In this document: positions 1 to 64,000 of the stretch, piece by piece
Layout: each line of letters starts with the position of its first letter
How positions within the stretch are numbered: the stretch's first letter is position 1
Source of the DNA: an uncultured Croceitalea sp.
GTDB lineage: Bacteria; Bacteroidota; Bacteroidia; Flavobacteriales; Flavobacteriaceae
Length of the DNA stretch: 64,000 nt
Direction of reading: 5' to 3'
NCBI GenBank assembly: GCA_947503285.1
Contig: CANNDD010000002.1
Coordinates: 558,001-622,000 of the forward strand
Program-made: the position numbers and the translations under genes
The notes under the pieces: model-generated
Seen by the model: only the letters and a program-made list of their open reading frames with translations
What the model was told of the DNA's origin: nothing
Databases searched by the model: none

Positions 1-357
1 ACTGATTTAGAAGTGATGAAGCACTTTTATGAGACTTATTTTGAGGCGAAGGCAGGGGAAATTTACCATAATCCCACAAAGAAGTTCACCTCATATTTTT
101 TGGGTTTTACAACTGGTAGTCATTTAGAGCTAATGCACCGCCCTGACATTAAAGATTTTAGAAAAGGCGCTCAAGAATTTATGGGGTTGACCCATTTCGC
201 CGTTTCGGTAGGTGCCAAAACGAAAGTGGATTTACTGACCGAACGCCTTCGTAAAGATGGGTATACCATTGTTGGTGAACCCAGAACAACAGGTGATGGT
301 TATTACGAGAGTGTGGTACTTGACCCAGAACAAAACCGAATTGAAATTACGGTCTGA
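1..357 (+). CDS. VOC family (glyoxalase-like) protein, 5' end outside window
   Basis: The reading frame is open from the first base, so the start codon lies just upstream of the window; only the C-terminal about 119 residues are seen. The segment ends with the pattern G-D-G-Y-Y-E-S-V-V-L-D-P-E-Q-N-R-I-E-I, in which the glutamate near the end is the usual metal ligand of glyoxalase/bleomycin-resistance (VOC) folds, and HLELMHR in the middle supplies another. The family covers lyases, dioxygenases and resistance proteins, and substrate cannot be told from sequence. The stop codon is followed after 1 base by the start of the MFS gene, so the two are probably co-transcribed. Confidence 0.8.
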   Translation, partial: TDLEVMKHFYETYFEAKAGEIYHNPTKKFTSYFLGFTTGSHLELMHRPDIKDFRKGAQEFMGLTHFAVSVGAKTKVDLLTERLRKDGYTIVGEPRTTGDGYYESVVLDPEQNRIEITV

Positions 358-358
358 T

Positions 359-1636
359 ATGAAAAACAAGATAGACCCCTACGCAGCGTTACGTTTCAAA
401 GAGTTCAATATCTTTTTAGGGGTTCGTTTTGCTATGGTATTTGCATGGTCTATGCAGTTCATTGTCATTGAATGGCAAGTGTATTCCCTGACCAAAGATC
501 CGCTATCATTGGGTATTATAGGTTTGATGGAAATTATTCCCGCAGTCAGTATTGCCTTATTTGCGGGCCATATTGTAGATCAAAGTGAGAAACGAAATCT
601 TTTAGTGAAATGTATCTTAGGTTTTTCAGTGGTGGGTTTGGGGCTGTTCCTGATCACCCATCCTTCCGTAGAAACAAATTATGCTTCTAAGGCGATATTG
701 TATGCAATTTATATCCTGGTTTTTTTGGGTGGATTGGTTCGTGCCTTTATAGGCCCGACCATATTTTCATTAATCGCATTGTTGGTACCAAAAAAGATAT
801 ACCCGAATGCAGCCACCTGGAGCAGCTCAACATGGCAAATGGCAGCTGTACTCGGACCTGCCTTTGCGGGCTTCGCTATTAGCTGGATTGGGGTGCACTG
901 GTCAATGTGCATTATTTTCGGATGTTCTATATTGGCCTTACTATTCCTATTTCAAATTTCGAGGAAACCTATTTTGAATCCGAAACTAGGGGAACCGGTT
1001 TTTCAAAGCCTAAAAGATGGTTTGAAGTTCGTTTTCAGTAGTAAAGCCATTTTTGGGGCATTGACCTTAGATATGGTTGCGGTACTTTTCGGTGGGGCCG
1101 TAGCATTGCTCCCTATTTATGCCCAAGACATTTTGCATGTAGGCTCAGAGGGTTTTGGTATTTTGAGGGCCGCACCTGCAGTAGGTGCTTCGATTACGAT
1201 GCTGGGCTCAACCCGTTTTCCGCTTCATAAAAATGCGGGCCGTAAATTATTGTGGGCAATTTTTGCCTTTGGTATCTGTATCATTGTATTCGGCATTTCG
1301 AAACTCTTCTGGCTTTCCGTAATTGCACTCTTTTTAAGTGGCGCAGTTGATGGGGTAAGTATGATCATTCGTCAAACGATTCTGCAGTTGAAGACTCCCG
1401 ACAATATGCGAGGCCGAGTGGCCTCAGTGAACTCCATTTTTGTGGGATCTTCAAATGAGTTAGGTGCTTTTGAAAGTGGTTTGGCGGCCAAAGTATTGGG
1501 TACCGTTACCGCAGTAGTTTTTGGAGGTTGTATGACTTTATTGACCGTAGGCACAACGGCATTGGTTTCGCCTACTTTTCGGCGATTGGATTTGTCAAAA
1601 GATGTTGAAGCCCACGAAAAAGACGTATCACTTTAA
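359..1636 (+). CDS. MFS transporter, EntS-like (MFS_3) exporter
   Basis: A 425-residue integral membrane protein with about 12 hydrophobic segments. The N-terminal half carries AGHIVDQSEKRN, matching the loop 2-3 signature of the major facilitator superfamily, and the repeat unit NMRGRVASVNSIFVG near residue 350 resembles the EntS/MFS_3 exporter branch that moves siderophores or drugs out of the cytoplasm. I place the start at ATG 359, not at an earlier in-frame ATG at 257, because 257 would overlap the VOC gene by 100 bases and add non-family residues. It lies 1 base after the VOC stop. Substrate unknown. Confidence 0.85.
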   Translation: MKNKIDPYAALRFKEFNIFLGVRFAMVFAWSMQFIVIEWQVYSLTKDPLSLGIIGLMEIIPAVSIALFAGHIVDQSEKRNLLVKCILGFSVVGLGLFLITHPSVETNYASKAILYAIYILVFLGGLVRAFIGPTIFSLIALLVPKKIYPNAATWSSSTWQMAAVLGPAFAGFAISWIGVHWSMCIIFGCSILALLFLFQISRKPILNPKLGEPVFQSLKDGLKFVFSSKAIFGALTLDMVAVLFGGAVALLPIYAQDILHVGSEGFGILRAAPAVGASITMLGSTRFPLHKNAGRKLLWAIFAFGICIIVFGISKLFWLSVIALFLSGAVDGVSMIIRQTILQLKTPDNMRGRVASVNSIFVGSSNELGAFESGLAAKVLGTVTAVVFGGCMTLLTVGTTALVSPTFRRLDLSKDVEAHEKDVSL

Positions 1637-1733
1637 AAAGGCATTTTTTTGAATGCTTTAATTTCTTGTATCACTTTATCGAATAAACCGACTTATACTT
1701 TGTTATCACTTTTGATAAGTGTAGTTTAGAAAT

Positions 1734-1807
1734 ACAGTCCCCCAATCGTAACCAGAAAGGCGAATTCATTTATCTGGGTCAGCTGTCGAGAGGAGGGCTG
1801 TTTTTTT
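1734..1807 (+). ncRNA. Candidate structured RNA or intrinsic terminator
   Basis: ACAGTCC at 1734-1740 can pair with GGGCTGT at 1795-1801, giving a 7-bp closing stem (one G-U), immediately followed by seven T residues (1801-1807). Inside, CCAGA (1752-1756) pairs with TCTGG (1773-1777). A long-range closing stem plus inner hairpin plus T-tract is more than a plain terminator needs, so a small RNA ending here is possible. It could equally be an elaborate terminator for the MFS operon. No known RNA family is recognised. Confidence 0.3.
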
Positions 1808-1821
1808 ATAAAACGAATAGC

Positions 1822-2589
1822 TTACCCTTTTGATTGCACTAATGATAGTTTTTCCCCATCAAAAACGGCATACGTGAAGTAATTGATCCAATCCCCTAGA
1901 TTGATATAGGTAGATTGGTCATTTAACTTGATTTCTAGAGGAAGATGCCGATGCCCGAATATAAAATAATCATAATGCCGGTTTTCCAGTTTTCGTTTGG
2001 CATATTGTACCAACCATTCTTTATCCTCACCTAAAAATTTGGCATCTTCATCACCGGATATTATTTTGTTGCTGACTGACATGTACTGCCCCAATCGTAC
2101 CCCCAGATCAGGATGCAACCAACGGAACAACCATTTACAAAAAGGGTTTGTGAACACCTTTTTCATTCGTTTGAAACCTTTATCTCCAGGGCCCAGGCCA
2201 TCTCCATGTCCTATGAAAAAAGAAGTATCATTGATGGAAATTTGTTGCGGTTTATGAAAAACGGGAATATTCAACTCTTCTTCAAAATAACCGTCCATCC
2301 AAAGGTCATGGTTACCCACAAAATAGGTGATGGCAATGCCCGAATCAGAAAGCTCGGCGAGCTTGCCTAAGGTTCGCGTAAATCCCTTTGGGACCACTTT
2401 TTTATACTCAAACCAAAAATCAAAAAGGTCGCCCATCAAGTAAATGGCAGCAGCGTCTTCTTTGATGCTATCCAACCAAGCGACAAATTTTTTCTCCCTA
2501 GGGAGACTTTCTTTATCGGTAGGCGCCCCCAAATGGTTATCGCTTGCGAAGTATACTTTTTTACCTTTTGGAATATTGAAGCTATGCAA
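1822..2589 (-). CDS. lpxH: UDP-2,3-diacylglucosamine diphosphatase (LpxH-like)
   Basis: This calcineurin-type metallophosphoesterase of 255 residues hydrolyses UDP-2,3-diacylglucosamine to lipid X in lipid A synthesis at the inner face of the cytoplasmic membrane. Visible metal motifs are SDNHLG (D17, H19), GDLFDFWFE (G53-D54), GNHD (92-95), HGDGLGPGD and C-terminal GHRH. Length and the FDFWFEY stretch fit LpxH. The start codon is TTG at 2589, only 5 bases after the toxin gene's stop; the first residues MHSFNIPKGKKVYFASD fit the family. Transcription may begin with the toxin-antitoxin genes upstream. Confidence 0.85.
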   Translation of the reverse strand: MHSFNIPKGKKVYFASDNHLGAPTDKESLPREKKFVAWLDSIKEDAAAIYLMGDLFDFWFEYKKVVPKGFTRTLGKLAELSDSGIAITYFVGNHDLWMDGYFEEELNIPVFHKPQQISINDTSFFIGHGDGLGPGDKGFKRMKKVFTNPFCKWLFRWLHPDLGVRLGQYMSVSNKIISGDEDAKFLGEDKEWLVQYAKRKLENRHYDYFIFGHRHLPLEIKLNDQSTYINLGDWINYFTYAVFDGEKLSLVQSKG

Positions 2590-2594
2590 TTGTA

Positions 2595-2861
2595 TTATGG
2601 AAATAATTTATAAATATTGTTGCGTTTAACAATTCTTGCAATTTTGACAACATCATTTTCGTAATAAAATCCTAGTCCATAATTACCAATTCTTATGCGA
2701 TTGGCACTAGGGTGACCCGACATTTTTTTTAGGTTGCCCAGCTCTTTTAGAGATTCAACTTCTTTTATCTGAAGGAAAATCCTTTTGATGTTATCTTTGG
2801 TCTTTTTATCCTTAATTTTCTTAATGTCTTTTAGTGCTGACGATAAATAGTGAATCTTCAT
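2595..2861 (-). CDS. RelE/ParE-family toxin of a type II toxin-antitoxin pair
   Basis: An 88-residue basic protein with the RelE/ParE fold pattern: N-terminal helical stretch rich in Lys/Ile (LSSALKDIKKIKDKKTKDN), then RIRIGNYGLGFYYENDVVKIARIVKRNNIYKLFP, in which the R-I-G-x-Y-R/G-(L/I)-x-Y core and terminal basic/Tyr residues are family-typical. Members inhibit translation by mRNA cleavage or poison gyrase. The start overlaps the antitoxin stop by 4 bases (ATGA), indicating translational coupling. Toxicity has not been shown; the call rests on size, motif and pairing. Confidence 0.75.
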   Translation of the reverse strand: MKIHYLSSALKDIKKIKDKKTKDNIKRIFLQIKEVESLKELGNLKKMSGHPSANRIRIGNYGLGFYYENDVVKIARIVKRNNIYKLFP

Positions 2862-3130
2862 TCATCAAGTGCCTTAAAAATTGTCTCTTCAGAGACGAAA
2901 TCTTCTTTGTCAACTTGTTGCATTAAAAGAAGAAGACCTAGGTCTTCTTTCTCTTCATCTGAAAGATTTTCTACTCTTTCGATTTCTTTTTTCGCCACAA
3001 ATTCTCGAATGGCCTTTTCCATAAGAGCCTTCACACTTAAGTCTTCAAAAGCAGATAACACCTTCAGTTTTGTAACAAGAGACTTATCTATTTCAATAAG
3101 TTTCTTTATAGTACCCATAGATTTTTCCAT
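2858..3130 (-). CDS. Antitoxin of the RelE/ParE-type pair
   Basis: A 90-residue protein with a short N-terminal strand-helix part (IKKLIEIDKSLVTKLKVLSAFEDLSVKALMEKAIREFV) that looks like a ribbon-helix-helix DNA-binding unit, followed by an acidic C-terminal tail (ERVENLSDEEKEDLG) suited to wrapping the toxin. A second in-frame ATG lies at 3118 and could be the true start. Upstream (3135-3172) is a very AT-rich stretch with ATATAT runs that could hold the promoter and autoregulatory operator. Antitoxin-first order and a 4-base overlap with the toxin are classical for type II modules. Confidence 0.72.
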   Translation of the reverse strand: MEKSMGTIKKLIEIDKSLVTKLKVLSAFEDLSVKALMEKAIREFVAKKEIERVENLSDEEKEDLGLLLLMQQVDKEDFVSEETIFKALDE

Positions 3131-3134
3131 TAAT

Positions 3135-3171
3135 CCTTTGTAAATATATAAAATATATATTATATATAAAT
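3135..3171 (-). promoter_or_regulatory. AT-only promoter/operator region of the toxin-antitoxin pair
   Basis: Between the antitoxin start and the stop of the Gfo/Idh/MocA gene is a stretch of almost only A and T with nested ATATAT and TATATA inverted patterns. It is the only place for a promoter of the pair and its symmetry suits a ribbon-helix-helix autorepressor. This is inference from position and composition. Confidence 0.35.
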
Positions 3172-4341
3172 TTAATTGAAGAATTTATCCCAAGCCATAG
3201 TTTTTTCGGTACGCGCAGCTTCTTTGGCTATTTCAAGTATTTGCATGACGATAAGGTTATTCTCTAAAGAAGAAACACTGAATTTATCAATAGTGTGATG
3301 GTGTTTAACTACGTTGTTCAAAAATGCAAACGGGTCGTGAATGCCCATTTCGAGATCATCAGCTTTATAGTTCCCTGGACCGTTTTCTTCATTTAGCAAG
3401 ACTTCCAGATCCGTTCCAGTTTTACAGATGACATACCCTGTCTTACCATAGACCTCCATATCTTTTCGATTATGCGACCAGTTCCATGAAGCTTGAATAA
3501 TGACTTGTGCGCTTTCATAGTTCAGAATGATGGTGGCATCGTCTTCTACATCAGGATATTTTTCCGGCTTGTAATTTCTGGTAATAGCAGCCACTGACTT
3601 TGGTTTTTCGCCTTTTAAGAACCAAGTGGCCAAATTGGCACCATAGCACCCAAAATCGGTAAGTGCCCCACCACCATTTAGTATGGGGTCGGTCAACCAT
3701 TCTAAAAATTCTTCGTTACAACCGATTTCTATCGGGCCGGGGTGACCATGATGGAATACCATACGTTGCAAAGGGCCAATTTCGTTTTTTTGGATTACCC
3801 GATCGTATGCATCGTAATTGGAACCGTACCAAGAGGTTTCATAATTGGTCAACAAATGAACATTGTTTTCTTTTGCAAGGCTTGCCATTTTTTGGGCATC
3901 CTCCCAATTGACGGCCAAAGGCTTTTCAACCATAATATGAACTCCTTTAGGAGCGAAAAATTCAACCACCTCTAAATGTCCGTAGATGGTATTAAAAGCG
4001 GTAACCGCTTCAGGTTGTATAGTTGCATAGAGTTCTTCCATGGTGTCAAAAACGATATCCATAGAATAACCGTGCTGCTTACTGTATGCCTGGGCAAGTT
4101 CGCGATTGGGTTCAACAATACCGACAATCTCAATATCACCCCACTTTTCTCGACCCAAAATCCAATGTACATGGGTATGCACCAGACCGATTACAGCAAC
4201 TTTCAGAGGTTCGCCTTGATAGTAGTTTTGTTCTTTGTTGGATTTTATTTCCAATTTGGGCACCGGCTTTATTTGGTCTTTACAACCCCAGAAAAAGAGT
4301 AGACCAATGGTCGTTATGAAAAGTAGGATATATGTCTTCAT
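3172..4341 (-). CDS. Gfo/Idh/MocA-family oxidoreductase, exported lipoprotein
   Basis: The N-terminus MKTYILLFITTIGLLFFWGC is a lipoprotein signal with a lipobox ending in Cys, so this dehydrogenase-like protein is predicted outside the cytoplasm. The Rossmann part follows (LKVAVIGLVHTHVHWILG, then EIVGIVEPN), and the family signature EKPLAVNWEDA marks the catalytic EKP motif. The C-terminal domain begins near GHPGPIEIG. Start chosen at 4341 because it gives a proper signal; an upstream in-frame start would prepend 12 residues. Members act on sugars or inositols with tightly bound NAD(P). Substrate unknown. Confidence 0.8.
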   Translation of the reverse strand: MKTYILLFITTIGLLFFWGCKDQIKPVPKLEIKSNKEQNYYQGEPLKVAVIGLVHTHVHWILGREKWGDIEIVGIVEPNRELAQAYSKQHGYSMDIVFDTMEELYATIQPEAVTAFNTIYGHLEVVEFFAPKGVHIMVEKPLAVNWEDAQKMASLAKENNVHLLTNYETSWYGSNYDAYDRVIQKNEIGPLQRMVFHHGHPGPIEIGCNEEFLEWLTDPILNGGGALTDFGCYGANLATWFLKGEKPKSVAAITRNYKPEKYPDVEDDATIILNYESAQVIIQASWNWSHNRKDMEVYGKTGYVICKTGTDLEVLLNEENGPGNYKADDLEMGIHDPFAFLNNVVKHHHTIDKFSVSSLENNLIVMQILEIAKEAARTEKTMAWDKFFN

Positions 4342-4421
4342 CTTGCTCCATTTAACGGGTAAGATAAGAAAAAGCAATTATCAAGAACAGTTGGGATATC
4401 TAAGCTAATGGAACGGAAACC

Positions 4422-4535
4422 TTATCGTTTGAATCTTCTATTATTTCGAATTCGTGTAAAAATATAGATGCCAATGACAAGCAAGGCCAATGTTGGCAGT
4501 ACCAAATCACTATTTAAAATCGAAAGAATGTCCAT
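4422..4535 (-). CDS. Small single-pass membrane protein (37 aa)
   Basis: A short reading frame, ATG at 4535 to TAA at 4422, encodes a 37-residue peptide: an acidic/polar N-terminal start (MDILSILNSDL), a continuous hydrophobic helix (VLPTLALLVIGIYIF) and a very basic tail (TRIRNNRRFKR). The positive-inside pattern is that of a real small inner-membrane protein rather than chance translation. It stands alone between the Gfo/Idh/MocA gene and the DUF4199 gene on the same strand. Function unknown. Confidence 0.5.
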   Translation of the reverse strand: MDILSILNSDLVLPTLALLVIGIYIFTRIRNNRRFKR

Positions 4536-4613
4536 TGTTTAGCTATTAAAATGGTATTATTAAATACTAAGACGTTACAAAGGCGCTAGCATAACAACGA
4601 ATATTCAAGAATT

Positions 4614-5090
4614 TTATTTTTTTCTTACAAATAAGGCTACAATAGCCGAAGTGACGATGCCCATACCTAAAGCGCCGAAGGCTGCTTGAATTACGTAACT
4701 CTTAAAATTGAAAAATGTTTCCGCATTTTCTTGGGTCATTCCTGCATTTTCAACTGCGTTGGTAATGGCATTTTGAAAATAATCGGGAGTGATGAACTCG
4801 TGGGTAATGTATTGTGAAAGGGGTGCTAAAATTGCCACAACGACACTGATAATAATACCCGAGACAAAACCTTGTACCCAGGTCATTTTACCCCCCAAAT
4901 CTTTGTTACGTTTTTCTATCAAGGCAAAAACAAATAGGGCAATGGCGATGACCGCAAAAAAATTGGTGTAAATGGCATGTTTGTCAATATGGGTATCATG
5001 CCAACCTAGGGTTTTTTCAACCACCATCCATAACAAGGCGGAAACCGTAAAAATAACACCCCATTTGACTTCGGTTGCGTACTTTTTCAT
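4614..5090 (-). CDS. DUF4199 family membrane protein
   Basis: A 158-residue protein with four hydrophobic segments. The pattern KWGVIFTVSALLWMVVEKTLGWHD, then FVFALIEKRNKDLGGKMTWVQGFVSGIIISVVVAIL, and the motif ITPDYF match the DUF4199 family that is common in Bacteroidota. The late part contains a soluble loop (QNAITNAVENAGMTQENAE) before the last helix. Function of the family is unknown. Confidence 0.85.
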   Translation of the reverse strand: MKKYATEVKWGVIFTVSALLWMVVEKTLGWHDTHIDKHAIYTNFFAVIAIALFVFALIEKRNKDLGGKMTWVQGFVSGIIISVVVAILAPLSQYITHEFITPDYFQNAITNAVENAGMTQENAETFFNFKSYVIQAAFGALGMGIVTSAIVALFVRKK

Positions 5091-5131
5091 AATCTTAATT
5101 TATTGGTTGTTAGGGGGTAAGATAAGTAATT

Positions 5132-5899
5132 TTATTTTTTGAACTTGGCTAAAGCCTCTTTTGTCGCTTTAGATAGGGCCAATCTACCAGATTGTTCTGC
5201 GCGTTCCAATAAGAGTTCAGACCAATGTGCCGTACCTTCCCAAAGTGCTTTTTTCATAACGGACAATGCTTCTATATTATAGGAAGCCAATTTTAAGGTG
5301 TGATCATCTAATGCTTTATCCATTTCAACAATGGAATCATAGACCTTTGAATACAAGCCCTTCTCTTTGGCCCAGTAGGCATTTTTCCATTCCGTAGGAT
5401 GTAATGCCAATTCCGCAAGGCCATCTTTCCCGATTTTGCGTTCTACTACGGGTGCGATGACCAAGGGAGCAATACCAATGGAAATTTCAGAGAGTTTTAT
5501 GGACGCCGATTCGGTAGCATACACATAATCACAGGCAGCAGCCAAACCGACACCGCCACCAACGGTTTTCCCTTGAACCCTACCAATGATAGGTTGTGTG
5601 CAGTTGCGCATTGCATTGATGACGTTGGCAAAACCGCTAAAGAAAGCCTTCCCTTCCCCTAAATCCGAAATCGCCACCAACTCGTCAAAAGAAGCCCCTG
5701 CACAAAAGGCACGGTCACCTTCCGATTTTAAGACAATTATGGAAACTTCAGGATGGGCGGATATTTTATTGATCTCATCGGTAAGACGTTGTAAAAGTTC
5801 GGAAACAAAGGAATTACTGGCAGGATGCCCAAACTCAATCGTCGCGATGTTGTTTTCGATTTTGGTGTATAAACTTCCGTTGGGCCGGGTTGTTGACAT
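5132..5899 (-). CDS. Enoyl-CoA hydratase/isomerase family protein
   Basis: This 255-residue crotonase-fold protein shows the oxyanion-hole segments RAFCAGASFDEL and QGKTVGGGVGLAAACDYVYA. At the usual catalytic glutamate positions it has KLSEISIGIAP, where E of LSEIS matches one catalytic Glu. Reactions in the family include hydration, isomerisation and cleavage of acyl-CoA esters; the exact one is not clear. Its ATG lies 6 bases from the first heptamer-repeat array (5906-5959), so the ribosome-binding and promoter region is made of repeats. Confidence 0.82.
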   Translation of the reverse strand: MSTTRPNGSLYTKIENNIATIEFGHPASNSFVSELLQRLTDEINKISAHPEVSIIVLKSEGDRAFCAGASFDELVAISDLGEGKAFFSGFANVINAMRNCTQPIIGRVQGKTVGGGVGLAAACDYVYATESASIKLSEISIGIAPLVIAPVVERKIGKDGLAELALHPTEWKNAYWAKEKGLYSKVYDSIVEMDKALDDHTLKLASYNIEALSVMKKALWEGTAHWSELLLERAEQSGRLALSKATKEALAKFKK

Positions 5900-5905
5900 A
5901 CTTTT

Positions 5906-5959
5906 GTTAAAGGTTAAAGGTTAAAGGTTAAAGGTTAAAGGTTAAAGGTTAAAGGTTAA
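5906..5959 (-). repeat. Heptamer tandem repeat GTTAAAG, 7.7 copies
   Basis: Seven perfect copies of GTTAAAG plus a partial copy run directly up to the start codon of the enoyl-CoA hydratase gene. On that gene's strand the unit reads CTTTAAC. Copy-number changes by slipped-strand mispairing would shift the distance between promoter and start codon in steps of 7 bases. Confidence 0.95.
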
Positions 5960-5963
5960 TTTT

Positions 5964-6040
5964 GATTACTGATTACTGATTACTGATTACTGATTACTGA
6001 TTACTGATTACTGATTACTGATTACTGATTACTGATCACT
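5964..6040. repeat. Heptamer tandem repeat GATTACT, 10 perfect copies plus 1 variant
   Basis: Ten perfect tandem GATTACT units are followed by one variant, GATCACT, at 6034-6040. The array begins 4 bases after the GTTAAAG array. It lies between the MATE gene stop (6073) and the enoyl-CoA hydratase start and has no coding potential. Confidence 0.95.
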
Positions 6041-6072
6041 ATCTCTGACCCTTGAATTAGAACTACCCTAAA

Positions 6073-7413
6073 TTACGTTTTTTGCAACAACGGTCTAAAC
6101 TTCCTTCGAAACTTCCAGACCAAGGCACCCCCTCGAATGGCCATCCACACGACAAAGGCGATCCAAATGGCATAAAATCCCCATCCTAGATATTTGCCTA
6201 GATATAAAGATGGTAAAAACCCGAGAAACGTAGCCGATAGCAATACATTTCTTAAATATTTCATTTCGCCCAATCCTTTGAACAGGCCGTCAAAAACAAA
6301 TGCCAAGGTATTCATGGGCAAACTTAAAATGACGATATAGAAAATACCGTAAAAGGTTTGCAGCACAATCGTCTCGTTAGAAAAAATACGTCCCAAAGGA
6401 TAGTAGAAAACAAATCCTGCGAGCATCAAAATGATACTGACTACCATGCCATATAAGATGATTTTTTTTGCCAATAACCAGAGTCCATCATAATCTTTTT
6501 CCCCTAAGAGCTTGCCGCCCATACTGTTACCTGCTGCACCGTAACCGTCAATGAAAAAAGCGGAAAACAGCCATAAGTTGATGGCTATGGTATGCGCCCC
6601 GATAAAACGGTCGCCTAAGGCAGTTGCCTCGCGAACGGCTATTATCAATGCGGTATTTAACGCTAAGGCCCGAACAAAAAGGTTAAGGCTCATGAATATC
6701 AATCGCTTCAACTCTTTATTGAACGGAAAACGGAGTTTTAAACTGATATCGGTTTTGGCACGTAATAAAAAGAAGACTAATATAGCCATTACTGCTTGAG
6801 AAATGAGACTTGCCCAGGCAGCACCTTCTAAGTACATGGCCGGAATAACACCATCAATTCCATATACCATGATAAAATCGAGAATAATGTTCAGAATAGC
6901 GCCTATAATGGCTATAATCATAGGATAATAGGTGTTTTGTAATCCCCTAAAAATACCGAAAACGGCAAAAGTGAACAAGGTCAATGGAAAACCCCAAACA
7001 CGTATGCCATAATAGGAAATACAATATTCCAAGATTTTTCCTGAGGCTTCAAAAAGTGTGAATATTTCCTCTATTATAAAAATGGTACTTACCAATATGA
7101 CCAAACTTAGTACAATGTTCAAAAAGATGGCTTGGGCAGGTAGGTCATCGACTTCCTTGATTTTGCCGGCACCCAAATATTGTGAAATGATGGCCGATAT
7201 GGCACTTCGGGTCTGCCCCAGCACCCATATCAACATCGATAGAAACGAACCTACAATACCAGCAGCGGCCAAAGATTCGAGCCCATCAACAGGGATGTTT
7301 CCAACAATAGCGGTATCGGTAATGGACAAGATAGGTTCGGCAATACCCGATATCGTGGCAGGTATGGCCAAACGATTGATATTTTTAAAGGTTACCGCTG
7401 TTTTAGTAATCAT
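6073..7413 (-). CDS. MATE family efflux transporter (DinF-like)
   Basis: A 446-residue protein with about 12 transmembrane segments. The N-terminal part INRLAIPATISGIAEPILSITDTAIVGN is the MatE domain opening of the DinF branch, and the second domain repeats similar patterns (LFVRALALNTALIIAVREATALG, FIGAHTIAINLW). MATE proteins expel drugs or metabolites in exchange for sodium ions or protons. It starts 6 bases after the acetyltransferase gene stop on the same strand, so the two are probably co-transcribed. Confidence 0.88.
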   Translation of the reverse strand: MITKTAVTFKNINRLAIPATISGIAEPILSITDTAIVGNIPVDGLESLAAAGIVGSFLSMLIWVLGQTRSAISAIISQYLGAGKIKEVDDLPAQAIFLNIVLSLVILVSTIFIIEEIFTLFEASGKILEYCISYYGIRVWGFPLTLFTFAVFGIFRGLQNTYYPMIIAIIGAILNIILDFIMVYGIDGVIPAMYLEGAAWASLISQAVMAILVFFLLRAKTDISLKLRFPFNKELKRLIFMSLNLFVRALALNTALIIAVREATALGDRFIGAHTIAINLWLFSAFFIDGYGAAGNSMGGKLLGEKDYDGLWLLAKKIILYGMVVSIILMLAGFVFYYPLGRIFSNETIVLQTFYGIFYIVILSLPMNTLAFVFDGLFKGLGEMKYLRNVLLSATFLGFLPSLYLGKYLGWGFYAIWIAFVVWMAIRGGALVWKFRRKFRPLLQKT

Positions 7414-7419
7414 GAGGTG

Positions 7420-7920
7420 CTAAAGTACAAGTTCGTAGCAATGAAAAGGATGTTCACTTTGTTTGGGAAAGAAAATATCGCCTAATTTTTGATAGCCTCG
7501 GGTCTCATAAAAATGCTGGTTGCGTTTGTTCTGAGAGAAAGTATCCAAACGAACGGAGTGATACGCATTGGTTCTAGCATGGGTTTCAGCGAAATCCATA
7601 AGTTTTTGCGCATAGCCCTTGCCTTGATGGTCAGGGTGTACGCACAGGCGATGAACATAAATGTTATTACCATTTTCAGTCAACCATTGTATAGGTAAGT
7701 ATTCATCGTCCATAAGTGTGGAAACCACAACAGCCCCGATTACGTTGCTGTCTTTTAACAAAACATACAACTCTTCACGGTTCAAGTCTTTCACAAAAGC
7801 CTCTTTTGTAGGATAATGCTCGTTCCATTGAAATATTCCTTGAGCTCGCATGTATGTAGCACAGGCCCTAGTAATGGTAAGAATATCACTTATTTCAGAT
7901 AACTTTGCACGTCGTATCAT
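7420..7920 (-). CDS. GNAT family N-acetyltransferase
   Basis: A 166-residue cytoplasmic acetyltransferase. The acetyl-CoA binding motif is seen as VHRLCVHPDHQGKGYAQKLM (Q/R-x-x-G-x-G/A form), followed by RLDTFSQNKRNQHFYETRGY, the conserved C-terminal motif B. Substrate is unknown. It is first of a two-gene unit with the MATE pump and divergent from the universal stress protein gene with a 53-base gap. Confidence 0.85.
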   Translation of the reverse strand: MIRRAKLSEISDILTITRACATYMRAQGIFQWNEHYPTKEAFVKDLNREELYVLLKDSNVIGAVVVSTLMDDEYLPIQWLTENGNNIYVHRLCVHPDHQGKGYAQKLMDFAETHARTNAYHSVRLDTFSQNKRNQHFYETRGYQKLGDIFFPKQSEHPFHCYELVL

Positions 7921-7973
7921 GAATTGATTTCGATTAAATCGTAAATTTAGGGTATAATACTAATAACCAGACC

Positions 7974-8771
7974 ATGAACAATATATTGGTTCCACTGGGC
8001 ACATCGCCCAACTCGCATGAAACCTTGCAATATGCCGTAGACTTTGCCGCTGATTTCGGGGCTAAGGTATTTATAATGGATATTTATCAAGTTACCGCGA
8101 GCGCCGGAAGTTTAGGCAATGTAGAGCAGAAAATAGCTGCCACCAATCGCGAGAATATAAAAGCCTTGGTCTCTGAAATGGATACCAAGGGGGTGGATGT
8201 TAACATTGCTTCATATAACGGTGATATTATCGACGGACTCATAAAAATTACGAAAGAGCTCGATATTGATTTGATTCTTATTGCACCAAGAAGCAATGAC
8301 ATTAATGAAGAATTTTACCTGGGCTATACCTCGGGTAGAATTATAAAGCAAACCGACATACCAACATTAATTGTACCGAAGGGCACGAAATATCAGCCTA
8401 TTAAGAATATTCTGGCCGCTTTCAAATCAGGTATCTTAAAAAGGAGTAAAGTATTGCACCCTCTTATTGAAATAATGAACAAGCATAGTGCAGACGTGAA
8501 TTTATTGCTAGTAAAGACCCCTGGTTACACTGAGGATGATTTAAAAATAAATACGGCATTATTGGATGTTAGCCGCAACTTGACCATTTCAGAAAATGCC
8601 ACTACCTATCATGGGGTATTGGAACATTTTCAGACCAAACAACCTGATTTACTCTGTGTATTTAGAAGAAAGCGGGGTTTCTTTAAGAAACTTTGGGAGA
8701 AAAGTACCATCTTAAAATCAGAGTTCTATGCCACGATACCCGTTTTGGTGTTGAGCGTAAAAAAAGACTAA
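7974..8771 (+). CDS. Universal stress protein family, two-domain
   Basis: A 265-residue protein with an N-terminal UspA domain: MNNILVPLGTSPNSHETLQYAVDFA, then DLILIAPRSND and the glycine-rich nucleotide-binding segment around GYTSGRIIKQTDIPTLIVPKG. The C-terminal half repeats the fold in a weaker form (ILAAFKSGILKRSKVLHPLIEIM). Double Usp proteins are common in flavobacteria, where they are linked to stress and membrane energy status. Divergent from the GNAT gene. Confidence 0.8.
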   Translation: MNNILVPLGTSPNSHETLQYAVDFAADFGAKVFIMDIYQVTASAGSLGNVEQKIAATNRENIKALVSEMDTKGVDVNIASYNGDIIDGLIKITKELDIDLILIAPRSNDINEEFYLGYTSGRIIKQTDIPTLIVPKGTKYQPIKNILAAFKSGILKRSKVLHPLIEIMNKHSADVNLLLVKTPGYTEDDLKINTALLDVSRNLTISENATTYHGVLEHFQTKQPDLLCVFRRKRGFFKKLWEKSTILKSEFYATIPVLVLSVKKD

Positions 8772-8824
8772 GCTTTCGTTATTTTGAAATTGCATTAAAA
8801 AGTAGTTCCTTTGCCGAAGCCAAA

Positions 8825-8900
<76 letters not shown>

Positions 8901-8937
8901 GATCAAGCGCAATTGGTATTGTGTTTTAAAACAAAGA

Positions 8938-8968
8938 AAGCCGCTAAATTTATTTGAGCGGCTTTTTT
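8938..8968 (+). terminator. Rho-independent terminator after tRNA-Ala
   Basis: AAGCCGCT and AGCGGCTT form an 8-bp stem with an 11-base loop, followed by a run of T residues. It terminates the tRNA transcript. Confidence 0.85.
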
Positions 8969-9044
8969 GCTTTTAAAAGGCCCATGCTGACAAGAATGGC
9001 CAATTGCATTTGCAGGACGGGAGATTCTCTGGAGCAACGCAGTT

Positions 9045-9061
9045 ACTCCGGTATTCTCCAC
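9045..9061 (+). repeat. Direct repeat copy 2: orphan tRNA-Ala 3' end (att-like remnant)
   Basis: The same 17 bases as the tRNA 3' end occur here without the rest of a tRNA: the upstream 5' half shows no D arm or anticodon arm. This could be an attachment-site scar of a lost mobile element or a remnant of a deleted second tRNA gene. Confidence 0.6.
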
Positions 9062-9288
9062 CAAGTAAATTCAGGCATTCCCATGTGAAGGCTTTTTCTT
9101 TTTTCACAATGCACGGTTTGTACACACTTTTGAAAATTTCTTCATTTCAGATAAAATTTGACATAAATAAACTGAATTCAAGTCAAATGAGTATAAATCA
9201 TGATCCTATAAAACTTTCTATCTTGTAAAAAACTCATTTTTAATTGAGAGCTGAAATCCTTTTAGATTTATAATACCACAACCAATTG
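9062..9288. other. AT-rich intergenic stretch, no gene seen
   Basis: Very AT-rich DNA between the orphan tRNA end and the CPBP protease stop. A frame of 74 codons crosses it (9004-9228) but its peptide has no domain, signal or codon pattern of a gene, so I leave it uncalled. Confidence 0.6.
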
Positions 9289-9996
9289 TCAATTAAAATA
9301 AAAACAGTTAGTTAATATTATAGCCGTCATATTATACATTCCGTGCGCCGTTATTGAAGCTGTCAATCGTTTGGTTGTTAAAAATAATAAAGTGTATGCG
9401 ATAGTGGGAATTAATATATCAAACCAATCTATTAAAGTAACTGGCATATGACCGAGTGAAAAAATCACAATAGATAAAATGGCAGAAAACCATAATCCCA
9501 TTTTTTGGTTTTTAAAGACATCTTTAAACACGTTAATGAAGTAGCCTCTATTAAAGAGTTCTTCCGTAATTCCACCTCCTACGACTCCCAATGCAATAAA
9601 CGAAAGCGTTCCTATTAGACTACCATCATACATTCCCAACATTCCATCAATGTCTGGACGGTTTACTCCACCTGTATTTGGTATGATGAGTAAAAATTGA
9701 AGAATAGTCCATAAAGCACCAAAAGCAAGACCTAATAAGATATCTTTTTTTATGTTTTCGAACTTGAAACCTATATAGCTAAAGTCCTTTTTTAAGATTT
9801 TTAGTGAAGCATAAAGCAATGCTGTAATTGAGAGAAATTGAAATAAAGCCATCCACAGTAAGTTCATTCCAATCTTCCCACCATTTATTTTGGTAACGCC
9901 AAAGAATATATCCGGGATAATAAATAATACATAACCGAATAAAATGGTTAGTATGAAAACGATTATGGTTTTCTTTTTGCTGACCGCTTTTGTCAT
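9289..9996 (-). CDS. CPBP family intramembrane glutamic endopeptidase
   Basis: An integral membrane protein with about six to eight hydrophobic segments and the CPBP (formerly CAAX/ABI) protease motifs: EELFNRGYF (EExxxR) and SLGHMPVT supplying the conserved His. Family members cleave prenylated or other membrane peptides, or provide bacteriocin immunity. ATG at 9996 is preferred to the in-frame TTG 9 bases before it. It follows the papain-like peptidase gene on the same strand with a gap of about 44 bases. Confidence 0.85.
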   Translation of the reverse strand: MTKAVSKKKTIIVFILTILFGYVLFIIPDIFFGVTKINGGKIGMNLLWMALFQFLSITALLYASLKILKKDFSYIGFKFENIKKDILLGLAFGALWTILQFLLIIPNTGGVNRPDIDGMLGMYDGSLIGTLSFIALGVVGGGITEELFNRGYFINVFKDVFKNQKMGLWFSAILSIVIFSLGHMPVTLIDWFDILIPTIAYTLLFLTTKRLTASITAHGMYNMTAIILTNCFYFN

Positions 9997-10040
9997 TTGT
10001 TTCAATAGATTAGTCCCTTTTTAAAATTTAAAGTCCATTT

Positions 10041-11165
10041 CTAATCAGTAATTGTTCTTGGTCCATAAATCCCATCTCTGTGAACGGTAACTGAAATAGT
10101 TCTCAGTCTAAAATAATTTTCTGATAAGTACCATAATCCATCCACTCCCCAATTACTTCCCCAAGTGTTTTTGAGTATATAAAACTTTTCACCACTACTA
10201 TCGTAAGTCATACCTACTAAATGCATGTTATGTTCATCTTGTGTTGTTTTGCGGTCAAATGCACTTTGACGTTCCTTTTGGGTTATTGTAGGGAGTGTTT
10301 GGTATTCACCTTTCAATGTGACGTAACCATTATCTTTAAAGCCTCCATCGGGCCCTATATCACCGTCCCAAACTAACGAGAACCCTGAATTTATCGCTTT
10401 ATCAATTGTTTCTATGAACTGTTCTAGCGGTAAATTAAGGTATCCTTTACCTCTCCAATTCGCTGGAATTCTTAAAATTACACTTTGACCAAATGGTAGA
10501 TGATCATAAGAGGTGAGCTCTAGGTAATCACTAGCACGTAGTGGCATGAACTTTTCAGCATATTCTTTAGCCGTATAACGCGCGTTATTATAGGTGAATT
10601 CTTGTGGGGCATGACCTAAATACTTATTCAAAACATCGCTTATGATGGTGATTGAATGCTGTCTATTGTCCACACCAGTGGCAATAATCGAATCCAATTT
10701 GCTTCGAATCAAGTCATTCATCTGATTTTCAGCGGTCATTCTATTCCGCATTTCTTTTTTATGTTTAATTGTTTCAAGACCTCCATTATAAATTGACTCT
10801 GGAACTGCGCCATATTTACTGAATATTTCTAATACTGAAAATGTTAAATCGCCATTATTTAAGTGAGAGCGACCTTGGTTTTCTAAATAGTCTGCTGCAT
10901 TTTCTAAATAATTATGGTACACATAAAAGAAAGAAGAAAGTTCTGGGATATCGTAACCTAAGCGTAAGGCTTCTGCTTCAAGCAGTGAGGTTGACGCAAA
11001 ACTCCAACACTGACCGGTAAACTTTTGGTGCTTGAGTGGGGTAGATGGAACTAACACTGTTCTAGAAAACCTTTTACTTGAAACACAGCTTTGAAAAATT
11101 GTAAATAGCAATACAAAGAAGGTGCTATATTTTCCCACTGATAATGGCCGACGTTTAATATTCAT
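10041..11165 (-). CDS. Papain-like C1 family cysteine peptidase, lipoprotein
   Basis: A 374-residue predicted lipoprotein (signal with lipobox FQSC, Cys27). The papain catalytic motif is TGQCWSFAS (Cys53), the histidine lies in DEHNMHLVGMTYD, and the asparagine in LKNTWGSNWG. The stretch ELSSFFYVYHNYLENAADYL follows the active site as in bleomycin-hydrolase (C1B) peptidases, but the protein is shorter. It would act in the periplasm or on the cell surface. It starts 17 bases after the stop of the DJ-1/PfpI gene, so the two are likely one transcript. Confidence 0.85.
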   Translation of the reverse strand: MNIKRRPLSVGKYSTFFVLLFTIFQSCVSSKRFSRTVLVPSTPLKHQKFTGQCWSFASTSLLEAEALRLGYDIPELSSFFYVYHNYLENAADYLENQGRSHLNNGDLTFSVLEIFSKYGAVPESIYNGGLETIKHKKEMRNRMTAENQMNDLIRSKLDSIIATGVDNRQHSITIISDVLNKYLGHAPQEFTYNNARYTAKEYAEKFMPLRASDYLELTSYDHLPFGQSVILRIPANWRGKGYLNLPLEQFIETIDKAINSGFSLVWDGDIGPDGGFKDNGYVTLKGEYQTLPTITQKERQSAFDRKTTQDEHNMHLVGMTYDSSGEKFYILKNTWGSNWGVDGLWYLSENYFRLRTISVTVHRDGIYGPRTITD

Positions 11166-11182
11166 ATTTCTTCGATAATTAG

Positions 11183-12247
11183 CTAGTTCAGCTTTCTATA
11201 AAGCGTAGTATCTTCTTCAGAACTGTTGTAGCCCAAGATTGTGTTGGTCGTATCCCTTTTAAAGCTTACGATAGACCCGTGAAGGCTTTCGAAATTATCT
11301 TTGCTGAGGTAGAAAAGTGGAAATTTTTGCCCATTTAGATGAGCATAGATGCTATTTTCCCTTTCGTTGAATTTTATTTCTAATTCTTGATTGTCTTTAA
11401 ATTCATATCTGCCTAGATATTCATCAAGATTACTTACACTTTTAAAGTAATGATATGGGTCAATACCTGTTAATTGAATACCTTCGCCAGGTGTCCATTT
11501 ATCGTATTCAATGCTATAAGCTACCTTTCTAGCACTATTGAACCCTTGAATTTTAGCAACAAGATGTAAAGCACCGTCAATTCCTGCTGAAATTCCTGCT
11601 GTTGTAATAATACTTCCATTATCTACATATCTAGCGTCCTTGAGCACGTTAATTTTCGGGTAATTATCTTCTAAATTGTCCAATGCCATATGAAAAGTGG
11701 TGGCGGTGCTATTATCTAAAATTCCTGTTTCTGAAAGGATAAAAGCTCCCGTGCAAACCGAAAAATAATATTCAATACCCTCTTGTTGTTTTATCCATTC
11801 AATGAGTACCGTATCCTTTGAAGCATTAGAAGCATTTCCGCCAAAAAAAGCTAGAATATCAGCTTGTGGTGCATCATTTAAAGTATACTCTGGCTTAATG
11901 TTAAGAACCCCCTGTGAAACTATCATGTCTCTTGATTTTGAAACCGTGAAAACATCAAAACCAGCATAGGAAAAGACTTCCATTGGTCCTGCAAAATCTA
12001 AGACTTCTACACCATTTTGAAGATAAAAGGCTATGCGTTTGCGTTTGTTTTCATCGGGTATATCCAACTCTTCTTCGACAATTAGTTCCATATTACAATG
12101 GTTACATGTGCCAGGGTTTTCAAATTGAAGGGTATCACATTCACTATTGCAAGGTGGGCAAACATAAATCAATTGTTGCCCATCTTTATCTTGCGGAAAA
12201 GCGATTTCAATGCTAAATAAAAAGACAAAAAGCAATATTCGGCTCAT
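11183..12247 (-). CDS. Exported DJ-1/PfpI-family protein with N-terminal metal-binding motif
   Basis: This 354-residue protein has three parts after an N-terminal signal peptide. The first is a Cys cluster, C30, C33, C37, C48, C51 (YVCPPC...GTCNHCNMEL), matching the heavy-metal-binding domain found on copper proteins. The second is a DJ-1/PfpI domain with nucleophile elbow FSVCTGAFIL at about residue 165 and ATTFH after it. The third is a C-terminal module DEYLGRYEFKDNQELEIKF resembling DUF3471. DJ-1/PfpI proteins include hydratases, amidases and glyoxalase-like enzymes. It is paralogous to the sensor half of the next gene upstream. Function of this fusion is unknown. Confidence 0.75.
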   Translation of the reverse strand: MSRILLFVFLFSIEIAFPQDKDGQQLIYVCPPCNSECDTLQFENPGTCNHCNMELIVEEELDIPDENKRKRIAFYLQNGVEVLDFAGPMEVFSYAGFDVFTVSKSRDMIVSQGVLNIKPEYTLNDAPQADILAFFGGNASNASKDTVLIEWIKQQEGIEYYFSVCTGAFILSETGILDNSTATTFHMALDNLEDNYPKINVLKDARYVDNGSIITTAGISAGIDGALHLVAKIQGFNSARKVAYSIEYDKWTPGEGIQLTGIDPYHYFKSVSNLDEYLGRYEFKDNQELEIKFNERENSIYAHLNGQKFPLFYLSKDNFESLHGSIVSFKRDTTNTILGYNSSEEDTTLYRKLN

Positions 12248-12327
12248 AATTTGTTTCTGAAGTGATGAGCTATAAAAATAGTGCTGGGCTTATGATGTTG
12301 AAAGGACAACAATACGCAGGATAGGGA

Positions 12328-13290
12328 CTATTTGTTGATGGAAGAAACTTCCGCAGGTAAAACTCCCTGGTACTTCTTTAGAATGGTGCGTACTTGATTA
12401 GAGCTTTTTAAACCAACCTGATTTGCAACATAATCAACCTTGTTCCCTTCAGCTAATAAAGCTATGATTTTTTCAATGCGTAATTTATCAAGATATTCTC
12501 CAATGGTAATACCAGTTGTTTTCTTAAACAGCCGAGTCAGATTTCTTTTACTCATATGAACTTGACTGGCTAATTGATCTGCCGTACATGCCTCTGAAAT
12601 ATGATTGATTAGGTAATCTTGAACATTATGAATGCGTTGTTCAAGATGATTTCGATATTGCAGAAAAATACTCAGTTGCGGGTCTAATCCACTTCTTCTA
12701 AGATACACCACGACTTCTTTTGCTATATCCAAAGCCAGTTTCGTACCATAAGATTTTTCAACAAGAAAAAGAGATAAGTCTATGCCAGAGGACACGCCTG
12801 CACTAGAACTAATTCTTTCTGCACTTGTAAATAGTCGATTTTTTTCTAAAGTCACTTTTGGAAATCTTTCTGAAAACTTATCAAAATACTTCCAATGTGT
12901 TGTTGCCGACCTATTGTCTAGCAAGCCAGTTTCTGCAAGGATAAAACTTCCAGTACAAACGGAACAAATATGGACTCCTCTTTTGTATTGTATGATAACC
13001 CAATCTAAAAATGGCCTGATACTTTCTATAAAGACAGTATCCGAAATTAAATGATACTCAAGTCCTGGAATGAAAAGTATATCGTCTTCTTTGAGCGAAA
13101 TGCTTTTAACTTCAACTAGTTTAGAAAAGTAAAGTCCAGCACTACTTTTGATTTCGGTTTTACTGTCTAAAGAAACAAAGTGTAATTCTAGTTCTGCCCC
13201 TAGTTCTGTGGCTTCATAGAAAATGTGTGCAGGACCGTTTATATCTAATAAATGAACTTCAGGTGGTACGGCGAAGATGATTTTCTTCAT
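12328..13290 (-). CDS. GlxA-family transcriptional regulator (DJ-1/PfpI + AraC HTH)
   Basis: A 320-residue cytoplasmic regulator. Residues 1-190 form a DJ-1/PfpI domain with SVCTGSFILAETGLLDNRSATTHW. Residues about 215-315 are an AraC-type double helix-turn-helix (ADQLASQVHMSKRNLTRLFKKTTG, then VDYVANQVGLKSSNQVRTILKKY). The enzyme-like domain is usually a ligand sensor here. It lies directly upstream of the exported DJ-1/PfpI gene on the same strand and is the natural candidate to control it. Confidence 0.85.
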   Translation of the reverse strand: MKKIIFAVPPEVHLLDINGPAHIFYEATELGAELELHFVSLDSKTEIKSSAGLYFSKLVEVKSISLKEDDILFIPGLEYHLISDTVFIESIRPFLDWVIIQYKRGVHICSVCTGSFILAETGLLDNRSATTHWKYFDKFSERFPKVTLEKNRLFTSAERISSSAGVSSGIDLSLFLVEKSYGTKLALDIAKEVVVYLRRSGLDPQLSIFLQYRNHLEQRIHNVQDYLINHISEACTADQLASQVHMSKRNLTRLFKKTTGITIGEYLDKLRIEKIIALLAEGNKVDYVANQVGLKSSNQVRTILKKYQGVLPAEVSSINK

Positions 13291-13436
13291 TGGACTTATC
13301 TCTTAGTGTTAAATACTATCCGCTGTTCATCTTCAAACGAATTTGGACTCTCTCAGTCTAAAGTTAAGTCATAGTTTCAACATTTGATTTCTATGTTCTT
13401 TTCTTTGTCAATTTATGCTTCTCCAAGATTTTTTGT

Positions 13437-13517
13437 CCCCCTAAAGTCGTCCGAAGAGGGGGTGCGGTTGTTAGGGATTTGACCTCCTCCCATTTTTAGG
13501 GAAGGAAACAAAAAGGG
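13437..13517. repeat. REP-like double palindrome
   Basis: Two hairpins in tandem, CCCCC/GGGGG (13437-13441 with 13458-13462) and CCTCCC/GGGAAGG (13486-13505), in an otherwise gene-free stretch. The combination of CCCCCTAAAG and CCTCCC patterns resembles G/C-rich intergenic palindromes scattered in Bacteroidota genomes. It may terminate transcription in either direction. The whole gap 13291-13596 has no gene. Confidence 0.4.
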
Positions 13518-13596
13518 GAAGGCAATATTTTGAATCACCGGGAGATCAAACCAAAGCATATTCTTTCTTCAAAAATTAAGGACTTCCATTTTATAT

Positions 13597-14505
13597 TTAA
13601 GGACCTTTTCGAAAATTCTTTGGGCTTTCACCGGTCTTTTCTTTAAAAAAACGGCTAAAATACTGTGGGTATTCAAAACCCAATTGATACGCAATTTCTG
13701 AAATGGACTTATCGCTGCCCAATAAGAGGTGTTTCGCCTTTTCCAGTAATTGAAACTGAATATGTTCTTTAGTGGTCTTTCCTGTAAGGTCTTTCAACAT
13801 ATCACTAAGATATTTTGAAGAAAGGTTGAGTTTACCTGAAAAGTAGCTCACTTCTGGAATACCTGTTTCTTGTAAGTCATTTTGTGAAAAATAAGACTTT
13901 AGTTCTTTTTCAAAAGTGGCCACTATGGATGAATCCGCATCGTTTCTGGTTATAAATTGCCGCTTGTAAAAGCGCTTACTATAGGTCAACAACAATTCAA
14001 TATTCGATAGAATGACCTCTTTACTGAACTGATCTATGGGAAGGATATATTCATCGTAAATATTTTGAAAGATCTGCTCTATTTGCTCTTCTTCCTTTTT
14101 AGAGGCATGCAAGGCCTCACTGGTCTCATAGTTGAAAAAACCGTAATTGTTGATTTCGTCGGCTAATTTTGAATGGGCCAATAACTCAGGATCAAAATAC
14201 AGTTCCCAACCTATCGACTCCTTGGCGTCACACTGATCAAATGAGATGGCTTGGTTCGGCCCGACGAAACCCAATACCCCTTCTTGAAAATCATAGGTCT
14301 TTCTACCATATTCAATATATCCCTTCAATTTCTTTTTGAGGCTTATACTATAAAACCCGAGGGATAGTGTGCCTAATTCCTTGGCGTAGGCCGGAATATC
14401 TTCAAGACGTATAATGCCAATGAGGGGATGCAAAGGTTCTACATCGGCTAATTTGCAAAGATCAATGAATTTCGGGATATGGGTGATATTTCTTTTTTTC
14501 GACAT
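13597..14505 (-). CDS. AraC family transcriptional regulator, last gene of the GH5 operon
   Basis: A protein of about 302 residues with a C-terminal AraC double helix-turn-helix (FSGKLNLSSKYLSDMLKDLTGKTTKEH and KSISEIAYQLGFEYPQYFSRFFKEKTGESPKNFR) and an N-terminal cupin-like ligand domain (LGFYSISLKKKLKGYIEYGRKTYDFQEG). The start is placed at 14505, 10 bases after the stop of the outer-membrane gene; an upstream start would overlap that gene. Position as the last gene suggests autoregulation of the operon, with the 21-bp repeats at 19949-19980 as candidate operator. Confidence 0.85.
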   Translation of the reverse strand: MSKKRNITHIPKFIDLCKLADVEPLHPLIGIIRLEDIPAYAKELGTLSLGFYSISLKKKLKGYIEYGRKTYDFQEGVLGFVGPNQAISFDQCDAKESIGWELYFDPELLAHSKLADEINNYGFFNYETSEALHASKKEEEQIEQIFQNIYDEYILPIDQFSKEVILSNIELLLTYSKRFYKRQFITRNDADSSIVATFEKELKSYFSQNDLQETGIPEVSYFSGKLNLSSKYLSDMLKDLTGKTTKEHIQFQLLEKAKHLLLGSDKSISEIAYQLGFEYPQYFSRFFKEKTGESPKNFRKGP

Positions 14506-14515
14506 GTTTTTATGT

Positions 14516-15133
14516 TTAAAACCTCCACCCAATAAGAATATTGGACGGAATAAATGTAGGAGGCACTACACGCTCGATATTAAAAGCGGTATCGCCCACT
14601 AATTGCCCATCGGTGTTGTTCAAGATAAAAATGATATTGTAATTCACACCAATATTGAAGTTTTTCTTTTTGAAGGGATACCAGGTATAGCCAACCCCAA
14701 ATGAGGAGAACCAATTGTCGAAAGAGGTGTCGGCATCAGAAGAAATTTCATTGACCGTCCAGCCTTCAAAGCCTACACTACCATTTACGTAGAATCCTGC
14801 ATCATAGCTTTCTTTGCTAAAGCGATAGCGCGCCTCAGCGGCCACTAGATAGTCCCAATCTACCTCAATAGCCTGATTGTCATTGAAGAAGAGGTCCCTA
14901 AAATCATCGGGCAATTCAAAGCCCGCTTCGACATTAAGGCCAAATGACCATCGTTTTGGTAGATGATAAATACCTCTTACACTATAGCCGCCTAGGGCAA
15001 AATAGGCAGGGTTGGTACTGACCCCAAAACTTCCTTTATCCAAAGGGGGGTCTTGGTCCTGTGCTTGTAAATTGCCCATACCATTAGTGGCCCATACCGT
15101 TATTATCGTCAGTGTTATTCTTAGGATTTTCAT
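14516..15133 (-). CDS. Outer membrane beta-barrel-like protein
   Basis: A 205-residue protein with an N-terminal signal (cleavage near LQAQDQD) and alternating hydrophobic/polar strands typical of a small barrel (GVSTNPAYFALGGYSVRGIYHL, SFGLNVEAGFEL, YDAGFYVNGSVGFEGW, FNIGVNYNIIFIL), ending in Trp-Arg-Phe, the aromatic C-terminus recognised by the BAM machinery. It starts 2 bases after the GH5 gene stop. A channel or surface anchor for the pathway is possible; no specific family is recognised. Confidence 0.6.
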   Translation of the reverse strand: MKILRITLTIITVWATNGMGNLQAQDQDPPLDKGSFGVSTNPAYFALGGYSVRGIYHLPKRWSFGLNVEAGFELPDDFRDLFFNDNQAIEVDWDYLVAAEARYRFSKESYDAGFYVNGSVGFEGWTVNEISSDADTSFDNWFSSFGVGYTWYPFKKKNFNIGVNYNIIFILNNTDGQLVGDTAFNIERVVPPTFIPSNILIGWRF

Positions 15134-15135
15134 TT

Positions 15136-17178
15136 TTACAATTTTTTGATTATTACTATATTTTCTCCGACGGTGTCGGCATAATGTAGGAGTAATTGGT
15201 TTCCCTTGTCATACGCAAGCGTTCCTCCTGAATGATGTACAGTGAAACTTTGACCATAGTGCCAATCAGGAAGGTATAGCTCGGTTGGTAGCTTGCTTGA
15301 TGTGTCGACCCTGTATTTATAAATGTATTCTCCCGCTTCCATGTTAAATTGATGGAACAGTGGTATGCCAGCTGTTTTGTGTGGGTACGGACGTAACATG
15401 GCGTTCAATGCACGACCTCCTGAATTGATGTCCGAGGTATCGGATTGTTGGCTTTCTGAAAAAATGGACAAGTCTTCACCATTCCATTGGTCCCCCCTTT
15501 CATTCGTATTGTCTTCCACAAAAGTCCAAAGGGCATAGTGGAGTAATTCACTTTCTATGGCGTTGAAACTCCGGTCCAACACTTTTTCTTGTTCCGTGAA
15601 ATCACTGGTGGCGTAGGCCTCTCCATTGTTCAAATCCATGGGTATACCAAATTCCCCTATGATGGTCGGTCGAGCACCCATGGTATGCTCTGTTTCCGAT
15701 TTGATTTTTGCCATTCGTCCCTCGAAATATTGGCGCACATTTTTTCTGCCGATTACCAAGCTTAGATCCTCTTCATCCACAGTAAAAAAGGGTACATATT
15801 TCTTGGTAAAAAGGGCGACAGCATCGTACCAATGGGTAGCATTGACAAAATGTTCCGTTTTCTCTCCTTTCCAAGAAGGCATTTCAGTGGTCAAAGGTGG
15901 TTCCACAAAGATCAAGAGACGGTCATCCACAGCTCGAATCGTATCAGAATAGCGGTCTACAAAAGGCTTAAAATAAGTGCCATTCGGATCACTGACCTTG
16001 AAATAGTCCGGCTGCAACAACATTGGGCTGCCTTGGTCATCGAACCCCCAAACCCCATGACGTTTCCATATGGGTTCATGACCCTCATTCCAGACAGAGA
16101 TGCCTTTGGGATTGATCTTGACATTGGGGCCCTGTTCAAAGCCAGTGGTATTGATCGCCCAATATTCCACGTCCATGGTATGTCCTGCACCGGCTACCAT
16201 ACCTTCATAAAAATTGGGTGAATCCCCATTTTTCACAAATGACCAATCTTCAAGATGCTGCCCGATATATCCCATACTGGGTTCGTTCATGGTTTCGAAA
16301 CCAACTACATTGGGAAGGTCTTTAACCTGAAGCGCCACCTGTTTCATCGCATTGATAAAATGATCTTGCAGGTATTCTTGTACTGGAATGCTATCTACGG
16401 TAACGTTGGGCGCAAAATCATTGCCCCCAAAAAACAAGGTAAACATCGTAGCGGTAGCCAACTTGCCATAGTTTGTTGGCCATATCATTCTAGGGTAAGG
16501 ATCGCCGTGGGTATTGTGCACCACGGCAGCGCCGCTTTCTTTAAATTTAGTGACATTCAATCCTGCTTTGTCAAATGTCCACTTTGGTGCACCTGATCCC
16601 CCTGAAAAGCGACTCCATACATCTTGATGGGGATCAATAAAAACATTCAGCCCATAATCGCCTGCCTTTAAAATCACCTGCCTTACATAACAGAGATATT
16701 CTTGATCATAGATTCCGGGGCCTTTATGTTCTATGGCCTCCCAGGTAACCAAAAAGCGAATGAGATTAAAACCCCAATGCTTTATCCGTTTTAAGTGCTC
16801 GTCAGCTTCCTCCAAAGGAAAAGGCCTGCCTACAAAAGAGATATCTGAGGCATTGAAAAAACCTTCTTCCACATGTGAGGGAAGGTTGGGGGTCTTGGGA
16901 AGTTTGGTTCCGCCGCCCAGGTTCAATCCCCTAAGCACCATCTTCCTTCCTGTGTGGTCTGCGAACCAAATACCATCGGTCACAATATTTTTTTGATTTG
17001 TCGTGTCTTGTACAAAAGGGGTACTCACAAGGGGTATTCTTTCACTCGTGGCAAACGCCAAACCTTTTGTGGATAGTTTTTCATAAGGGGTGTCCCACAT
17101 CAAGTAGCCATAGCCACCGAGTGCCATCAGCATCAAGCTACTAAAACCGATCAGGGTTATTTTGGCCCATTTTTTCAT
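15136..17178 (-). CDS. GH5 glycosidase, endoglycoceramidase/sterylglucosidase-like
   Basis: A 680-residue (beta/alpha)8 glycosidase with an N-terminal membrane anchor or signal (residues 1-28). Acid/base Glu299 sits in GFETMNEP and nucleophile Glu509 in IIGEFGIPMD. DPHQDVWSRFSGGSGAPKW (182-200), MIWPTNYGKLATATMFTLFF (231-250) and QEYLQDHF resemble, from memory, the fungal EGCrP/sterylglucosidase group (GH5_12), more than bacterial endoglycoceramidases. The C-terminus is a beta-sandwich like the GH5 C-terminal domain. Predicted to split glucosyl lipids outside the cytoplasm. It starts 3 bases after the SnoaL gene and ends 2 bases before the outer-membrane gene. Confidence 0.8.
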   Translation of the reverse strand: MKKWAKITLIGFSSLMLMALGGYGYLMWDTPYEKLSTKGLAFATSERIPLVSTPFVQDTTNQKNIVTDGIWFADHTGRKMVLRGLNLGGGTKLPKTPNLPSHVEEGFFNASDISFVGRPFPLEEADEHLKRIKHWGFNLIRFLVTWEAIEHKGPGIYDQEYLCYVRQVILKAGDYGLNVFIDPHQDVWSRFSGGSGAPKWTFDKAGLNVTKFKESGAAVVHNTHGDPYPRMIWPTNYGKLATATMFTLFFGGNDFAPNVTVDSIPVQEYLQDHFINAMKQVALQVKDLPNVVGFETMNEPSMGYIGQHLEDWSFVKNGDSPNFYEGMVAGAGHTMDVEYWAINTTGFEQGPNVKINPKGISVWNEGHEPIWKRHGVWGFDDQGSPMLLQPDYFKVSDPNGTYFKPFVDRYSDTIRAVDDRLLIFVEPPLTTEMPSWKGEKTEHFVNATHWYDAVALFTKKYVPFFTVDEEDLSLVIGRKNVRQYFEGRMAKIKSETEHTMGARPTIIGEFGIPMDLNNGEAYATSDFTEQEKVLDRSFNAIESELLHYALWTFVEDNTNERGDQWNGEDLSIFSESQQSDTSDINSGGRALNAMLRPYPHKTAGIPLFHQFNMEAGEYIYKYRVDTSSKLPTELYLPDWHYGQSFTVHHSGGTLAYDKGNQLLLHYADTVGENIVIIKKL

Positions 17179-17181
17179 TTT

Positions 17182-17733
17182 CTATTGGTTTTCACAAAGA
17201 ACCTGTTGGCAACTGCCCAGAGGTACAAATGCCACTTCACTATTGATTACCCAATTGATGTACTCTTCAATGGTGGTCACCTCCCCAGCTTCGTTAAAAT
17301 CTAAACGGAAGACATAGACTTGATTATAAGGTGCCCCGCTAGGTACAAACGTCCAACTGTCTGAAATGGCCTGAAAAAAGATGGAATTGCCATCTTCAGA
17401 TATGGTAAAACGCCTTTGGATAAACGAAATGTTATCGAACACTTGAAATATGGTAGTAAAAAAATCAATTTGTGCTTGGGCATTGGGCAATACGATTGGG
17501 TCTTGCGCCCCGCTGGGGTTAAATCTATTAAATCCGACATAATCATCTGAAAATACATTGAAGATGGCAGTATCTTCCTGCTCGAAACCATCCAAGAATT
17601 CCATGGCGGTCTCTAAATTCCGTTGTCCGTTGTTTTCGACTACCTCTGGGGTCGAATCGTCATCGTCGCTACAGGCAACGAACAGGGACGACACCATTAA
17701 TAAACCGAATACCTTTAATTGTAACTTTTTCAT
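17182..17733 (-). CDS. SnoaL/NTF2-like lipoprotein
   Basis: A 183-residue lipoprotein: signal MKKLQLKVFGLLMVSSLFVAC with lipobox VAC, an acidic linker SDDDDSTPE, then a compact domain (RNLETAMEFLDGFEQEDTAIFNVFSDDYVGFN, QAQIDFFTTIFQVFDNISFIQRR, VYVFRLDFNEAGEVTTIEEYINW) with the helix-then-sheet order of NTF2-like/SnoaL proteins. The ending GSCQQVLCENQ contains a Cys pair. Such folds bind small hydrophobic ligands. Operon spacing is 8 bases from the propeller gene and 3 bases to GH5. Confidence 0.65.
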   Translation of the reverse strand: MKKLQLKVFGLLMVSSLFVACSDDDDSTPEVVENNGQRNLETAMEFLDGFEQEDTAIFNVFSDDYVGFNRFNPSGAQDPIVLPNAQAQIDFFTTIFQVFDNISFIQRRFTISEDGNSIFFQAISDSWTFVPSGAPYNQVYVFRLDFNEAGEVTTIEEYINWVINSEVAFVPLGSCQQVLCENQ

Positions 17734-17741
17734 AGCAATTT

Positions 17742-19076
17742 TTATTTGATTAATAAGAGATTGTGTACCCCACGGGCCACTTTTAATTGTTTTTCCGTTT
17801 TGATCAATTGATCATCTTCGAGTTCCCAAAAGTCAATCCATCCCTCTTTGGGAAATTCTTCGTTGCGGTCGTGATATACCGCGACCGCTATGGTGTTGTT
17901 GTCTTGGTCAAAGACGGCATCTTCGGGTAATGCCCCCTCAAAGCCATAATCTTTGCCCACCTTGGTCAATTCGCCGGTATTTGGATTAATTTTCACCAGT
18001 GACAGTGACGACTCCTTGCGTGCAGGTACAAACCAGAATCCTTTTTTGGGTGCCCAGGTTCGTCTCATATTGGCCGTGACCGCGTAGTTGCCATCAGGAC
18101 TGATATCGAACCCTTCTGGGCTAAGACCGACCTTTTCTTTATCGATTATCGTATGGTTTCCCCCTTCATCGAATCCGATGGATACCAACTTTCCCTTTCC
18201 GTGGGTGATTTGGCCCAACCCATCGCCCCATCTCAAATCGGAAAGGATAAAATATTGACCTGAGGGATGCCAATTGCCTACGCTCCAGCGCTTTGCCACT
18301 TCCATGGTGTCGCCCAGTTGTGAGAGGGTAACCGTACCATTGTTTTCGATAATCTTGAAAAATACCAAATCGGTATTGTTGAGGTTGACGGCGATGATAT
18401 TCTTGGTAGGATGGAATTCTATAGTTCGTATGCCTCCATTGCCAGTGTCTTTCGCAGAAATACCTTCATGGGTGAAAGACTGCACGTCTTGAACGAGCCC
18501 ATCCTTTAATCCCATAACCACCAATTCTTTTCCTTTTTCAGTAGAGCCTGATACTAATAGCGTTCCGCTTGCATTGATGCTAACTCCCTGAATGTTTTCA
18601 CCAATCTGTTTCTCTTGTACGACCTTTGGTGTTGTGGGATTGGAATAATCGACAACGGTGATTTTCTTTCCAACCGGAAAATCGGTAAACACGTTCTTCA
18701 TTTTTTGAGCCTCTCCCTTATGAACGGCCCGGGTCTCTGCGATATAGGCAAATTGATACTTGGGGTTCCATTCAAGGATAGCTGGCCACGAGATGACCGA
18801 ATTGCTAATGTGTAATGGTTCCGTCAAGCTTGATGTATTTTCCTTATCATCGAACAATACCAATTCATCTTCAATACCGGGCACTTTATTCAATTCCCCA
18901 TTGGCATAGGCACCCGCTATCATATCGGCATCGGAGATGGCCAAGAAACGCCCTTTAAAGTTCGGGGATACTTTTTGTGAAGGTGCAATGGACTGGCCCT
19001 GTGTGAAATGCCAGACACCGAATAGGGCCACCAAGGTGCACAGGCTGATTCCTGTAATTTTCATAACTTTTTTCAT
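17742..19076 (-). CDS. Exported beta-propeller protein (YVTN/lactonase-like)
   Basis: This 444-residue protein has a signal sequence (MKKVMKITGISLCTLVALFGVWHF) and a series of blade-like repeats with G-x-x-x/HPSG-type motifs: IQGVSINASGTLLVSGSTEKGKELVV, IRTIEFHPTKNIIAVNLNNTD, VGNWHPSGQYFILSDLRWGDGLG, GFDISPDGNYAVTANMRRTW and GALPEDAVFDQDNNTIAVAVYHDR. Six or seven blades fit the length. Related propellers are lactonases or binding platforms. Catalytic residues are not assignable. Second gene in the operon. Confidence 0.75.
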   Translation of the reverse strand: MKKVMKITGISLCTLVALFGVWHFTQGQSIAPSQKVSPNFKGRFLAISDADMIAGAYANGELNKVPGIEDELVLFDDKENTSSLTEPLHISNSVISWPAILEWNPKYQFAYIAETRAVHKGEAQKMKNVFTDFPVGKKITVVDYSNPTTPKVVQEKQIGENIQGVSINASGTLLVSGSTEKGKELVVMGLKDGLVQDVQSFTHEGISAKDTGNGGIRTIEFHPTKNIIAVNLNNTDLVFFKIIENNGTVTLSQLGDTMEVAKRWSVGNWHPSGQYFILSDLRWGDGLGQITHGKGKLVSIGFDEGGNHTIIDKEKVGLSPEGFDISPDGNYAVTANMRRTWAPKKGFWFVPARKESSLSLVKINPNTGELTKVGKDYGFEGALPEDAVFDQDNNTIAVAVYHDRNEEFPKEGWIDFWELEDDQLIKTEKQLKVARGVHNLLLIK

Positions 19077-19107
19077 TTTACTTTTCTTTGTTGATGTTGT
19101 TTTTGTG

Positions 19108-19902
19108 TCAATTACTTCTTATAAATTCTTTTATTTTTTGGGCCGATAGAGGTCCTCCATGACCAGGGTACCACCATTTTATATGGGCTTTATCGGCAAG
19201 CATTCTGATATTCTTTAGATTATCGGCCAAATCGCGCATGAAAAGATGGTATGCCGGCTTCTTTTTGTTCAAAACCTGCCCCCGGATCAAGTCACCTACA
19301 AAAATGATATTGTTCATCTCGATATATAGCGAACCGGGAGTATGCCCAGGCAGGGTATGAACCAATCCTTTGAAACCAATTGAGGCAAGGTCAAAACTAT
19401 CTTTGACTAGAATATCCGGCACAAAATTTTTATAGGTTGCTTTGGCGTGCGTCTGTTGTATTAAGAGACCTAATGGTCCGCGCGGACATAGATGGTTATC
19501 CTTACCTTGAGCTTTTACGATTTCCATCTCATCGGTGCCGACCAATAACTTGACCCCGTAATTTTCTTTAAAATATTGGGCATTTCCGGCATGGTCGGGA
19601 TGGGCATGGGTCAAAATCAGGTAATCAATGTCAGCTAGATCTATGCCGATGTCCATTAATTTTGAGGCTAATACATCCCCCTTTTCCGGATTACCGGCAT
19701 CTATCATCAAAACCTTATCGTATTGTTCAACGATAAAGACGTTCGAGAAGGATTGGGTGATCTGGTGAATGGTAAAACCCTCGCTGTGGTAAGTAGATAA
19801 ATTATTTGAGCTGAGGTTTGCAAATAGGTACAAAACAAAAATACCGGCAATGAACTGCGTCATTGTCGATTTGGTTATTGTATGTAGCTGTTTTGGTACC
19901 AT
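19108..19902 (-). CDS. Exported MBL-fold metallo-hydrolase
   Basis: A metallo-beta-lactamase-fold protein of about 264 residues. Zinc-binding motif THAHPDHAG, a later GHTPGSLY His and GHGGPLS carry the expected ligands; the Asp is at FVGDLI. The N-terminus (MTQFIAGIFVLYLFANLSS, after a charged lead) is a signal or anchor, so it should act outside the cytoplasm. Start chosen at ATG 19902; TTG 19923 and ATG 19863 are alternatives. First gene of the operon and nearest to the 21-bp direct repeats. The lactonase/sulfatase/beta-lactamase activity is undetermined. Confidence 0.78.
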   Translation of the reverse strand: MVPKQLHTITKSTMTQFIAGIFVLYLFANLSSNNLSTYHSEGFTIHQITQSFSNVFIVEQYDKVLMIDAGNPEKGDVLASKLMDIGIDLADIDYLILTHAHPDHAGNAQYFKENYGVKLLVGTDEMEIVKAQGKDNHLCPRGPLGLLIQQTHAKATYKNFVPDILVKDSFDLASIGFKGLVHTLPGHTPGSLYIEMNNIIFVGDLIRGQVLNKKKPAYHLFMRDLADNLKNIRMLADKAHIKWWYPGHGGPLSAQKIKEFIRSN

Positions 19903-19948
19903 TACTTTTAATTTCTGGTACAAAATTGTTTAACAAAAAGCTAAAAAA

Positions 19949-19980
19949 AGTATACAAAAATCGGAAAGAAGTATACAAAA
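19949..19980 (-). promoter_or_regulatory. Direct repeats AGTATACAAAA, 21-bp spacing: candidate AraC operator
   Basis: AGTATACAAAA occurs at 19949-19959 and 19970-19980, exactly 21 bp apart (two helical turns), immediately upstream of the first gene of the operon. AraC-family regulators bind such direct half-sites on one DNA face with 21-bp spacing. The AraC gene at the operon end is the obvious candidate. Confidence 0.5.
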
Positions 19981-20169
19981 GGAGGTATTAGGTATGATTT
20001 GGCTGATAGCAATATTAATTTCTGTAATTCGAACAAGCGGACGTCTGCATTGGTAACTACCATCGATATCATATCTCAAAAAGAGTTTCATGGTGCCACC
20101 CTGCAATATTTACTTTATGCTACTTATGCCTATAATGTTGGGAAAAACACTTTGGACAAGAAAAAATAA
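19972..20169 (+). pseudogene. Remnant resembling the C-terminus of a TolC-type outer membrane efflux protein
   Basis: An open frame without start codon ends at TAA 20169. Its peptide shows TTIDIISQK then LQYLLYATYAYNVGKNTLDK, resembling the last helix pattern of OEP/TolC proteins (QLQYLQALYDYNVAKAxLE). Only about 65 residues remain, with nothing upstream to fit. A short remnant of a deleted gene is the best explanation, but chance resemblance is not excluded. The remainder of the gap to 20391 shows no gene. Confidence 0.28.
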
Positions 20170-20391
20170 AAAGAGCAGTAATTTAAGCACTTTTTATTGC
20201 CTGATTACCTACTAAGGGTTTAGCATAACCTTATAGTAACGTGCTTACCCCGCCTCCCATTTGAATAGCACATTCAGGATAAACCTTTTACTTTTAAAGG
20301 GGAGTGTTTTTAAAGCTATAATTTTTTATATCAAAACTTCTGAGAAGCAAAAGATGATCTCTTCCCAGGATAATATATCCACTTTTAAGAA

Positions 20392-21513
20392 TTAATGAAG
20401 CTCCGAGACGGCCAATGCCATTCTTTTAAAGAATTCATTATAGACGTAAGGCTTTCCCTTTTTTGGGTTTCCATCTTCTCCCTTTCGAACAAAGACCATA
20501 TTCCATTCTGGGATGACAAAGCACATGTTGTTGTGCAATCCGCTTGCATAAAAAAGGGATTGAGGGGCATCGGGCATATGAAATGTACCGTTAGGCATTT
20601 TTCCATTTACCCACCAATTATATCCGTAACAGCCGCGGCCATCAACGGTATTGCGATCAGTATCGGCGACCTCTTTTGCAAAAACTTGATTTTTGGTGGC
20701 TTTTTCAATCCATTCCTCAGAAAGTAATTGCCTACCGTTCCATTGTCCCCGGTTCAAATAAAAGTGTCCAAACCTCGCGAGCTGTTCCGCATTTATGGTC
20801 ACCCCGGTACACCCGTTATTTAAAAAAATTCCCTCAAATTGCGAATCCCCCCACCATTCAAAATTGCCGAAACCAATATGGTTACCGATACCATCCATAA
20901 AAATGGATTTTAAGGTTTTTCCACTTTTTACGGTCAATAGCCTACCGAACATCATTTGTGCCTCATCCCAATAGGCATATTGGTTTCCGGGTGAAAATAA
21001 GGGCCAATCTATAGCGAACGGCGTCCAAGACCAATCTTTGCTGGGTTCATTCCACCTGCTATCACCTTGGGCACTGTAGCCTGAGGTCATACTGGAAAAA
21101 TGCTTTAATTTGACGTCGGGGTACCATTCGGCGAGGGCGGTATCGATTTCTTTGGCATAGGTTTCTTCTGATACGATTCCTTGGTCGCTCAAAAGGCCTA
21201 ATACGGTGCTGGTAAACGATTTACTGCTAGAGTAGATGTTGTGCTTTTTACGCACACTATCCCCTTGGTAGACCACATAGCCATTTCTTACTATAAATAC
21301 TTCTTCGAGACCATTCTCACCTGATTCCGAAGCTAAATAGGCTAAGGCGTCTTGCAACTTGACCGAATCGATACCCAATTCTTCGGGTTTTCGTTGTTGC
21401 CATTCTTGGTCTGGAAAAACCATGGGCAGCGAATCGGTGCCGGTAGTACAGGCCATGGCCCAAAAGGCCATGATAAGTACAGGTGCCATTTTTTGGACAC
21501 ATTGTTTTTTCAT
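20392..21513 (-). CDS. Serine hydrolase of the class C beta-lactamase family, lipoprotein
   Basis: A 373-residue predicted lipoprotein (lipobox AMAC, Cys22). The S-x-x-K nucleophile motif is S95-S-S-K98 in IYSSSKSFTS, and MTSGYSAQGD lies where the Y-x-N/S motif is expected. PNGTFHMPDAPQSLFYASGLHNN at the C-terminus is the usual third region. Members are esterases, beta-lactamases or D-Ala-D-Ala peptidases. It starts 23 bases after the stop of the DUF5060 protein, so the two are probably an operon. Substrate unknown. Confidence 0.8.
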   Translation of the reverse strand: MKKQCVQKMAPVLIMAFWAMACTTGTDSLPMVFPDQEWQQRKPEELGIDSVKLQDALAYLASESGENGLEEVFIVRNGYVVYQGDSVRKKHNIYSSSKSFTSTVLGLLSDQGIVSEETYAKEIDTALAEWYPDVKLKHFSSMTSGYSAQGDSRWNEPSKDWSWTPFAIDWPLFSPGNQYAYWDEAQMMFGRLLTVKSGKTLKSIFMDGIGNHIGFGNFEWWGDSQFEGIFLNNGCTGVTINAEQLARFGHFYLNRGQWNGRQLLSEEWIEKATKNQVFAKEVADTDRNTVDGRGCYGYNWWVNGKMPNGTFHMPDAPQSLFYASGLHNNMCFVIPEWNMVFVRKGEDGNPKKGKPYVYNEFFKRMALAVSELH

Positions 21514-21536
21514 AGACTTATTGGATTATTGGGCAT

Positions 21537-23342
21537 TCAATCGGAAACTTTTTTGAGCAGCACGGCCCAGTCTACATTTTTCTTTGAAGGTGGATTTCCA
21601 ATATCTGACCATGAACCACCGGCTAAACGCCGTACGGAACCTTTTTGCAATTTGCCCCCCAAACGTGGATCAAACCAATGGACTTCATAATCGGATTGGA
21701 AACCGGTCAGATCAAGGGACACCTTACCCCCATTTTTTATATAAATAAGATAAACATCGCCTTCTCGACCAAAGCAATAGGCAGGACTCCCTTTAAGCTT
21801 GTCATCAAGATTGACCATTTCGGTATAGGGAAGGGTCTCAAAAAAATCTTTGGCAATGGCAGTTTGCTGCCAGACTTTGCTGCGACTTCGCCAATCTTCG
21901 GCATTAAGGTCATTTGGGGGCCTTAACCAGCCAAAATACCATTCTACCCCAGCGCCACCCGCGGTCAATGTAGACCATAATACTTCGGTTCGCAAAGAAT
22001 CCAATCGGGTATTGTTGGCATCATCAGGGGTACCCGTGTGCCATGGGCCAATTTCATCCATGCTCACGACCCAAGGCCTCTCGGATTTTTGCGATGTGGC
22101 AATCCATTTTTTGACGTCTTCGTGAATATCGGTTATGTTGGAAACCTGCATGGAGATTCCGTCAAGCCTATCAAAACCAATAAGCTTGTCAAGAATGGGA
22201 GCCCTTTGTCCTTCTTCGGGCAAGGTATGGATGACAATAGGGTTGTTATAGGGATCGATATCCTTTAAATAGCGTATCATGGCAAAACGTTGTTGGTCGC
22301 TTTGGCCTTGGGGCCACCATGGCGCGGAACCGTTTTCTTCCCCCATGTTCCAAATGATGTTCTTGTGGTATCCAAATCGTGCCACAAGTTCACGGTAATA
22401 CAGTTTTCGCTCTTGGGCGGTATCCCCATTATCCAATAGGAGTTCATTCTCTTTTTCTTGGGTAACCAATTGTATGATGATACCAAGTTTTTCGGCATGT
22501 GAAAAAATGAGGTCCCATTGGGCCAACTTACTGACGTCGTACCGCAAAAAATCTTTTCTTTCATGACTGAGAAAAGGCCATACATCTTTGGCATCTCCCT
22601 CAATATTTAAGCTAAGGGCATAAATGGCGTTCATTTTCTCTGATGCAAGGTAATTGAGGGCACCAATGATCCCTTTGCCTTTTCCGTTCTGCCAAGTAGG
22701 ATCTCCCTCCCTCCAATCATTGACATGGGCTTGCCATTGCTTTAAGAATTTTTTTTCTGAATCATACGAGTAGGTACCGTCAATATCGGCATATGCCAAA
22801 AAATTTTCTGGGGAGTTGGCGCCGAATTTTAATATAGGTTGTCCATCTTGGGTGTGAAAATAGCCGCTTGAATGATGCATTAGCCTACCTCTCGTGGTAA
22901 AAAACCCACCGTTCTCGCTAGCGGGTTGCACCTGTAATTTTGCCACTTTTCCGTCATGCGGTCTTATGGGATCTCCAGAATAGGCATCAGCCGATATGGC
23001 AATATCCTTGCCCTGCTTAAAAGAGACCCTATATTGCCATTCCCCTGGGGAGCTAGGCACGAACTTGACCCGATAAACCCCTCCTGTCGTGGCGCTTGTT
23101 TGCGCGGCATTGCCATCGGCGGCATAGTAGCCCGGTACAGAAAAACTAGTGCTGCCAAGGGTGAAATCTACCTGTAAGCGATAATCGGTAAACGGGTTAA
23201 TAGGTGCTGTTTCAGAAGTGGCATCGACGGAAAAATCAAGAACAATGGGCTCGTTCTGCCAATAGGTGGGTTGTTGGGCAAAGGTCTTTACTAAAGAAAA
23301 CGAAAAGAAAAATATAAAAAGGCCAAATAAACGAAAACACAT
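21537..23342 (-). CDS. DUF5060 / apiosidase-like glycoside hydrolase
   Basis: This 601-residue protein has a signal (cleaved after KTFAQ), a DUF5060 immunoglobulin-like domain (residues 25-120: YWQNEPIVLDFSVDATSE... SPGEWQYRVSF) and a (beta/alpha)8 barrel with LIWN-type catalytic segment KNIIWNMGEENGSAPWW and WVVSMDEIGPWH as second acidic residue. The C-terminal beta-sandwich is YLIYIKNGGKVSLDLTGFQSDYEVHWFDPRLGG, like a collagen-binding domain. This order matches apiosidase/GH140-like enzymes acting on plant or algal side chains. The exact substrate is unknown. Confidence 0.8.
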   Translation of the reverse strand: MCFRLFGLFIFFFSFSLVKTFAQQPTYWQNEPIVLDFSVDATSETAPINPFTDYRLQVDFTLGSTSFSVPGYYAADGNAAQTSATTGGVYRVKFVPSSPGEWQYRVSFKQGKDIAISADAYSGDPIRPHDGKVAKLQVQPASENGGFFTTRGRLMHHSSGYFHTQDGQPILKFGANSPENFLAYADIDGTYSYDSEKKFLKQWQAHVNDWREGDPTWQNGKGKGIIGALNYLASEKMNAIYALSLNIEGDAKDVWPFLSHERKDFLRYDVSKLAQWDLIFSHAEKLGIIIQLVTQEKENELLLDNGDTAQERKLYYRELVARFGYHKNIIWNMGEENGSAPWWPQGQSDQQRFAMIRYLKDIDPYNNPIVIHTLPEEGQRAPILDKLIGFDRLDGISMQVSNITDIHEDVKKWIATSQKSERPWVVSMDEIGPWHTGTPDDANNTRLDSLRTEVLWSTLTAGGAGVEWYFGWLRPPNDLNAEDWRSRSKVWQQTAIAKDFFETLPYTEMVNLDDKLKGSPAYCFGREGDVYLIYIKNGGKVSLDLTGFQSDYEVHWFDPRLGGKLQKGSVRRLAGGSWSDIGNPPSKKNVDWAVLLKKVSD

Positions 23343-23610
23343 GATATTAGGTTTGTTTGACTAAGATACTGAAATGTGTTCCATTACCTGTAACGCCGCC
23401 CTTATTCTAGAGTTGGAAGATGAGGTTTTCTAAGGGCTTTATTTGGGTTGCGCAAGTTTGTAATTCATTGGAGCCTGAAATATCAGTATGACATGCAATG
23501 CTTTTATTCACTTTATAGCGTATCACTCTCTTCATCAGAAATAGGCCACATGGCCAGAGTGTATTCGTACATAGCAATAGCTTTTTAGCTCAAAGTTTTC
23601 AGCACTGCGT

Positions 23611-23844
23611 TCAATTGTTTTTTAATCTAGGATTTGGATAGTTATCTGACTGGTCTTCGATGGTATTGTCAAGGCAAGTAAAGTCTTTCCCTACCAATAC
23701 CGAAAGTTTCGTTTCATCGTTCCAATCGACGTCGTTGTTTTGAATGTCAATCTCCCATTCATAGAACAGTTTCTTAATGAAATCCAACCAATTCAAATGG
23801 TATTTCCGATGAGTGAAGGTGCCGTTCGATAAAGGATTCATCAA
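23611..23844 (-). pseudogene. Chimeric fragment ending in a copy of the DUF7009 C-terminus
   Basis: The open frame encodes 77 residues. The last 38 (VDWNDETKLSVLVGKDFTC... onward) repeat the C-terminus of the DUF7009 gene at 30209-30577 with a single conservative change (G for E) before diverging at the end. The first 39 residues are unrelated and unrecognised (contain KKLFYEWEID). The 111-bp nucleotide match explains it: a duplicated gene end fused to local DNA, probably not a functional gene. Confidence 0.65.
23628..23738 (-). repeat. 111-bp direct repeat, left copy (DUF7009 3' end)
   Basis: Counted by eye, 107 of 111 bases match 30223-30333 in the same orientation. This is a partial copy of the DUF7009 gene end. 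The two copies bracket 6.5 kb that includes the sigma/FecR/TonB receptor operon. Confidence 0.85.
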
Positions 23845-23938
23845 ATATCAAAAACCATTCACTTAAAATTGCCAGATAATGCTCATACAACACAATAGCA
23901 TAGGTCGCCATATGCGCCAATAAGTACAAAATACTCAT
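23774..23938 (-). other. Short hydrophobic open frame after the response regulator, decayed region
   Basis: Beginning 5 bases after the response-regulator stop, a frame of 54 codons starts MSILYLLAHMATYAIVLYEHYLAIL and ends in an unrelated tail. It overlaps the chimeric fragment in another frame. It may be part of a degraded membrane protein. Nothing supports translation. Confidence 0.25.
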
Positions 23939-23943
23939 CTGGC

Positions 23944-24372
23944 TTAACTTGCCTTTCTCAGCCTCTCTTGATAAACTGGAACGGAATACAGGCTTACTTT
24001 CTTCTGATTGGCATGTTCTTTTTTAACCATGCGCTCAACCGATTTTTCGAAACGGTCCTGATTCATGGGTTTGGTCATGAAATCTTTCACTTGGTCGTAT
24101 TGAAAAGCGGTAAGTGCGAATTGGGAACGTGTAGAGTTCAGAATCACTTGGCAATCATGATTCAGATTTTCAAGGAACTCAAAGCCATTTAGTTTAGGCA
24201 TCTCAACATCTAGAAATACCACATCGGGTTGAATGCGATGTATAGCTTCGAGTCCGGTTTCTGGATCGTTGAAAGATTCAATGAACTGTAGATTGGGATT
24301 TTCTTTTACTAATTTGTTGGTCATCATTCGTTGCAAAGGTGAATCATCAATTACAATAGCAGTTAGTATCAT
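23944..24372 (-). CDS. Single-domain response regulator (CheY-like receiver)
   Basis: A 142-residue receiver domain: AIVIDDSPLQRMM supplies the acidic pair (positions 8-9), DVVFLDVEMPKLNGFEFL the phosphorylated Asp, VILNSTRS the Thr/Ser and KDFMTKPMNQ the Lys. After the receiver only a short basic tail (KKEHANQKKVSLYSV) remains, so there is no output domain. The nearest relatives in flavobacteria carry a LytTR domain here; it may be truncated or act as a stand-alone CheY-like protein. No sensor kinase lies nearby. Confidence 0.82.
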   Translation of the reverse strand: MILTAIVIDDSPLQRMMTNKLVKENPNLQFIESFNDPETGLEAIHRIQPDVVFLDVEMPKLNGFEFLENLNHDCQVILNSTRSQFALTAFQYDQVKDFMTKPMNQDRFEKSVERMVKKEHANQKKVSLYSVPVYQERLRKAS

Positions 24373-24467
24373 GGTCTGTTAGTTTGGGTTTGCATATGTA
24401 AAACAAGCATACAAGAAGACTTCCTGACCCATACCGATGAACGGTCATTATTTTCGACCAATGTAAA

Positions 24468-24509
24468 ACCCCCTATTCAAAAGTTTTAGAAACCTTTTAA
24501 ATAGGGGGT
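24468..24509 (-). terminator. Long-stem terminator of the repeat lipoprotein gene
   Basis: ACCCCCTATTCAAAAG (24468-24483) pairs with CTTTTAAATAGGGGGT (24494-24509) with one internal mismatch. Read on the minus strand it follows the lipoprotein stop by about 50 bases and is followed by TTTTA. Confidence 0.65.
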
Positions 24510-24560
24510 CGATTTACCAATCGGTATGTTGGTATTGGGTTATTGTTTTCTCAAGACCGT

Positions 24561-25646
24561 CTAGTTTCCGTTGTTGCAAGCGTCTTGAAAACGAAGGACG
24601 TTCCCATCTCCTTCATGCAGGGTAATCTTGGTTCTTCCGGGGGTGTCCAAAATTCTGTTAAGGGTCCATTCCAAATTGAAATCATCCAAATCTACGATAT
24701 CAATGACCATAATAATGTCATTGCCCGATCCAGTAGCCGACCAAGTACCTGTAAAGCTTTCCGTATTGGAGCTAGCGGTGACGTTGCCGTCTTCTTGAAA
24801 ATCAAATGCTAGATCATCGTATTGGCTTTTAAGATTTTGTCCGTTGAGACTGAACTTGTTCACACCAAAGTCAGGACATTCGGCAAAGGCCGCTTGTAGC
24901 TGTTCAACACTACAATCGTTACAATTGTCATCGTCAAAGTCATTGTCGTCATCTTCGTCACATGCTTCAATAAAACCTTCAATGGTATTTTCAAGTTGTT
25001 CGAGGTCACCAATTTCCAATTCAGTATCATCTGTCAAAACCAAAGTAATCGGAAATTCGATATTCACCACATCGTCTTCATCAAGCTGCTCAATAAAATC
25101 ATTGAGCATTTGGTCATTTTCGAACGAGACGGTATCAAACAGCTCTGTGGTTGGATTAAAAATGGAAAGGGTTAAGGGGTAAACAATATCGATACATTCA
25201 ATATCATCATCGTCTTCGTTTTCTTCGGGACAGGTTGCTGCAAAATTTTCCAACTCCTCAGTACTTGAAACCATTTCTTCAGTATAATCGGAAAATGTGA
25301 TGGTTACGGGAAAGACGATTTCCAAAGTGTCAGCATCATCATCGAACTCTTCAAAAATGACTTCAATTTCATCAAGGTCCTCTTTCTCTTCTATGGTGAT
25401 TTCAGTACCATTGGCAATTACGGTTACCGGAAGGTCGATTGAAAAACAACTGGCTTGATCCAGAATATTATCTGTAGAACCATCATTGAGAGTGGTTCTG
25501 AACAAAAGGTTGGCCACATTGGAGTCTGCCTGTAACGATTGTTCTGGCGGGGTGCCTTCAAACGCAAACTCTTCTTCTCTACAAGAACTGTTGAACATAC
25601 TTAAAGCAAGCATGAAAAGACTTAAAGTTTTTACTGTATTTTTCAT
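24561..25646 (-). CDS. Acidic lipoprotein with four internal repeats
   Basis: A 361-residue lipoprotein (signal MKNTVKTLSLFMLALSMFNSSC, Cys22). Four units of about 42 residues each begin with an h-x-h-P-h-T-h strand: IDLPVTV (about 70), IVFPVTI (110), IVYPLTL (154) and IEFPITL (196). Each is followed by an acidic helix. An Asp-rich stretch and CNDC lie at about 230-245. The C-terminal 110 residues (GTWSATGSGNDIIMVIDI) look lipocalin-like. Start placed at 25646 as it gives the lipobox. Transcribed divergently from the sigma operon, which suggests shared control. Function unknown. Confidence 0.7.
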   Translation of the reverse strand: MKNTVKTLSLFMLALSMFNSSCREEEFAFEGTPPEQSLQADSNVANLLFRTTLNDGSTDNILDQASCFSIDLPVTVIANGTEITIEEKEDLDEIEVIFEEFDDDADTLEIVFPVTITFSDYTEEMVSSTEELENFAATCPEENEDDDDIECIDIVYPLTLSIFNPTTELFDTVSFENDQMLNDFIEQLDEDDVVNIEFPITLVLTDDTELEIGDLEQLENTIEGFIEACDEDDDNDFDDDNCNDCSVEQLQAAFAECPDFGVNKFSLNGQNLKSQYDDLAFDFQEDGNVTASSNTESFTGTWSATGSGNDIIMVIDIVDLDDFNLEWTLNRILDTPGRTKITLHEGDGNVLRFQDACNNGN

Positions 25647-25760
25647 AATTAATAAGGTTTCTGTGTGCTTGTTATATAAATGGAACAACCTAACGGAAAA
25701 AACTCCTGAAAAATTTTAAAAAAAGTTTTTCTATTTTTAACCAACAAAAAGCCAACCTGA

Positions 25761-26285
25761 TTGAAGAATAACCTACAGGGGGATATTTGCGACGAAAAGC
25801 TGTTTGCACATATCTATAACAAGTATGCCCAAAACCTTCATGATTTTCTCTACTATAAATATGGTGAAAAACTAAATCCTGGCGACAAGGCTCAGGATGC
25901 CTTTGCCAAACTTTGGGAGAACTGTAAAAAAGTAACTTTAGAAAAGGCGAAGTCTTTCTTGTATACTGTCGCCAACAATGCAATGTTAAACGAAGTAAAG
26001 CACCAGAAAGTCGTTTTAAAATACCAAAGTGAATCTCTCAAGGGCTATACTAATGAAAACCCCGAGTTTCTTCTAGAAAAGGAGGAATATTATAAAAAAT
26101 ACCAAGGGGCACTGGCCAAATTATCTGAAGAACAGCGCACCGCTTTTATGCTCAACAAGGTGGAAGGTAAGAAACACGAAGAAATCGCACAATTATTGGG
26201 AGTAACCCGAAAGGTCGTGGAGTACCGTATTTACTCGGCTTTTGACCAATTAAAAAAAGAATTGGAAAATTTTAAACTCAAATAA
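25761..26285 (+). CDS. ECF RNA polymerase sigma factor (FecI-like)
   Basis: A 174-residue sigma factor. Region 2 is at residues 10-70 (LFAHIYNKYAQNLHDFLYYKYG, AQDAFAKLWENCKKV) and region 4 at 115-170 (LAKLSEEQRTAFMLNKVEGKKHEEIAQLLGVTRKVVEYRIYSAFDQL). The only near start is TTG at 25761, directly preceded by a TGA in frame. It is followed by FecR and a TonB receptor, the usual order of cell-surface signalling modules. Divergent from the repeat lipoprotein with a 114-base gap holding both promoters. Confidence 0.85.
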   Translation: MKNNLQGDICDEKLFAHIYNKYAQNLHDFLYYKYGEKLNPGDKAQDAFAKLWENCKKVTLEKAKSFLYTVANNAMLNEVKHQKVVLKYQSESLKGYTNENPEFLLEKEEYYKKYQGALAKLSEEQRTAFMLNKVEGKKHEEIAQLLGVTRKVVEYRIYSAFDQLKKELENFKLK

Positions 26286-26333
26286 TCAGGAAAAATCAAT
26301 ACTTGGTTGTTATATACACAAAGACCCTGACCA

Positions 26334-27242
26334 ATGGACCAAGAAAACTTGATACAAAAGTGGCTTTTAGAAGAACTTTCTGAAGAGGAAAGCAAAGCAT
26401 TTGATGCCCTGGAAGAAGCACCCTTGTACAAGAATATTATAAAAGATGCGTCATCTTTCAAAGCGTCTAACTTCTCCACTGTCGATGACTTTGAAACCTT
26501 TAAGAATCGTGTCACCACACCCGACCCGAAAGTCAAGAAACTTGAATGGATGAGGCCCATGTTGCGCATAGCAAGTATCGTGGTTGTAGCTTTCGGACTG
26601 TATTATTTCTTTCTTTTTAATACGTTGACCGAGGTTGAGACTTTGGTTGCCGAAAAGACTACCATCGAATTACCAGATGCTTCACGGGTAGTGTTAAATG
26701 CACTCTCTGAGGTCAGTTATGATGAAAAGCGGTGGAAGTCCAAAAGGGAGATAAAGCTAGAGGGAGAAGCCTTTTTTGACGTGGCCAAAGGGGCCAAGTT
26801 TGATGTGGTTACTGCCACGGGCACTGTGAGTGTTCTAGGAACCGAGTTCAATGTTAAGCAACGGGGAACCTTTTTCGAGGTGGCCTGTTTTGAGGGCACA
26901 GTGCGTGTAGTGGCCAATGGACATACCGAAATATTAGAAGTGGGAGACAACTTTAAATGGGTTGATGGCAAGATGACCACTGGCAAAAATAGTTTTACCG
27001 AACCGCAATGGACCAAGAATACCAGCTATTTTCAACGCATTCCGCTAGCGGAGGTTTTCGCGGAGCTGGAAAGACAATATGGTATAGCCATTACGCATGA
27101 AACTATTGATGCTGACCAACTTTTTACTGGTGGTTTTGTGCATAATGATCTGGATACTGCGCTGAGGTCCATCAGTGAGCCACTCGACCTTGATTATGTA
27201 ATACTAAAGCCCAATTCCGTGCGTTTTAGTAAGCGTGAGTAA
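26334..27242 (+). CDS. FecR family anti-sigma regulator
   Basis: A 302-residue protein with a short cytoplasmic anti-sigma part, a transmembrane segment near residues 80-100 (RIASIVVVAFGLYYFFLF) and a periplasmic FecR domain (TIELPDASRVVLNALSEVSYDEKRWKSKREIKLEGEAFFDV, VSVLGTEFNVK). The C-terminus ending with IPLAEVFAELERQYGIAIT and LDTALRSISEPLDLDY is the DUF4974 domain that contacts the receptor. It would hold the sigma factor until the receptor signals. The end overlaps the receptor start by 8 bases. Confidence 0.88.
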   Translation: MDQENLIQKWLLEELSEEESKAFDALEEAPLYKNIIKDASSFKASNFSTVDDFETFKNRVTTPDPKVKKLEWMRPMLRIASIVVVAFGLYYFFLFNTLTEVETLVAEKTTIELPDASRVVLNALSEVSYDEKRWKSKREIKLEGEAFFDVAKGAKFDVVTATGTVSVLGTEFNVKQRGTFFEVACFEGTVRVVANGHTEILEVGDNFKWVDGKMTTGKNSFTEPQWTKNTSYFQRIPLAEVFAELERQYGIAITHETIDADQLFTGGFVHNDLDTALRSISEPLDLDYVILKPNSVRFSKRE

Positions 27243-29739
27243 GAGACTACTTATTTTAGTTTGCCTTTTTTTATCACTTTACAGCATACATTCGACCGCC
27301 CAAACAGAGAAAGGCCAGCCTCTGAACACCATTTTAGAAACGTTGCAAAAACGTTTTGGCGTGCAGTTCAATTATGCCTCGAAGCTGGTAGATGGCGTGG
27401 TTGTTTCAGCACCCGCAGACGCTCTGAATCTTAAGAGATCCCTTAAGTATTTAGGCGAACAAACCAACCTCAGTTTTGTTCTGGTCTCAGAAAGTATCGT
27501 CTCCATAAAGGCAAAAAACATACTTCTGTGTGGTTACCTTAAGGATAAGGATACGGGTGAGGCCCTGCCTTATGTTGTAGTTCAGAACGGTTCTAAAGGA
27601 ACCATAGCAGACGATAAAGGCTATTTTGAGTTGGATGGATTGAAAGAAGGCGATATTGTCAAAATAAGACATATCGGCTATAAACCATTGCAGCGCGAAG
27701 TTCGGTATTTCAATACATCTGGGTGTACTACGCTGTACTTGGTTCCCTATCAAGAAAAGCTTGCTGAGGTCACGGTGTACGATTTTTTGGTCAGGGGTAT
27801 CGATAAACTTGACAATGGTTCGGTGGTATTGGATTTTGATCGGTTCAGCATTCTTCCTGGACTTGTTGAAGATGATGTGCTACTATCCGTTCAAGCCCTT
27901 CCGGGTATTCAGAGTATTGATGAAACGGTCTCTAACATAAACATCAGGGGAGGCAGCCATGACCAAAACCTGATTACTTGGGATGGAATTAAAATGTACC
28001 AATCTGGACACTTTTTTGGCCTAATTTCAATGTACAATCCCCATATCACCCAAAAGGTTGAACTTCGAAAAAATGGGAGCAGCGCCGCAGAAACAGATGG
28101 TGTCTCTGGTACCATTGCCATGAAGACCGATGAATATCTTAACTCAGGTCTGAAAGGTAGTGTTGGGGTCAATTTAATCGACGCCAATGGCTCAATAGAT
28201 ACCCCAATAGGAAAAAAAGCTTCACTGCAAGTGGCCGCACGTAAGTCTGTCAGTGACTTTGTGGAAACCCCGACCTATTCACAATATTTTGAACGCATTA
28301 TCCAAAACACCGAAATTGAGGAAAATACCGCATCCGTGACCAACGCAGATATCGCATTCGATTTTTACGATGCCTCTTTCCGTTTACTTTTTAACCCTTC
28401 TGAAAATGATAACCTCCGCATCAACTTTATCCACACAGCAAACGAGGTCGTCTTTAATGAGATTGCGCAAGTAGGTAGTGAAGTACAAGAGCGGCAAAGC
28501 AATTTAAATCAGACCACTGTTGCTTCGGGAATTCATTATCAAAGGGACTGGGGCGAAAAATTCGAAACGGAAGTGGCGGCATATAATATAGACTATAAAA
28601 TCAAGGCCATAAATGCCAATATCCTTGAAGACCAACGTTTTTTACAAGAGAACAAGGTTTCTGAAACCGGGGTGAGATTGAGGGCATTGAACAAGATATC
28701 GCCTAAGATGAGCTGGACGAATGGATACCATTTCGTAGAGACCAAGGTGACCAACCTTGATGATATTGACGACCCACTTTTTGTACGTTTAGAGGGCGAA
28801 GTGTTACATACCCATGCCATCTTTACAGAAATAGGGCTTTCTTCAAAGAACGCAGCAACACAACTGAATTTTGGCGTACGTTTCAATTATCTTGAAGCCT
28901 TCGAAAAACAAATTTGGGAACCACGACTCAGTTTCAACCAAAGTTTTTGGGAAAGTTTCAACCTGGAGGTTCTCGGTGAATTCAAACACCAAAGCACTTC
29001 CCAGATCATCAATTTTCAAAATGATTTTTTGGGTATTGAAAAGCGAAGGTGGCAACTTTCGAACGACGAATCGATTCCGGTCATTACCAGCGAACAAATC
29101 TCCATTGGGCTGGGCTTTAACAAAAATGGCTGGCTACTGAACGCGGTCTCTTTTTATAAAAATGTTAACGGCATTACTACCCAAAGCCAAGGTTTTCAAG
29201 ACCAGTACGAGTTTGAGAGAACATCAGGATCCTATGAAGCCACCGGTCTCGATGTTTTGCTGCGCAAACAGTTGCATAAAAATAGTGTATGGCTGAGCTA
29301 CTCTTACCTTAACAGTCAATACTATTTTGATCAACTGCCCCAACCTAGGTTTCCCAGCAATTTTGATATTACGCATGCCCTGACCATGGGTGCCAATTAT
29401 ACCATAGGCGAAGTACTTCTTGCTACCGGATTGAGTTGGCGTACAGGAAAGCCAGTGACACGGCCAGTGCCCAACGATGAAATTGTAGATGGTGAAATCA
29501 ACTATGACGCTGCCAATGGGGAGCGATTGGATGACTATTTACGTTTGGATGTTTCGGGGAAATATGAGTTCAATTGGGGGAAAAAGAGCGTTCAATTGGG
29601 GCTGGCCATTTGGAACCTACTGAATCGGGATAACACAATAAATAGCTTTTACCGACCCAATATTCAGGGTGAGGCACAACAATTTCAACAAAGCGCGCTG
29701 GGGATAGTGCCAAATGCCTCGATACGATTAATTTTTTAG
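27235..29739 (+). CDS. TonB-dependent receptor with STN and CarboxypepD_reg-like domains
   Basis: An 834-residue outer membrane receptor beginning with GTG. After the signal peptide come an STN signalling domain (LNTILETLQKRFGVQFNYASKLV), a CarboxypepD_reg-like domain (LCGYLKDKDTGEALPYVVVQ...GYKPL), the plug (VEDDVLLSVQALPGIQSIDETVSNINIRGGSHDQNLI) and a long beta-barrel ending in IRLIF. STN plus the FecI/FecR pair make it a signal-transducing receptor. No SusD gene follows, so the ligand is more likely an iron chelate or other small compound than a polysaccharide; this is inference. Confidence 0.88.
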   Translation: MSKRLLILVCLFLSLYSIHSTAQTEKGQPLNTILETLQKRFGVQFNYASKLVDGVVVSAPADALNLKRSLKYLGEQTNLSFVLVSESIVSIKAKNILLCGYLKDKDTGEALPYVVVQNGSKGTIADDKGYFELDGLKEGDIVKIRHIGYKPLQREVRYFNTSGCTTLYLVPYQEKLAEVTVYDFLVRGIDKLDNGSVVLDFDRFSILPGLVEDDVLLSVQALPGIQSIDETVSNINIRGGSHDQNLITWDGIKMYQSGHFFGLISMYNPHITQKVELRKNGSSAAETDGVSGTIAMKTDEYLNSGLKGSVGVNLIDANGSIDTPIGKKASLQVAARKSVSDFVETPTYSQYFERIIQNTEIEENTASVTNADIAFDFYDASFRLLFNPSENDNLRINFIHTANEVVFNEIAQVGSEVQERQSNLNQTTVASGIHYQRDWGEKFETEVAAYNIDYKIKAINANILEDQRFLQENKVSETGVRLRALNKISPKMSWTNGYHFVETKVTNLDDIDDPLFVRLEGEVLHTHAIFTEIGLSSKNAATQLNFGVRFNYLEAFEKQIWEPRLSFNQSFWESFNLEVLGEFKHQSTSQIINFQNDFLGIEKRRWQLSNDESIPVITSEQISIGLGFNKNGWLLNAVSFYKNVNGITTQSQGFQDQYEFERTSGSYEATGLDVLLRKQLHKNSVWLSYSYLNSQYYFDQLPQPRFPSNFDITHALTMGANYTIGEVLLATGLSWRTGKPVTRPVPNDEIVDGEINYDAANGERLDDYLRLDVSGKYEFNWGKKSVQLGLAIWNLLNRDNTINSFYRPNIQGEAQQFQQSALGIVPNASIRLIF

Positions 29740-29834
29740 GACTATAACAGAAGCAAGTTTAAAATTCTAGGGACTTTTTTTAAATTTGGATACACTGCGG
29801 AATAGTTTGATATACTTTGGAGTGTCCACCTGTT

Positions 29835-29987
29835 TTAACCCCAAATAATAAAACACCAAAATAGAAACTGAAGTACAAAGAAAATTACAATCGCCTTTAC
29901 TTCTCTATCATAGGTATCGAACATTTTTTGGATTTTCTCATTATGTTCTAGGTTGCAGATGTCGGTAGATAGGGACTTTTTCATCAT
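29835..29987 (-). CDS. Small membrane protein (50 aa)
   Basis: ATG at 29987 (with a second ATG 3 bases on) to TAA at 29835. The peptide has a charged N-terminal part (SLSTDICNLEHNEKIQKMFDTYDREVKA) and a hydrophobic C-terminal helix (IVIFFVLQFLFWCFIIWG). The clean division into soluble helix and membrane anchor argues for a real gene, but there are no relatives in the window. It stands in the gap 29740-30208, which otherwise holds no gene. Confidence 0.45.
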   Translation of the reverse strand: MMKKSLSTDICNLEHNEKIQKMFDTYDREVKAIVIFFVLQFLFWCFIIWG

Positions 29988-30208
29988 TTTTAGGTTTAGT
30001 TACATGTATATAACAACTGATTTGCAAAAAATCCTTAAAAAAATTGGGGTTTTTGTCCATTTTGAACATTTCCCGGGGTAAAAAGTCATTTATTATCGCC
30101 TTCACGACTTCGAATTTGCGGTTGGGGTCTTTTCAAATGTCTCGAGCTGTTTAAGCATTGCAATAGAATTGGTCACAGAGGGCTCTAAGGTGGAATATGG
30201 GCTATGTG

Positions 30209-30577
30209 CTACCCTTGAAGCTTAGGATTTGGATAGTTATCTGACTGGTCTTCGATGGTATTGTCAAGGCAAGTAAAGTCTTTTTCCACCAATACCGAAA
30301 GTTTCGTTTCATCGTTCCAATCGACGTTGTTGTCATAGCCAACGCGGTTGCTTTTCGCCCAAGTTTTACTTGCAGCTTCTGGAAAGTAAACAACAATACC
30401 ATCTCCTACAAAATCGGCTTCGACCTCTGAGATGTTTGGCTTAGCTTTCAAGGCATAGGTAAGTGTTTTCGTTCCAAATTGTGTGGTCGCCGTAAATTTT
30501 CCCGTCTTGGCGAACGTATCCACTTCGGTTTTTGTCAACCTGAGCCGTATCGAATTATTTTTGATTCTTATTTTCAT
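30209..30577 (-). CDS. DUF7009 family protein
   Basis: A 122-residue small protein: MKIRIKNNSIRLRLTKTEVDTFAKTGKF, then SEVEADFVGDGIVVYFPE and VDWNDETKLSVLVEKDFTCLDNT. The N-terminal pattern matches the DUF7009 family found in flavobacteria beside siroheme/sulfate genes. The start overlaps the upstream siroheme synthase gene by 23 bases in another frame, indicating translational coupling. Its last 111 bp are duplicated at 23628-23738. Confidence 0.75.
   Translation of the reverse strand: MKIRIKNNSIRLRLTKTEVDTFAKTGKFTATTQFGTKTLTYALKAKPNISEVEADFVGDGIVVYFPEAASKTWAKSNRVGYDNNVDWNDETKLSVLVEKDFTCLDNTIEDQSDNYPNPKLQG
30223..30333 (-). repeat. 111-bp direct repeat, right copy (within DUF7009 gene)
   Basis: Right copy of the repeat at 23628-23738, about 96% identical by eye, inside the intact DUF7009 gene. 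The intact gene is here and the truncated one is on the left. Confidence 0.85.
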
Positions 30578-31160
30578 TGCTTTCTTTTTTAGTGACCAAG
30601 CCCTTAGTGAACTCGTTCAGTGTTTCCACCTTTTCTTCAAAGTCACCTTTAATGGTCTTGCGATATTCGTTAAGGTTTTTTACAAGATCATCAATATTCT
30701 CGGGAATCACATCCTCAAAAAATTGTCGTAGTCGTTTTGCTGTCGTAGGGGACTTGCCATTGGTAGAAATCGCCACTTTCACATTGCCCTTCGTGACGAT
30801 GCCCCCCATATAAAAGTCACAAAGGGGTGGGTTATCGGCTACATTGACCAAAATAGCACGCTTTCTGCAATCGTGATATACCTTTTCATTAACACTTGGT
30901 ACATCGGTCGTAGCGACCACCACATGTTTGTTCTTTAAAAACTTTCGGCGGTATTTGCCGTGGTGCATTTTAACCTGATGTTTTTTGGCCAGTTGCAGGG
31001 TTCCCTCTCGATACATTGGGGAAATCATCTCTACTAGGGCATTAGGACTTGACTTCAACAGAAAGGTCAACTTTTCCTCAGCTACCAGTCCGCCACCCAC
31101 GATCAATACGTTTAAATTGCTCACTTTTAGAAAAACAGGGTACAATTCATTGCGCTCCAT
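30555..31160 (-). CDS. Precorrin-2 dehydrogenase/sirohydrochlorin ferrochelatase-type siroheme synthase
   Basis: About 201 residues. The Rossmann start NELYPVFLKVSNLNVLIVGGGLVAEEKLTFLL matches the N-terminal half of CysG/Met8p, with NPPLCDFYMGGIVTKGNVKVAISTNGKSPTTAKRLRQFFE as the characteristic second block. It oxidises precorrin-2 and inserts iron to make siroheme for sulfite/nitrite reductases. It lacks the methyltransferase half of CysG. ATG 31160 is preferred to TTG 31169. It overlaps DUF7009 downstream. Confidence 0.87.
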   Translation of the reverse strand: MERNELYPVFLKVSNLNVLIVGGGLVAEEKLTFLLKSSPNALVEMISPMYREGTLQLAKKHQVKMHHGKYRRKFLKNKHVVVATTDVPSVNEKVYHDCRKRAILVNVADNPPLCDFYMGGIVTKGNVKVAISTNGKSPTTAKRLRQFFEDVIPENIDDLVKNLNEYRKTIKGDFEEKVETLNEFTKGLVTKKESNENKNQK

Positions 31161-31204
31161 CCGTTTCAATTCTTTTTAAATTATAATTTATAGTGTCATT
31201 GGTT

Positions 31205-31399
31205 TTAGCCCCCAGGTACCGAATTTATGAATAATCTATCATCAATATGACTGATATATGTTCTTATATGGAATACCCCCGTACCACTTTCACCTTCGTT
31301 TTTTGTTCTACGTTCTAAGGAGGCACCATTAATACCAATATTCAAAAGAGTATTTTGAAAATTGATGGTCTGAATAATACGGTTTGCTTCGACATACAT
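31205..31399 (-). CDS. Hypothetical short protein or gene remnant
   Basis: A 64-residue frame (MYVEANRIIQTINFQNTLLNIG) with no recognised domain. The frame stays open for about 17 codons upstream before a stop, with no good start in between. It lies between the siroheme synthase and DUF4202 genes on the same strand. It may be a short real protein or a leftover of a larger gene; I cannot decide. Confidence 0.3.
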   Translation of the reverse strand: MYVEANRIIQTINFQNTLLNIGINGASLERRTKNEGESGTGVFHIRTYISHIDDRLFINSVPGG

Positions 31400-31467
31400 G
31401 ATGGAATCGTTGACGGTTTCTTGCGTAGCGCCCTGAATAGTAATCCCATAAAGGAATCAAAACCTTT

Positions 31468-32061
31468 TTATGTTGTTGAAATGGCTTGACGGATCAATTC
31501 AGAAGATTTTTTGGAAAATGGTATTTTGAGGGCAGCCTTTTGTCCTTTTTCAGACATTTTACGCCCCGTCTTTTTTAAAATATCGATTATTTTGGAAGAA
31601 TCATGTTTCGTTGCGAAAGGTTCAAGATAATATTCTAGAAAAACTAGACAGATAACGTCCTCTAGGGTTTGGGTCTCCTTATTTTTTTTCAATTGTTTTT
31701 TTAAAAGAAGAAATTCAACTTGGGCTATGGTTTCTTTATTATAACCTACTTTTAAAAGAATCTCCCTTGCCTTTTCGGCATGGAATTTTTTCAATTCTTG
31801 CCGCCATTTCAAATACCCTGAACGATTCATTTCATAAGAACTACGGCTAATTTCCCAACGGCGAATATGTTGGCAACGTGCGGTGAGTTTCAGGGCCTCT
31901 GAGGCCTCAGGTGCAAAATCAGAAAGCGTTTTAGTCATTCTTTGAGCGTATAACAACTCTTTTGGAAACGATTTTTTAGAAATAATCACGGTATTCGGGT
32001 CTTCGCTATTGGCTTCATCAAAGAGCTTAAATGCTTCTGACAATTTATGGGATTCGGACAT
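31468..32061 (-). CDS. DUF4202 domain-containing protein
   Basis: A 197-residue cytoplasmic protein. The N-terminal phrase AFKLFDEANSEDPN, then LTARCQHIRRWEISRSSYEMNRSGYLKWRQELKKFHAEKA, is the HD-like core of DUF4202, and FLEYYLEPFA follows. DUF4202 proteins are often found near nitrogen or sulfur assimilation genes. Function unknown. The upstream gap (32062-32329) shows no gene. Confidence 0.83.
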   Translation of the reverse strand: MSESHKLSEAFKLFDEANSEDPNTVIISKKSFPKELLYAQRMTKTLSDFAPEASEALKLTARCQHIRRWEISRSSYEMNRSGYLKWRQELKKFHAEKAREILLKVGYNKETIAQVEFLLLKKQLKKNKETQTLEDVICLVFLEYYLEPFATKHDSSKIIDILKKTGRKMSEKGQKAALKIPFSKKSSELIRQAISTT

Positions 32062-32329
32062 AGTGTCTTTTTATTTTTTAAGGAAGTCTTACTCTGAAAA
32101 GCCAAGATACACAAAGTTTTGCGCTATGTAATCGCCTAAAAAATCAGCCTTGTAAATCAATTTGGAATAGCGCTTCGAACGAGATACGCATTCTTTCTAA
32201 CAATAAGTTTTGATTATAACCTGTGAAACAAAATACAATTACACACAAATAATTGCTGCCAGATGTAACCTTTCAACTCAAATCTGTATCCTAAGGGTAA
32301 AGAATAATCTAAACTTTAAAAAAGAAATC

Positions 32330-33079
32330 ATGAAGCTCAAAACGTTAATAGCACTTATTTTCATTGCGACAGTCGTAAAAGTAAATTCGCAAGCTCAAGA
32401 AAATACCGATTTATATCAAGTATTAATGGCAAAGGACAGCTTGCTATTCGAAGTCGGGTTCAATCAATGTAACCTATCCCAAATAGAAAAACTGACTATG
32501 GACGATATCGAATTCTACCACGACAAGGATGGTATTACCAAATCACGCAAAAAGTTCATCGCTTCAATAAAAAACAACTTATGTAGCACCGGATCGAATG
32601 TCTTGAAAAGGGTCTTGAATAAAGGGAGTGTTGCGGTTTTTCCATTGTACAGGGGTGAAGAACTTTATGGTGCCATACAAAATGGCTCACATAGTTTTGG
32701 ACAAACGCAAGCCACATATTCACATTTATGGCTCCTTGAAAAAGAAGAATGGAAGCTTTCAAGGGTGCTGAGCTATAATCACCATCAAAGTCAAGTTGAC
32801 CTAAAAAATAATAGGATAGCTCTTTCTGAGGCTGCCTTAAACCAGTATGTAGGTGAGTATGAATTCTCCCCAGAGTTCGTTTTGACAATACGCGTAAAGG
32901 ATGCACAATTGTATGGCGGTTCCCAAGGTCAAGAAGTAAAGATCAACTGTTATGAAGAACACAAATTCATTGATGATGGCCAAACCCATGACCTTGAGTT
33001 TCTGATAGATGAAAAAGGTACCGTTACCGGTCTGCTTATGAAAGGTTCTGGAATGGAAATGACCGCAGAAAGGAAATAA
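32330..33079 (+). CDS. Exported NTF2-like (DUF4440) protein with DUF3471-like C-terminus
   Basis: A 249-residue secreted protein (signal to about residue 24, MKLKTLIALIFIATVVKVNSQAQ). The first half (DSLLFEVGFNQCNLSQIEKLTMDDIEFYHDKDGIT, YSHLWLLEKEEWKLSRVLSYNH) has the DUF4440/SnoaL layout. The second half (LNQYVGEYEFSPEFVLTIRVKD) resembles DUF3471. Start chosen at ATG 32330, where a signal peptide begins; an earlier in-frame start at 32210 adds 40 residues without signal. Function unknown. Confidence 0.7.
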   Translation: MKLKTLIALIFIATVVKVNSQAQENTDLYQVLMAKDSLLFEVGFNQCNLSQIEKLTMDDIEFYHDKDGITKSRKKFIASIKNNLCSTGSNVLKRVLNKGSVAVFPLYRGEELYGAIQNGSHSFGQTQATYSHLWLLEKEEWKLSRVLSYNHHQSQVDLKNNRIALSEAALNQYVGEYEFSPEFVLTIRVKDAQLYGGSQGQEVKINCYEEHKFIDDGQTHDLEFLIDEKGTVTGLLMKGSGMEMTAERK

Positions 33080-33111
33080 AATACATTCCAATACACTTAA
33101 ACAGCAACATT

Positions 33112-33477
33112 ATGATTGAATCGATAGTCTTTTGCATTATAGCCGTAGCCGCCATCACTGCTTTATTTTTAGCATGGTATTTCTATCAAAAAGCTAGGGA
33201 TAGGGAACGCATCTATCTCATTAAAAAAGGAGAGAAATTTTCAGACATTTTAAAGGCCCAGAAAGAGTATGGCGTTAAATTCATATTTCCGTGGTTGCAA
33301 TTGGCGATTGTTACAAGCAGTCTAAGTATGGCTTTTGTGGCTATCGGTTTTCTCATAAAGTATCTAGACGACGATCTTGAATTATTTAAAGGTTTTTTGA
33401 TAACCGCTACCATCGGTATTTTTTTAAGCGTTTCATTTTTCACCATAAATTTTATAAGTAAAAAGAAGAGGACCTGA
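33112..33477 (+). CDS. DUF6249-like small membrane protein
   Basis: A 121-residue protein with a transmembrane helix at the N-terminus (IVFCIIAVAAITALFLAWYF), a charged cytoplasmic loop (KARDRERIYLIKKGEKFSDILKAQ) and two further helices. The RERIYLIKKGE segment and hydrophobic layout match DUF6249 proteins that precede ECF sigma genes in Bacteroidota. It ends 1 base before the sigma gene. Probable membrane partner of the sigma factor, by context only. Confidence 0.65.
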   Translation: MIESIVFCIIAVAAITALFLAWYFYQKARDRERIYLIKKGEKFSDILKAQKEYGVKFIFPWLQLAIVTSSLSMAFVAIGFLIKYLDDDLELFKGFLITATIGIFLSVSFFTINFISKKKRT

Positions 33478-33478
33478 T

Positions 33479-34006
33479 ATGGAGGAAATCTATATTGATA
33501 AGGTGCTCTCTGGCGATGTTGATGCATTTACCTATTTCATCAAAACCTACAAGAACATGGCATTAAATATAGCCTTATCAATAGTGAAAGATGAACAATA
33601 TGCTGAAGAAGTTACCCAAGATGCCTTTATGAAAGCGTTCCATGGACTTAAGGCCTTCAAAAGAACCGCAAAGTTTAAATCTTGGTTTTATCGCATTGTT
33701 GTCAATGAGGCCTTCTTGAGGTTAAGGTCGCTCAAAAAGACCCAAACCCTTATTTCGGTAGACGAAGGCGACGACACTATTTTGCACGAACATTTTGAGC
33801 CCATATCAGAAGATTATAATGATAAGATCCAACAGGTGCTTTCACGATTAAATACCAAAGAAAGTTTGGCGTTAGAGCTTTTCTATTTACAAGAACTGGA
33901 TATCGATACGATTATGGATGTTACGGGTTGGACTAGGGCAAACGTAAAAGTGATTCTACATAGGGCCAGAAAGAACACACGGAAAATCTGGAAAGAAACA
34001 ACATAA
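33479..34006 (+). CDS. ECF RNA polymerase sigma factor
   Basis: A 175-residue sigma factor with region 2 (DVDAFTYFIKTYKNMALNIALSIVKDEQYAEEVTQDAFMKAFHGLKAFKRTAKFKSWFYRIVVNEAFLRLRSLKK) and region 4 (LSRLNTKESLALELFYLQELDIDTIMDVTGWTRANVKVILHRARKNTRKIW). It is flanked by small membrane proteins on both sides (gaps 1 and 6 bases), a three-gene unit distinct from the FecI-type sigma at 25761. Confidence 0.88.
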   Translation: MEEIYIDKVLSGDVDAFTYFIKTYKNMALNIALSIVKDEQYAEEVTQDAFMKAFHGLKAFKRTAKFKSWFYRIVVNEAFLRLRSLKKTQTLISVDEGDDTILHEHFEPISEDYNDKIQQVLSRLNTKESLALELFYLQELDIDTIMDVTGWTRANVKVILHRARKNTRKIWKETT

Positions 34007-34012
34007 ATAGCT

Positions 34013-34393
34013 ATGGAAAACGAAAGATTGGAGTTCAAAGATGATTTTATCGAATCAGTGCTTGAAAATGCAAATCGTAAAAGCTTGACCAATGACTTTG
34101 AAAGGGGTTTAATGAAGAAAATCCATAATAGCCATGACCATAAAAAGGAGGTGGCATCTCGATTGAAGAAATCGATGTTTTATTTTTTTATCGGGATGTT
34201 TTTTATGGGGACCTGTTCGCTAATGCTAATTTTTGGTAATACACTTTTTAGAAGTGCTATTAACTTATGGCCGATACTAATTCTCTTTATTACAATAGTG
34301 GCCGTAATCATCTTCGCCAATAACTATAAACGATTTTTTAAGTTGGTGTATCCACTTAGTGGAGAGGGATTGCTTACCGAGTTCTCTAAATAA
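34013..34393 (+). CDS. Small membrane protein, candidate anti-sigma factor
   Basis: A 126-residue protein with a long charged N-terminal cytoplasmic part (DDFIESVLENANRKSLTNDFERGLMKKIHNSHDHKKEV) and two transmembrane helices (FYFFIGMFFMGTCSLMLIFG; WPILILFITIVAVIIFANNY). Cytoplasmic helix plus membrane anchor next to an ECF sigma gene suits an anti-sigma factor. No zinc-finger (HxxxCxxC) motif is seen. The assignment is inference from context. Confidence 0.6.
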   Translation: MENERLEFKDDFIESVLENANRKSLTNDFERGLMKKIHNSHDHKKEVASRLKKSMFYFFIGMFFMGTCSLMLIFGNTLFRSAINLWPILILFITIVAVIIFANNYKRFFKLVYPLSGEGLLTEFSK

Positions 34394-34484
34394 CGGTTTG
34401 GATGTTGTAATATTTGCGCTACTCACTTTCTAGAAAGTTAAAATTCACGCAATTTAGGCTACTTTAAACCGAAATAGTAAATAA

Positions 34485-35006
34485 ATGAAACGACGGGATT
34501 TCTTTCAAAAAACACTATTAACATCCACTACTGCCTTGGCATTCGCTGGAATCAGCCCCTCTTTTGCTTTATTAGAACCCATGGCAACACAAAAATTTAA
34601 CTTTATGCAGAAAACACATCCTAATTTGACCTTAATCAATGATTTTTTTGACGCGTATTCCAAAAATAATATGGAAGGCATAAAAAAAGTGTTGGATAAA
34701 AACATTAAATGGCATATTCCCGGCGAGCATCCCTTGAGCGGCACCAAAATAGGTATAGATGAAGTACTTGCATTTTTCAAAGCACTTACCAAAGGAGCTT
34801 TCAAGGCGGAGCCTATCATTATGGGTGTCAATGATGATTACGTTATTGATTGCCATAGAAATTGGAGCAACATTGAGAATTTGGAGAACTTAAATGCCAT
34901 GTCTTGTCTTTTATGGAGAATAGAAAATCATAAGATTAAAGAAGTACATAACTTTCCACAAAGCCAAAAAGATGTCAATAAGTTCTTTAACGAACTTTAT
35001 GGTTAG
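34485..35006 (+). CDS. SnoaL-like/NTF2-fold protein, twin-arginine-like signal
   Basis: A 173-residue protein: N-terminal MKRRDFFQKTLLTSTTALAFAG is Tat-like (R-R-D-F-F), followed by an NTF2-like domain (HPNLTLINDFFDAYSKNNMEGIKKVLDKNIKWHIPGEHPLSGTKIGIDEVLAFFKALT...AMSCLLWRIENHKIKEVHNFP). The ketosteroid-isomerase-like pattern of this family binds small hydrophobic ligands. Stands alone after the sigma unit. Substrate unknown. Confidence 0.72.
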   Translation: MKRRDFFQKTLLTSTTALAFAGISPSFALLEPMATQKFNFMQKTHPNLTLINDFFDAYSKNNMEGIKKVLDKNIKWHIPGEHPLSGTKIGIDEVLAFFKALTKGAFKAEPIIMGVNDDYVIDCHRNWSNIENLENLNAMSCLLWRIENHKIKEVHNFPQSQKDVNKFFNELYG

Positions 35007-35075
35007 AACAAAACGAGTTACATAGCCATAAAATGGAGCTTCAAAGCAGGGTACAATTAACTCCATTTTGGTAAA

Positions 35076-35948
35076 TTACCATTGTAATCCGTTAGGATAT
35101 TCCTTTTTCAAATGATCATTGACGATGGCAATATCCTCTTTGCTGGTAAGGTCAATAACGTGTTCACAGATGGGAATGACCACAACGCTTTCCGGAAAAT
35201 CCGTAACCATATTCAATAGGGCGGTGGGCAGTTCTTTCTCATTTCGTTCTGAATGAAGTGGGCAGTCCCTTAAAAACGGATATATCTGTTGACCGTCAAA
35301 CTTAAAGATATTCATGCTGACCCTGAGTTTCCCTTGTCCATCCCTGTAATCTTTTACCTGAGAAGAACGGGGTTTCTCCAATATCGAGACCAGACGGTTT
35401 TGGGCATCGAGTTTCATTAAGGCAAACCTTTCAATTTTTTCTTGCTCGTAATGTAGCCCCTCGCTATCATATCCTAAAAGGGCATTCTTATATTTTGGGT
35501 TGTTTAGTGCGAGCAACGCTTTTACGGAATAGAGGTTATCGCAATTGCAAACCAAAAAAGAACTTGCCTTTAATTCAGGATATTGCTCCATGGCCTGGAA
35601 CAAAGCATCGGCCGTACCTAAGGGTTTATCCTTGTCTTTTGGTATGTATTGACGAACGAATGAAATAGACAGTCCGTTAAATTCATTTTGTGCTTTTTTA
35701 CGACCATAAACAGCAGGGAAAAGCTGGTCATTTTGACCAATAACAATAAAAACGTTGGTATGGCCTGCTTGCTTTATATTGTACAAAAGATAGTGCAGAA
35801 AGGGAAGTTTTTCTTCACCCACTTCAATAAGCCCTTTGTTACGAGTATTTGCTTGGGCAATATCTTTTTGGGTAATATGCCCTGCGGTAGTTTCTTTTTT
35901 CATTCGAGATGAAGCTCCCCCTGCTAAAATTATAATAGTATCACACAT
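35076..35948 (-). CDS. NDP-sugar nucleotidyltransferase-like protein
   Basis: A 290-residue cytoplasmic protein. The nucleotide-binding loop is IIILAGGASSRMKKE, followed by KGLIEVGEEKLPFLHYLLYNIKQAG and the substrate-binding segments GTADALFQAM and FLVCNCDNLYS (metal Asp). EKP(R) appears in SILEKPRSS. These are the marks of sugar-1-phosphate nucleotidylyltransferases. It starts 3 bases after the stop of the sugar kinase gene, so the pair may convert a free sugar to its nucleotide form. Nucleotide and sugar are not identified. Confidence 0.78.
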   Translation of the reverse strand: MCDTIIILAGGASSRMKKETTAGHITQKDIAQANTRNKGLIEVGEEKLPFLHYLLYNIKQAGHTNVFIVIGQNDQLFPAVYGRKKAQNEFNGLSISFVRQYIPKDKDKPLGTADALFQAMEQYPELKASSFLVCNCDNLYSVKALLALNNPKYKNALLGYDSEGLHYEQEKIERFALMKLDAQNRLVSILEKPRSSQVKDYRDGQGKLRVSMNIFKFDGQQIYPFLRDCPLHSERNEKELPTALLNMVTDFPESVVVIPICEHVIDLTSKEDIAIVNDHLKKEYPNGLQW

Positions 35949-35951
35949 ATG

Positions 35952-37031
35952 CTAGTTTTTTGACGAAGCACCTTCAGCAACCGAAACCGTGTACGCATTG
36001 ACAGCTCCCGCTTTAAGCATATTTTCGATTACCTGTTCTTCGTTGCCCGGGGCCAGTGCAACGATACAACCACCGCCCCCAGAACCCACGATTTTTGCCC
36101 CAAGGGCACCTGTGGCCAATGCGGCTTCGACCATGGCATCGATTCGTGGTACGGTAATTTTTAGGGCTTCTTTCAGAATTTTATGATGCGCACTCATTAG
36201 CCGACCAATTTTCAGAAAATCCAATGGTTCTTTATAAAACTCTCGTAATGCTTTTTGCGTAATGGTATGGTTTTCAACAGCAGCGGAGAAAAAAGGTTTT
36301 AGGTTTGGCGGCAGTTCGTCAAGATACTGGGGCAACACATCTTCAGTGATATTTTTGATTTCAAATTTCCCATCACGCTTTTTAAAAAATTCAATACTCT
36401 CCAATGCTGGATTTCGCCTGTCTGCCAAAAGACCTAGGGTATCTTTTGAAATACCTGACTCACCGATTACCAAACCTTGTAGATTGGCGTCAATTACCTG
36501 ATATTTTGAATCCACATCGGTCTCTAAATAAATAATCTTACCTACACTTATGGCGTACTGATCCATTTTCCCCCCAGGGCCCTTCTGTTCCAGTACCTCT
36601 GCCTCGTACGCAATTTGAGCGATAAGTTCGCTATTCAAAGAATGATTGGAATAATCAAGGCCAAAAGTCTGAATTAAAAAATGTATCCAACATACTAATA
36701 GGGCTGAGGAACTTGATAAACCGGCGTTAATGGGTATGTTCCCCTCAATTGCTATACTATATCCTTTGTCAGGTATACACCCGTACTTTCGCAATACTTT
36801 TACAGCAGCAATGAGCGTGTCTGAAGGGTCATAGCCCTCGATTCGAAAAGGTATGGGTATTTTGCGTTCGGTATTCAAATCCGAAAACGCAATTTGAAGG
36901 TACGGCAAATGAGTTTCCTTGGCTTCAAGCGTGATATACCTATCTATGGCACATGCGATGACAGGTAACTGTAAATAATCTTGATGATCACCGAACAGAC
37001 AGATTCTTCCTGGGGCTTTACAAAGTGTCAT
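35952..37031 (-). CDS. GHMP family sugar kinase (galactokinase/mevalonate-kinase-like)
   Basis: A 359-residue kinase: APGRICLFGDHQDYL (substrate motif), GLSSSSALLV (ATP-binding motif 2, P-G-L-S-S-S-A-type) and GAKIVGSGGGGC (motif 3). GDHQDY resembles the GEHTDY of galactokinases. GHMP kinases phosphorylate sugars such as galactose, arabinose or fucose, mevalonate or heptose phosphates. ATG 37031 is preferred to TTG 37043. Paired with the nucleotidyltransferase it would make a sugar salvage unit. Confidence 0.8.
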   Translation of the reverse strand: MTLCKAPGRICLFGDHQDYLQLPVIACAIDRYITLEAKETHLPYLQIAFSDLNTERKIPIPFRIEGYDPSDTLIAAVKVLRKYGCIPDKGYSIAIEGNIPINAGLSSSSALLVCWIHFLIQTFGLDYSNHSLNSELIAQIAYEAEVLEQKGPGGKMDQYAISVGKIIYLETDVDSKYQVIDANLQGLVIGESGISKDTLGLLADRRNPALESIEFFKKRDGKFEIKNITEDVLPQYLDELPPNLKPFFSAAVENHTITQKALREFYKEPLDFLKIGRLMSAHHKILKEALKITVPRIDAMVEAALATGALGAKIVGSGGGGCIVALAPGNEEQVIENMLKAGAVNAYTVSVAEGASSKN

Positions 37032-37115
37032 ATAAAATATCAAGCAATAAGACCGATGATGAAATTAGAATTTTTTGATGATAAGATGGTATATTTAAGG
37101 CAATAATATGGCGGT

Positions 37116-37826
37116 ATGGATCTAACAAATAAGGTTGCTTATATAACCGGTGGCAGTAAGGGCATTGGCTTAGGCGTTGCAGAGGCATTATTGAAAAAAA
37201 AGATGCGGGTTGTTATTAGCGGCCGTAATAAAGAAACCTTGGAAGTTGCCAAAGATTATCTTGGTAATTCTTCATCAGTACTGACGATACAATCGGATGT
37301 TACGAACTTTACAGATGAAGAGAACGCCATTAAGATGATTAATAATACCTGGGGTCGATTGGATGTGGTTTTGGCCAATGCTGGTGTAGGGAATTTTGCG
37401 CCAATAGATGAGATGGGCCTCGAACAATGGCATCAAATGTTGGATACTAACCTGACAGGGGCGTTTTACACACTTAAGGCTTCTATAGCTGCTTTAAAAA
37501 TTACGAAGGGATATTACATGACCTTGGCAAGTTTGGCGGGTACCAACTTCTTTGCACAAGGCGCTGGGTACAACGCCTCAAAGTTTGGAGTGGTTGGTTT
37601 TACCCAAGCAGCCATGCTCGATTTACGAAAATATGATATCAAGGTAACTACGATAATGCCGGGGTCCGTTGCAACCTATTTTAATGGAAATGAGCCTTCT
37701 AAGAAAGATGCCTGGAAGATACAGCCACAAGATATTGGGAAGCTGGTTGTGGATTTATTGCAAATGCACCCTCGAACCTTACCCAGTAAGATTGAGGTAA
37801 GGCCTACAAGGCCTGATTTGAAATAG
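37116..37826 (+). CDS. SDR family NAD(P)-dependent oxidoreductase
   Basis: A 236-residue short-chain dehydrogenase with the Rossmann motif TGGSKGIGLG at the N-terminus, NAGVG in the middle, and the catalytic Ser and Tyr-x-x-x-Lys seen as LASLAG and YNASK. The ending PSKIEVRPTRP is common in the 3-ketoacyl-ACP-reductase-like branch. The substrate is unknown. It is divergent from the kinase and convergent with the nuclease gene. Confidence 0.85.
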   Translation: MDLTNKVAYITGGSKGIGLGVAEALLKKKMRVVISGRNKETLEVAKDYLGNSSSVLTIQSDVTNFTDEENAIKMINNTWGRLDVVLANAGVGNFAPIDEMGLEQWHQMLDTNLTGAFYTLKASIAALKITKGYYMTLASLAGTNFFAQGAGYNASKFGVVGFTQAAMLDLRKYDIKVTTIMPGSVATYFNGNEPSKKDAWKIQPQDIGKLVVDLLQMHPRTLPSKIEVRPTRPDLK

Positions 37827-37831
37827 TTGCC

Positions 37832-40570
37832 CTAAATATCCTCAAAGGGAATTGATGGATTGAAAATCTCTAAAATGAGTTGTGTCAGTACCTTTTCAAA
37901 TTCCCGTCGTACGGAATCATCGATTGATTTGTTCTTGGTTACGGGCCTACTGCCTTCTTTAACACAGAAATCAAGTAAACCGGAATTGATTTTTTTAATG
38001 GGCAGGATACTTGCATGAACGTTTTGGTTTTGACCAACGGAACCATGCATAAAGGCATAACATAACAATTGGAAAGCCTTCGTTTTTTTGTCAGTGGTTA
38101 TCAAATCAGTAAACGTATCTATTTCAAGCTCGCTAAGGGTCACATTGCCAGTCTTATAATCAATAATACATAATTCCCCATTTCTGTACTCGATACGATC
38201 CAATTTCCCTTTTAAACGGACGGGAAAACCTAACCCTGGTATATTTAAATCGACTTTTAAATTTTGTTCCAGTCCTATAATGCAAATACTATGCGTGCCA
38301 ATCTGTTTTATTTCGTAATCAATGGTCGAAAGAATATATTTAAGTATCACCCTGAAAACAATAAGATTTTGACCCTTATCAATAGTGCTGTTCGAATACG
38401 TTCTTAGAAAGTGCTTTCGAACGATACGCTCTGTATTATTTTTGATTTCGAGTAGCGATTCCTCGGTAAGGGTTTGCCCTATCAATGGCGTATACAATTC
38501 TTCCAAAACATCGTGTACAATGGTTCCAAAGGTATTTGGGGCTATCGTTTCCTCGACTGTGGGTACATCTTGAATTTTTAAAACATTTTGTTTGTAAAAG
38601 GTATACGGATTGGTAATATAGTTGGTCAACGAAGAAGGGGAAAACCCAGAGTTGGCCATAATCTTGAGTTGCTCAAGTAACTGTGCTGTTTTGACTATTT
38701 TTTTCTTGCCCCTTTCCTGTATGGGTATTTTAGGTGTTGCAATTTGATGCTTGATACAGGCATTGATATTTTCATCGGTAAGCAATTGATTGATAAACCT
38801 ACTTTTTTCGCCACCCTCTAAAACATCGGGTTCCGTATTATAGGTCAAGTAGATATTTTTTGCACGCTGTAGCAAACGATAAAAATGGTAAGTGTAGACA
38901 GCATCTTTATCTTTAAATGTGGGCATGTCAAATTCTTTTTTGACATCATAAGGGATAAACGAATTATTGGTCTTGCCGGCGGGTAGTATTCCCTCGTTGA
39001 CCGAAGTGATGATTACGGTATCAAAATCAAGGGTTCTGGTCTCAAGCATTCCCATAATCTGCAAGCCGCCTATAGGGCTACCTTTGAAATCTAGACTTTC
39101 TGAAGTTATTAACTCTAGAATAATACTCTTTAATGCCCTAAGGTCTTTAAGGTAATCTAAGTTATCAGTGTACGCTTTTAACTGGTTGAAGAGTTTTGAG
39201 ATGAGGTGTACACTTTCCAGTTCAACACGCAGCTTTTTTTCTATAAAGACCTTTTTTATAGCTGTGAATATATTGTCGCACAAGGAGACGAATGCACCTG
39301 AATCCTGCAGCTGTGTTGGAAACAGTAAGGCTGTTCGAAGCGCATCATCGCTAGGGGCTATTTGCTGAATTTTAGCGGCGGTCAAGTAGGTATGGTTGTA
39401 TTTGGTAATATGCTTCACTATGTTTGACGAAATAGTACTTTGTTCAGAATCGAGAAAGTACTTCAGAATAGGGTTCGATAACAATCGAATCAGGTCTTTG
39501 TAATACCAACCTCTTTCCGTACGATTAATATGAAAATCAAGAAACTGGTTTATAAAGCTGGCAATTGAGGTTTGTTTAAGAGGAAACCCCATGGTAATGT
39601 TAATGTTCTTCACCTCTTCTGGAATGGCATTGAGTATTGCGGGCAGTAACGATTCATCTGCTAATACCAATGCTATGGTTTTATTAGGACTATATAAGTC
39701 TTTAAGGAGTGATCCGATGAACTTGGTTTGTGATATGGACTTGGGAATTCCTGTAATTTCAATCTTTTTCGAATCAGTAAGGTAATGTGTTGAAAAACCA
39801 AGGGGTTTGTGTCTTGAAAAGTAACTCCAGTTTTTTAGGTGTTGTTTTATGAAGTAACTAGCATCGTGTATGGGATCATTTAAAAAATAAGTGTCAAGAT
39901 CCCAAAAAATTGAGGCATTTGTAGTCTCCAGAGTGGTTTGTATAATTTGAACTTCAGCAGTATTCAAGGCATTGAACCCAATAAAAACATGTGACTTCAA
40001 GTCTTTTTGATTAAGATAACTATCGAGATTAGCTATGGCTCTTCGGTACCGTAGACCCTGATATCCTTTATGGGTTTCCAAAAGCCGTTTTGTGAGTTCT
40101 TGGTATAAACCGGCGATACTTTTGCTAAATTCGATGTAGTTGTTGACTAATTTTGTTGACTTTCCATCGGTTGCCCATGCCTTCAACTTCTTGATTTCGG
40201 TCAGGTAATTAAAGAGCTCTAATGGGGGAACTAAATAACGATCTATTTCATCAAAATCGGCGAGAAGGGTCGGTGCCCATTGGCTGAAAGTGTAGAAATC
40301 ATCTTTATCAGTGAAGGGGGCATTTTTATATATTTCATAGAGGTCAAATAACACTTCTGTACGAGTGACGGGCTGAAGTTGGGATAATTGGGTGATATAC
40401 TCTTCAATACTCAAGATTGTAGGAGCGAAAATAGGGGTGCTGATCGAATGGGAAATATGGTTTTTTAGAAAAGTAGCTGAACGTATGCTCGGTACAACAA
40501 AGATAATGTCATTAAATGACCCATGGGCATTTAATACAGTCTGTACTAAATAGTTCAGAAAGGTTTTCAT
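37832..40570 (-). CDS. PD-(D/E)XK nuclease, AddB-like recombination subunit
   Basis: A 912-residue protein beginning with an inactivated helicase-like part (FNDIIFVVPSIRSATFLKNHI, KTIALVLADESLLPAI) and ending in a RecB-type nuclease domain (LKGKLDRIEYRNGELCIIDYKTGNVT, then KAFQLLCYAF). D-x-x-x-x-x-x-x-x-x-D-x-K is visible in DRIEYRNGELCIIDYKTG. With AddA it processes double-strand breaks for homologous recombination. I see no four-cysteine iron-sulfur signature. ATG 40570 lies directly after the ompA terminator; TTG 40585 is less likely. Confidence 0.82.
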   Translation of the reverse strand: MKTFLNYLVQTVLNAHGSFNDIIFVVPSIRSATFLKNHISHSISTPIFAPTILSIEEYITQLSQLQPVTRTEVLFDLYEIYKNAPFTDKDDFYTFSQWAPTLLADFDEIDRYLVPPLELFNYLTEIKKLKAWATDGKSTKLVNNYIEFSKSIAGLYQELTKRLLETHKGYQGLRYRRAIANLDSYLNQKDLKSHVFIGFNALNTAEVQIIQTTLETTNASIFWDLDTYFLNDPIHDASYFIKQHLKNWSYFSRHKPLGFSTHYLTDSKKIEITGIPKSISQTKFIGSLLKDLYSPNKTIALVLADESLLPAILNAIPEEVKNINITMGFPLKQTSIASFINQFLDFHINRTERGWYYKDLIRLLSNPILKYFLDSEQSTISSNIVKHITKYNHTYLTAAKIQQIAPSDDALRTALLFPTQLQDSGAFVSLCDNIFTAIKKVFIEKKLRVELESVHLISKLFNQLKAYTDNLDYLKDLRALKSIILELITSESLDFKGSPIGGLQIMGMLETRTLDFDTVIITSVNEGILPAGKTNNSFIPYDVKKEFDMPTFKDKDAVYTYHFYRLLQRAKNIYLTYNTEPDVLEGGEKSRFINQLLTDENINACIKHQIATPKIPIQERGKKKIVKTAQLLEQLKIMANSGFSPSSLTNYITNPYTFYKQNVLKIQDVPTVEETIAPNTFGTIVHDVLEELYTPLIGQTLTEESLLEIKNNTERIVRKHFLRTYSNSTIDKGQNLIVFRVILKYILSTIDYEIKQIGTHSICIIGLEQNLKVDLNIPGLGFPVRLKGKLDRIEYRNGELCIIDYKTGNVTLSELEIDTFTDLITTDKKTKAFQLLCYAFMHGSVGQNQNVHASILPIKKINSGLLDFCVKEGSRPVTKNKSIDDSVRREFEKVLTQLILEIFNPSIPFEDI

Positions 40571-40585
40571 TAGGCATAAATACAA

Positions 40586-40618
40586 AAAAGCCCCGACAAT
40601 AAATGTCGAGGCTTTTTG
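40586..40618 (-). terminator. Terminator downstream of the ompA-type gene
   Basis: AGCCCCGACA (40588-40597) and TGTCGAGGCT (40604-40613) pair in a 10-bp stem with one G-U, with A and T runs on both sides. It closes the OmpA transcript on the minus strand and lies just before the AddB start, so AddB must have its own promoter or depend on read-through. Confidence 0.8.
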
Positions 40619-40638
40619 AAATGTGTTGTTACTTAAAC

Positions 40639-42012
40639 TTATTTGACTAAGTTGATTTCAACTCGTCTGTTTTGAGCTCTACCAGCTCTATTGTTATTAG
40701 TGGCGATAGGCTTTTCTTCACCGTAACCAATAGCTGTCAATCTATCAGCGCCGATTCCTTTGTCAATCAAGAAATCCCTAACTGAATTGGCACGCTCTTC
40801 AGACAATTCTTGGTTTCTTTTAGCACTACCAACACTATCAGTGTGACCTTCTACGGTAAACTTAGCAGTTGGGTATTCATTCAAAATTTGGATGATATCA
40901 ACCATTACAGAAGTAGACTCTGCTTTGATAGAAGATCGACCTGTATCGAACAAAATAGTTCTAGCGTAGTCGTTCAATTGTTTTTGAACTTCTTCAGTTA
41001 CTTCAGGGCAACCGTTGTTAGCAACAGTACCGGCAACTTGAGGACATTGATCATCTTTATCTAAAACGCTGTCACCATCAGAATCTGGCCAAGGGCATCC
41101 GTTATTCTCAGATGGACCTGCCTCACTAGGACATTGATCGTCTTTGTCAGCAATACCATCGCCATCAGCATCAGGACAACCAGCCAAAGCAGCAGTACCA
41201 GCTTCGTTTGGACAAGCATCATCTTTATCAGCAATACCATCACCGTCGGCATCAGGGCAGCCGTTCATTTCTTTAGAACCAGCTTGGTCAGGACAGCTAT
41301 CCTTACCATCTTCGATGCCATCACCATCAGAATCAGGACAACCATTGAATGCTTCTAAACCAGCAACTTCTGGACAAGCATCGTCTTTGTCATATATACC
41401 ATCACCATCAGTGTCAGTTCCACCAAATTTGATGTTCAAACCTACTAAGTGCTGAAAATGGGTAACCCCATAATCTTCAAAAGCATGCTTGTATTGGGTC
41501 TGAAAGTTTAAACCAACATTATCAGAGAACCAAACGTTAGCACCGATACCTCCATTAAAAGTACCTGCACCTATTTCATTTACCCAAGTATAACCACCAC
41601 CGATTTCAACGAATGGGTCAATTGTGGTGTTTTTTAGGATGTTGTATTTAATAGTACCGTCAATTGCGTAATGAGAGACATCTTCAATTTGAACATCCCC
41701 TAAATTTTCTATTCTATTCAACGAACCTCTAGCCCCGACAGAAAAACCATCGCCGATATACCTTGAAACACCAATATAGGATATTGAAGGGATAATGTTC
41801 CAGTGGTCATTCGTATTGAAATATTCACTGAAAAGAGAACCCGTTTCATATGCTGGTAAGTTGGTGCTCGTAGAATTGTCGTTAGTCGGAAAAACGTCAA
41901 TAGCGTTCACACCAAAACTCACCTGCCACGGATTGTTTTCGTCTTGCGCTTGTATGTTGTTTAAGCCTAACACCATTAAGGCAACAACTAGAAATTTGCT
42001 TACATGTTTCAT
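40639..42012 (-). CDS. OmpA family protein with thrombospondin type 3 repeats
   Basis: A 457-residue outer membrane protein. After a signal peptide (cleaved near NIQAQD) comes an 8-strand-type beta-barrel to about residue 200. Six calcium-binding type 3 repeats follow (D-x-D-x-D-G-(I/V)-x-D-x-x-D-x-C-P; for example [15 protein letters not shown]). The C-terminal OmpA domain has the peptidoglycan-binding motif [30 protein letters not shown]. It ties the outer membrane to peptidoglycan. Start at ATG 42012; a TTG lies 6 bases upstream. A consensus promoter precedes it. Confidence 0.92.
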
Positions 42013-42046
42013 GTTCAAAATTTTAAGTTTAAGTGTTTATCAGCTG

Positions 42047-42077
42047 CAAATGTAAGTTGTTAAGAATTATTAACAAA
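42047..42077 (-). promoter_or_regulatory. Consensus promoter of the ompA-type gene
   Basis: Read on the minus strand, TTTG (42074-42077) and TACATTTG (42047-42054) are separated by 19 bases, a perfect match to the Bacteroidota house-keeping sigma consensus TTTG-N19-TAnnTTTG. The predicted start of transcription is near 42040. Confidence 0.75.
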
Positions 42078-42125
42078 ATCAAATTCTTATTTTTTTTAAC
42101 GCATTACATGGATTTTTTTGAGCAT

Positions 42126-43319
42126 TTAAACGATATTCAAAGCTTTACCAACCTCAATAAATGCGTTAATCGCCTTATCGAGATGTGCTCTTTCATGAGC
42201 CGCCGATAATTGTACCCTAATACGTGCTTTTTCTTTCGGTACTACAGGATAAAAGAACCCTATGACATAGATGCCTTTTTGCAGTAACATATCTGCCATT
42301 TGTTGCGATAGCTTGGCATCGTACAACATTACGGGCACAATCGCAGAATCACCATCAATGATATCAAACCCTGCTTCTTGCATGGCTTTTTTAAAGTACA
42401 GGGTATTCGCATGCAACTTGTCTCTTAGCGAGGTGTCATTTTCAATCATCTCGAAAACCTTTATGGATGCACCGACAATAGCAGGCGCCAAAGAGTTTGA
42501 AAAGAGGTACGGCCTAGATCGTTGCCTTAAAATTTCTATGATTTCTTTTTTCCCGGTTGTATAGCCACCCATTGCACCACCCAACGCCTTGCCAAGGGTA
42601 CCTGTAATAATATCAATTCGACCCATTACCCCTTTTTCTTCAAGCGTTCCACGCCCGGTCTCTCCTATAAATCCTGCAGAATGACATTCATCGATCATCA
42701 CCAAGGCATCATATTTATCGGCTAAGTCGCATATTTCATCCAAGGGGGCTACAAGCCCATCCATGGAAAATACCCCATCGGTCACTATAATTTTAAATCT
42801 TGAACCATCGTTATTGGCGGCTACAAGCTGGGCCTCCAAATCGTTCATATCATTATTGGCATAACGATACCTTTTGGCCTTACACAGTCGAACACCATCA
42901 ATTATGGAGGCATGGTTGAGGGAATCTGAAATGATGGCATCCTCTGCGGTCAAGAGCGGTTCAAAAACCCCTCCGTTGGCATCAAAGGCGGCAGCATATA
43001 AAATGGTGTCCTCAGTTTGGTAAAAATCCGCGATTTTGGCCTCCAGTTCTTTATGGATGTCCTGCGTGCCGCAAATGAAACGAACGGATGACATTCCAAA
43101 ACCGTGGGAATCCAAAGTATCTTTTGCAGCCTTTATTACTTCAGGATGCGCTGATAACCCCAGGTAGTTGTTCGCACAAAAATTGATGACCTCTTCACCA
43201 GTGCTGATTTTTATAACTGCATCTTGGGGCGAGGTAATAACACGCTCTTTTTTGTAAAGACCGGCCTCTTTGATGCTTTCGAGTTCTTGCTGTAAATTTT
43301 CTTTGATTTTTCCGTACAT
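42126..43319 (-). CDS. kbl: Glycine C-acetyltransferase (2-amino-3-ketobutyrate CoA ligase)
   Basis: A 397-residue PLP enzyme of the alpha-oxoamine synthase family. It joins acetyl-CoA with glycine to form 2-amino-3-ketobutyrate or runs in reverse in threonine breakdown. Motifs: [29 protein letters not shown] (substrate), [23 protein letters not shown] and the PLP lysine in GTLGKALGG. Full family length. It starts 2 bases after the stop of the AddA gene, so it shares a transcript. Confidence 0.9.
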
Positions 43320-43321
43320 AA

Positions 43322-46300
43322 CTAAACAAATATTGGATTGACCGATTCGTCAATATAGACAAGTATTTTATCCGTTACAAAATACCCCATTTCTGAGACA
43401 ATAGCAGCATATTCCTGTACTTGATTTATATGTGATTTCGAAGGTTTTCCGGTTTTATAATCTATGATTATAGCTTGATCGTTATTTAAGATAAGTCGAT
43501 CAAGTCTGAATACCTCACCAGTCGAACCTAAGATTTCGACTTCGTTGTACACTTTTGATTTTTTGCCGAAGTATGGTCTCAATTTAGGGTGGGTAACGAT
43601 GGCAACGAGAAGGTTTTTATATGTTTCACGTAACGCTATGTTCAATTCGCCCGATGCGATGAGTGCCGTCAAACTGGGCTCGATATCATTTTCATCAATT
43701 ATTTTTGATAGTGCCAAGTGTAATAAATTTCCTTTTGCTACAGCTTCGAGAGTGTCATCTTGCCAAGATGACAATGCCGATTTGACCATATTAAAATCGG
43801 TGTATGGTTTTGAGGTATATATATAAGGTATGGTCAATTCACTAGTTTGGTCTTCAACTGTTTTGTTATTGGGTAAAATTTTACCGAATTGATAAGTAGT
43901 TTTTGAAGGATCCCAGTATTTGCCAAATTCGAGATAGCTTTTGAACAAAGAGCCGTATGAGACCTGTTTAGTCGTCTTTGATTCGTTTGATACTATGAAC
44001 AATCCATGAATAGCACGGGTCAGTGCAACGTATAGTACATTGAAGTCATCAAGTTCAGATTTTTCTTTTTCTTCAAGGTACAACCGGTTTGCTTCTTCCG
44101 AATAGTATCCAATTTCTTCTGAGGCCCTTACCATTACCTCGTTAAATCCATGGAATTCGTTCGGGTCTACCGGAACCCAGATAGCATTGGTTTTGGCGCT
44201 ATCATTTATTTTACTATCGGCAAAGGGAAAGATGACAAACGGGAATTCCAATCCTTTTGATTTATGGATGGTCATAATACTAACCGCATTGATAGTTGTC
44301 GGTGAGACAATGGCGAGCTTATCTTTCTTTTGCTCCCAGTGTAATAAAAAGTCGTGTACGGCAACGCTCTCTTGTTGACAGAATTCGAAAACCTCATCCA
44401 AAAAATAGTTGATATACGCGTTGGAGTCTTGCACGAGGTCAAATCGTAGTATCGCCAATTCTATAATGTCATAAGTGGCAAGCAGCTGTATGGCACTTAA
44501 ATCAAAGCCATAATCAACAAGCAGCAGTTCTTCTAAACGGCTCAGGTTTTTAAAAATGAAGTCATGATCGGTACCGGTGTTTTCAGACAGATATTCCAGA
44601 ATCTTAAAGCGATACTCTTTTTGCCCTAAATCGATAATCAGGTACAACAGGGTGATTAAAAAAGCAACCTCATGATTATTTTTGAGCAATAGTGCTTCTG
44701 ATGAGACAATCGGAATATGCTGTTGGGCCAAAAAATCTGCAATGGTTACACCTTGCCTATTGTTTCTGACCAAAACTGTGATATCACCATATTCAAAACC
44801 CTTTGATAAGATTTCTTGAATAAGATGATGTGTTTTTAAACAATGGGGATGAATTTCGCTTTCTTTTTCTTCTGGCAAGAAACACACTTCGACATAACCA
44901 CCAATCTGCGCATTACTTTGTTGTCTATTGCCCAGTTCAAAGAGGGCTTGGTAATCAGGACTGTCCAGTGTTTGGGCGGCAAAAGAAAAAAAGGCGTTGT
45001 TGAAGGCTACGACTTGACTGTAGCTCCTCCAGTTCTTCTCCAACGTGTTGACGCTTGGCCTTATAGCGAAGGGGTGATCCCTATGTGACAAAAGTTGTAA
45101 AAATTGTTGTGCTTCACCACCGCGCCACCTATAGATAGCTTGCTTTACATCGCCTACCAAAAGCAAAGATCCTATTTCACCCTTTTCATCCTCGCTTTCA
45201 AGGGCATTTCCGATTAATGGAATGAGGTTTTCCCATTGCATTTGTGAAGTATCTTGAAATTCATCAATGAAATAGTGCTTGTACCGTTCTCCCAAACGTT
45301 CATAAATAAAGGGTACGGGTTGGTCTTTTATCTCATTTGAAATGATACTATTGAATTCTGAAATGCTTAGAAGGTTTTTTTCCGTTTGAATATTTTTGAC
45401 CTCTTTAGAAATCTCATTGATCAAGGTCAGTGATAAGATGTTTTTGTAAGCGTTACGGTAGAACTTGCCGGTGTATATCCTCTTTTTTATCTCAAGATAG
45501 TGCTCTAGTAACAAAATACTTAGTTCCGTTGATGATTTGCCTGCACTTGCCTTTAGGATTTTGTCGTTGATAAGGTTTTCTTCGAGCTTGTTGGCGTACA
45601 ATGTTTTTGGATTCGATTCCCCGGCGATTAATTTTTTGAAGTGGTTGGGAAGTGTTTCCCTCGGAAAATCGTCTGCCTCAAACCCCATTTTATGTATTTT
45701 TTCAAGTGCCGCTTGAGCATAGGCCTCAATCTCTTTGGTCAAATCCATTAGTTTTAAATTGATCGACTTTTTTAAATTGGTGAATGCCACGATAGACTTT
45801 TCATATAAGGCTACCGTATGGGGCCTATGGCTTTCTTGAAACAAGATTTTCCCTATTTGGCTGAGGTCATGACTAATGTTCCAACTTTTGTCATCATCAA
45901 TTTTTTCAAAGGTAAAGTCAATGAGTACTTTTGTCAATTCATGATCTAAACCTGCTTTATTGAGTACCCTGGCAATGGCCTCGTTCAAAAGTGATTCGGT
46001 ATCGAGGGCTACTTGAAAATTTTGCGACAGTCTTAAATCCCTTGCAAATGTTCTTATGATCCTGTGGTTGAATTTGTCAATGGTGGCTATCTCAAAAAAG
46101 GCATAGTTGTGCAGTAACTGCTTCAAAACACTTTTTGAGCGTTCTCTGAGTTCATCGGTCGTATAATTGTAGGCAAGCTGTATTTCGCCGAATAGGGCAA
46201 TGCTTTTGTTTTCATTTTTTGGTAGGGTAAAATGGTATAGGCTTTGAAGTATGCGTTGCTTCATTTCACCAACCGCCTTATTGGTAAATGTAAGAGCCAG

Positions 46301-46423
46301 TAGCTGTTTGTATTTTTGTCTTGCATTTGGGTTTAAGATTAGTTTCAAATAGCTTTTGGTAAGTTGGTAGGTTTTACCAGAACCGGCAGATGCGCTATAT
46401 ATTTTAAACCCTGGGGTACTCAA
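43322..46423 (-). CDS. UvrD/AddA-like helicase-nuclease
   Basis: A 1033-residue superfamily 1 helicase. Walker A motif [35 protein letters not shown] (motif Ia), [17 protein letters not shown] (DEFQDT, motif II), [18 protein letters not shown] (motif III) and [21 protein letters not shown] (motif V) are clear. The C-terminal nuclease domain has [22 protein letters not shown]. It forms the AddAB recombination complex with the gene at 37832. The start codon is TTG; no ATG is near. It begins the minus-strand unit with kbl. Confidence 0.85.
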
Positions 46424-46497
46424 GTGATTTTATTGCAAAGTACGGATTCTTACCATCTTGTTAACATATATTTTTCAAAATCTGTTTGTTAAAATTG

Positions 46498-46505
46498 TAT
46501 TTTTG
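46498..46505 (+). promoter_or_regulatory. -7 box of the sodB promoter
   Basis: TATTTTTG fits TAnnTTTG. It lies about 36 bases before the superoxide dismutase ATG. The upstream T-rich element is less exact. Confidence 0.4.
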
Positions 46506-46540
46506 ATGAACACAATAATAACTTTTAAACATATAACATT

Positions 46541-47149
46541 ATGGCTTTTGAATTGCCCAAACTTCCTTATGCATATGACGCATTGGAACCACATATTGAT
46601 GCGAGGACTATGGAGATACACCATACAAAACATCACAACGGATATACCTCAAAGTTAAATGCCGCGATTGAGGGATCTGATTTGGAAGGAAAAGATATTT
46701 TAGAGATACTGTCGGGGATGGATATGTCTAACGGAGCGGTAAGAAACAATGGGGGTGGATTTTATAATCACAGTTTATTCTGGGAAGTGATGTCTCCCGA
46801 TGGTGGGGGAGAACCAACGGGTGAATTGGCAGATGCGATAAACAGTGCTTTTGGATCTTTTGAGGGCTTTATGGAGAAGTTCAGTGCCGCAGCCGGAACC
46901 CGTTTCGGTTCTGGATGGGCTTGGTTATGCGTAAATAAGGAAGGGGCATTGGAAATTTGCTCGACACCGAATCAAGATAACCCGCTAATGCCAGGGGTTG
47001 GATGTGAAGGAACCCCAATTCTCGGTCTAGATGTTTGGGAGCATGCCTACTACCTAAATTATCAAAATAGAAGGCCAGACTATGTCAAAGCATTTTTTAG
47101 TGTCATAAACTGGGATAAGGTAGCGGATAACTATACTTCAAATAAGTAA
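46541..47149 (+). CDS. Superoxide dismutase [Mn/Fe]
   Basis: A 202-residue cytoplasmic superoxide dismutase. N-terminal [32 protein letters not shown] has the first His ligand (HTKHH), [13 protein letters not shown] the second, and [15 protein letters not shown] the Asp and last His. The [11 protein letters not shown] form fits Mn- or cambialistic enzymes; metal cannot be decided from sequence. A strong terminator follows at 47176. Confidence 0.92.
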
Positions 47150-47175
47150 GAAAGACCTTTTTAACGTAAGAATTT

Positions 47176-47203
47176 AAACGCAACCTATAGGGTTGCGTTT
47201 TTT
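47176..47203 (+). terminator. Terminator of the sodB gene
   Basis: AAACGCAACC pairs with GGTTGCGTTT (10 bp, 4-base loop) and is followed by a run of T. It is 27 bases after the stop codon. Confidence 0.88.
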
Positions 47204-47228
47204 GTTTTAAGGCTAAAAATACAAATAG

Positions 47229-47298
47229 AAAAGGGTGGGGAAGTCCCCACCCTTTTCGTCCCAAATCTTACCATAAACTTAACCTACTTATGCTATGG
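47229..47298 (-). ncRNA. Tandem small RNA candidate, copy 1
   Basis: On the minus strand the unit starts with CCATAGCATAAGTAGGTT (block 47260-47298) and ends in a hairpin (47229-47256) with stem AAAAGGGTGGGG/CCCCACCCTTTT and T residues at its 3' end. The block differs from copies 2 and 3 at one base (TTATGG for TCATGG). A promoter with both elements lies upstream. No coding potential. Predicted RNA is about 70 nt. Confidence 0.72.
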
Positions 47299-47303
47299 CA
47301 AAA

Positions 47304-47334
47304 CTAAATTACTGGTATTGTGGGAAATAACAAA
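47304..47334 (-). promoter_or_regulatory. Promoter of small RNA copy 1
   Basis: Minus strand: TTTG (47331-47334) then 19 bases then TAATTTAG (47304-47311). TTTG-N19-TAnnTTNG fits the Bacteroidota consensus, and the conserved RNA block begins 5 bases after the -7 box, where transcription should start. Confidence 0.65.
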
Positions 47335-47422
47335 GAAATATTAAGAATTTTTTGAGGTAGAAAAAAGCAGATATCATTAAAATCCAACCTTCAAGAAAGA
47401 TAATAGCTTGGTATTCAAATAT

Positions 47423-47492
47423 AAAGAAGGCGGAACAATGTCCGCCTTCTTTCCCCAAATCTTACCATGAACTTAACCTACTTATGCTATGG
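47423..47492 (-). ncRNA. Tandem small RNA candidate, copy 2
   Basis: The same 39-base block (47454-47492) followed on the minus strand by a hairpin (47423-47452), a perfect 12-bp stem AAAGAAGGCGGA/TCCGCCTTCTTT with a 6-base loop. The stem sequence differs from copies 1 and 3 but pairing is kept. No coding potential. Confidence 0.72.
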
Positions 47493-47497
47493 TTCTC

Positions 47498-47528
47498 CAA
47501 ATGTATTCCAAGCCATGACAATGAGAAA
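47498..47528 (-). promoter_or_regulatory. Promoter of small RNA copy 2
   Basis: Minus strand: TACATTTG (47498-47505), a perfect TAnnTTTG box, 5 bases before the conserved block, with TTTC (for TTTG) 19 bases further upstream at 47525-47528. Confidence 0.65.
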
Positions 47529-47641
47529 AGCTTTTAGATGAAAACCCTGTAATTAGGTTAAACTGCCTTTTGATTTCAAATGGATTATAAAAGCTAAGGA
47601 AAATAAGTACAAACCGTGAAGAAACCGTGTAGGCGTAAAAT

Positions 47642-47712
47642 AAAAAAGGTGGAGAAGTCTCCACCTTTTTTGCCCCAAATCTTACCATGAACTTAACCTA
47701 CTTATGCTATGG
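47642..47712 (-). ncRNA. Tandem small RNA candidate, copy 3
   Basis: Third copy of the conserved block (47674-47712) followed on the minus strand by a hairpin (47642-47671) with stem AAAAAAGGTGGAG/CTCCACCTTTTTT and the loop ACTT as in copy 1. The units are spaced 194 and 220 bases apart and the DNA between them is unrelated. Confidence 0.72.
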
Positions 47713-47718
47713 CAAGCA

Positions 47719-47726
47719 CTAATTTA
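47719..47726 (-). promoter_or_regulatory. -7 box of small RNA copy 3
   Basis: Minus strand: TAAATTAG (one base from TAnnTTTG) 6 bases before the conserved block. No clear TTTG is found 19 bases upstream, so this promoter may be weaker. Confidence 0.5.
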
Positions 47727-47748
47727 ACTTGCTGAACCCTTGAATATT

Positions 47749-47769
47749 TAAAAAGACGGTAAAGTACCG
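47749..47769 (-). terminator. Terminator of the purF-like gene
   Basis: CGGTA (47757-47761) pairs with TACCG (47765-47769) with a 3-base loop, and on the minus strand the stem is followed by TCTTTTT. It separates the purF-like transcript from small RNA copy 3. Confidence 0.55.
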
Positions 47770-47814
47770 GTTTCATCGATGAAATACACAATTTGAGGGT
47801 CTAATTGTTAAATT

Positions 47815-49713
47815 CTAGTAGGCCCGTTCGTTTTTACCCTCGTAAAAATTAATAAATGCCCTATTGACGACCCTATTTCCGCCAGGCGTGGGATAATCAC
47901 CCGTAAAATACCAATCCCCAAGGTTTTTAGGACAAGCTTTGTGCAAATTCTCAATGGTTTGGTATATGATCTCGACTTTTGCCCCAATGTCTTTAGGGCT
48001 TAGAAGCTCCCCTATTTTCTTCGAGATGGTTTCAGGGCTAAAAGGTTCATACAGTTCTTTGACGTAGTTTACAACGTCGGTATCTTTAGAGTTTACCTGT
48101 CTCAGGCACTTTTCATAAATATCCTTGATAAGGTATTCGGTATCATTTTCTTTGTGAAGCGCCAATGCAGCTTTGAAAGCAACAAAATCTTCCAATTTGG
48201 CCATATCAATACCGTAACAATCAGGATATCTGATTTGGGGTGCAGAGGAAACTACGATTATCTTTTTCGGATTCAACCTATCGAGCATACGAAGGATGCT
48301 GCGTTTCAACGTGGTGCCCCGAACGATGCTATCATCAATGATAACTAGGTTATCGTCAGGGTTGACCGAACCATATGAAATGTCATAGACGTGGGCGACC
48401 AAATCATCACGGCTACTATCTTGTGTAATAAAGGTTCTTAGTTTGGCATCTTTTATGGCCACCTTCTCAATTCTTGGCCGAACATCCAGTATTTTATGTA
48501 GTTCTTCTTTCGTAATGTTGGGCCCCAGCGCTAAAATTTGCGCTTCTTTTTTGTTGTTAAGGTAATTTTGCGCTTCTCTTACCATACCCAAAAAAGAGGT
48601 TTCGGCGGTATTCGGGATATATGAAAAAACGGAATGGCTCAAATCATCATCAATGGCTTTTAAGATTTCAGGAAAAACCAATTTCCCCAACATTTTACGT
48701 TCTTGATAGATTTCTTTATCACTGCCCCTTGAAAAGTATATGCGCTCGAAAGAGCAAGCTTTTCGTTCGGTTGGTTGCAATATCTCTTCAAACGACACCT
48801 TGCCATTTTTTTTGATGACGATGGCATTGCCCGGGTCAAGCTCTTTGATGTCATCGTACCTTACATTGAACACTGTTTGGATCACGGGTCGTTCTGAGGC
48901 TACCACTACTATTTCATCATCCTTATAATAGTAACTTGGCCTAATACCCGCAGGATCTCGCAATAAAAAGGCATCACCATGGCCCAAAAGACCACCCATT
49001 GCATAACCGCCATCCCAGTTTTTTGCCGCCTTGCGCAACACTTTGGCTACATTAAGTCTTTCTGCAATAAGGGGTGACGCTTCCCTTTTATTAAATCCTT
49101 CTTTTTTAATTTGCTTGTAGAGTTTTGCTACGGCATCATCTAAAAAATGCCCGATTTTCTCCATTACGGTGATGGTATCGGCCATTTCTTTCGGGTGTTG
49201 CCCCAGCGCGATCAAATTACCGAAAAGCTCGTCGACATTGGTCATATTAAAGTTGCCCGCGACGATGAGATTACGATGCATCCAGTTGTTTTGCCTTAAA
49301 AAGGGATGTACACTTTCAATACTGTTCTTGCCAAACGTACCGTAACGAACATGCCCTAGAAGGAGTTCCCCAATGTATGGAATCTCCTTTTTTTGTCGTG
49401 CTACGTCATTTTTCAAATCGGGATCTTCAATAATGGCCGTATTGATGCGGTCATTGATCTGTTTAAATATGTCTTGAATAGGTTGCTGTTGACTTGAACG
49501 AACCCGGCTCATATAACGTTCACCGGGGTTCATGTCTAATTTAATGCTGGCAAAACCCGCACCGTCTTGTCCACGGTTGTGTTGTTTTTCCATCATTAGG
49601 TACATTTTGTTTACCCCGTAGAACGCAGAGCCGTATTTCTCTTTGTAATATTCAAGGGGTTTCAACAAACGAATCAGTGAGATTCCGCATTCGTGCTTAA
49701 TAGCATCACTCAT
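47815..49713 (-). CDS. Amidophosphoribosyltransferase-like protein
   Basis: A 632-residue protein with an N-terminal class II glutamine amidotransferase domain (nucleophile Cys9 in HECGISLIRL after a short propeptide; RGQDGAGFASIKL; LLGHVRYGTFG). The C-terminal phosphoribosyltransferase domain has PRPP loop LVIIDDSIVRGTTLKRSILRML. It is about 130 residues longer than classical PurF and represents the larger flavobacterial form. It would transfer ammonia from glutamine to PRPP in purine synthesis. It lies downstream of the PfkB-type kinase gene on the same strand (42-base gap). Confidence 0.82.
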   Translation of the reverse strand: MSDAIKHECGISLIRLLKPLEYYKEKYGSAFYGVNKMYLMMEKQHNRGQDGAGFASIKLDMNPGERYMSRVRSSQQQPIQDIFKQINDRINTAIIEDPDLKNDVARQKKEIPYIGELLLGHVRYGTFGKNSIESVHPFLRQNNWMHRNLIVAGNFNMTNVDELFGNLIALGQHPKEMADTITVMEKIGHFLDDAVAKLYKQIKKEGFNKREASPLIAERLNVAKVLRKAAKNWDGGYAMGGLLGHGDAFLLRDPAGIRPSYYYKDDEIVVVASERPVIQTVFNVRYDDIKELDPGNAIVIKKNGKVSFEEILQPTERKACSFERIYFSRGSDKEIYQERKMLGKLVFPEILKAIDDDLSHSVFSYIPNTAETSFLGMVREAQNYLNNKKEAQILALGPNITKEELHKILDVRPRIEKVAIKDAKLRTFITQDSSRDDLVAHVYDISYGSVNPDDNLVIIDDSIVRGTTLKRSILRMLDRLNPKKIIVVSSAPQIRYPDCYGIDMAKLEDFVAFKAALALHKENDTEYLIKDIYEKCLRQVNSKDTDVVNYVKELYEPFSPETISKKIGELLSPKDIGAKVEIIYQTIENLHKACPKNLGDWYFTGDYPTPGGNRVVNRAFINFYEGKNERAY

Positions 49714-49755
49714 CTTATAACAAATAAAAAAGCCCTGAATTTTCAGGGCATATGG

Positions 49756-50682
49756 TTATTCTAACTCAATATTGAACTGCGTCAACGCCTTAAACTGATG
49801 CAGTCTTTTGTCAATTTCTTCTTTCTTCAGGTTTTGCATGCGTTCAGTACCAAACTTTTCGACACTGAAAGAGGCAAGATTTGAACCGTATATGATGGCA
49901 TTCTTCATGTTTTCAAACGAAATGTCATTAGTGGCCGTCAGGTAGCCTGCAAAACCACCGGCAAAGGTGTCGCCCGCCCCTGTTGGGTCAAAAACTTCTT
50001 CTAATGGTAATGCCGGCGCAAAGAATATGTCCTTTTCGTGAAATAGCAGTGCACCATGCTCACCCTTCTTGATCACTACATATTTCGGACCCATCTCATG
50101 GATTTTTTCTGCTGCCTTTACCAAAGAATATTCATTGGTCAGCTGTCTCGCCTCTTCATCATTGATGGTAATTACATCAATCTTCTTGATTACGTCTAGA
50201 AGGTCGTTAAGGGCATTATCCATCCAAAAATTCATCGTGTCTAGAATGATGAGCTTTGGTCGTTGTTCCATTTGATTAATTACACCCATTTGTACACTTG
50301 GGTTCAAATTGCCCAACATGACCACATCGGCATCCTTAAAATGGTTTGGCACGATAGGGTTGAAGTCCGCTAGGGTATTCAGTTCAGTGACCAAGGTGTC
50401 ACGAGTGTTCATATCATTATGGTAGCGACCTTTCCAATAAAAAGTTTTACCTCCTTTGACGACCTCTACACCAGATAGGTCTATGTGCCGTTCTTTCAAA
50501 AGGCTTAGATATTCTTTCGGTAGGTCTTCGCCAACAATCGAAACGATACCTGAGCTTATCTCAAATTGATTGGCGGCCAAGCCTATGAAAGTAGCGGCAC
50601 CACCCAGAATTCTTCCGGTTTCACCAAAAGGGGTCTCGATTTCATCAATAGCTATTGAACCTACTATCAGCAATTTGCCCAT
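49756..50682 (-). CDS. PfkB family sugar/nucleoside kinase
   Basis: A 308-residue kinase of the ribokinase fold. The N-terminal block MGKLLIVGSIAIDEIETPFGETGRILGGAATFIGLAANQF and the C-terminal signature DPTGAGDTFAGGFAGYL (catalytic Asp in GAGD) mark the family. An upstream in-frame start would add 24 residues that do not fit; ATG 50682 is chosen. Substrate is unknown. It lies between rnhA and the purF-like gene. Confidence 0.85.
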   Translation of the reverse strand: MGKLLIVGSIAIDEIETPFGETGRILGGAATFIGLAANQFEISSGIVSIVGEDLPKEYLSLLKERHIDLSGVEVVKGGKTFYWKGRYHNDMNTRDTLVTELNTLADFNPIVPNHFKDADVVMLGNLNPSVQMGVINQMEQRPKLIILDTMNFWMDNALNDLLDVIKKIDVITINDEEARQLTNEYSLVKAAEKIHEMGPKYVVIKKGEHGALLFHEKDIFFAPALPLEEVFDPTGAGDTFAGGFAGYLTATNDISFENMKNAIIYGSNLASFSVEKFGTERMQNLKKEEIDKRLHQFKALTQFNIELE

Positions 50683-50722
50683 TACCCAATTTTTTGCTGC
50701 AAATATAGTTCTATTTCCACAA

Positions 50723-51358
50723 CTATTTTCTGCCAAAATCGGCGGGTATTTCACCCCAAGCCTTGGTTTCCCACTTTACGATCGGGGTATCGAACCGATT
50801 ATTCTTTAACCAGGTCTCAGCGCGTGTTATTAGTTCAAAAACCGCTGCATTTTTACGATTGGGCTTGAGCTTGGTCTTACAGCTTTTCTTGCGAACCCAG
50901 CCAATGGCGATTCTAGAATCGGAATAAATGATGCGGTCACTTTTTTGTTGTTTTAAGAACGCCAGACCATGGACTAAGGCCAAGAACTCCCCGATATTAT
51001 TGGTACCCTCTTGAAAAGGCCCTTGTTTGAACAATTTTTTTTTGGTTTTGGTATCTACCCCTTGATATTCCATTACACCAGGATTTCCACTAGATGCAGC
51101 ATCGACCGATATGGAGTGCATATTGGGTTCCCCGATTTTCAGAAGTTCTTCTGGGGTAAGTTCAGACTTGCTTTTTTTCTTTCCTTTATATTCAATGTAA
51201 TTGCTATTAAAGGCTTTCTTGGCTTCCTCAAAGGTCGAAAATGACTTGTATTGTGCGCCCTTAACGCCTTCTATCTGCGCTTTGCAATCATCCCAAGATT
51301 CGAATATGCCAGGGTGTTTTCCTTTCCACACTACGTAGAACTTCGCTTTTTTAGCCAT
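50723..51358 (-). CDS. rnhA: Ribonuclease HI with N-terminal hybrid-binding (viroplasmin) domain
   Basis: A 211-residue protein. Residues 1-50 (KFYVVWKGKHPGIFESWDDCKAQIEGVKGAQYKSFSTFEEAKKAF) are the viroplasmin/RNase H hybrid-binding domain. The rest is RNase HI: SVDAASSGNPG with the first catalytic Asp, NNIGEFLALVHGL with Glu, IYSDSRIAIGWV with Asp. It removes RNA from RNA-DNA hybrids. Start overlaps purN by 8 bases. Confidence 0.88.
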   Translation of the reverse strand: MAKKAKFYVVWKGKHPGIFESWDDCKAQIEGVKGAQYKSFSTFEEAKKAFNSNYIEYKGKKKSKSELTPEELLKIGEPNMHSISVDAASSGNPGVMEYQGVDTKTKKKLFKQGPFQEGTNNIGEFLALVHGLAFLKQQKSDRIIYSDSRIAIGWVRKKSCKTKLKPNRKNAAVFELITRAETWLKNNRFDTPIVKWETKAWGEIPADFGRK

Positions 51359-51935
51359 TCTTGAATACTAGTTTTTCAATCACCTTCGGAAAATGTTCAT
51401 ATTCCAACCCATGTATTTTTTCAGCAATCCGCTCTACGGTATCGGTTTTTAAAATCGTCGTTTTTGCCTGATGGATAATGGCGCCCTCATCATAGTTTTT
51501 ATTGACATAATGGATGGTGATACCTGATTCCTTTTCATTATTGGCCTTGACGGCTTCGTGTACATGGTGCCCATACATCCCTTTTCCACCATATTTTGGA
51601 AGTAATGCAGGGTGGATGTTGATAATCTTATTAGGAAAAGCAGCGATAATATCCTCCGGAATTTTCCATAAAAAGCCAGCAAGTACTACCAAGTCGGGCT
51701 CCAGTGATCTTAAAAAGCGCAAAACCGTATCGGTATCCTTAAAAGCAATTTTATTGAAATGTATCGCTGGTATACCTAAACGTAGGCAACGGTCTAGAAC
51801 GCCGGCATTTTTTCTGTTGGTCAGTACACATGAAATCGATACACCCGTATTTTCCTTGAAATGGGTATTGATGTTCTCTACGTTCGAACCTGAACCAGAG
51901 GCTAGAAGTACAATGCGTTTGACCGATTTTTCCAA
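51351..51935 (-). CDS. purN: Phosphoribosylglycinamide formyltransferase
   Basis: A 194-residue enzyme that adds a formyl group to GAR in purine synthesis. Seen are LLASGSGSNVENI (phosphate loop), VLTNRKNAGVLDR, LAGFLWKIPEDIIAAFPNKIINIHPALLPKYGGKGMYGHHVHEAV (catalytic N-x-H-P-(A/S)-L-L-P and His) and SGITIHYVNKNYDEGAII (Asp). The start codon is TTG. It overlaps rnhA by 8 bases and precedes the kinase and purF-like genes on the same strand. Confidence 0.9.
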   Translation of the reverse strand: MEKSVKRIVLLASGSGSNVENINTHFKENTGVSISCVLTNRKNAGVLDRCLRLGIPAIHFNKIAFKDTDTVLRFLRSLEPDLVVLAGFLWKIPEDIIAAFPNKIINIHPALLPKYGGKGMYGHHVHEAVKANNEKESGITIHYVNKNYDEGAIIHQAKTTILKTDTVERIAEKIHGLEYEHFPKVIEKLVFKNG

Positions 51936-52043
51936 TACGTTCGTTCTTGTCTTTTATGAAGGTCAAAATTAAGGGGTAAGATGGTAAAACAGTAATTTAC
52001 AGCACATTTTATCGACAAATAGTGTAATTAATCCAAAGTTTTA

Positions 52044-52051
52044 TATTTTTG
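52044..52051 (+). promoter_or_regulatory. -7 box of the acpP promoter
   Basis: TATTTTTG fits TAnnTTTG 32 bases before the acyl carrier protein ATG. It would drive acpP-fabF-rnc. Confidence 0.4.
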
Positions 52052-52082
52052 CCAACGATTAAATTTTAAAACCGATATTATT

Positions 52083-52316
52083 ATGTCAGACATTGCATCA
52101 AGAGTAAAAGCTATTATCGTTGATAAATTAGGCGTTGATGAAAATGAAGTTGTTTCTGAAGCAAGTTTTACCAACGATTTGGGTGCAGATTCATTGGACA
52201 CTGTTGAGCTTATTATGGAGTTCGAAAAAGAATTTGATATTCAAATTCCAGACGATCAGGCTGAGAACATTGCCACTGTTGGTCAAGCAATAAGCTACAT
52301 AGAAGAAGCTAAGTAA
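52083..52316 (+). CDS. acpP: Acyl carrier protein
   Basis: A 77-residue acidic protein with the phosphopantetheine site Asp-Ser-Leu in [20 protein letters not shown]. It carries growing acyl chains in fatty acid synthesis. It is followed by fabF. Confidence 0.95.
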
Positions 52317-52418
52317 TTTTATGATATCTTACTAAAGATTATAATTATCCATGTGGTAATCCTTCCGCATGGATAATTTTTTTTAATTTCAAGGGTAAAT
52401 AGGTTAAAAACAAGTTCT

Positions 52419-53669
52419 ATGCAATTAAAGCGAGTTGTCGTTACCGGTTTAGGTGCTTTAACACCTATTGGTAATAATATTGAAACCTATTGGGATGGGC
52501 TTAAGAATGGAAAGAGTGGCTCAGCTCCCATTACATACTACGATACGGAAAAGTTCAAGACAAAATTTGCCTGTGAGCTTAAAGGTTATGATCCCTTAAA
52601 TCATTTTGATAGAAAAGAAGCCAGAAAACTAGACCGTTTTGCCCAATATGCACTGGTCTCTTCTGACGAAGCCATCTTAGACTCTGGTCTTGACTTGGAA
52701 AAGGTCGATAAATTTAAAGTCGGTGTTGTTTGGGGGGCTGGTATTGGTGGCCTAGAGACTTTTCAAACAGAAGTATTGAATTTCGCGCAAGGCGATGGTA
52801 CCCCAAGGTTCAACCCTTTCTTCATCCCTAAAATGATTGCTGATATCGCTCCCGGAAACATTTCCATAAAACATGGCTTCATGGGCCCTAATTATACCAC
52901 GGTCTCTGCTTGTGCATCGTCGGCGAATGCCATGATCGATGCATTGAATTACATTCGCTTGGGTCATTGTAATGTAGTGGTAACCGGCGGTAGTGAAGCA
53001 GCCGTTACCATAGCAGGAATGGGAGGTTTTAACGCTATGCACGCCTTGTCAACACGAAATGACAGCCCGGCAACCGCATCAAGGCCTTTCGATGCCACAA
53101 GGGATGGGTTCGTATTAGGTGAAGGTGCCGGTGCCCTGATACTCGAAGAGTATGAGCACGCCAAGGCTAGGGGTGCAAAAATATATGCAGAGGTGCTAGG
53201 TGGTGGACTTTCAAGTGACGCATACCATATGACGGCCCCACATCCTGAAGGTATTGGCGTCGTTAAGGTGATGGAGAATTGTCTTGAGAACGCAGGCCTG
53301 AAACCTGAAGACGTTGATGCTATCAATACGCATGGTACGTCGACCCCATTAGGTGATGTTGCTGAGCTCAAAGCTATATCCAAGGTATTCGGAACACATG
53401 CTGCGAACATTAATATCAATTCGACCAAATCAATGACCGGGCATTTGTTGGGTGCAGCAGGTGCTATAGAGGCAATTGCCTCCATTTTGGCGATGGAGCA
53501 CAGTTTGGTACCACCAACTATAAATCATACCGTAGTTGATGAAAACATAGACCCTTCATTGAATTTAACATTGAACAAGGCCCAAGAACGCGAGGTAAAT
53601 GTTGCGATGAGCAATACATTCGGGTTTGGGGGACATAATGCTTGTGTATTATTTAAAAAACTTAGTTAA
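52419..53669 (+). CDS. fabF: 3-oxoacyl-[acyl-carrier-protein] synthase II
   Basis: A 416-residue condensing enzyme: VVVTGLGALTPIGNNIETYWDGL at the N-terminus, active Cys in VSACASSANAM, then HGTSTPLGD and NSTKSMTGHLLGAAGAIEAI with His and Lys, and NTFGFGGHNACV near the end. It elongates acyl-ACP. Located between acpP and rnc, spacing 8 bases to rnc. Confidence 0.95.
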   Translation: MQLKRVVVTGLGALTPIGNNIETYWDGLKNGKSGSAPITYYDTEKFKTKFACELKGYDPLNHFDRKEARKLDRFAQYALVSSDEAILDSGLDLEKVDKFKVGVVWGAGIGGLETFQTEVLNFAQGDGTPRFNPFFIPKMIADIAPGNISIKHGFMGPNYTTVSACASSANAMIDALNYIRLGHCNVVVTGGSEAAVTIAGMGGFNAMHALSTRNDSPATASRPFDATRDGFVLGEGAGALILEEYEHAKARGAKIYAEVLGGGLSSDAYHMTAPHPEGIGVVKVMENCLENAGLKPEDVDAINTHGTSTPLGDVAELKAISKVFGTHAANININSTKSMTGHLLGAAGAIEAIASILAMEHSLVPPTINHTVVDENIDPSLNLTLNKAQEREVNVAMSNTFGFGGHNACVLFKKLS

Positions 53670-53677
53670 TACAGTAG

Positions 53678-54415
53678 ATGAAGTTTGCTCCTAAAATATT
53701 TAGTTCCCATTCGAAATCGGATGGGAATTTTTTTTTGGGAATTAAACATATCCTAGGGTTCAAGCCCAAAAGGCTTCCTATCTATAAGAAGGCCTTTTTA
53801 CATCGTTCGGTAAATAAAAGGGATAAGGATGGAAACCCGATGAACTATGAACGATTGGAGTTTCTGGGTGATGCCATGCTGGGCACGATTATTTCGAAAC
53901 ACCTCTACAACATGGTGCCTGAAGGCGATGAAGGCTACCTGACCAAAATGCGTTCTAAAATAGTCAGTCGCAAACACCTTAATGAATTAGGGAAAGATTT
54001 AAACCTCTTGGAGTATGTTGAGAGTAGGATACCAAAATCCCATTTTGGTGAGAACATACATGGTAATGTGTTTGAAGCATTGGTAGGGGCGATTTACCTA
54101 GATAGGGGGTACACCTATTGTGAAAAATTCATACATGAAAGGGTCATTATGCCTTATGTGGATATTGAACAATTGGAAGGTAAGGTAATCAGCTATAAAA
54201 GCTTGGTAATAGAATGGTGCCAAAAACAGAAAAAGACATTTCATTATGATGTTTACGAAGATACCGGCAATGACGCCCTTAAACATTTTGCGGTAAAACT
54301 GACCATAGGCGGACGCATATTGGCAAAGGCAAGGGCCACCTCAAAGAAAAAAGCTGAAGAGAAAGCGTCAAAAAGAGCCTATTTCGCACTTCAAGATAGG
54401 ATAAATAATAGTTAA
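53678..54415 (+). CDS. rnc: Ribonuclease III
   Basis: A 245-residue dsRNA endonuclease. The catalytic box is YERLEFLGDAMLG and HGNVFEALVGAIYLDRGY carries the second acidic cluster. The C-terminal dsRNA-binding domain is SYKSLVIEWCQKQKKTFHYDVYE...AKARATSKKKAEEKASKRAYFAL. It is the third gene of the acpP-fabF-rnc unit, a standard order. Confidence 0.95.
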   Translation: MKFAPKIFSSHSKSDGNFFLGIKHILGFKPKRLPIYKKAFLHRSVNKRDKDGNPMNYERLEFLGDAMLGTIISKHLYNMVPEGDEGYLTKMRSKIVSRKHLNELGKDLNLLEYVESRIPKSHFGENIHGNVFEALVGAIYLDRGYTYCEKFIHERVIMPYVDIEQLEGKVISYKSLVIEWCQKQKKTFHYDVYEDTGNDALKHFAVKLTIGGRILAKARATSKKKAEEKASKRAYFALQDRINNS

Positions 54416-54532
54416 TTGATCGTCAACAAAAAGTCAACTTAAACGTTTTCGTTGGTCTTTCATACCTCAAACAAAGGTATAAACTAGGCTAGTTTAGGGA
54501 TTACGCCTATATTTACAATTCGCATTGATTTA

Positions 54533-54994
54533 ATGGTAACAACGCATAAGATATCCGCTGAGTTATATGAGGATAGTTTTAAACTGGTCGCTATACATTC
54601 TAGTTTGAATGCCCATTCCATGGCATACTATATGAACAAAGCAGCGAATCTCAGGCTTAAAAGGGCCTTGTATGATTTGGATGTGAATAGTTTTTCATTC
54701 CCTTTCTTTGAGTGGGAAGACCATTTAAATGAAAACAATTGGGTCTTGATTTGCAATACCGTTAAGAAAATACAACGGAATGAATCGATAGGGCTCTTTT
54801 TTGGGAACGACTCAGAAAGAACACACTATTTGGTTCAAGAACGTAAAGAGGTGGATTATTTTTTAAAAATTGAAGCAGACCAAGAAAGCCATATTGAAAC
54901 CATAATCAATGCCATAAAATCCATTCCATCGGTAGTTACTGCTTACGGAGTTGATTTGAACCAATTAAAATCGAAAAGAAACTTAATTTTTTGA
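54533..54994 (+). CDS. IPExxxVDY family protein
   Basis: A 153-residue protein of the flavobacterial IPExxxVDY family. Here the motif reads ERKEVDYFLKIE with a variant front, and the body (AYYMNKAANLRLKRALYDLD, FPFFEWEDHLNENNWVLICN) matches the family. Function unknown. It sits directly before pyruvate kinase, with the pyk ATG 2 bases past its stop. This pairing is conserved in the family. Confidence 0.85.
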   Translation: MVTTHKISAELYEDSFKLVAIHSSLNAHSMAYYMNKAANLRLKRALYDLDVNSFSFPFFEWEDHLNENNWVLICNTVKKIQRNESIGLFFGNDSERTHYLVQERKEVDYFLKIEADQESHIETIINAIKSIPSVVTAYGVDLNQLKSKRNLIF

Positions 54995-54996
54995 GA

Positions 54997-56439
54997 ATGC
55001 CAACGAAAAAGAAAACGAAAATAGTTGCAACCCTAGGACCAGCTACCAGTAAAAAAGAAGTATTGAAAGAAATGATATTGGCAGGGGTTGATGTATTTCG
55101 AATTAACTTTTCGCACGCCAGTTATGATGACGTAGCAGAGCGAATTCAGATGATACGTGAGCTAAATGAAGAATTGGAGATGAGCACCGCTATCTTGGCC
55201 GATTTACAAGGACCAAAACTTAGGGTAGGTGTAATGGGCGAAGAAGTAGTCGTCGCCCCTGGTGATGAAATTCTTTTCGTGACGGGGGAACCTTTTGAAG
55301 GTAGTGCCGAAAGGGTCTATATGAACTATAAGGAATTCCCCAGGGATGTCAAGGCCGGCGAGCGTATTCTCTTGGATGATGGTAAACTGATGTTCGAGGT
55401 TGTCGCTACCAATGGCGATAATGAGGTTAAGGCGAAGGTTATTCAAGGGGGACCCCTAAAATCAAAAAAAGGGGTGAACCTACCGAACACCAATATCTCA
55501 TTGCCGGCCCTAACGGAGAAAGATGTCAAAGATGCCATTTTTGCCGTTGGACAAGATGTGGACTGGATAGCCCTTTCCTTTGTTCGTTTTAGCCAAGATC
55601 TGATCGATCTTCAAAACCTGATCAAAGAGCACTCAGAACATAAGATTCCGATCGTAGCCAAGATTGAAAAACCTGAGGCCGTTGAGAATATTGATAAAAT
55701 TGTGGCCTATTGTGATGGGCTAATGGTGGCACGGGGTGATTTGGGTGTTGAGGTGCCCGCGCAAGAGGTGCCCCTAATCCAAAAACAATTGGTGCTTCGT
55801 GCGAAGAAGGCAAGAATTCCCGTAATCATAGCCACTCAAATGATGGAGACCATGATTACGAGTCTTACCCCTACACGAGCTGAGGTAAACGATGTTGCCA
55901 ATTCAGTGATGGATGGCGCTGATGCCGTAATGCTTTCAGGTGAAACATCAGTAGGCAATTATCCTGTTCAGGTCATTGAAAAAATGACCAGTATTTTAAA
56001 GAGTGTCGAAGGCTCGAATTTAATCAACGTGCCCCAGACCCCACCACACATCAAAACAAAGCGATACATAACAAAATCGGTGTGCTATCATGCTGCCTTA
56101 ATGGCAAATGAAATTCAGGCAAAGGCTATTTCTACCTTGACCAATAGTGGATATACCGCTTTTCAGATTTCGGCATGGCGGCCAAGTGCCCACATTTTGG
56201 TATTTACCTCAAATAAAAGAATACTCACCCAATTGAATCTGCTATGGGGCGTAAAGGCATTTTATTATGATAAGTACGTCTCTACGGATGAAACCATCGA
56301 TGATGTGAACCAAATCGCCTGTCGAAAAGGCTTTTTAGATGTAGGTGACATGTTGATTAGCCTAGCTGCTATGCCCATTAAAGAAAAAGGAATGGTAAAT
56401 ACGTTAAGGGTTACCGAAATAGAAACGTGTAACTTTTAG
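54997..56439 (+). CDS. pyk: Pyruvate kinase
   Basis: A 480-residue glycolytic enzyme making pyruvate and ATP. Motifs: TKIVATLGPATSKKEVLKEMILAGVDVFRINFSHA at the start, LADLQGPKLRVG, IVAKIEKPEAVENIDKI (catalytic Lys), MVARGDLGVEVP and ATQMMETMITSLTPTRAEVNDVANSV. The start is ATG 54997, 2 bases after the previous stop. Full length. Confidence 0.95.
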   Translation: MPTKKKTKIVATLGPATSKKEVLKEMILAGVDVFRINFSHASYDDVAERIQMIRELNEELEMSTAILADLQGPKLRVGVMGEEVVVAPGDEILFVTGEPFEGSAERVYMNYKEFPRDVKAGERILLDDGKLMFEVVATNGDNEVKAKVIQGGPLKSKKGVNLPNTNISLPALTEKDVKDAIFAVGQDVDWIALSFVRFSQDLIDLQNLIKEHSEHKIPIVAKIEKPEAVENIDKIVAYCDGLMVARGDLGVEVPAQEVPLIQKQLVLRAKKARIPVIIATQMMETMITSLTPTRAEVNDVANSVMDGADAVMLSGETSVGNYPVQVIEKMTSILKSVEGSNLINVPQTPPHIKTKRYITKSVCYHAALMANEIQAKAISTLTNSGYTAFQISAWRPSAHILVFTSNKRILTQLNLLWGVKAFYYDKYVSTDETIDDVNQIACRKGFLDVGDMLISLAAMPIKEKGMVNTLRVTEIETCNF

Positions 56440-56957
56440 GCAACTTCTCGTTCAAACGCGATAAAGTTCACCACTTCGCCAGTAGTATTGCGCACAGGAC
56501 CGCCCTTGATCCAACAATTGTAATGCGAGCCGTCTTTTCTGTAATTCAAGATCACCGCCTCGAATGGTTGATGGTTCTGCACGGCAATGGCTATTTTTGA
56601 TGCCGTTTCAGCACAGGTCTTGGGTCCTTGAAATATTTTTGGTTGAAGTCCTTTTATTTCTTCCGGTCTGTAACCGTTCATGTCATAAATATTTTTTGTA
56701 GCATGTACGATTCTCAAATTGGTATCGGTCACAACGATAATATGCTCTTTTTGTAAAATCTCTTCATTAAAAGAGAAACTTTTTTCCCATGATTGTTGTT
56801 TAGAGATTTGTTGAAGGGTCGTTACATCGTTGAAATCGCCGCAAATCTTTTGAAAGTATCTTGAAAAGATATCCCATCCTAATATAGGCAGGTCTTTAAA
56901 TCTTTGCTTAGCATAAAAATTATAAGCTGCCTTATCGTAATGTTGTAGTTCTTTCAT
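56436..56957 (-). CDS. PAS domain protein
   Basis: A 173-residue protein with a PAS domain: ILQKEHIIVVTDTNLRIVHATKNIYDMNGYRPEEIKGLQPKIFQG, then the C-terminal YNCWIKGGPVRNTTGEVVNFIAFEREV, which resembles the PAC part. No kinase or other output domain. It may sense a ligand or light-like signal, or interact with other proteins. Start at ATG 56957. Its end overlaps the end of pyk by 4 bases (convergent). Confidence 0.75.
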   Translation of the reverse strand: MKELQHYDKAAYNFYAKQRFKDLPILGWDIFSRYFQKICGDFNDVTTLQQISKQQSWEKSFSFNEEILQKEHIIVVTDTNLRIVHATKNIYDMNGYRPEEIKGLQPKIFQGPKTCAETASKIAIAVQNHQPFEAVILNYRKDGSHYNCWIKGGPVRNTTGEVVNFIAFEREVA

Positions 56958-57368
56958 ATTCAATACTATGAAAAGATATAGTGGTACTAAAATTTATAAC
57001 ATGGATTAACACTTCTGTTCAAAAGAATCGTATGCAAACGGTTCTATCCGTGTTAAAAGGGTCAACAAAAATTTGATGAAAATCGAGGGAGTATCCCCTA
57101 GATTTAGGGCTTCGTCCATAATGCCCAGTAACAGAAAATGAAGTTATTATGGTCAAATTGAGTTTTTATACCAACCCCTAAAGTGTTCTTAGTCGTTGGA
57201 AAATTTCGACGCGTTTTTTGAAAAAGAAAGCTGATAAGCCTTTAGAAGGCAAGACTAAAACACAAAATTTAGAATAAAGGGAAGTTTTTGCAAGCAGTCG
57301 GGAAATTTCTGCCTCTTATTCATTTTCATTTCACCGCATCTTTGCCCTGTAATTAAACATCAAATATC
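56958..57368. other. Intergenic region, no gene seen
   Basis: About 410 bases between the PAS gene and the small ORF with no usable frame. It contains an imperfect stem GTCG...CGAC followed by T residues (near 57200), and presumably the promoter of the small ORF/AhpD-like unit near 57335-57350, where CATCTTTG is one base from TAnnTTTG. No repeats or RNA genes were recognised. Confidence 0.6.
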
Positions 57369-57527
57369 ATGAATACAATAGAAATAGCATCTTTTAATCC
57401 GATTGGGAACTTTATGGATAATGATAAATCAGCTGATTCAATGTTGATTTCAAAAAAAAATTGCGACCAAAAACATTACGGGGATTTTTATTGTGACGCA
57501 GAAAAACCATTTATAGCAAATTTTTAA
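57369..57527 (+). CDS. Small protein (52 aa) leading the AhpD-like/cupredoxin unit
   Basis: ATG at 57369 to TAA at 57527. The peptide starts MNTIEIASFNPIGNFMDNDK and has two cysteines in the C-terminal part (NCDQKHYGDFYCDAEK). It has no signal or membrane segment. It precedes the AhpD-like gene by 33 bases on the same strand. A leader peptide, a small redox partner or a precursor peptide are possible; nothing in the sequence decides. Confidence 0.4.
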   Translation: MNTIEIASFNPIGNFMDNDKSADSMLISKKNCDQKHYGDFYCDAEKPFIANF

Positions 57528-57560
57528 ACCAAGTAATAATAAAATAAAAAAAGTAAGATT

Positions 57561-58109
57561 ATGAACACATTTAATGTCCCTAAGAGAACGGAAGTAAGTA
57601 CGAACAATCAAGCAATTTTTGACAATTTGGAAAAAGCGGTTGGTTTCGTTCCTAACCTTTTTGCCACGTATGCCCATTCTGAGAATGCCTTATCAAATTA
57701 TTTGGCCTTGTCAAATGCAAAAACATCTCTGAGTGCCAAGCAAAAGGAAGTGGTAAACCTCGCAGTAAGCCAAGTGAACGATTGCGTTTATTGTTTATCG
57801 GCGCACACGGCCATTGGTAAAATGAACGGATTTACCGATGAACAAATTCTTGAGTTAAGGGCAGGGTATGCATCTTTTGATACCAAATTGGATGCGTTGG
57901 CCCGTTTGGCCAGAAACATAACCGAGAGTAGGGGTGCTACTGATTCCGTTGTACTCGAAAACTTCTTCAGGGCCGGATGGACCAAAGAAAACTTAATTGA
58001 CACGATCGTATTGGTAGGCGATAAGACAATTTCCAATTACCTGCACAGAACAACACAGGTACCGGTTGATTTTCCAGTAGCACAACCTTTAGAATTAGCA
58101 CAAGTATAA
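57561..58109 (+). CDS. Carboxymuconolactone decarboxylase family (AhpD-like) protein
   Basis: A 182-residue protein with the AhpD/CMD fold. The catalytic motif CVYCLSAH (CxxC plus downstream His) is present. AhpD-like proteins act as alkylhydroperoxidases or thiol oxidoreductases. It is flanked by a small ORF in front and a cupredoxin-like gene behind (62-base gap). Its target is unknown. Confidence 0.85.
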   Translation: MNTFNVPKRTEVSTNNQAIFDNLEKAVGFVPNLFATYAHSENALSNYLALSNAKTSLSAKQKEVVNLAVSQVNDCVYCLSAHTAIGKMNGFTDEQILELRAGYASFDTKLDALARLARNITESRGATDSVVLENFFRAGWTKENLIDTIVLVGDKTISNYLHRTTQVPVDFPVAQPLELAQV

Positions 58110-58171
58110 TTTTTAATCAAAATAGTTTAATCATAAAGTCTGAAAATAATATCAGCAAAAAATCAAAAATC

Positions 58172-58561
58172 ATGAAAAAAGTAATTACAGTTTTAACAGT
58201 AGCGTTTTTAACCATTATATCCGTGAACGCACAAGATAAAATGACGGATAAAGCAGTAAAGACCATACAATTGGAACAGACCCCAGGGGAGTTTACACAG
58301 AAAACATTGACTGTTTCTGAGGGAACCTATGTATTTGAAATAGCCAATAATGGAGTTGACCATAAAGTAGGATTCGTATTGGTCGAAAAAGGAAAAGATG
58401 TCAGTAAGCCAGAGAACCATATTAAAACGGCTTATGTCACGGCCCCCGTTGAGACCAATGAGACGCAAACCTCAAAGCCTACTACCTTGGCCAAAGGGGA
58501 GTATGTCTATTTTTGTCCATTAAATCCTACCAGTACCGATAATACACTCATAGTAGAGTAA
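58172..58561 (+). CDS. Cupredoxin-like exported protein lacking canonical copper ligands
   Basis: A 129-residue exported protein (signal MKKVITVLTVAFLTIISVNAQ). The sandwich ends in YVYFCPLNPTSTDNTL, where plastocyanin-type proteins have C-x(2-4)-H-x(n)-M; here a Cys is present but the second His and the Met are absent. An earlier DHKVGF His is present. So the type I copper site is incomplete, and copper binding may be lost or altered. It ends before a shared terminator with the TetR gene. Confidence 0.7.
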   Translation: MKKVITVLTVAFLTIISVNAQDKMTDKAVKTIQLEQTPGEFTQKTLTVSEGTYVFEIANNGVDHKVGFVLVEKGKDVSKPENHIKTAYVTAPVETNETQTSKPTTLAKGEYVYFCPLNPTSTDNTLIVE

Positions 58562-58585
58562 AAATATGTTTTAAGTTGGGTGTTG

Positions 58586-58634
58586 AGTCCTGCCAATCCT
58601 CGAAATGAATCGAGTAAATTGGCAGGACTTTTTT
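58586..58634. terminator. Bidirectional terminator between the cupredoxin-like and TetR genes
   Basis: AGTCCTGCCAAT (58586-58597) pairs with ATTGGCAGGACT (58618-58629), a 12-bp perfect stem with T residues after it; the inner loop carries a second small pair (TCGA/TCGA). It serves the plus-strand unit; the minus-strand TetR gene ends on its flank. Confidence 0.85.
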
Positions 58635-59208
58635 ATGCTTCCGCTTCAGAGAAAAGTGATGGTGCAATACGTTTTGCTAAATGAATGGGCCAATCATTTT
58701 TATGCAAATAGCTTTCCGTTATGGCGCTTTCATACAGTAAATAAAGCCCACCGGATATTTTTTCGGTCTCTGCCTTTGAAATATTCATTAGATTATCGCC
58801 AACGATACCACCTAAGAAAAGTAAGAACTCTTTCTTATGTTTTTGTATTAATGCGCTTATCATTTGGTTGTCCGGAGGCAATTCACCAAAGGTCTTGATT
58901 CCCCAACAACCATAGAAGTCATCATTGCGATACATATCCCTTAAATAATCAAAAATTGCCAGTAATTTTTGTTTTCCTTCTGCCCTTTCAAGAACATAAG
59001 ATGATAAAGACCGCATAAACGATTTGTGACGCCTTTCTAGGTAGGCAATGCAAATCGCTTCTTTTGATTTAAAGTGATGGTATAAAGTTGCCTTGGCAAT
59101 TTCAGCTTTTGTGATAATTTCATTGATACCCGTGGCGTTATAGCCGTTGACGTAAAATAGCTTACTTGCAATTTCTATGATATGCTCTTTAATGTTTGAT
59201 TTAGCCAT
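58633..59208 (-). CDS. TetR/AcrR family transcriptional regulator
   Basis: A 191-residue regulator. The N-terminal helix-turn-helix is IIEIASKLFYVNGYNATGINEIITKAEIAKATLYHHFKSKEAI, and the C-terminal ligand domain has FYGCWGIKTFGELP. Start at ATG 59208; TTG 59214 is less likely. It is convergent with the AhpD-like/cupredoxin unit, and the grouping occurs in related bacteria, so it may control that unit. The ligand is unknown. Confidence 0.85.
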   Translation of the reverse strand: MAKSNIKEHIIEIASKLFYVNGYNATGINEIITKAEIAKATLYHHFKSKEAICIAYLERRHKSFMRSLSSYVLERAEGKQKLLAIFDYLRDMYRNDDFYGCWGIKTFGELPPDNQMISALIQKHKKEFLLFLGGIVGDNLMNISKAETEKISGGLYLLYESAITESYLHKNDWPIHLAKRIAPSLFSEAEA

Positions 59209-59347
59209 ATTCAAATATAGTAAAGACTGGTCTGTCTATCATGAAAATCTTGGTTTTGAACGAATTTTGTGGCGGCTATATTGCGATGTGCGTGTAAGTT
59301 CAAGAAGTAAGAATATTTCTCAAGTTTTAGCGTTTTGTTGGCTATGA

Positions 59348-59839
59348 ATGAATGTTTTCAACTGTAGTTTTGCAAAAAATCAAGCTTTGATCGTCGACCT
59401 CATAACAGCAATACTCTGGAGCCTTTCCCCTTTTGGGGAATCAAAGGTTGGTATTCCTTACGGTATTGCGCAGGGAGTCAATAGTTACTTGGTTTTAATC
59501 AGTTGTTTTTTGGCTAATTTGCTGGTATTCCCTATCATGATGTTCTTTTTAGAATACGTGAATAAGGGATTGATTAGATGGCGACCTTATAAAAAAGCCG
59601 CCCTTTGGGTGGCAAAACGTGCCAAGGTCGGTACTGGGGGTAAAATTCAAAAATTCGGTTTTTTCGGATTAGCCCTTTTTGTAATGATTCCCTTGCCGGG
59701 CACTGGGGTATACGCCGGTAGTATAGCTGCCTATCTGTTCAGGATTGAACGTAAAAAGGCATTCATGGCCAATGCTATTGGTATTTTCTTTTCTTCCATT
59801 ATTATCTGGTCGCTTACGGTATCCATTAAATTGATATAA
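59348..59839 (+). CDS. Small multi-drug export protein family membrane protein
   Basis: A 163-residue membrane protein with four hydrophobic segments. LSPFGESKVGIPYGIAQG and KFGFFGLALFVMIPLPGTGVYAGSIAAYLF match the Sm_multidrug_ex (COG2426) family. The proline-rich MIPLPGTG motif is typical. The start is uncertain (several codons possible at the front). The family is named after an early export observation; its role is not established. It ends convergently with the Pol IV gene. Confidence 0.78.
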   Translation: MNVFNCSFAKNQALIVDLITAILWSLSPFGESKVGIPYGIAQGVNSYLVLISCFLANLLVFPIMMFFLEYVNKGLIRWRPYKKAALWVAKRAKVGTGGKIQKFGFFGLALFVMIPLPGTGVYAGSIAAYLFRIERKKAFMANAIGIFFSSIIIWSLTVSIKLI

Positions 59840-59843
59840 CCGT

Positions 59844-60950
59844 TTATAGATCAAATTTCAATTGTACCGATAGCGGTTCCCCATCACTTTTATCCACATT
59901 GTTCTTTTTGCCGGTATTCAGGTTTGCCAAAGAGATACCCAACAGGCGTACAGAGTTTTGCAGGGCTTGTTGGTATAAAAGTTCTTTAGCCGTTTCCAAT
60001 ATCAATTCTTTAGTCGCAACAAAATAGGGGAGGGTTTTGCTACGGGTTTGTAGCGTAAAATCACTATACTTGATTTTTAGGGTAATCGTTTTACCGGCGA
60101 TTTTTGATTTTTGAAGGCGTCGTTCCAATTCACTTGCGATGTTCTCTAAACGCTCGAGCATAAAAATCTCACTGCTGAGGTTCTCCCTAAAGGTTCGTTC
60201 AGCACCTACTGATTTAGGAATACGGTGTGGTTTTACCTCACTTAAATGTATACCTCGAACCACATTGTAATAATACCTACCGCTCTTACCAAAGGTATTA
60301 TCAAGAAAATCGAGGGATTTTGTCTTTAAATCCCTTCCTGTGAAAATTCCCAATTTGTACATCTTTTCAGCGGTAACCTTGCCAACCCCGTAGAATTTTC
60401 GAATATCAAGGTCTTCAAGAAATTGAATGACCTCTTCAGGGTTTACCGTTTTTTGACCGTTTGGCTTGTTGTAATCACTTGCCACTTTTGCTATGAACTT
60501 ATTGATCGAAATTCCTGCAGAGGCGGTCAGGCCCGTTTTTTCAAGTATGTTACGACGAATTTCCTTAGCAATGAGCGTTGCAGAAGGGTTTCCTTTTTTG
60601 TTCTCTGTCACATCAAGATAGGCTTCGTCTAAAGAAAGTGGTTCCACTAAATCGGTATACTCAAAAAACAAGGCACGTACCTGTTGCGAAATTTCTTTAT
60701 AACGGTCAAATCTTGGTTTCACAAAAATCAAATCCGGACAATTGCGTTGTGCCAGAAAACCACTCATTGCACTTCGAACCCCGAACTTTCTTGCTTCGTA
60801 GCTTGCGGCTGAGACCACCCCTCGTTTCGAGCCTCCACCTACGGCAACGGGTTTTCCTTTGAGTTCAGGATTGTCATGTTGTTCAACCGATGCGTAGAAG
60901 GCATCCATATCGACATGAATGATTTTTCGTAAAGGGAAATCAAGGTCCAT
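59844..60950 (-). CDS. dinB: DNA polymerase IV
   Basis: A 368-residue Y-family polymerase for translesion synthesis. IIHVDMDAFYASVEQHDNPELKGKPVAVGG holds the first metal Asp, PLSLDEAYLDVTENKKG the second acidic pair and KVASDYNKPNGQ with the thumb region. The C-terminus (VGAERTFRENL) continues to a little-finger domain. A typical SOS promoter is not obvious. Confidence 0.9.
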   Translation of the reverse strand: MDLDFPLRKIIHVDMDAFYASVEQHDNPELKGKPVAVGGGSKRGVVSAASYEARKFGVRSAMSGFLAQRNCPDLIFVKPRFDRYKEISQQVRALFFEYTDLVEPLSLDEAYLDVTENKKGNPSATLIAKEIRRNILEKTGLTASAGISINKFIAKVASDYNKPNGQKTVNPEEVIQFLEDLDIRKFYGVGKVTAEKMYKLGIFTGRDLKTKSLDFLDNTFGKSGRYYYNVVRGIHLSEVKPHRIPKSVGAERTFRENLSSEIFMLERLENIASELERRLQKSKIAGKTITLKIKYSDFTLQTRSKTLPYFVATKELILETAKELLYQQALQNSVRLLGISLANLNTGKKNNVDKSDGEPLSVQLKFDL

Positions 60951-60977
60951 ACCTCAAATTTAGGTTATTTTAGATGT

Positions 60978-61655
60978 ATGGAAACGAAAGGTAAAACAGC
61001 AATTATATTAGGTGCTACAGGCTTGGTAGGGAGTGTTTTGTTACAATGTCTTTTACATGATGGACGCTATCAAAAAATCATCCTTTTTTCGCGAACTTCA
61101 GTGGGTATACAAGATTCAAAACTTGATGAGGTACTTTGCGATGTGTTGGCTTTAGAAACGCAATTGGATAAATTCAGGGCAGACGAAGTTTTCTGTTGTA
61201 TTGGCACCACGAAAGCCAAAACACCTGATAAAGTGCGGTATAAAAAGATTGATTATGGTATACCGGTGGTGGCTGCCAAACTTTGTAGTTTAAATCAAAT
61301 ACATACTTTTATCGTAGTCTCTGCCTTGGGTGCTGATGTTTCAAGCGCTATTTTTTATAATCGAATCAAAGGTGAAATGGAACGGATAGTGCAGCAGTTT
61401 AACATACCAAAGACACATATAGTGCAGCCTTCGATAATCGGCGGTGATAGAAACGAACAAAGACCTGGGGAGTTTTTCTTTAAAAAGCTAATGTCATTTT
61501 TCAGGTTTTTATTGGTGGGTCCTTTTAAAAAGTACCGGGTTATCCATCCTGATAGTATTGCGAAAGCAATGGTTTGGCTCGCGAATAATAACTATAAGAA
61601 TCAACGAATTGCCTCAGATATCTTAAAAGAATTAGCCGTACATGGAACATCTTGA
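60978..61655 (+). CDS. NAD(P)-binding oxidoreductase, HTATIP2-like
   Basis: A 225-residue atypical SDR-type protein. The Rossmann motif is AIILGATGLVGSVLLQCLL and CCIGTTKAKTPDKVRYKKIDYGIPVVAAKLC matches the HTATIP2/YwnB group. FIVVSALGADVSSAIFYNRIKGEME supplies the catalytic-type region. It overlaps the CYTH gene by 14 bases, so they are co-expressed. Substrate unknown. Confidence 0.82.
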   Translation: METKGKTAIILGATGLVGSVLLQCLLHDGRYQKIILFSRTSVGIQDSKLDEVLCDVLALETQLDKFRADEVFCCIGTTKAKTPDKVRYKKIDYGIPVVAAKLCSLNQIHTFIVVSALGADVSSAIFYNRIKGEMERIVQQFNIPKTHIVQPSIIGGDRNEQRPGEFFFKKLMSFFRFLLVGPFKKYRVIHPDSIAKAMVWLANNNYKNQRIASDILKELAVHGTS

Positions 61656-62115
61656 AATTGAACGTAAATTCTTGGTCAAATCTATCGCCTTTAAAGATAT
61701 GGCGGCTTCAAAAAGTAGGATAGTACAAGGTTTTTTAAACACCGATCCAGAACGAACGGTGCGGGTGCGAATTAAAGGGGATGAAGGTTATTTGACCGTC
61801 AAGGGTATGGGCAACGATTCAGGTACCACACGATTTGAATGGGAGACACGAATTTCGATTTCTGAAGCTACGAACTTAATCGACCTTTGCGAACCTGGTA
61901 TTTTAGAAAAAATAAGGTACGACGTTCCTTTTGCAGGCCATATTTTCGAAGTGGATGAATTTTTAGGTGAAAACAAGGGTTTGATAGTTGCCGAAATTGA
62001 GCTGCAACATGAAGATGCACCTTTTGAAAAACCCGATTGGTTGGGTAATGAGGTAACGGGCGAAGCGAAATACTATAACGCACAGTTGAGTAAAGTCCCT
62101 TTTTTAAATTGGTAA
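61642..62115 (+). CDS. CYTH domain protein
   Basis: A 157-residue cytosolic protein. The start motif HLEIERKFLVK (ExExK) is diagnostic for CYTH enzymes, with RTVRVRIKGDEGYLTVKG and FEWETRI continuing the tunnel. Members hydrolyse triphosphates such as inorganic triphosphate or make cAMP in rare cases. Overlaps the previous gene by 14 bases. Confidence 0.88.
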   Translation: MEHLEIERKFLVKSIAFKDMAASKSRIVQGFLNTDPERTVRVRIKGDEGYLTVKGMGNDSGTTRFEWETRISISEATNLIDLCEPGILEKIRYDVPFAGHIFEVDEFLGENKGLIVAEIELQHEDAPFEKPDWLGNEVTGEAKYYNAQLSKVPFLNW

Positions 62116-62171
62116 CAGGTCTTTTCTGATGAAAATTTTCTAAAATTTTGGTCGATAACCTGCTAAAGTAG

Positions 62172-63305
62172 TTAGATATGACCTGCCCTGGGCGAGTCTA
62201 TTTCTGCATTCAGTAGTTTTTGACGCTTCATCATTTTTTTTGACCAAGAGTACAATGATGGTAAAAAACCTAAGACACCCAAAACTGCAGAGACCAGAAA
62301 AATATTAGGGGTAACCGTTATAAACGGGCCTGTGTTGAGTACCGCTAAAATAAGCAGTGTAGATAGCGGAAATGACAACGCTAGAATACTAATCGCATAA
62401 TCGTTTTGAAAGGTCTTCTTTTTTACCTTGCCGGTCATCTCTAAAGTATCGACCGCCGCTATATGTGCATAGGGCCAAAAACTACAGGCACTTAACCCAA
62501 AAGCAAGTAAGAGTAGAATGTCATTTTGTACTTTCAACCCAGTGATGATGACGGCTATTCCACAAATCAGAAAGACAAGCCCCGCCCTTAGCGATAATAA
62601 TGAGAAGATCTGAACGAATTGTTTTCGTTTTATTTTCACTGCAAGCCCTATAAACAATAGTACCAATGGAGTCATTATCATACTTAGCTTCTGCAGTGTT
62701 TCACTAATGAAAAAGGGCAATGATTCCATATTTAGGCCAAAACCGAGAAGTATCAAAGCCATGGCGATAAAAATATTCACAGGTTCAGCAACCATTACCT
62801 TGAGCATCGCACCTACTTTTGAGCCTTTGCTTTTTTGTTTTTTACCATGCAACGACAAGTACCAATTCATAGCTACTAAGTACAAAATGACCAGAACAAA
62901 AACCTTATTGCCCAAATCTGCCATTGCAGCTTTGGCGAGATAGTCTTCACCCAAGAATTCCAAGACAAAAGGGAAGCACGATAAACCTGGGGCCAAAGAA
63001 GGAATTAGCAATCGGGCAGTCCTGAACTCGGGGGTACTTTTTTTTATTCCTAAAACGGGGAGTACCAAAGGAAAAATCAGGAATAATAGCAGGTTAAGCC
63101 CAAGGGCTAAAAGGGGTAACAATAACAAATTCAGTTTAATATGAACCCCCAAAAGGGCAATGAAGATAGTAGCAGGTAAGGCAAGGTTTAAAATAATCTT
63201 TTTTATACCCGTTACCTCATCTTTAGATTTAAACTTGTTTTTTAGTAGAAACCCGATAAAGATGAAAAATAAAAATACTATCGTTTTTTGAAAACTTATA
63301 TCCAT
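62172..63305 (-). CDS. AEC-type (auxin efflux carrier-like) permease
   Basis: A 377-residue membrane protein with about ten hydrophobic segments. IILNLALPATIFIALLGV near residue 40 is the AEC/Mem_trans opening and the second half repeats with PLVLLFIGLAVKIKRKQF. Proteins of this group export small organic acids or regulate transport. The substrate is unknown. It lies 4 bases after the aminotransferase gene stop on the same strand, so the two share a transcript. Confidence 0.7.
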   Translation of the reverse strand: MDISFQKTIVFLFFIFIGFLLKNKFKSKDEVTGIKKIILNLALPATIFIALLGVHIKLNLLLLPLLALGLNLLLFLIFPLVLPVLGIKKSTPEFRTARLLIPSLAPGLSCFPFVLEFLGEDYLAKAAMADLGNKVFVLVILYLVAMNWYLSLHGKKQKSKGSKVGAMLKVMVAEPVNIFIAMALILLGFGLNMESLPFFISETLQKLSMIMTPLVLLFIGLAVKIKRKQFVQIFSLLSLRAGLVFLICGIAVIITGLKVQNDILLLLAFGLSACSFWPYAHIAAVDTLEMTGKVKKKTFQNDYAISILALSFPLSTLLILAVLNTGPFITVTPNIFLVSAVLGVLGFLPSLYSWSKKMMKRQKLLNAEIDSPRAGHI

Positions 63306-63309
63306 CTAG

Positions 63310-64000
63310 CTATACGATGACCTTCTGCAAAGCGGTTATGAAAAGTTTCATCTCATCCATAGTGCCCATACTTACGCGACACCAATTTTTATCCATAAAA
63401 TTGAAGGCACGGACACCAACTTTTAATTCGGTCATCTTCTGGAGAAATTCTTTACCCTCCATTTCAATGGGAAAAATCATAAAGCTTGTATATGAAGGGA
63501 CATATTCAATACCCATTTTGGTGAGTTCTTCATAGACATACTCACGGCACTCCACGTTTTTTATACGCGAACTTTCTAAAAATACAACATCATCCATGGC
63601 ACCCATTGCGGCATATACTGAAGGATATGAGATGCCCATACCTGCCCTGGTAATTTCTTGAAGTCTATCTAAGGTTGTCTCTTGTGCAACGGCATATCCT
63701 ACTCGAAGGCCTGCCATACCATGTATTTTGGAAAAAGTACGCGCAACGATAACATCCTTACCCTCTTTGATTAAGGAAACCATGCTTTGTTCTGCTCCAT
63801 TCCCTAAAAACCATAAATAGGCCTCGTCAACAAAAACCGTGACTTTTTCAGATACTCGAGAGCAGAAATCAAGTAGCTCGGTAGCATCCGTTATCGTACC
63901 TGTCGGATTGTTCGGGTTACAGATATATACCAACTTGGTATCTTCATCAATCGCGGCCTCCATTGCCTTTAGATCATGGGACCAATCCTCTTTTAACGGT
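63310..64000 (-). CDS. PLP-dependent aminotransferase class I/II (histidinol-phosphate-like), N-terminus outside window
   Basis: The frame is open from 64000 to the stop at 63310, so the N-terminal part of the gene lies beyond the right edge; about 229 residues are seen. YICNPNNPTGT (substrate/PLP Asn), FVDEAYLWF (PLP Asp) and ARTFSKIHGMAGLRVGYAV with the PLP Lys are clear, and the final CRVSMGTMDEMKLF has the conserved Arg. It belongs to the histidinol-phosphate/aromatic aminotransferase group. The substrate is not certain. Confidence 0.82.
   Translation of the reverse strand, partial: PLKEDWSHDLKAMEAAIDEDTKLVYICNPNNPTGTITDATELLDFCSRVSEKVTVFVDEAYLWFLGNGAEQSMVSLIKEGKDVIVARTFSKIHGMAGLRVGYAVAQETTLDRLQEITRAGMGISYPSVYAAMGAMDDVVFLESSRIKNVECREYVYEELTKMGIEYVPSYTSFMIFPIEMEGKEFLQKMTELKVGVRAFNFMDKNWCRVSMGTMDEMKLFITALQKVIV

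What the first reader, a model, noticed from the sequence alone, without database searches (positions are those of the whole stretch)
47229..47726. Tandem array of three sibling small RNA genes between sodB and purF-like gene
Three minus-strand units share an almost invariant 39-nt block (one base difference) starting exactly where a TAnnTTNG promoter box predicts transcription to begin, 5 or 6 bases after the box. Copy 1 also has TTTG at N19 and copy 2 has TTTC there. Each unit ends in a T-tailed hairpin. The DNA between units is unrelated, so the blocks are kept by selection. This points to three about 70-nt RNAs of one family with a conserved 5' part that could act as a seed for mRNA targets.
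Basis: partly seen in the sequence, partly recalled or inferred. Interest (0 to 1): 0.82.

Follow-up and report, generated by a model that had tools for sequence, protein, structure and literature searches.

The report
Family-wide start-codon-pairing small RNA array
Three near-identical small RNA genes sit in a row in this bacterium; most sampled relatives in its family have the same RNA, usually in the same place, and its sequence suggests that it switches off messages for exported proteins by pairing with the start of those messages.

Summary
Three minus-strand units share a 39-nt block with one difference; each has a promoter box and a terminator hairpin. The genome shows only these three copies. 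A covariance model built from 63 units matches 171 of 199 Flavobacteriaceae genomes, 163 with E below 1e-5. Of 148 loci, 144 lie near purF, sodB or both. Rfam 15 has no matching family.

Their complements, CCUAC and CCCAAAUC, occur together in gene leaders, CCUACUU running into the AUG. ACCTACTTATGAA has 112 hits in 199 genomes, against 40 for each of two controls. Of 30 loci read per pattern, 16 versus 1 are ORF starts, 15 versus 0 signal-peptide-like. The two-arm leader recurs in orthologues and is enriched only in the group of genomes with the RNA.

Most likely these are sibling trans-acting RNAs that block translation initiation of exported proteins. They resemble Bacteroides FopS in mode but fail its sequence test. 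Transcription and repression are untested; an energy screen was weak and unspecific.

The parts
47640..47712 (-). sRNA unit A (first after purF), about 71 nt: 39-nt block plus terminator hairpin
   Evidence: Sequence; fold z -3.69; R1 model 91.5 bits (the unit is in the model)
47423..47492 (-). sRNA unit B (middle), about 70 nt
   Evidence: Sequence; fold z -3.46; R1 model 84.4 bits (the unit is in the model)
47228..47298 (-). sRNA unit C (nearest sodB), about 71 nt; T variant TTTATGG and GGGA tail shared with the last copy of many other loci
   Evidence: 50 of 303 classed units have this tail; R1 model 83.6 bits
47719..47726 (-). -7 box of unit A, TAAATTAG
   Evidence: Sequence; consensus TAnnTTTG of Flavobacterium sigma-A (PMC9723704, passages)
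47498..47505 (-). -7 box of unit B, TACATTTG
   Evidence: Sequence; a TAnnTT[TCA]G box 5 nt before the block in 182 of 305 units
47304..47311 (-). -7 box of unit C, TAATTTAG, inside a conserved upstream stretch TTTGTTATTTCCCACAATACCAGTAATTTAGT
   Evidence: TTTGTTAT in 27 of 50 C-type upstream regions
47757..47787 (-). Candidate activator site of unit A: GTATTTCATCG and GTACTTTACCG, 20 bp apart
   Evidence: Sequence. Related double sites upstream of 24 of 168 AB-type and 16 of 85 D-type units, about 0.002 per unit expected (motif written after seeing the upstream regions). LytTR reading is inference
47531..47543 (-). Single half-site TTTCATCTAAAAG upstream of unit B
47674..47712 (-). 39-nt block of unit A with both predicted seeds: hairpin loop GUAGG (within CAUAAGUAGGU) and linker GAUUUGGG
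   Evidence: Folds; complements in leaders
47815..49713 (-). purF, upstream neighbour, same strand
   Evidence: ORF; within 3 kb of a unit in 132 of 148 loci
46541..47149 (+). sodB, convergent downstream neighbour
   Evidence: ORF; within 3 kb of a unit in 118 of 148 loci

Best explanation
The array encodes sibling trans-acting small RNAs, a family-wide feature of Flavobacteriaceae. Each RNA starts at or next to the CCATAGC block, folds into a 5' hairpin with loop GUAGG, leaves the linker GAUUUGGGG single-stranded and ends at an intrinsic terminator. Loop and linker nucleate pairing with two short motifs in the leader of target mRNAs, CCUAC(UU) and CCCAAAUC, the first running into the start codon. 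The duplex would cover the initiation site and block translation of a small set of proteins, mostly exported ones: small lipoproteins, CAP-domain lipoproteins and secreted proteins, plus a conserved 147-aa CxxC protein that has no signal peptide. Shown by computation: conservation, placement, promoter box, terminator, and two-arm complementarity at start codons in genomes with the RNA. Inferred: transcription, pairing in cells, repression rather than activation, and control by a LytTR-type regulator.
For: sRNA: R1 model in 171 of 199 genomes, 163 with E below 1e-5. Units within 3 kb of purF and/or sodB in 144 of 148 loci; all 296 unit-purF match pairs on the same strand, all 277 unit-sodB pairs opposite. 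Terminators 304 of 305 versus 1 of 305 shuffled, 222 distinct hairpins. In the 5' hairpin a G-U to A-U swap in 22 of 63 and a variable bulged base. Targets: ACCTACTTATGAA 112 hits in 199 genomes versus 40 reversed and 40 permuted. Of 30 loci read for each, ORF starts of 60 aa or more 16 versus 1 (Fisher 2.3e-5), signal-peptide-like by a crude rule 15 versus 0. Second arm CAAATC in 7 of 19 such leaders (ORFs of 29 aa or more; three orthologue groups), 0 of 11 other hits, 1 of 30 permuted hits, and 10 of 376 and 6 of 300 background leaders. Two-arm pattern outside the arrays: 30 hits versus 9 reversed in 9 genomes (8 show array copies; G446, 54% complete, does not), 13 versus 13 in 11 genomes where the RNA was not found. 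Clear gene starts 17 of 28 read (six gene families) versus 0 of 11 read (two contexts). Leaders recur in orthologues: CxxC protein in 9 genomes, ~122-aa lipoprotein in 7, CAP lipoprotein in 4. Targets of the five genomes with the one-base-shorter D-type RNA pair better with D than AB, 5 of 5 (four of the five are CAP orthologues).
Against: No expression data. TTAACCTACTTATG within 2 mismatches is not enriched in the own genome: 28 non-array hits versus 97 reversed. The RNAduplex screen is weak and not specific to the native RNA: own leaders at -24 kcal/mol or below 14 versus 7.3 shuffled (3 of 30 shuffles reach it; at -20, 71 versus 36.5, none of 30); own leaders also show excess with the G340 RNA (9 versus 3.0); G340 leaders show excess with the own RNA (9 versus 2.1) but not with their native RNA (1 versus 0.8), apart from one site. 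With longer leaders the own excess is within the shuffles. Among AB-type genomes 7 of 13 targets prefer AB over D. The mis-spaced pattern CAAATCN{2,20}ACCTACTNNATG gave 9 hits versus 6 reversed, one of the 9 an array copy. The block hardly varies, so covariation evidence is thin. Many two-arm hits are orthologues within one genus. Only 3 clear targets were found in the own genome. Leaders of SusC-type transporters, the FopS targets, were not analysed (loci listed).
Confidence: 0.75

Rival explanations
1. The RNAs are real, but their main role is binding a protein (a titrating RNA); the start-codon matches are a translation element read by a protein or the ribosome.
For: Extreme conservation of the block and tandem copies fit a protein-binding RNA. 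The energy screen is not specific to the native RNA.
Against: The leaders carry the complement, not a copy, of the block. The two-arm pattern is enriched in the genomes with the RNA (30 versus 9) and not in those where it was not found (13 versus 13). D-lineage leaders fit the D-type RNA in 5 of 5.
Confidence: 0.14
2. Pairing at the start codon activates or stabilises the targets instead of repressing them.
For: Not excluded; deletion of Rfp18 lowers two protease mRNAs in Flavobacterium psychrophilum (PMC9723704, passages).
Against: Pairing covers the AUG itself, the usual anatomy of repression; FopS acts so on susC (PMC11697453, passages).
Confidence: 0.08
3. The units are a DNA repeat or mobile element, or short coding genes, not sRNAs.
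For: Near-identical tandem copies.
Against: No other copy within 3 mismatches in the genome; kept position; variable DNA between; terminators and promoter boxes kept; the one-base deletion of the D type and the different tails change any reading frame; the 21-nt core has no exact match in viral contigs.
Confidence: 0.02
4. The family is a diverged branch of Bacteroides FopS/GibS, with a shared ancestor.
For: The FopS model aligns full length to unit A at 23.1 bits, matching CAU.G.AU.AG and UUAAG.U.A; same layout, same start-codon mode, several copies.
Against: Far below the gathering score of 56; Salmonella STnc40, through its terminator, scores higher (31.8). In the own genome the FopS search at E up to 1 does not list the array (the tool scored 94 of 707 first-look candidates, so the array may not have been scored).
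Confidence: 0.08

Closest known systems
FopS sRNAs of Bacteroides thetaiotaomicron (Rfam RF04319, PMC11697453)
   Same: Multicopy paralogues, conserved 5' part plus 3' terminator, pairing near the start codon of envelope-protein mRNAs (passages read)
   Different: FopS: 14 copies, single-stranded 5' seed, SusC-type targets. Here 1-6 units per locus in one array, seeds in a hairpin loop and a linker, lipoprotein and secreted-protein leaders. Sequence test not met
Rfp18 sRNA of Flavobacterium psychrophilum (PMC9723704)
   Same: Conserved flavobacterial sRNA predicted to pair with mRNAs of secreted proteins (passages)
   Different: Rfp18 pairs through a third stem-loop; the RNA here has two hairpins. 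The 85 new Rfp sequences are in supplements I could not read, so one of them may be this RNA
Sibling sRNAs such as LhrC of Listeria and Qrr of Vibrio
   Same: Several similar copies with shared seeds (named in a discussion passage of PMC11697453)
   Different: No sequence relation claimed; further comparison is recall
Flavo-1 RNA (mentioned in PMC9723704)
   Same: Flavobacterial noncoding element
   Different: No Flavo-1 match in the window at gathering score or in 47150-47815 at E up to 10

Membership tests
FopS (RF04319) | Covariance score at or above the gathering score of 56 | tested here: not met
   23.1 bits on unit A; 0 of 39 relatives over the cut-off
FopS (RF04319) | Array is the best FopS hit in its own genome | tested here: not met
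   Only hit at E up to 1 is G000:C2:473505, outside the array (94 of 707 candidates scored)
FopS (RF04319) | Multicopy paralogues with conserved 5' part and 3' terminator | tested here: met
FopS (RF04319) | Pairing around the start codon of targets | tested here: met
   Predicted by sequence only
FopS (RF04319) | Binding by the RRM protein RbpB | not testable with these tools
   Needs CLIP or gel shift
Trans-acting sibling sRNAs (functional class) | Stand-alone gene with own promoter and intrinsic terminator | tested here: met
   By sequence
Trans-acting sibling sRNAs (functional class) | Short seed complementarity to several unlinked mRNAs, kept in orthologues | tested here: met
   energy screen weak
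Trans-acting sibling sRNAs (functional class) | Detected transcript and effect on targets | not testable with these tools
   No RNA data held
Rfp18 | Sequence identity to Rfp18 | not testable with these tools
   Sequence not in the main text passages; number of stem-loops differs
Flavo-1 | Match to the Rfam model | tested here: not met
Dispersed or mobile DNA repeat | Copies at other loci | tested here: not met
   3 matches within 3 mismatches in the genome, all in the array; 0 exact matches in viral contigs

The most novel reading that the evidence does not exclude
A family-wide, almost invariant sRNA acts through a kissing-loop-plus-linker pair of seeds in a feed-forward circuit: a LytTR-type regulator (YpdB-like half-sites CATTTCAT) drives both the A/B- and D-type sRNA copies and one core target, the 147-aa CxxC gene. 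The C copy answers to a different signal, and some genomes add a dedicated sponge RNA made of the block's complement plus a terminator (L310, L313).
Probability: 0.3. Interest if true: 0.85.

Novelty: new member of a known kind. Interest (0 to 1): 0.7.

Why it matters
Little is described of RNA-based regulation in Flavobacteriaceae (my knowledge; the searches brought up one transcriptome study). This gives a likely core sRNA with a kept position, paralogue types, named candidate targets and a predicted pairing mode, so its role can be tested by deletion and reporters. It would extend the start-codon-pairing sibling sRNA theme from Bacteroides to another large branch of the phylum without demonstrated sequence kinship. 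A new Rfam family could be built from the loci held.

Tried and rejected
FopS membership: not met. SusC transporters as targets by analogy: listed, leaders not analysed. TTAACCTACTTATG as the target motif: not enriched in the own genome or window (12 matches, 3 of them the array; 14 of 100 shuffles reach 12). RNAduplex screens: weak or unspecific. K-mer enrichment in leaders: confounded by the fixed ATG and the TAnnTTTG box; not used. Weak R1 hit outside the family (G209, 33 bits): antisense over the first codons of a coding gene, taken as chance. Viral contigs: no exact core; the one complement hit lies inside a 334-aa ORF of a viral contig, taken as chance. Coding potential: frames differ between AB and D types. 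Pfam and NCBIfam gave nothing for the CxxC protein and the ~122-aa lipoprotein. Literature: none of the searches listed a paper that I recognised as describing this RNA; the two papers with one of the sequence strings concern Candida. The library lacks most subscription papers, and supplements could not be read. No structure prediction was run.

Full report
What is there. On the minus strand between purF (47815-49713) and sodB (46541-47149, convergent) lie three units of about 70 nt. Each has a -7 box of the Bacteroidota type, a 39-nt block with one difference among the copies, and a perfect hairpin with a T run. The consensus TAnnTTTG for sigma-A in Flavobacterium is from PMC9723704 (passages). 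The genome has no other copy within 3 mismatches. ARAGORN and Rfam at gathering score find only a tRNA elsewhere in the window. At permissive E-values all Rfam hits stay below their gathering scores; the ones printed as alignments rest mainly on terminators or similar hairpins.

Distribution. The exact block within 3 mismatches is in 72 of 199 Flavobacteriaceae genomes (198 genera). A covariance model from 63 units (R1) raises this to 171 of 199 (147 of 165 good-quality genomes); eight of the 171 have only weak E-values above 1e-3, leaving 163. In 247 genomes drawn from the phylum, 24 match: 23 in this family, and one weak hit in another family that lies antisense to coding sequence. Both large runs used the tool's stricter filters. 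Of 148 loci (from; a few come from the same genome in both collections), 106 have purF and sodB within 3 kb of a unit, 26 purF only, 12 sodB only and 4 neither. Stretch ends cut off some flanks. Of the four, L044 and L097 lack one flank, and the gene expected on the other side is not found; L035 and L070 have neither gene in the stretch. Orientation was the same in all match pairs. Loci hold 1 to 6 units.

Anatomy. Of 305 distinct units, 304 have a mismatch-free stem of 11 bp or more, with 222 different hairpin sequences, against 1 of 305 after shuffling. So the terminator is kept as a structure while the block is kept as sequence. RNAalifold gives a 5' hairpin with loop GUAGG. Its consensus energy is small (-1.99 kcal/mol, covariation term -0.19); support comes from where variation is allowed: G-U to A-U in 22 of 63 and a bulged base; one pair shows a two-sided change. 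The linker is GGUAAGAUUUGGGG (AB and C types) or one base shorter, GGUAGAUUUGGGG (D type); of 303 classed units 168 are AB, 85 D and 50 C. The C type, here 47298, is the last copy in many loci and has its own upstream sequence. The paralogues are thus probably old and differently controlled.

How I came to targets. It is antisense to the leader and start codon of a CAP-domain lipoprotein gene and near-complementary to the whole block (-45.6 kcal/mol with a generic D-type RNA, -48.4 with the native RNA). In the own genome two of the near matches of TTAACCTACTTATG, otherwise not enriched, sit at starts of lipoprotein genes. From these I framed the test ACCTACTTATGAA and ran it over 199 genomes, nearly all of other genera: 112 hits, 40 for the reversed pattern, 40 for a permuted pattern with the ATG kept. 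Of the 30 loci fetched for each, 16 versus 1 are starts of ORFs of 60 aa or more, and 15 versus 0 look like signal peptides by a crude rule (Fisher 2.3e-5 for starts). In one search, 28 of the 199 genomes have no R1 match; they hold 7 of the 112 hits. Four of the 30 loci come from them and none of the four is a signal-peptide start, against 15 of 26 from the rest (my cross-count). Start leaders (ORFs of 29 aa or more) also carry the second arm: CAAATC in 7 of 19, or a looser form in 10 of 19, against 0 of 11 other hits, 1 (looser 2) of 30 permuted hits, and 10 of 376 and 6 of 300 leaders sampled from G000 and G340. The 7 are three orthologue groups, so not seven independent events.

The two-arm test. 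CCAAATN{3,24}CCTACTN{1,6}ATG in 20 relatives, array copies set aside: 30 hits versus 9 reversed in 9 genomes (own, seven of its genus, and G001; eight of them show array copies in the same search, G446 at 54% completeness does not). In the other 11 genomes, where searches found no RNA, 13 versus 13. 28 of the 30 and 11 of the 13 were read in context (with for two). 17 and 0 are clear gene starts; three of the 11 are ATGs inside longer open frames (62, 129 and 507 codons upstream). The 17 belong to six gene families. The 147-aa CxxC protein has both arms in G000, G176, G443, G445, G446, G447, G448 and G001, and in G026. The ~122-aa lipoprotein has them in G000, G176, G444, G445 and G448, and in G086 and G120. 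The distance between the arms varies from 3 to over 20 nt while the arms stay. The CAP lipoprotein is shared between G034, G125, G155 and G340 (Pfam PF00188 run on two of the four). Where the RNA is D-type, the leaders read CAAATCTA or AATCTAC and pair better with D than AB in 5 of 5; for AB genomes the preference is mixed, 7 of 13.

Energy screen. Over 376 leaders of the own genome and 300 of G340 (about 9-10% of each), RNAduplex gave a modest excess over shuffled RNAs for the own RNA, but own leaders also showed excess with the G340 RNA, and G340 leaders with the own RNA more than with their native one. So the bulk excess is not specific. The two strongest own leaders in that screen, at -34.0 and -31.2 kcal/mol, are the conserved CxxC and ~122-aa lipoprotein genes, and the strongest of G340 is the CAP gene at -48.4.

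Mechanism. Loop GUAGG and linker GAUUUGGGG are the exposed parts, and they are the parts mirrored in the leaders. The simplest reading is nucleation by loop and linker, opening of the small 5' hairpin, and a duplex over CCUACUUAUG that hides the start codon. That fits translational repression. Shown: conservation, placement and complementarity. Inferred: transcription, pairing in the cell, sign of the effect.

Control of the array. Upstream of some AB and D units, and of 8 of 9 CxxC target genes, lies a double element of the kind CATTTCATCTAAAA repeated 19-20 bp apart: 24 of 168, 16 of 85 and 1 of 50 units (AB, D, C), against about 0.002 per unit expected, and 3 of 364 genes in the own-genome sample, one of which is the CxxC gene. 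The motif was written after looking at the upstream regions. None of the six ~122-aa lipoprotein genes tested has it, and only 9 of 20 target genes in all. The E. coli LytTR regulator YpdB binds a direct repeat of GGCATTTCAT, and LytTR sites are repeats of 9-11 nt with 11-13 nt between (PMC4847170, passages). I read the element as a LytTR site; the spacing is slightly short and no regulator was identified.

Known or new. The kind (sibling sRNAs pairing at start codons) is known. This family is not matched by Rfam 15, and six literature searches listed no description that I recognised. It may be among the transcripts of PMC9723704, whose tables I could not read. FopS is the nearest in layout and mode but fails the sequence test.

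Limits. Results against the reading are in the Against line. The 30 loci per pattern were those the tool returned first, one per genome, not a random draw. Gene starts were called by simple ORF rules and signal peptides by a crude rule.

Noticed in passing
L313:1500-1570 (G120:C5) and L310:1500-1570 (G050:C29), approximate: Stand-alone intergenic stretches with the block's complement (duplex -46.3 and -44.0 kcal/mol) followed at once by a terminator-like hairpin; both share GTTAACATACAAAAA upstream, found in no other held locus. Candidate sponge RNAs for this family.
   Followed up: partly
window 47228-47298 and its upstream 47304-47340: The copy nearest sodB is a separate paralogue type with its own conserved upstream stretch in many loci.
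   Followed up: partly
L282, L286, L281 (G101, G156, G107): Small proteins of 29-42 aa with similar ends (..YLAKKVFLLM..YLTKKLFML) carry the target leader; no annotation sought.
   Followed up: no
G000:C4:46483 (L247), L344, L306, L386: Conserved 147-aa protein with a CxxC start; L344 has no Pfam or NCBIfam match. The most consistent predicted target.
   Followed up: partly
L234:2400-3400 (G399): Five units about 242 bp apart, which looks like a recent tandem expansion of the array.
   Followed up: no
L035, L070: Units with neither purF nor sodB found in the 8 kb held.
   Followed up: no
L005:1495-1566 and L065:3963: Diverged units (GTAAGTAGGTTAGGTCTATGG) beside a standard unit, in a contig that matches Aequorivita aquimaris in length and in a related genome; the L005 one has an A-U to G-C change on both sides of a hairpin pair.
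   Followed up: no
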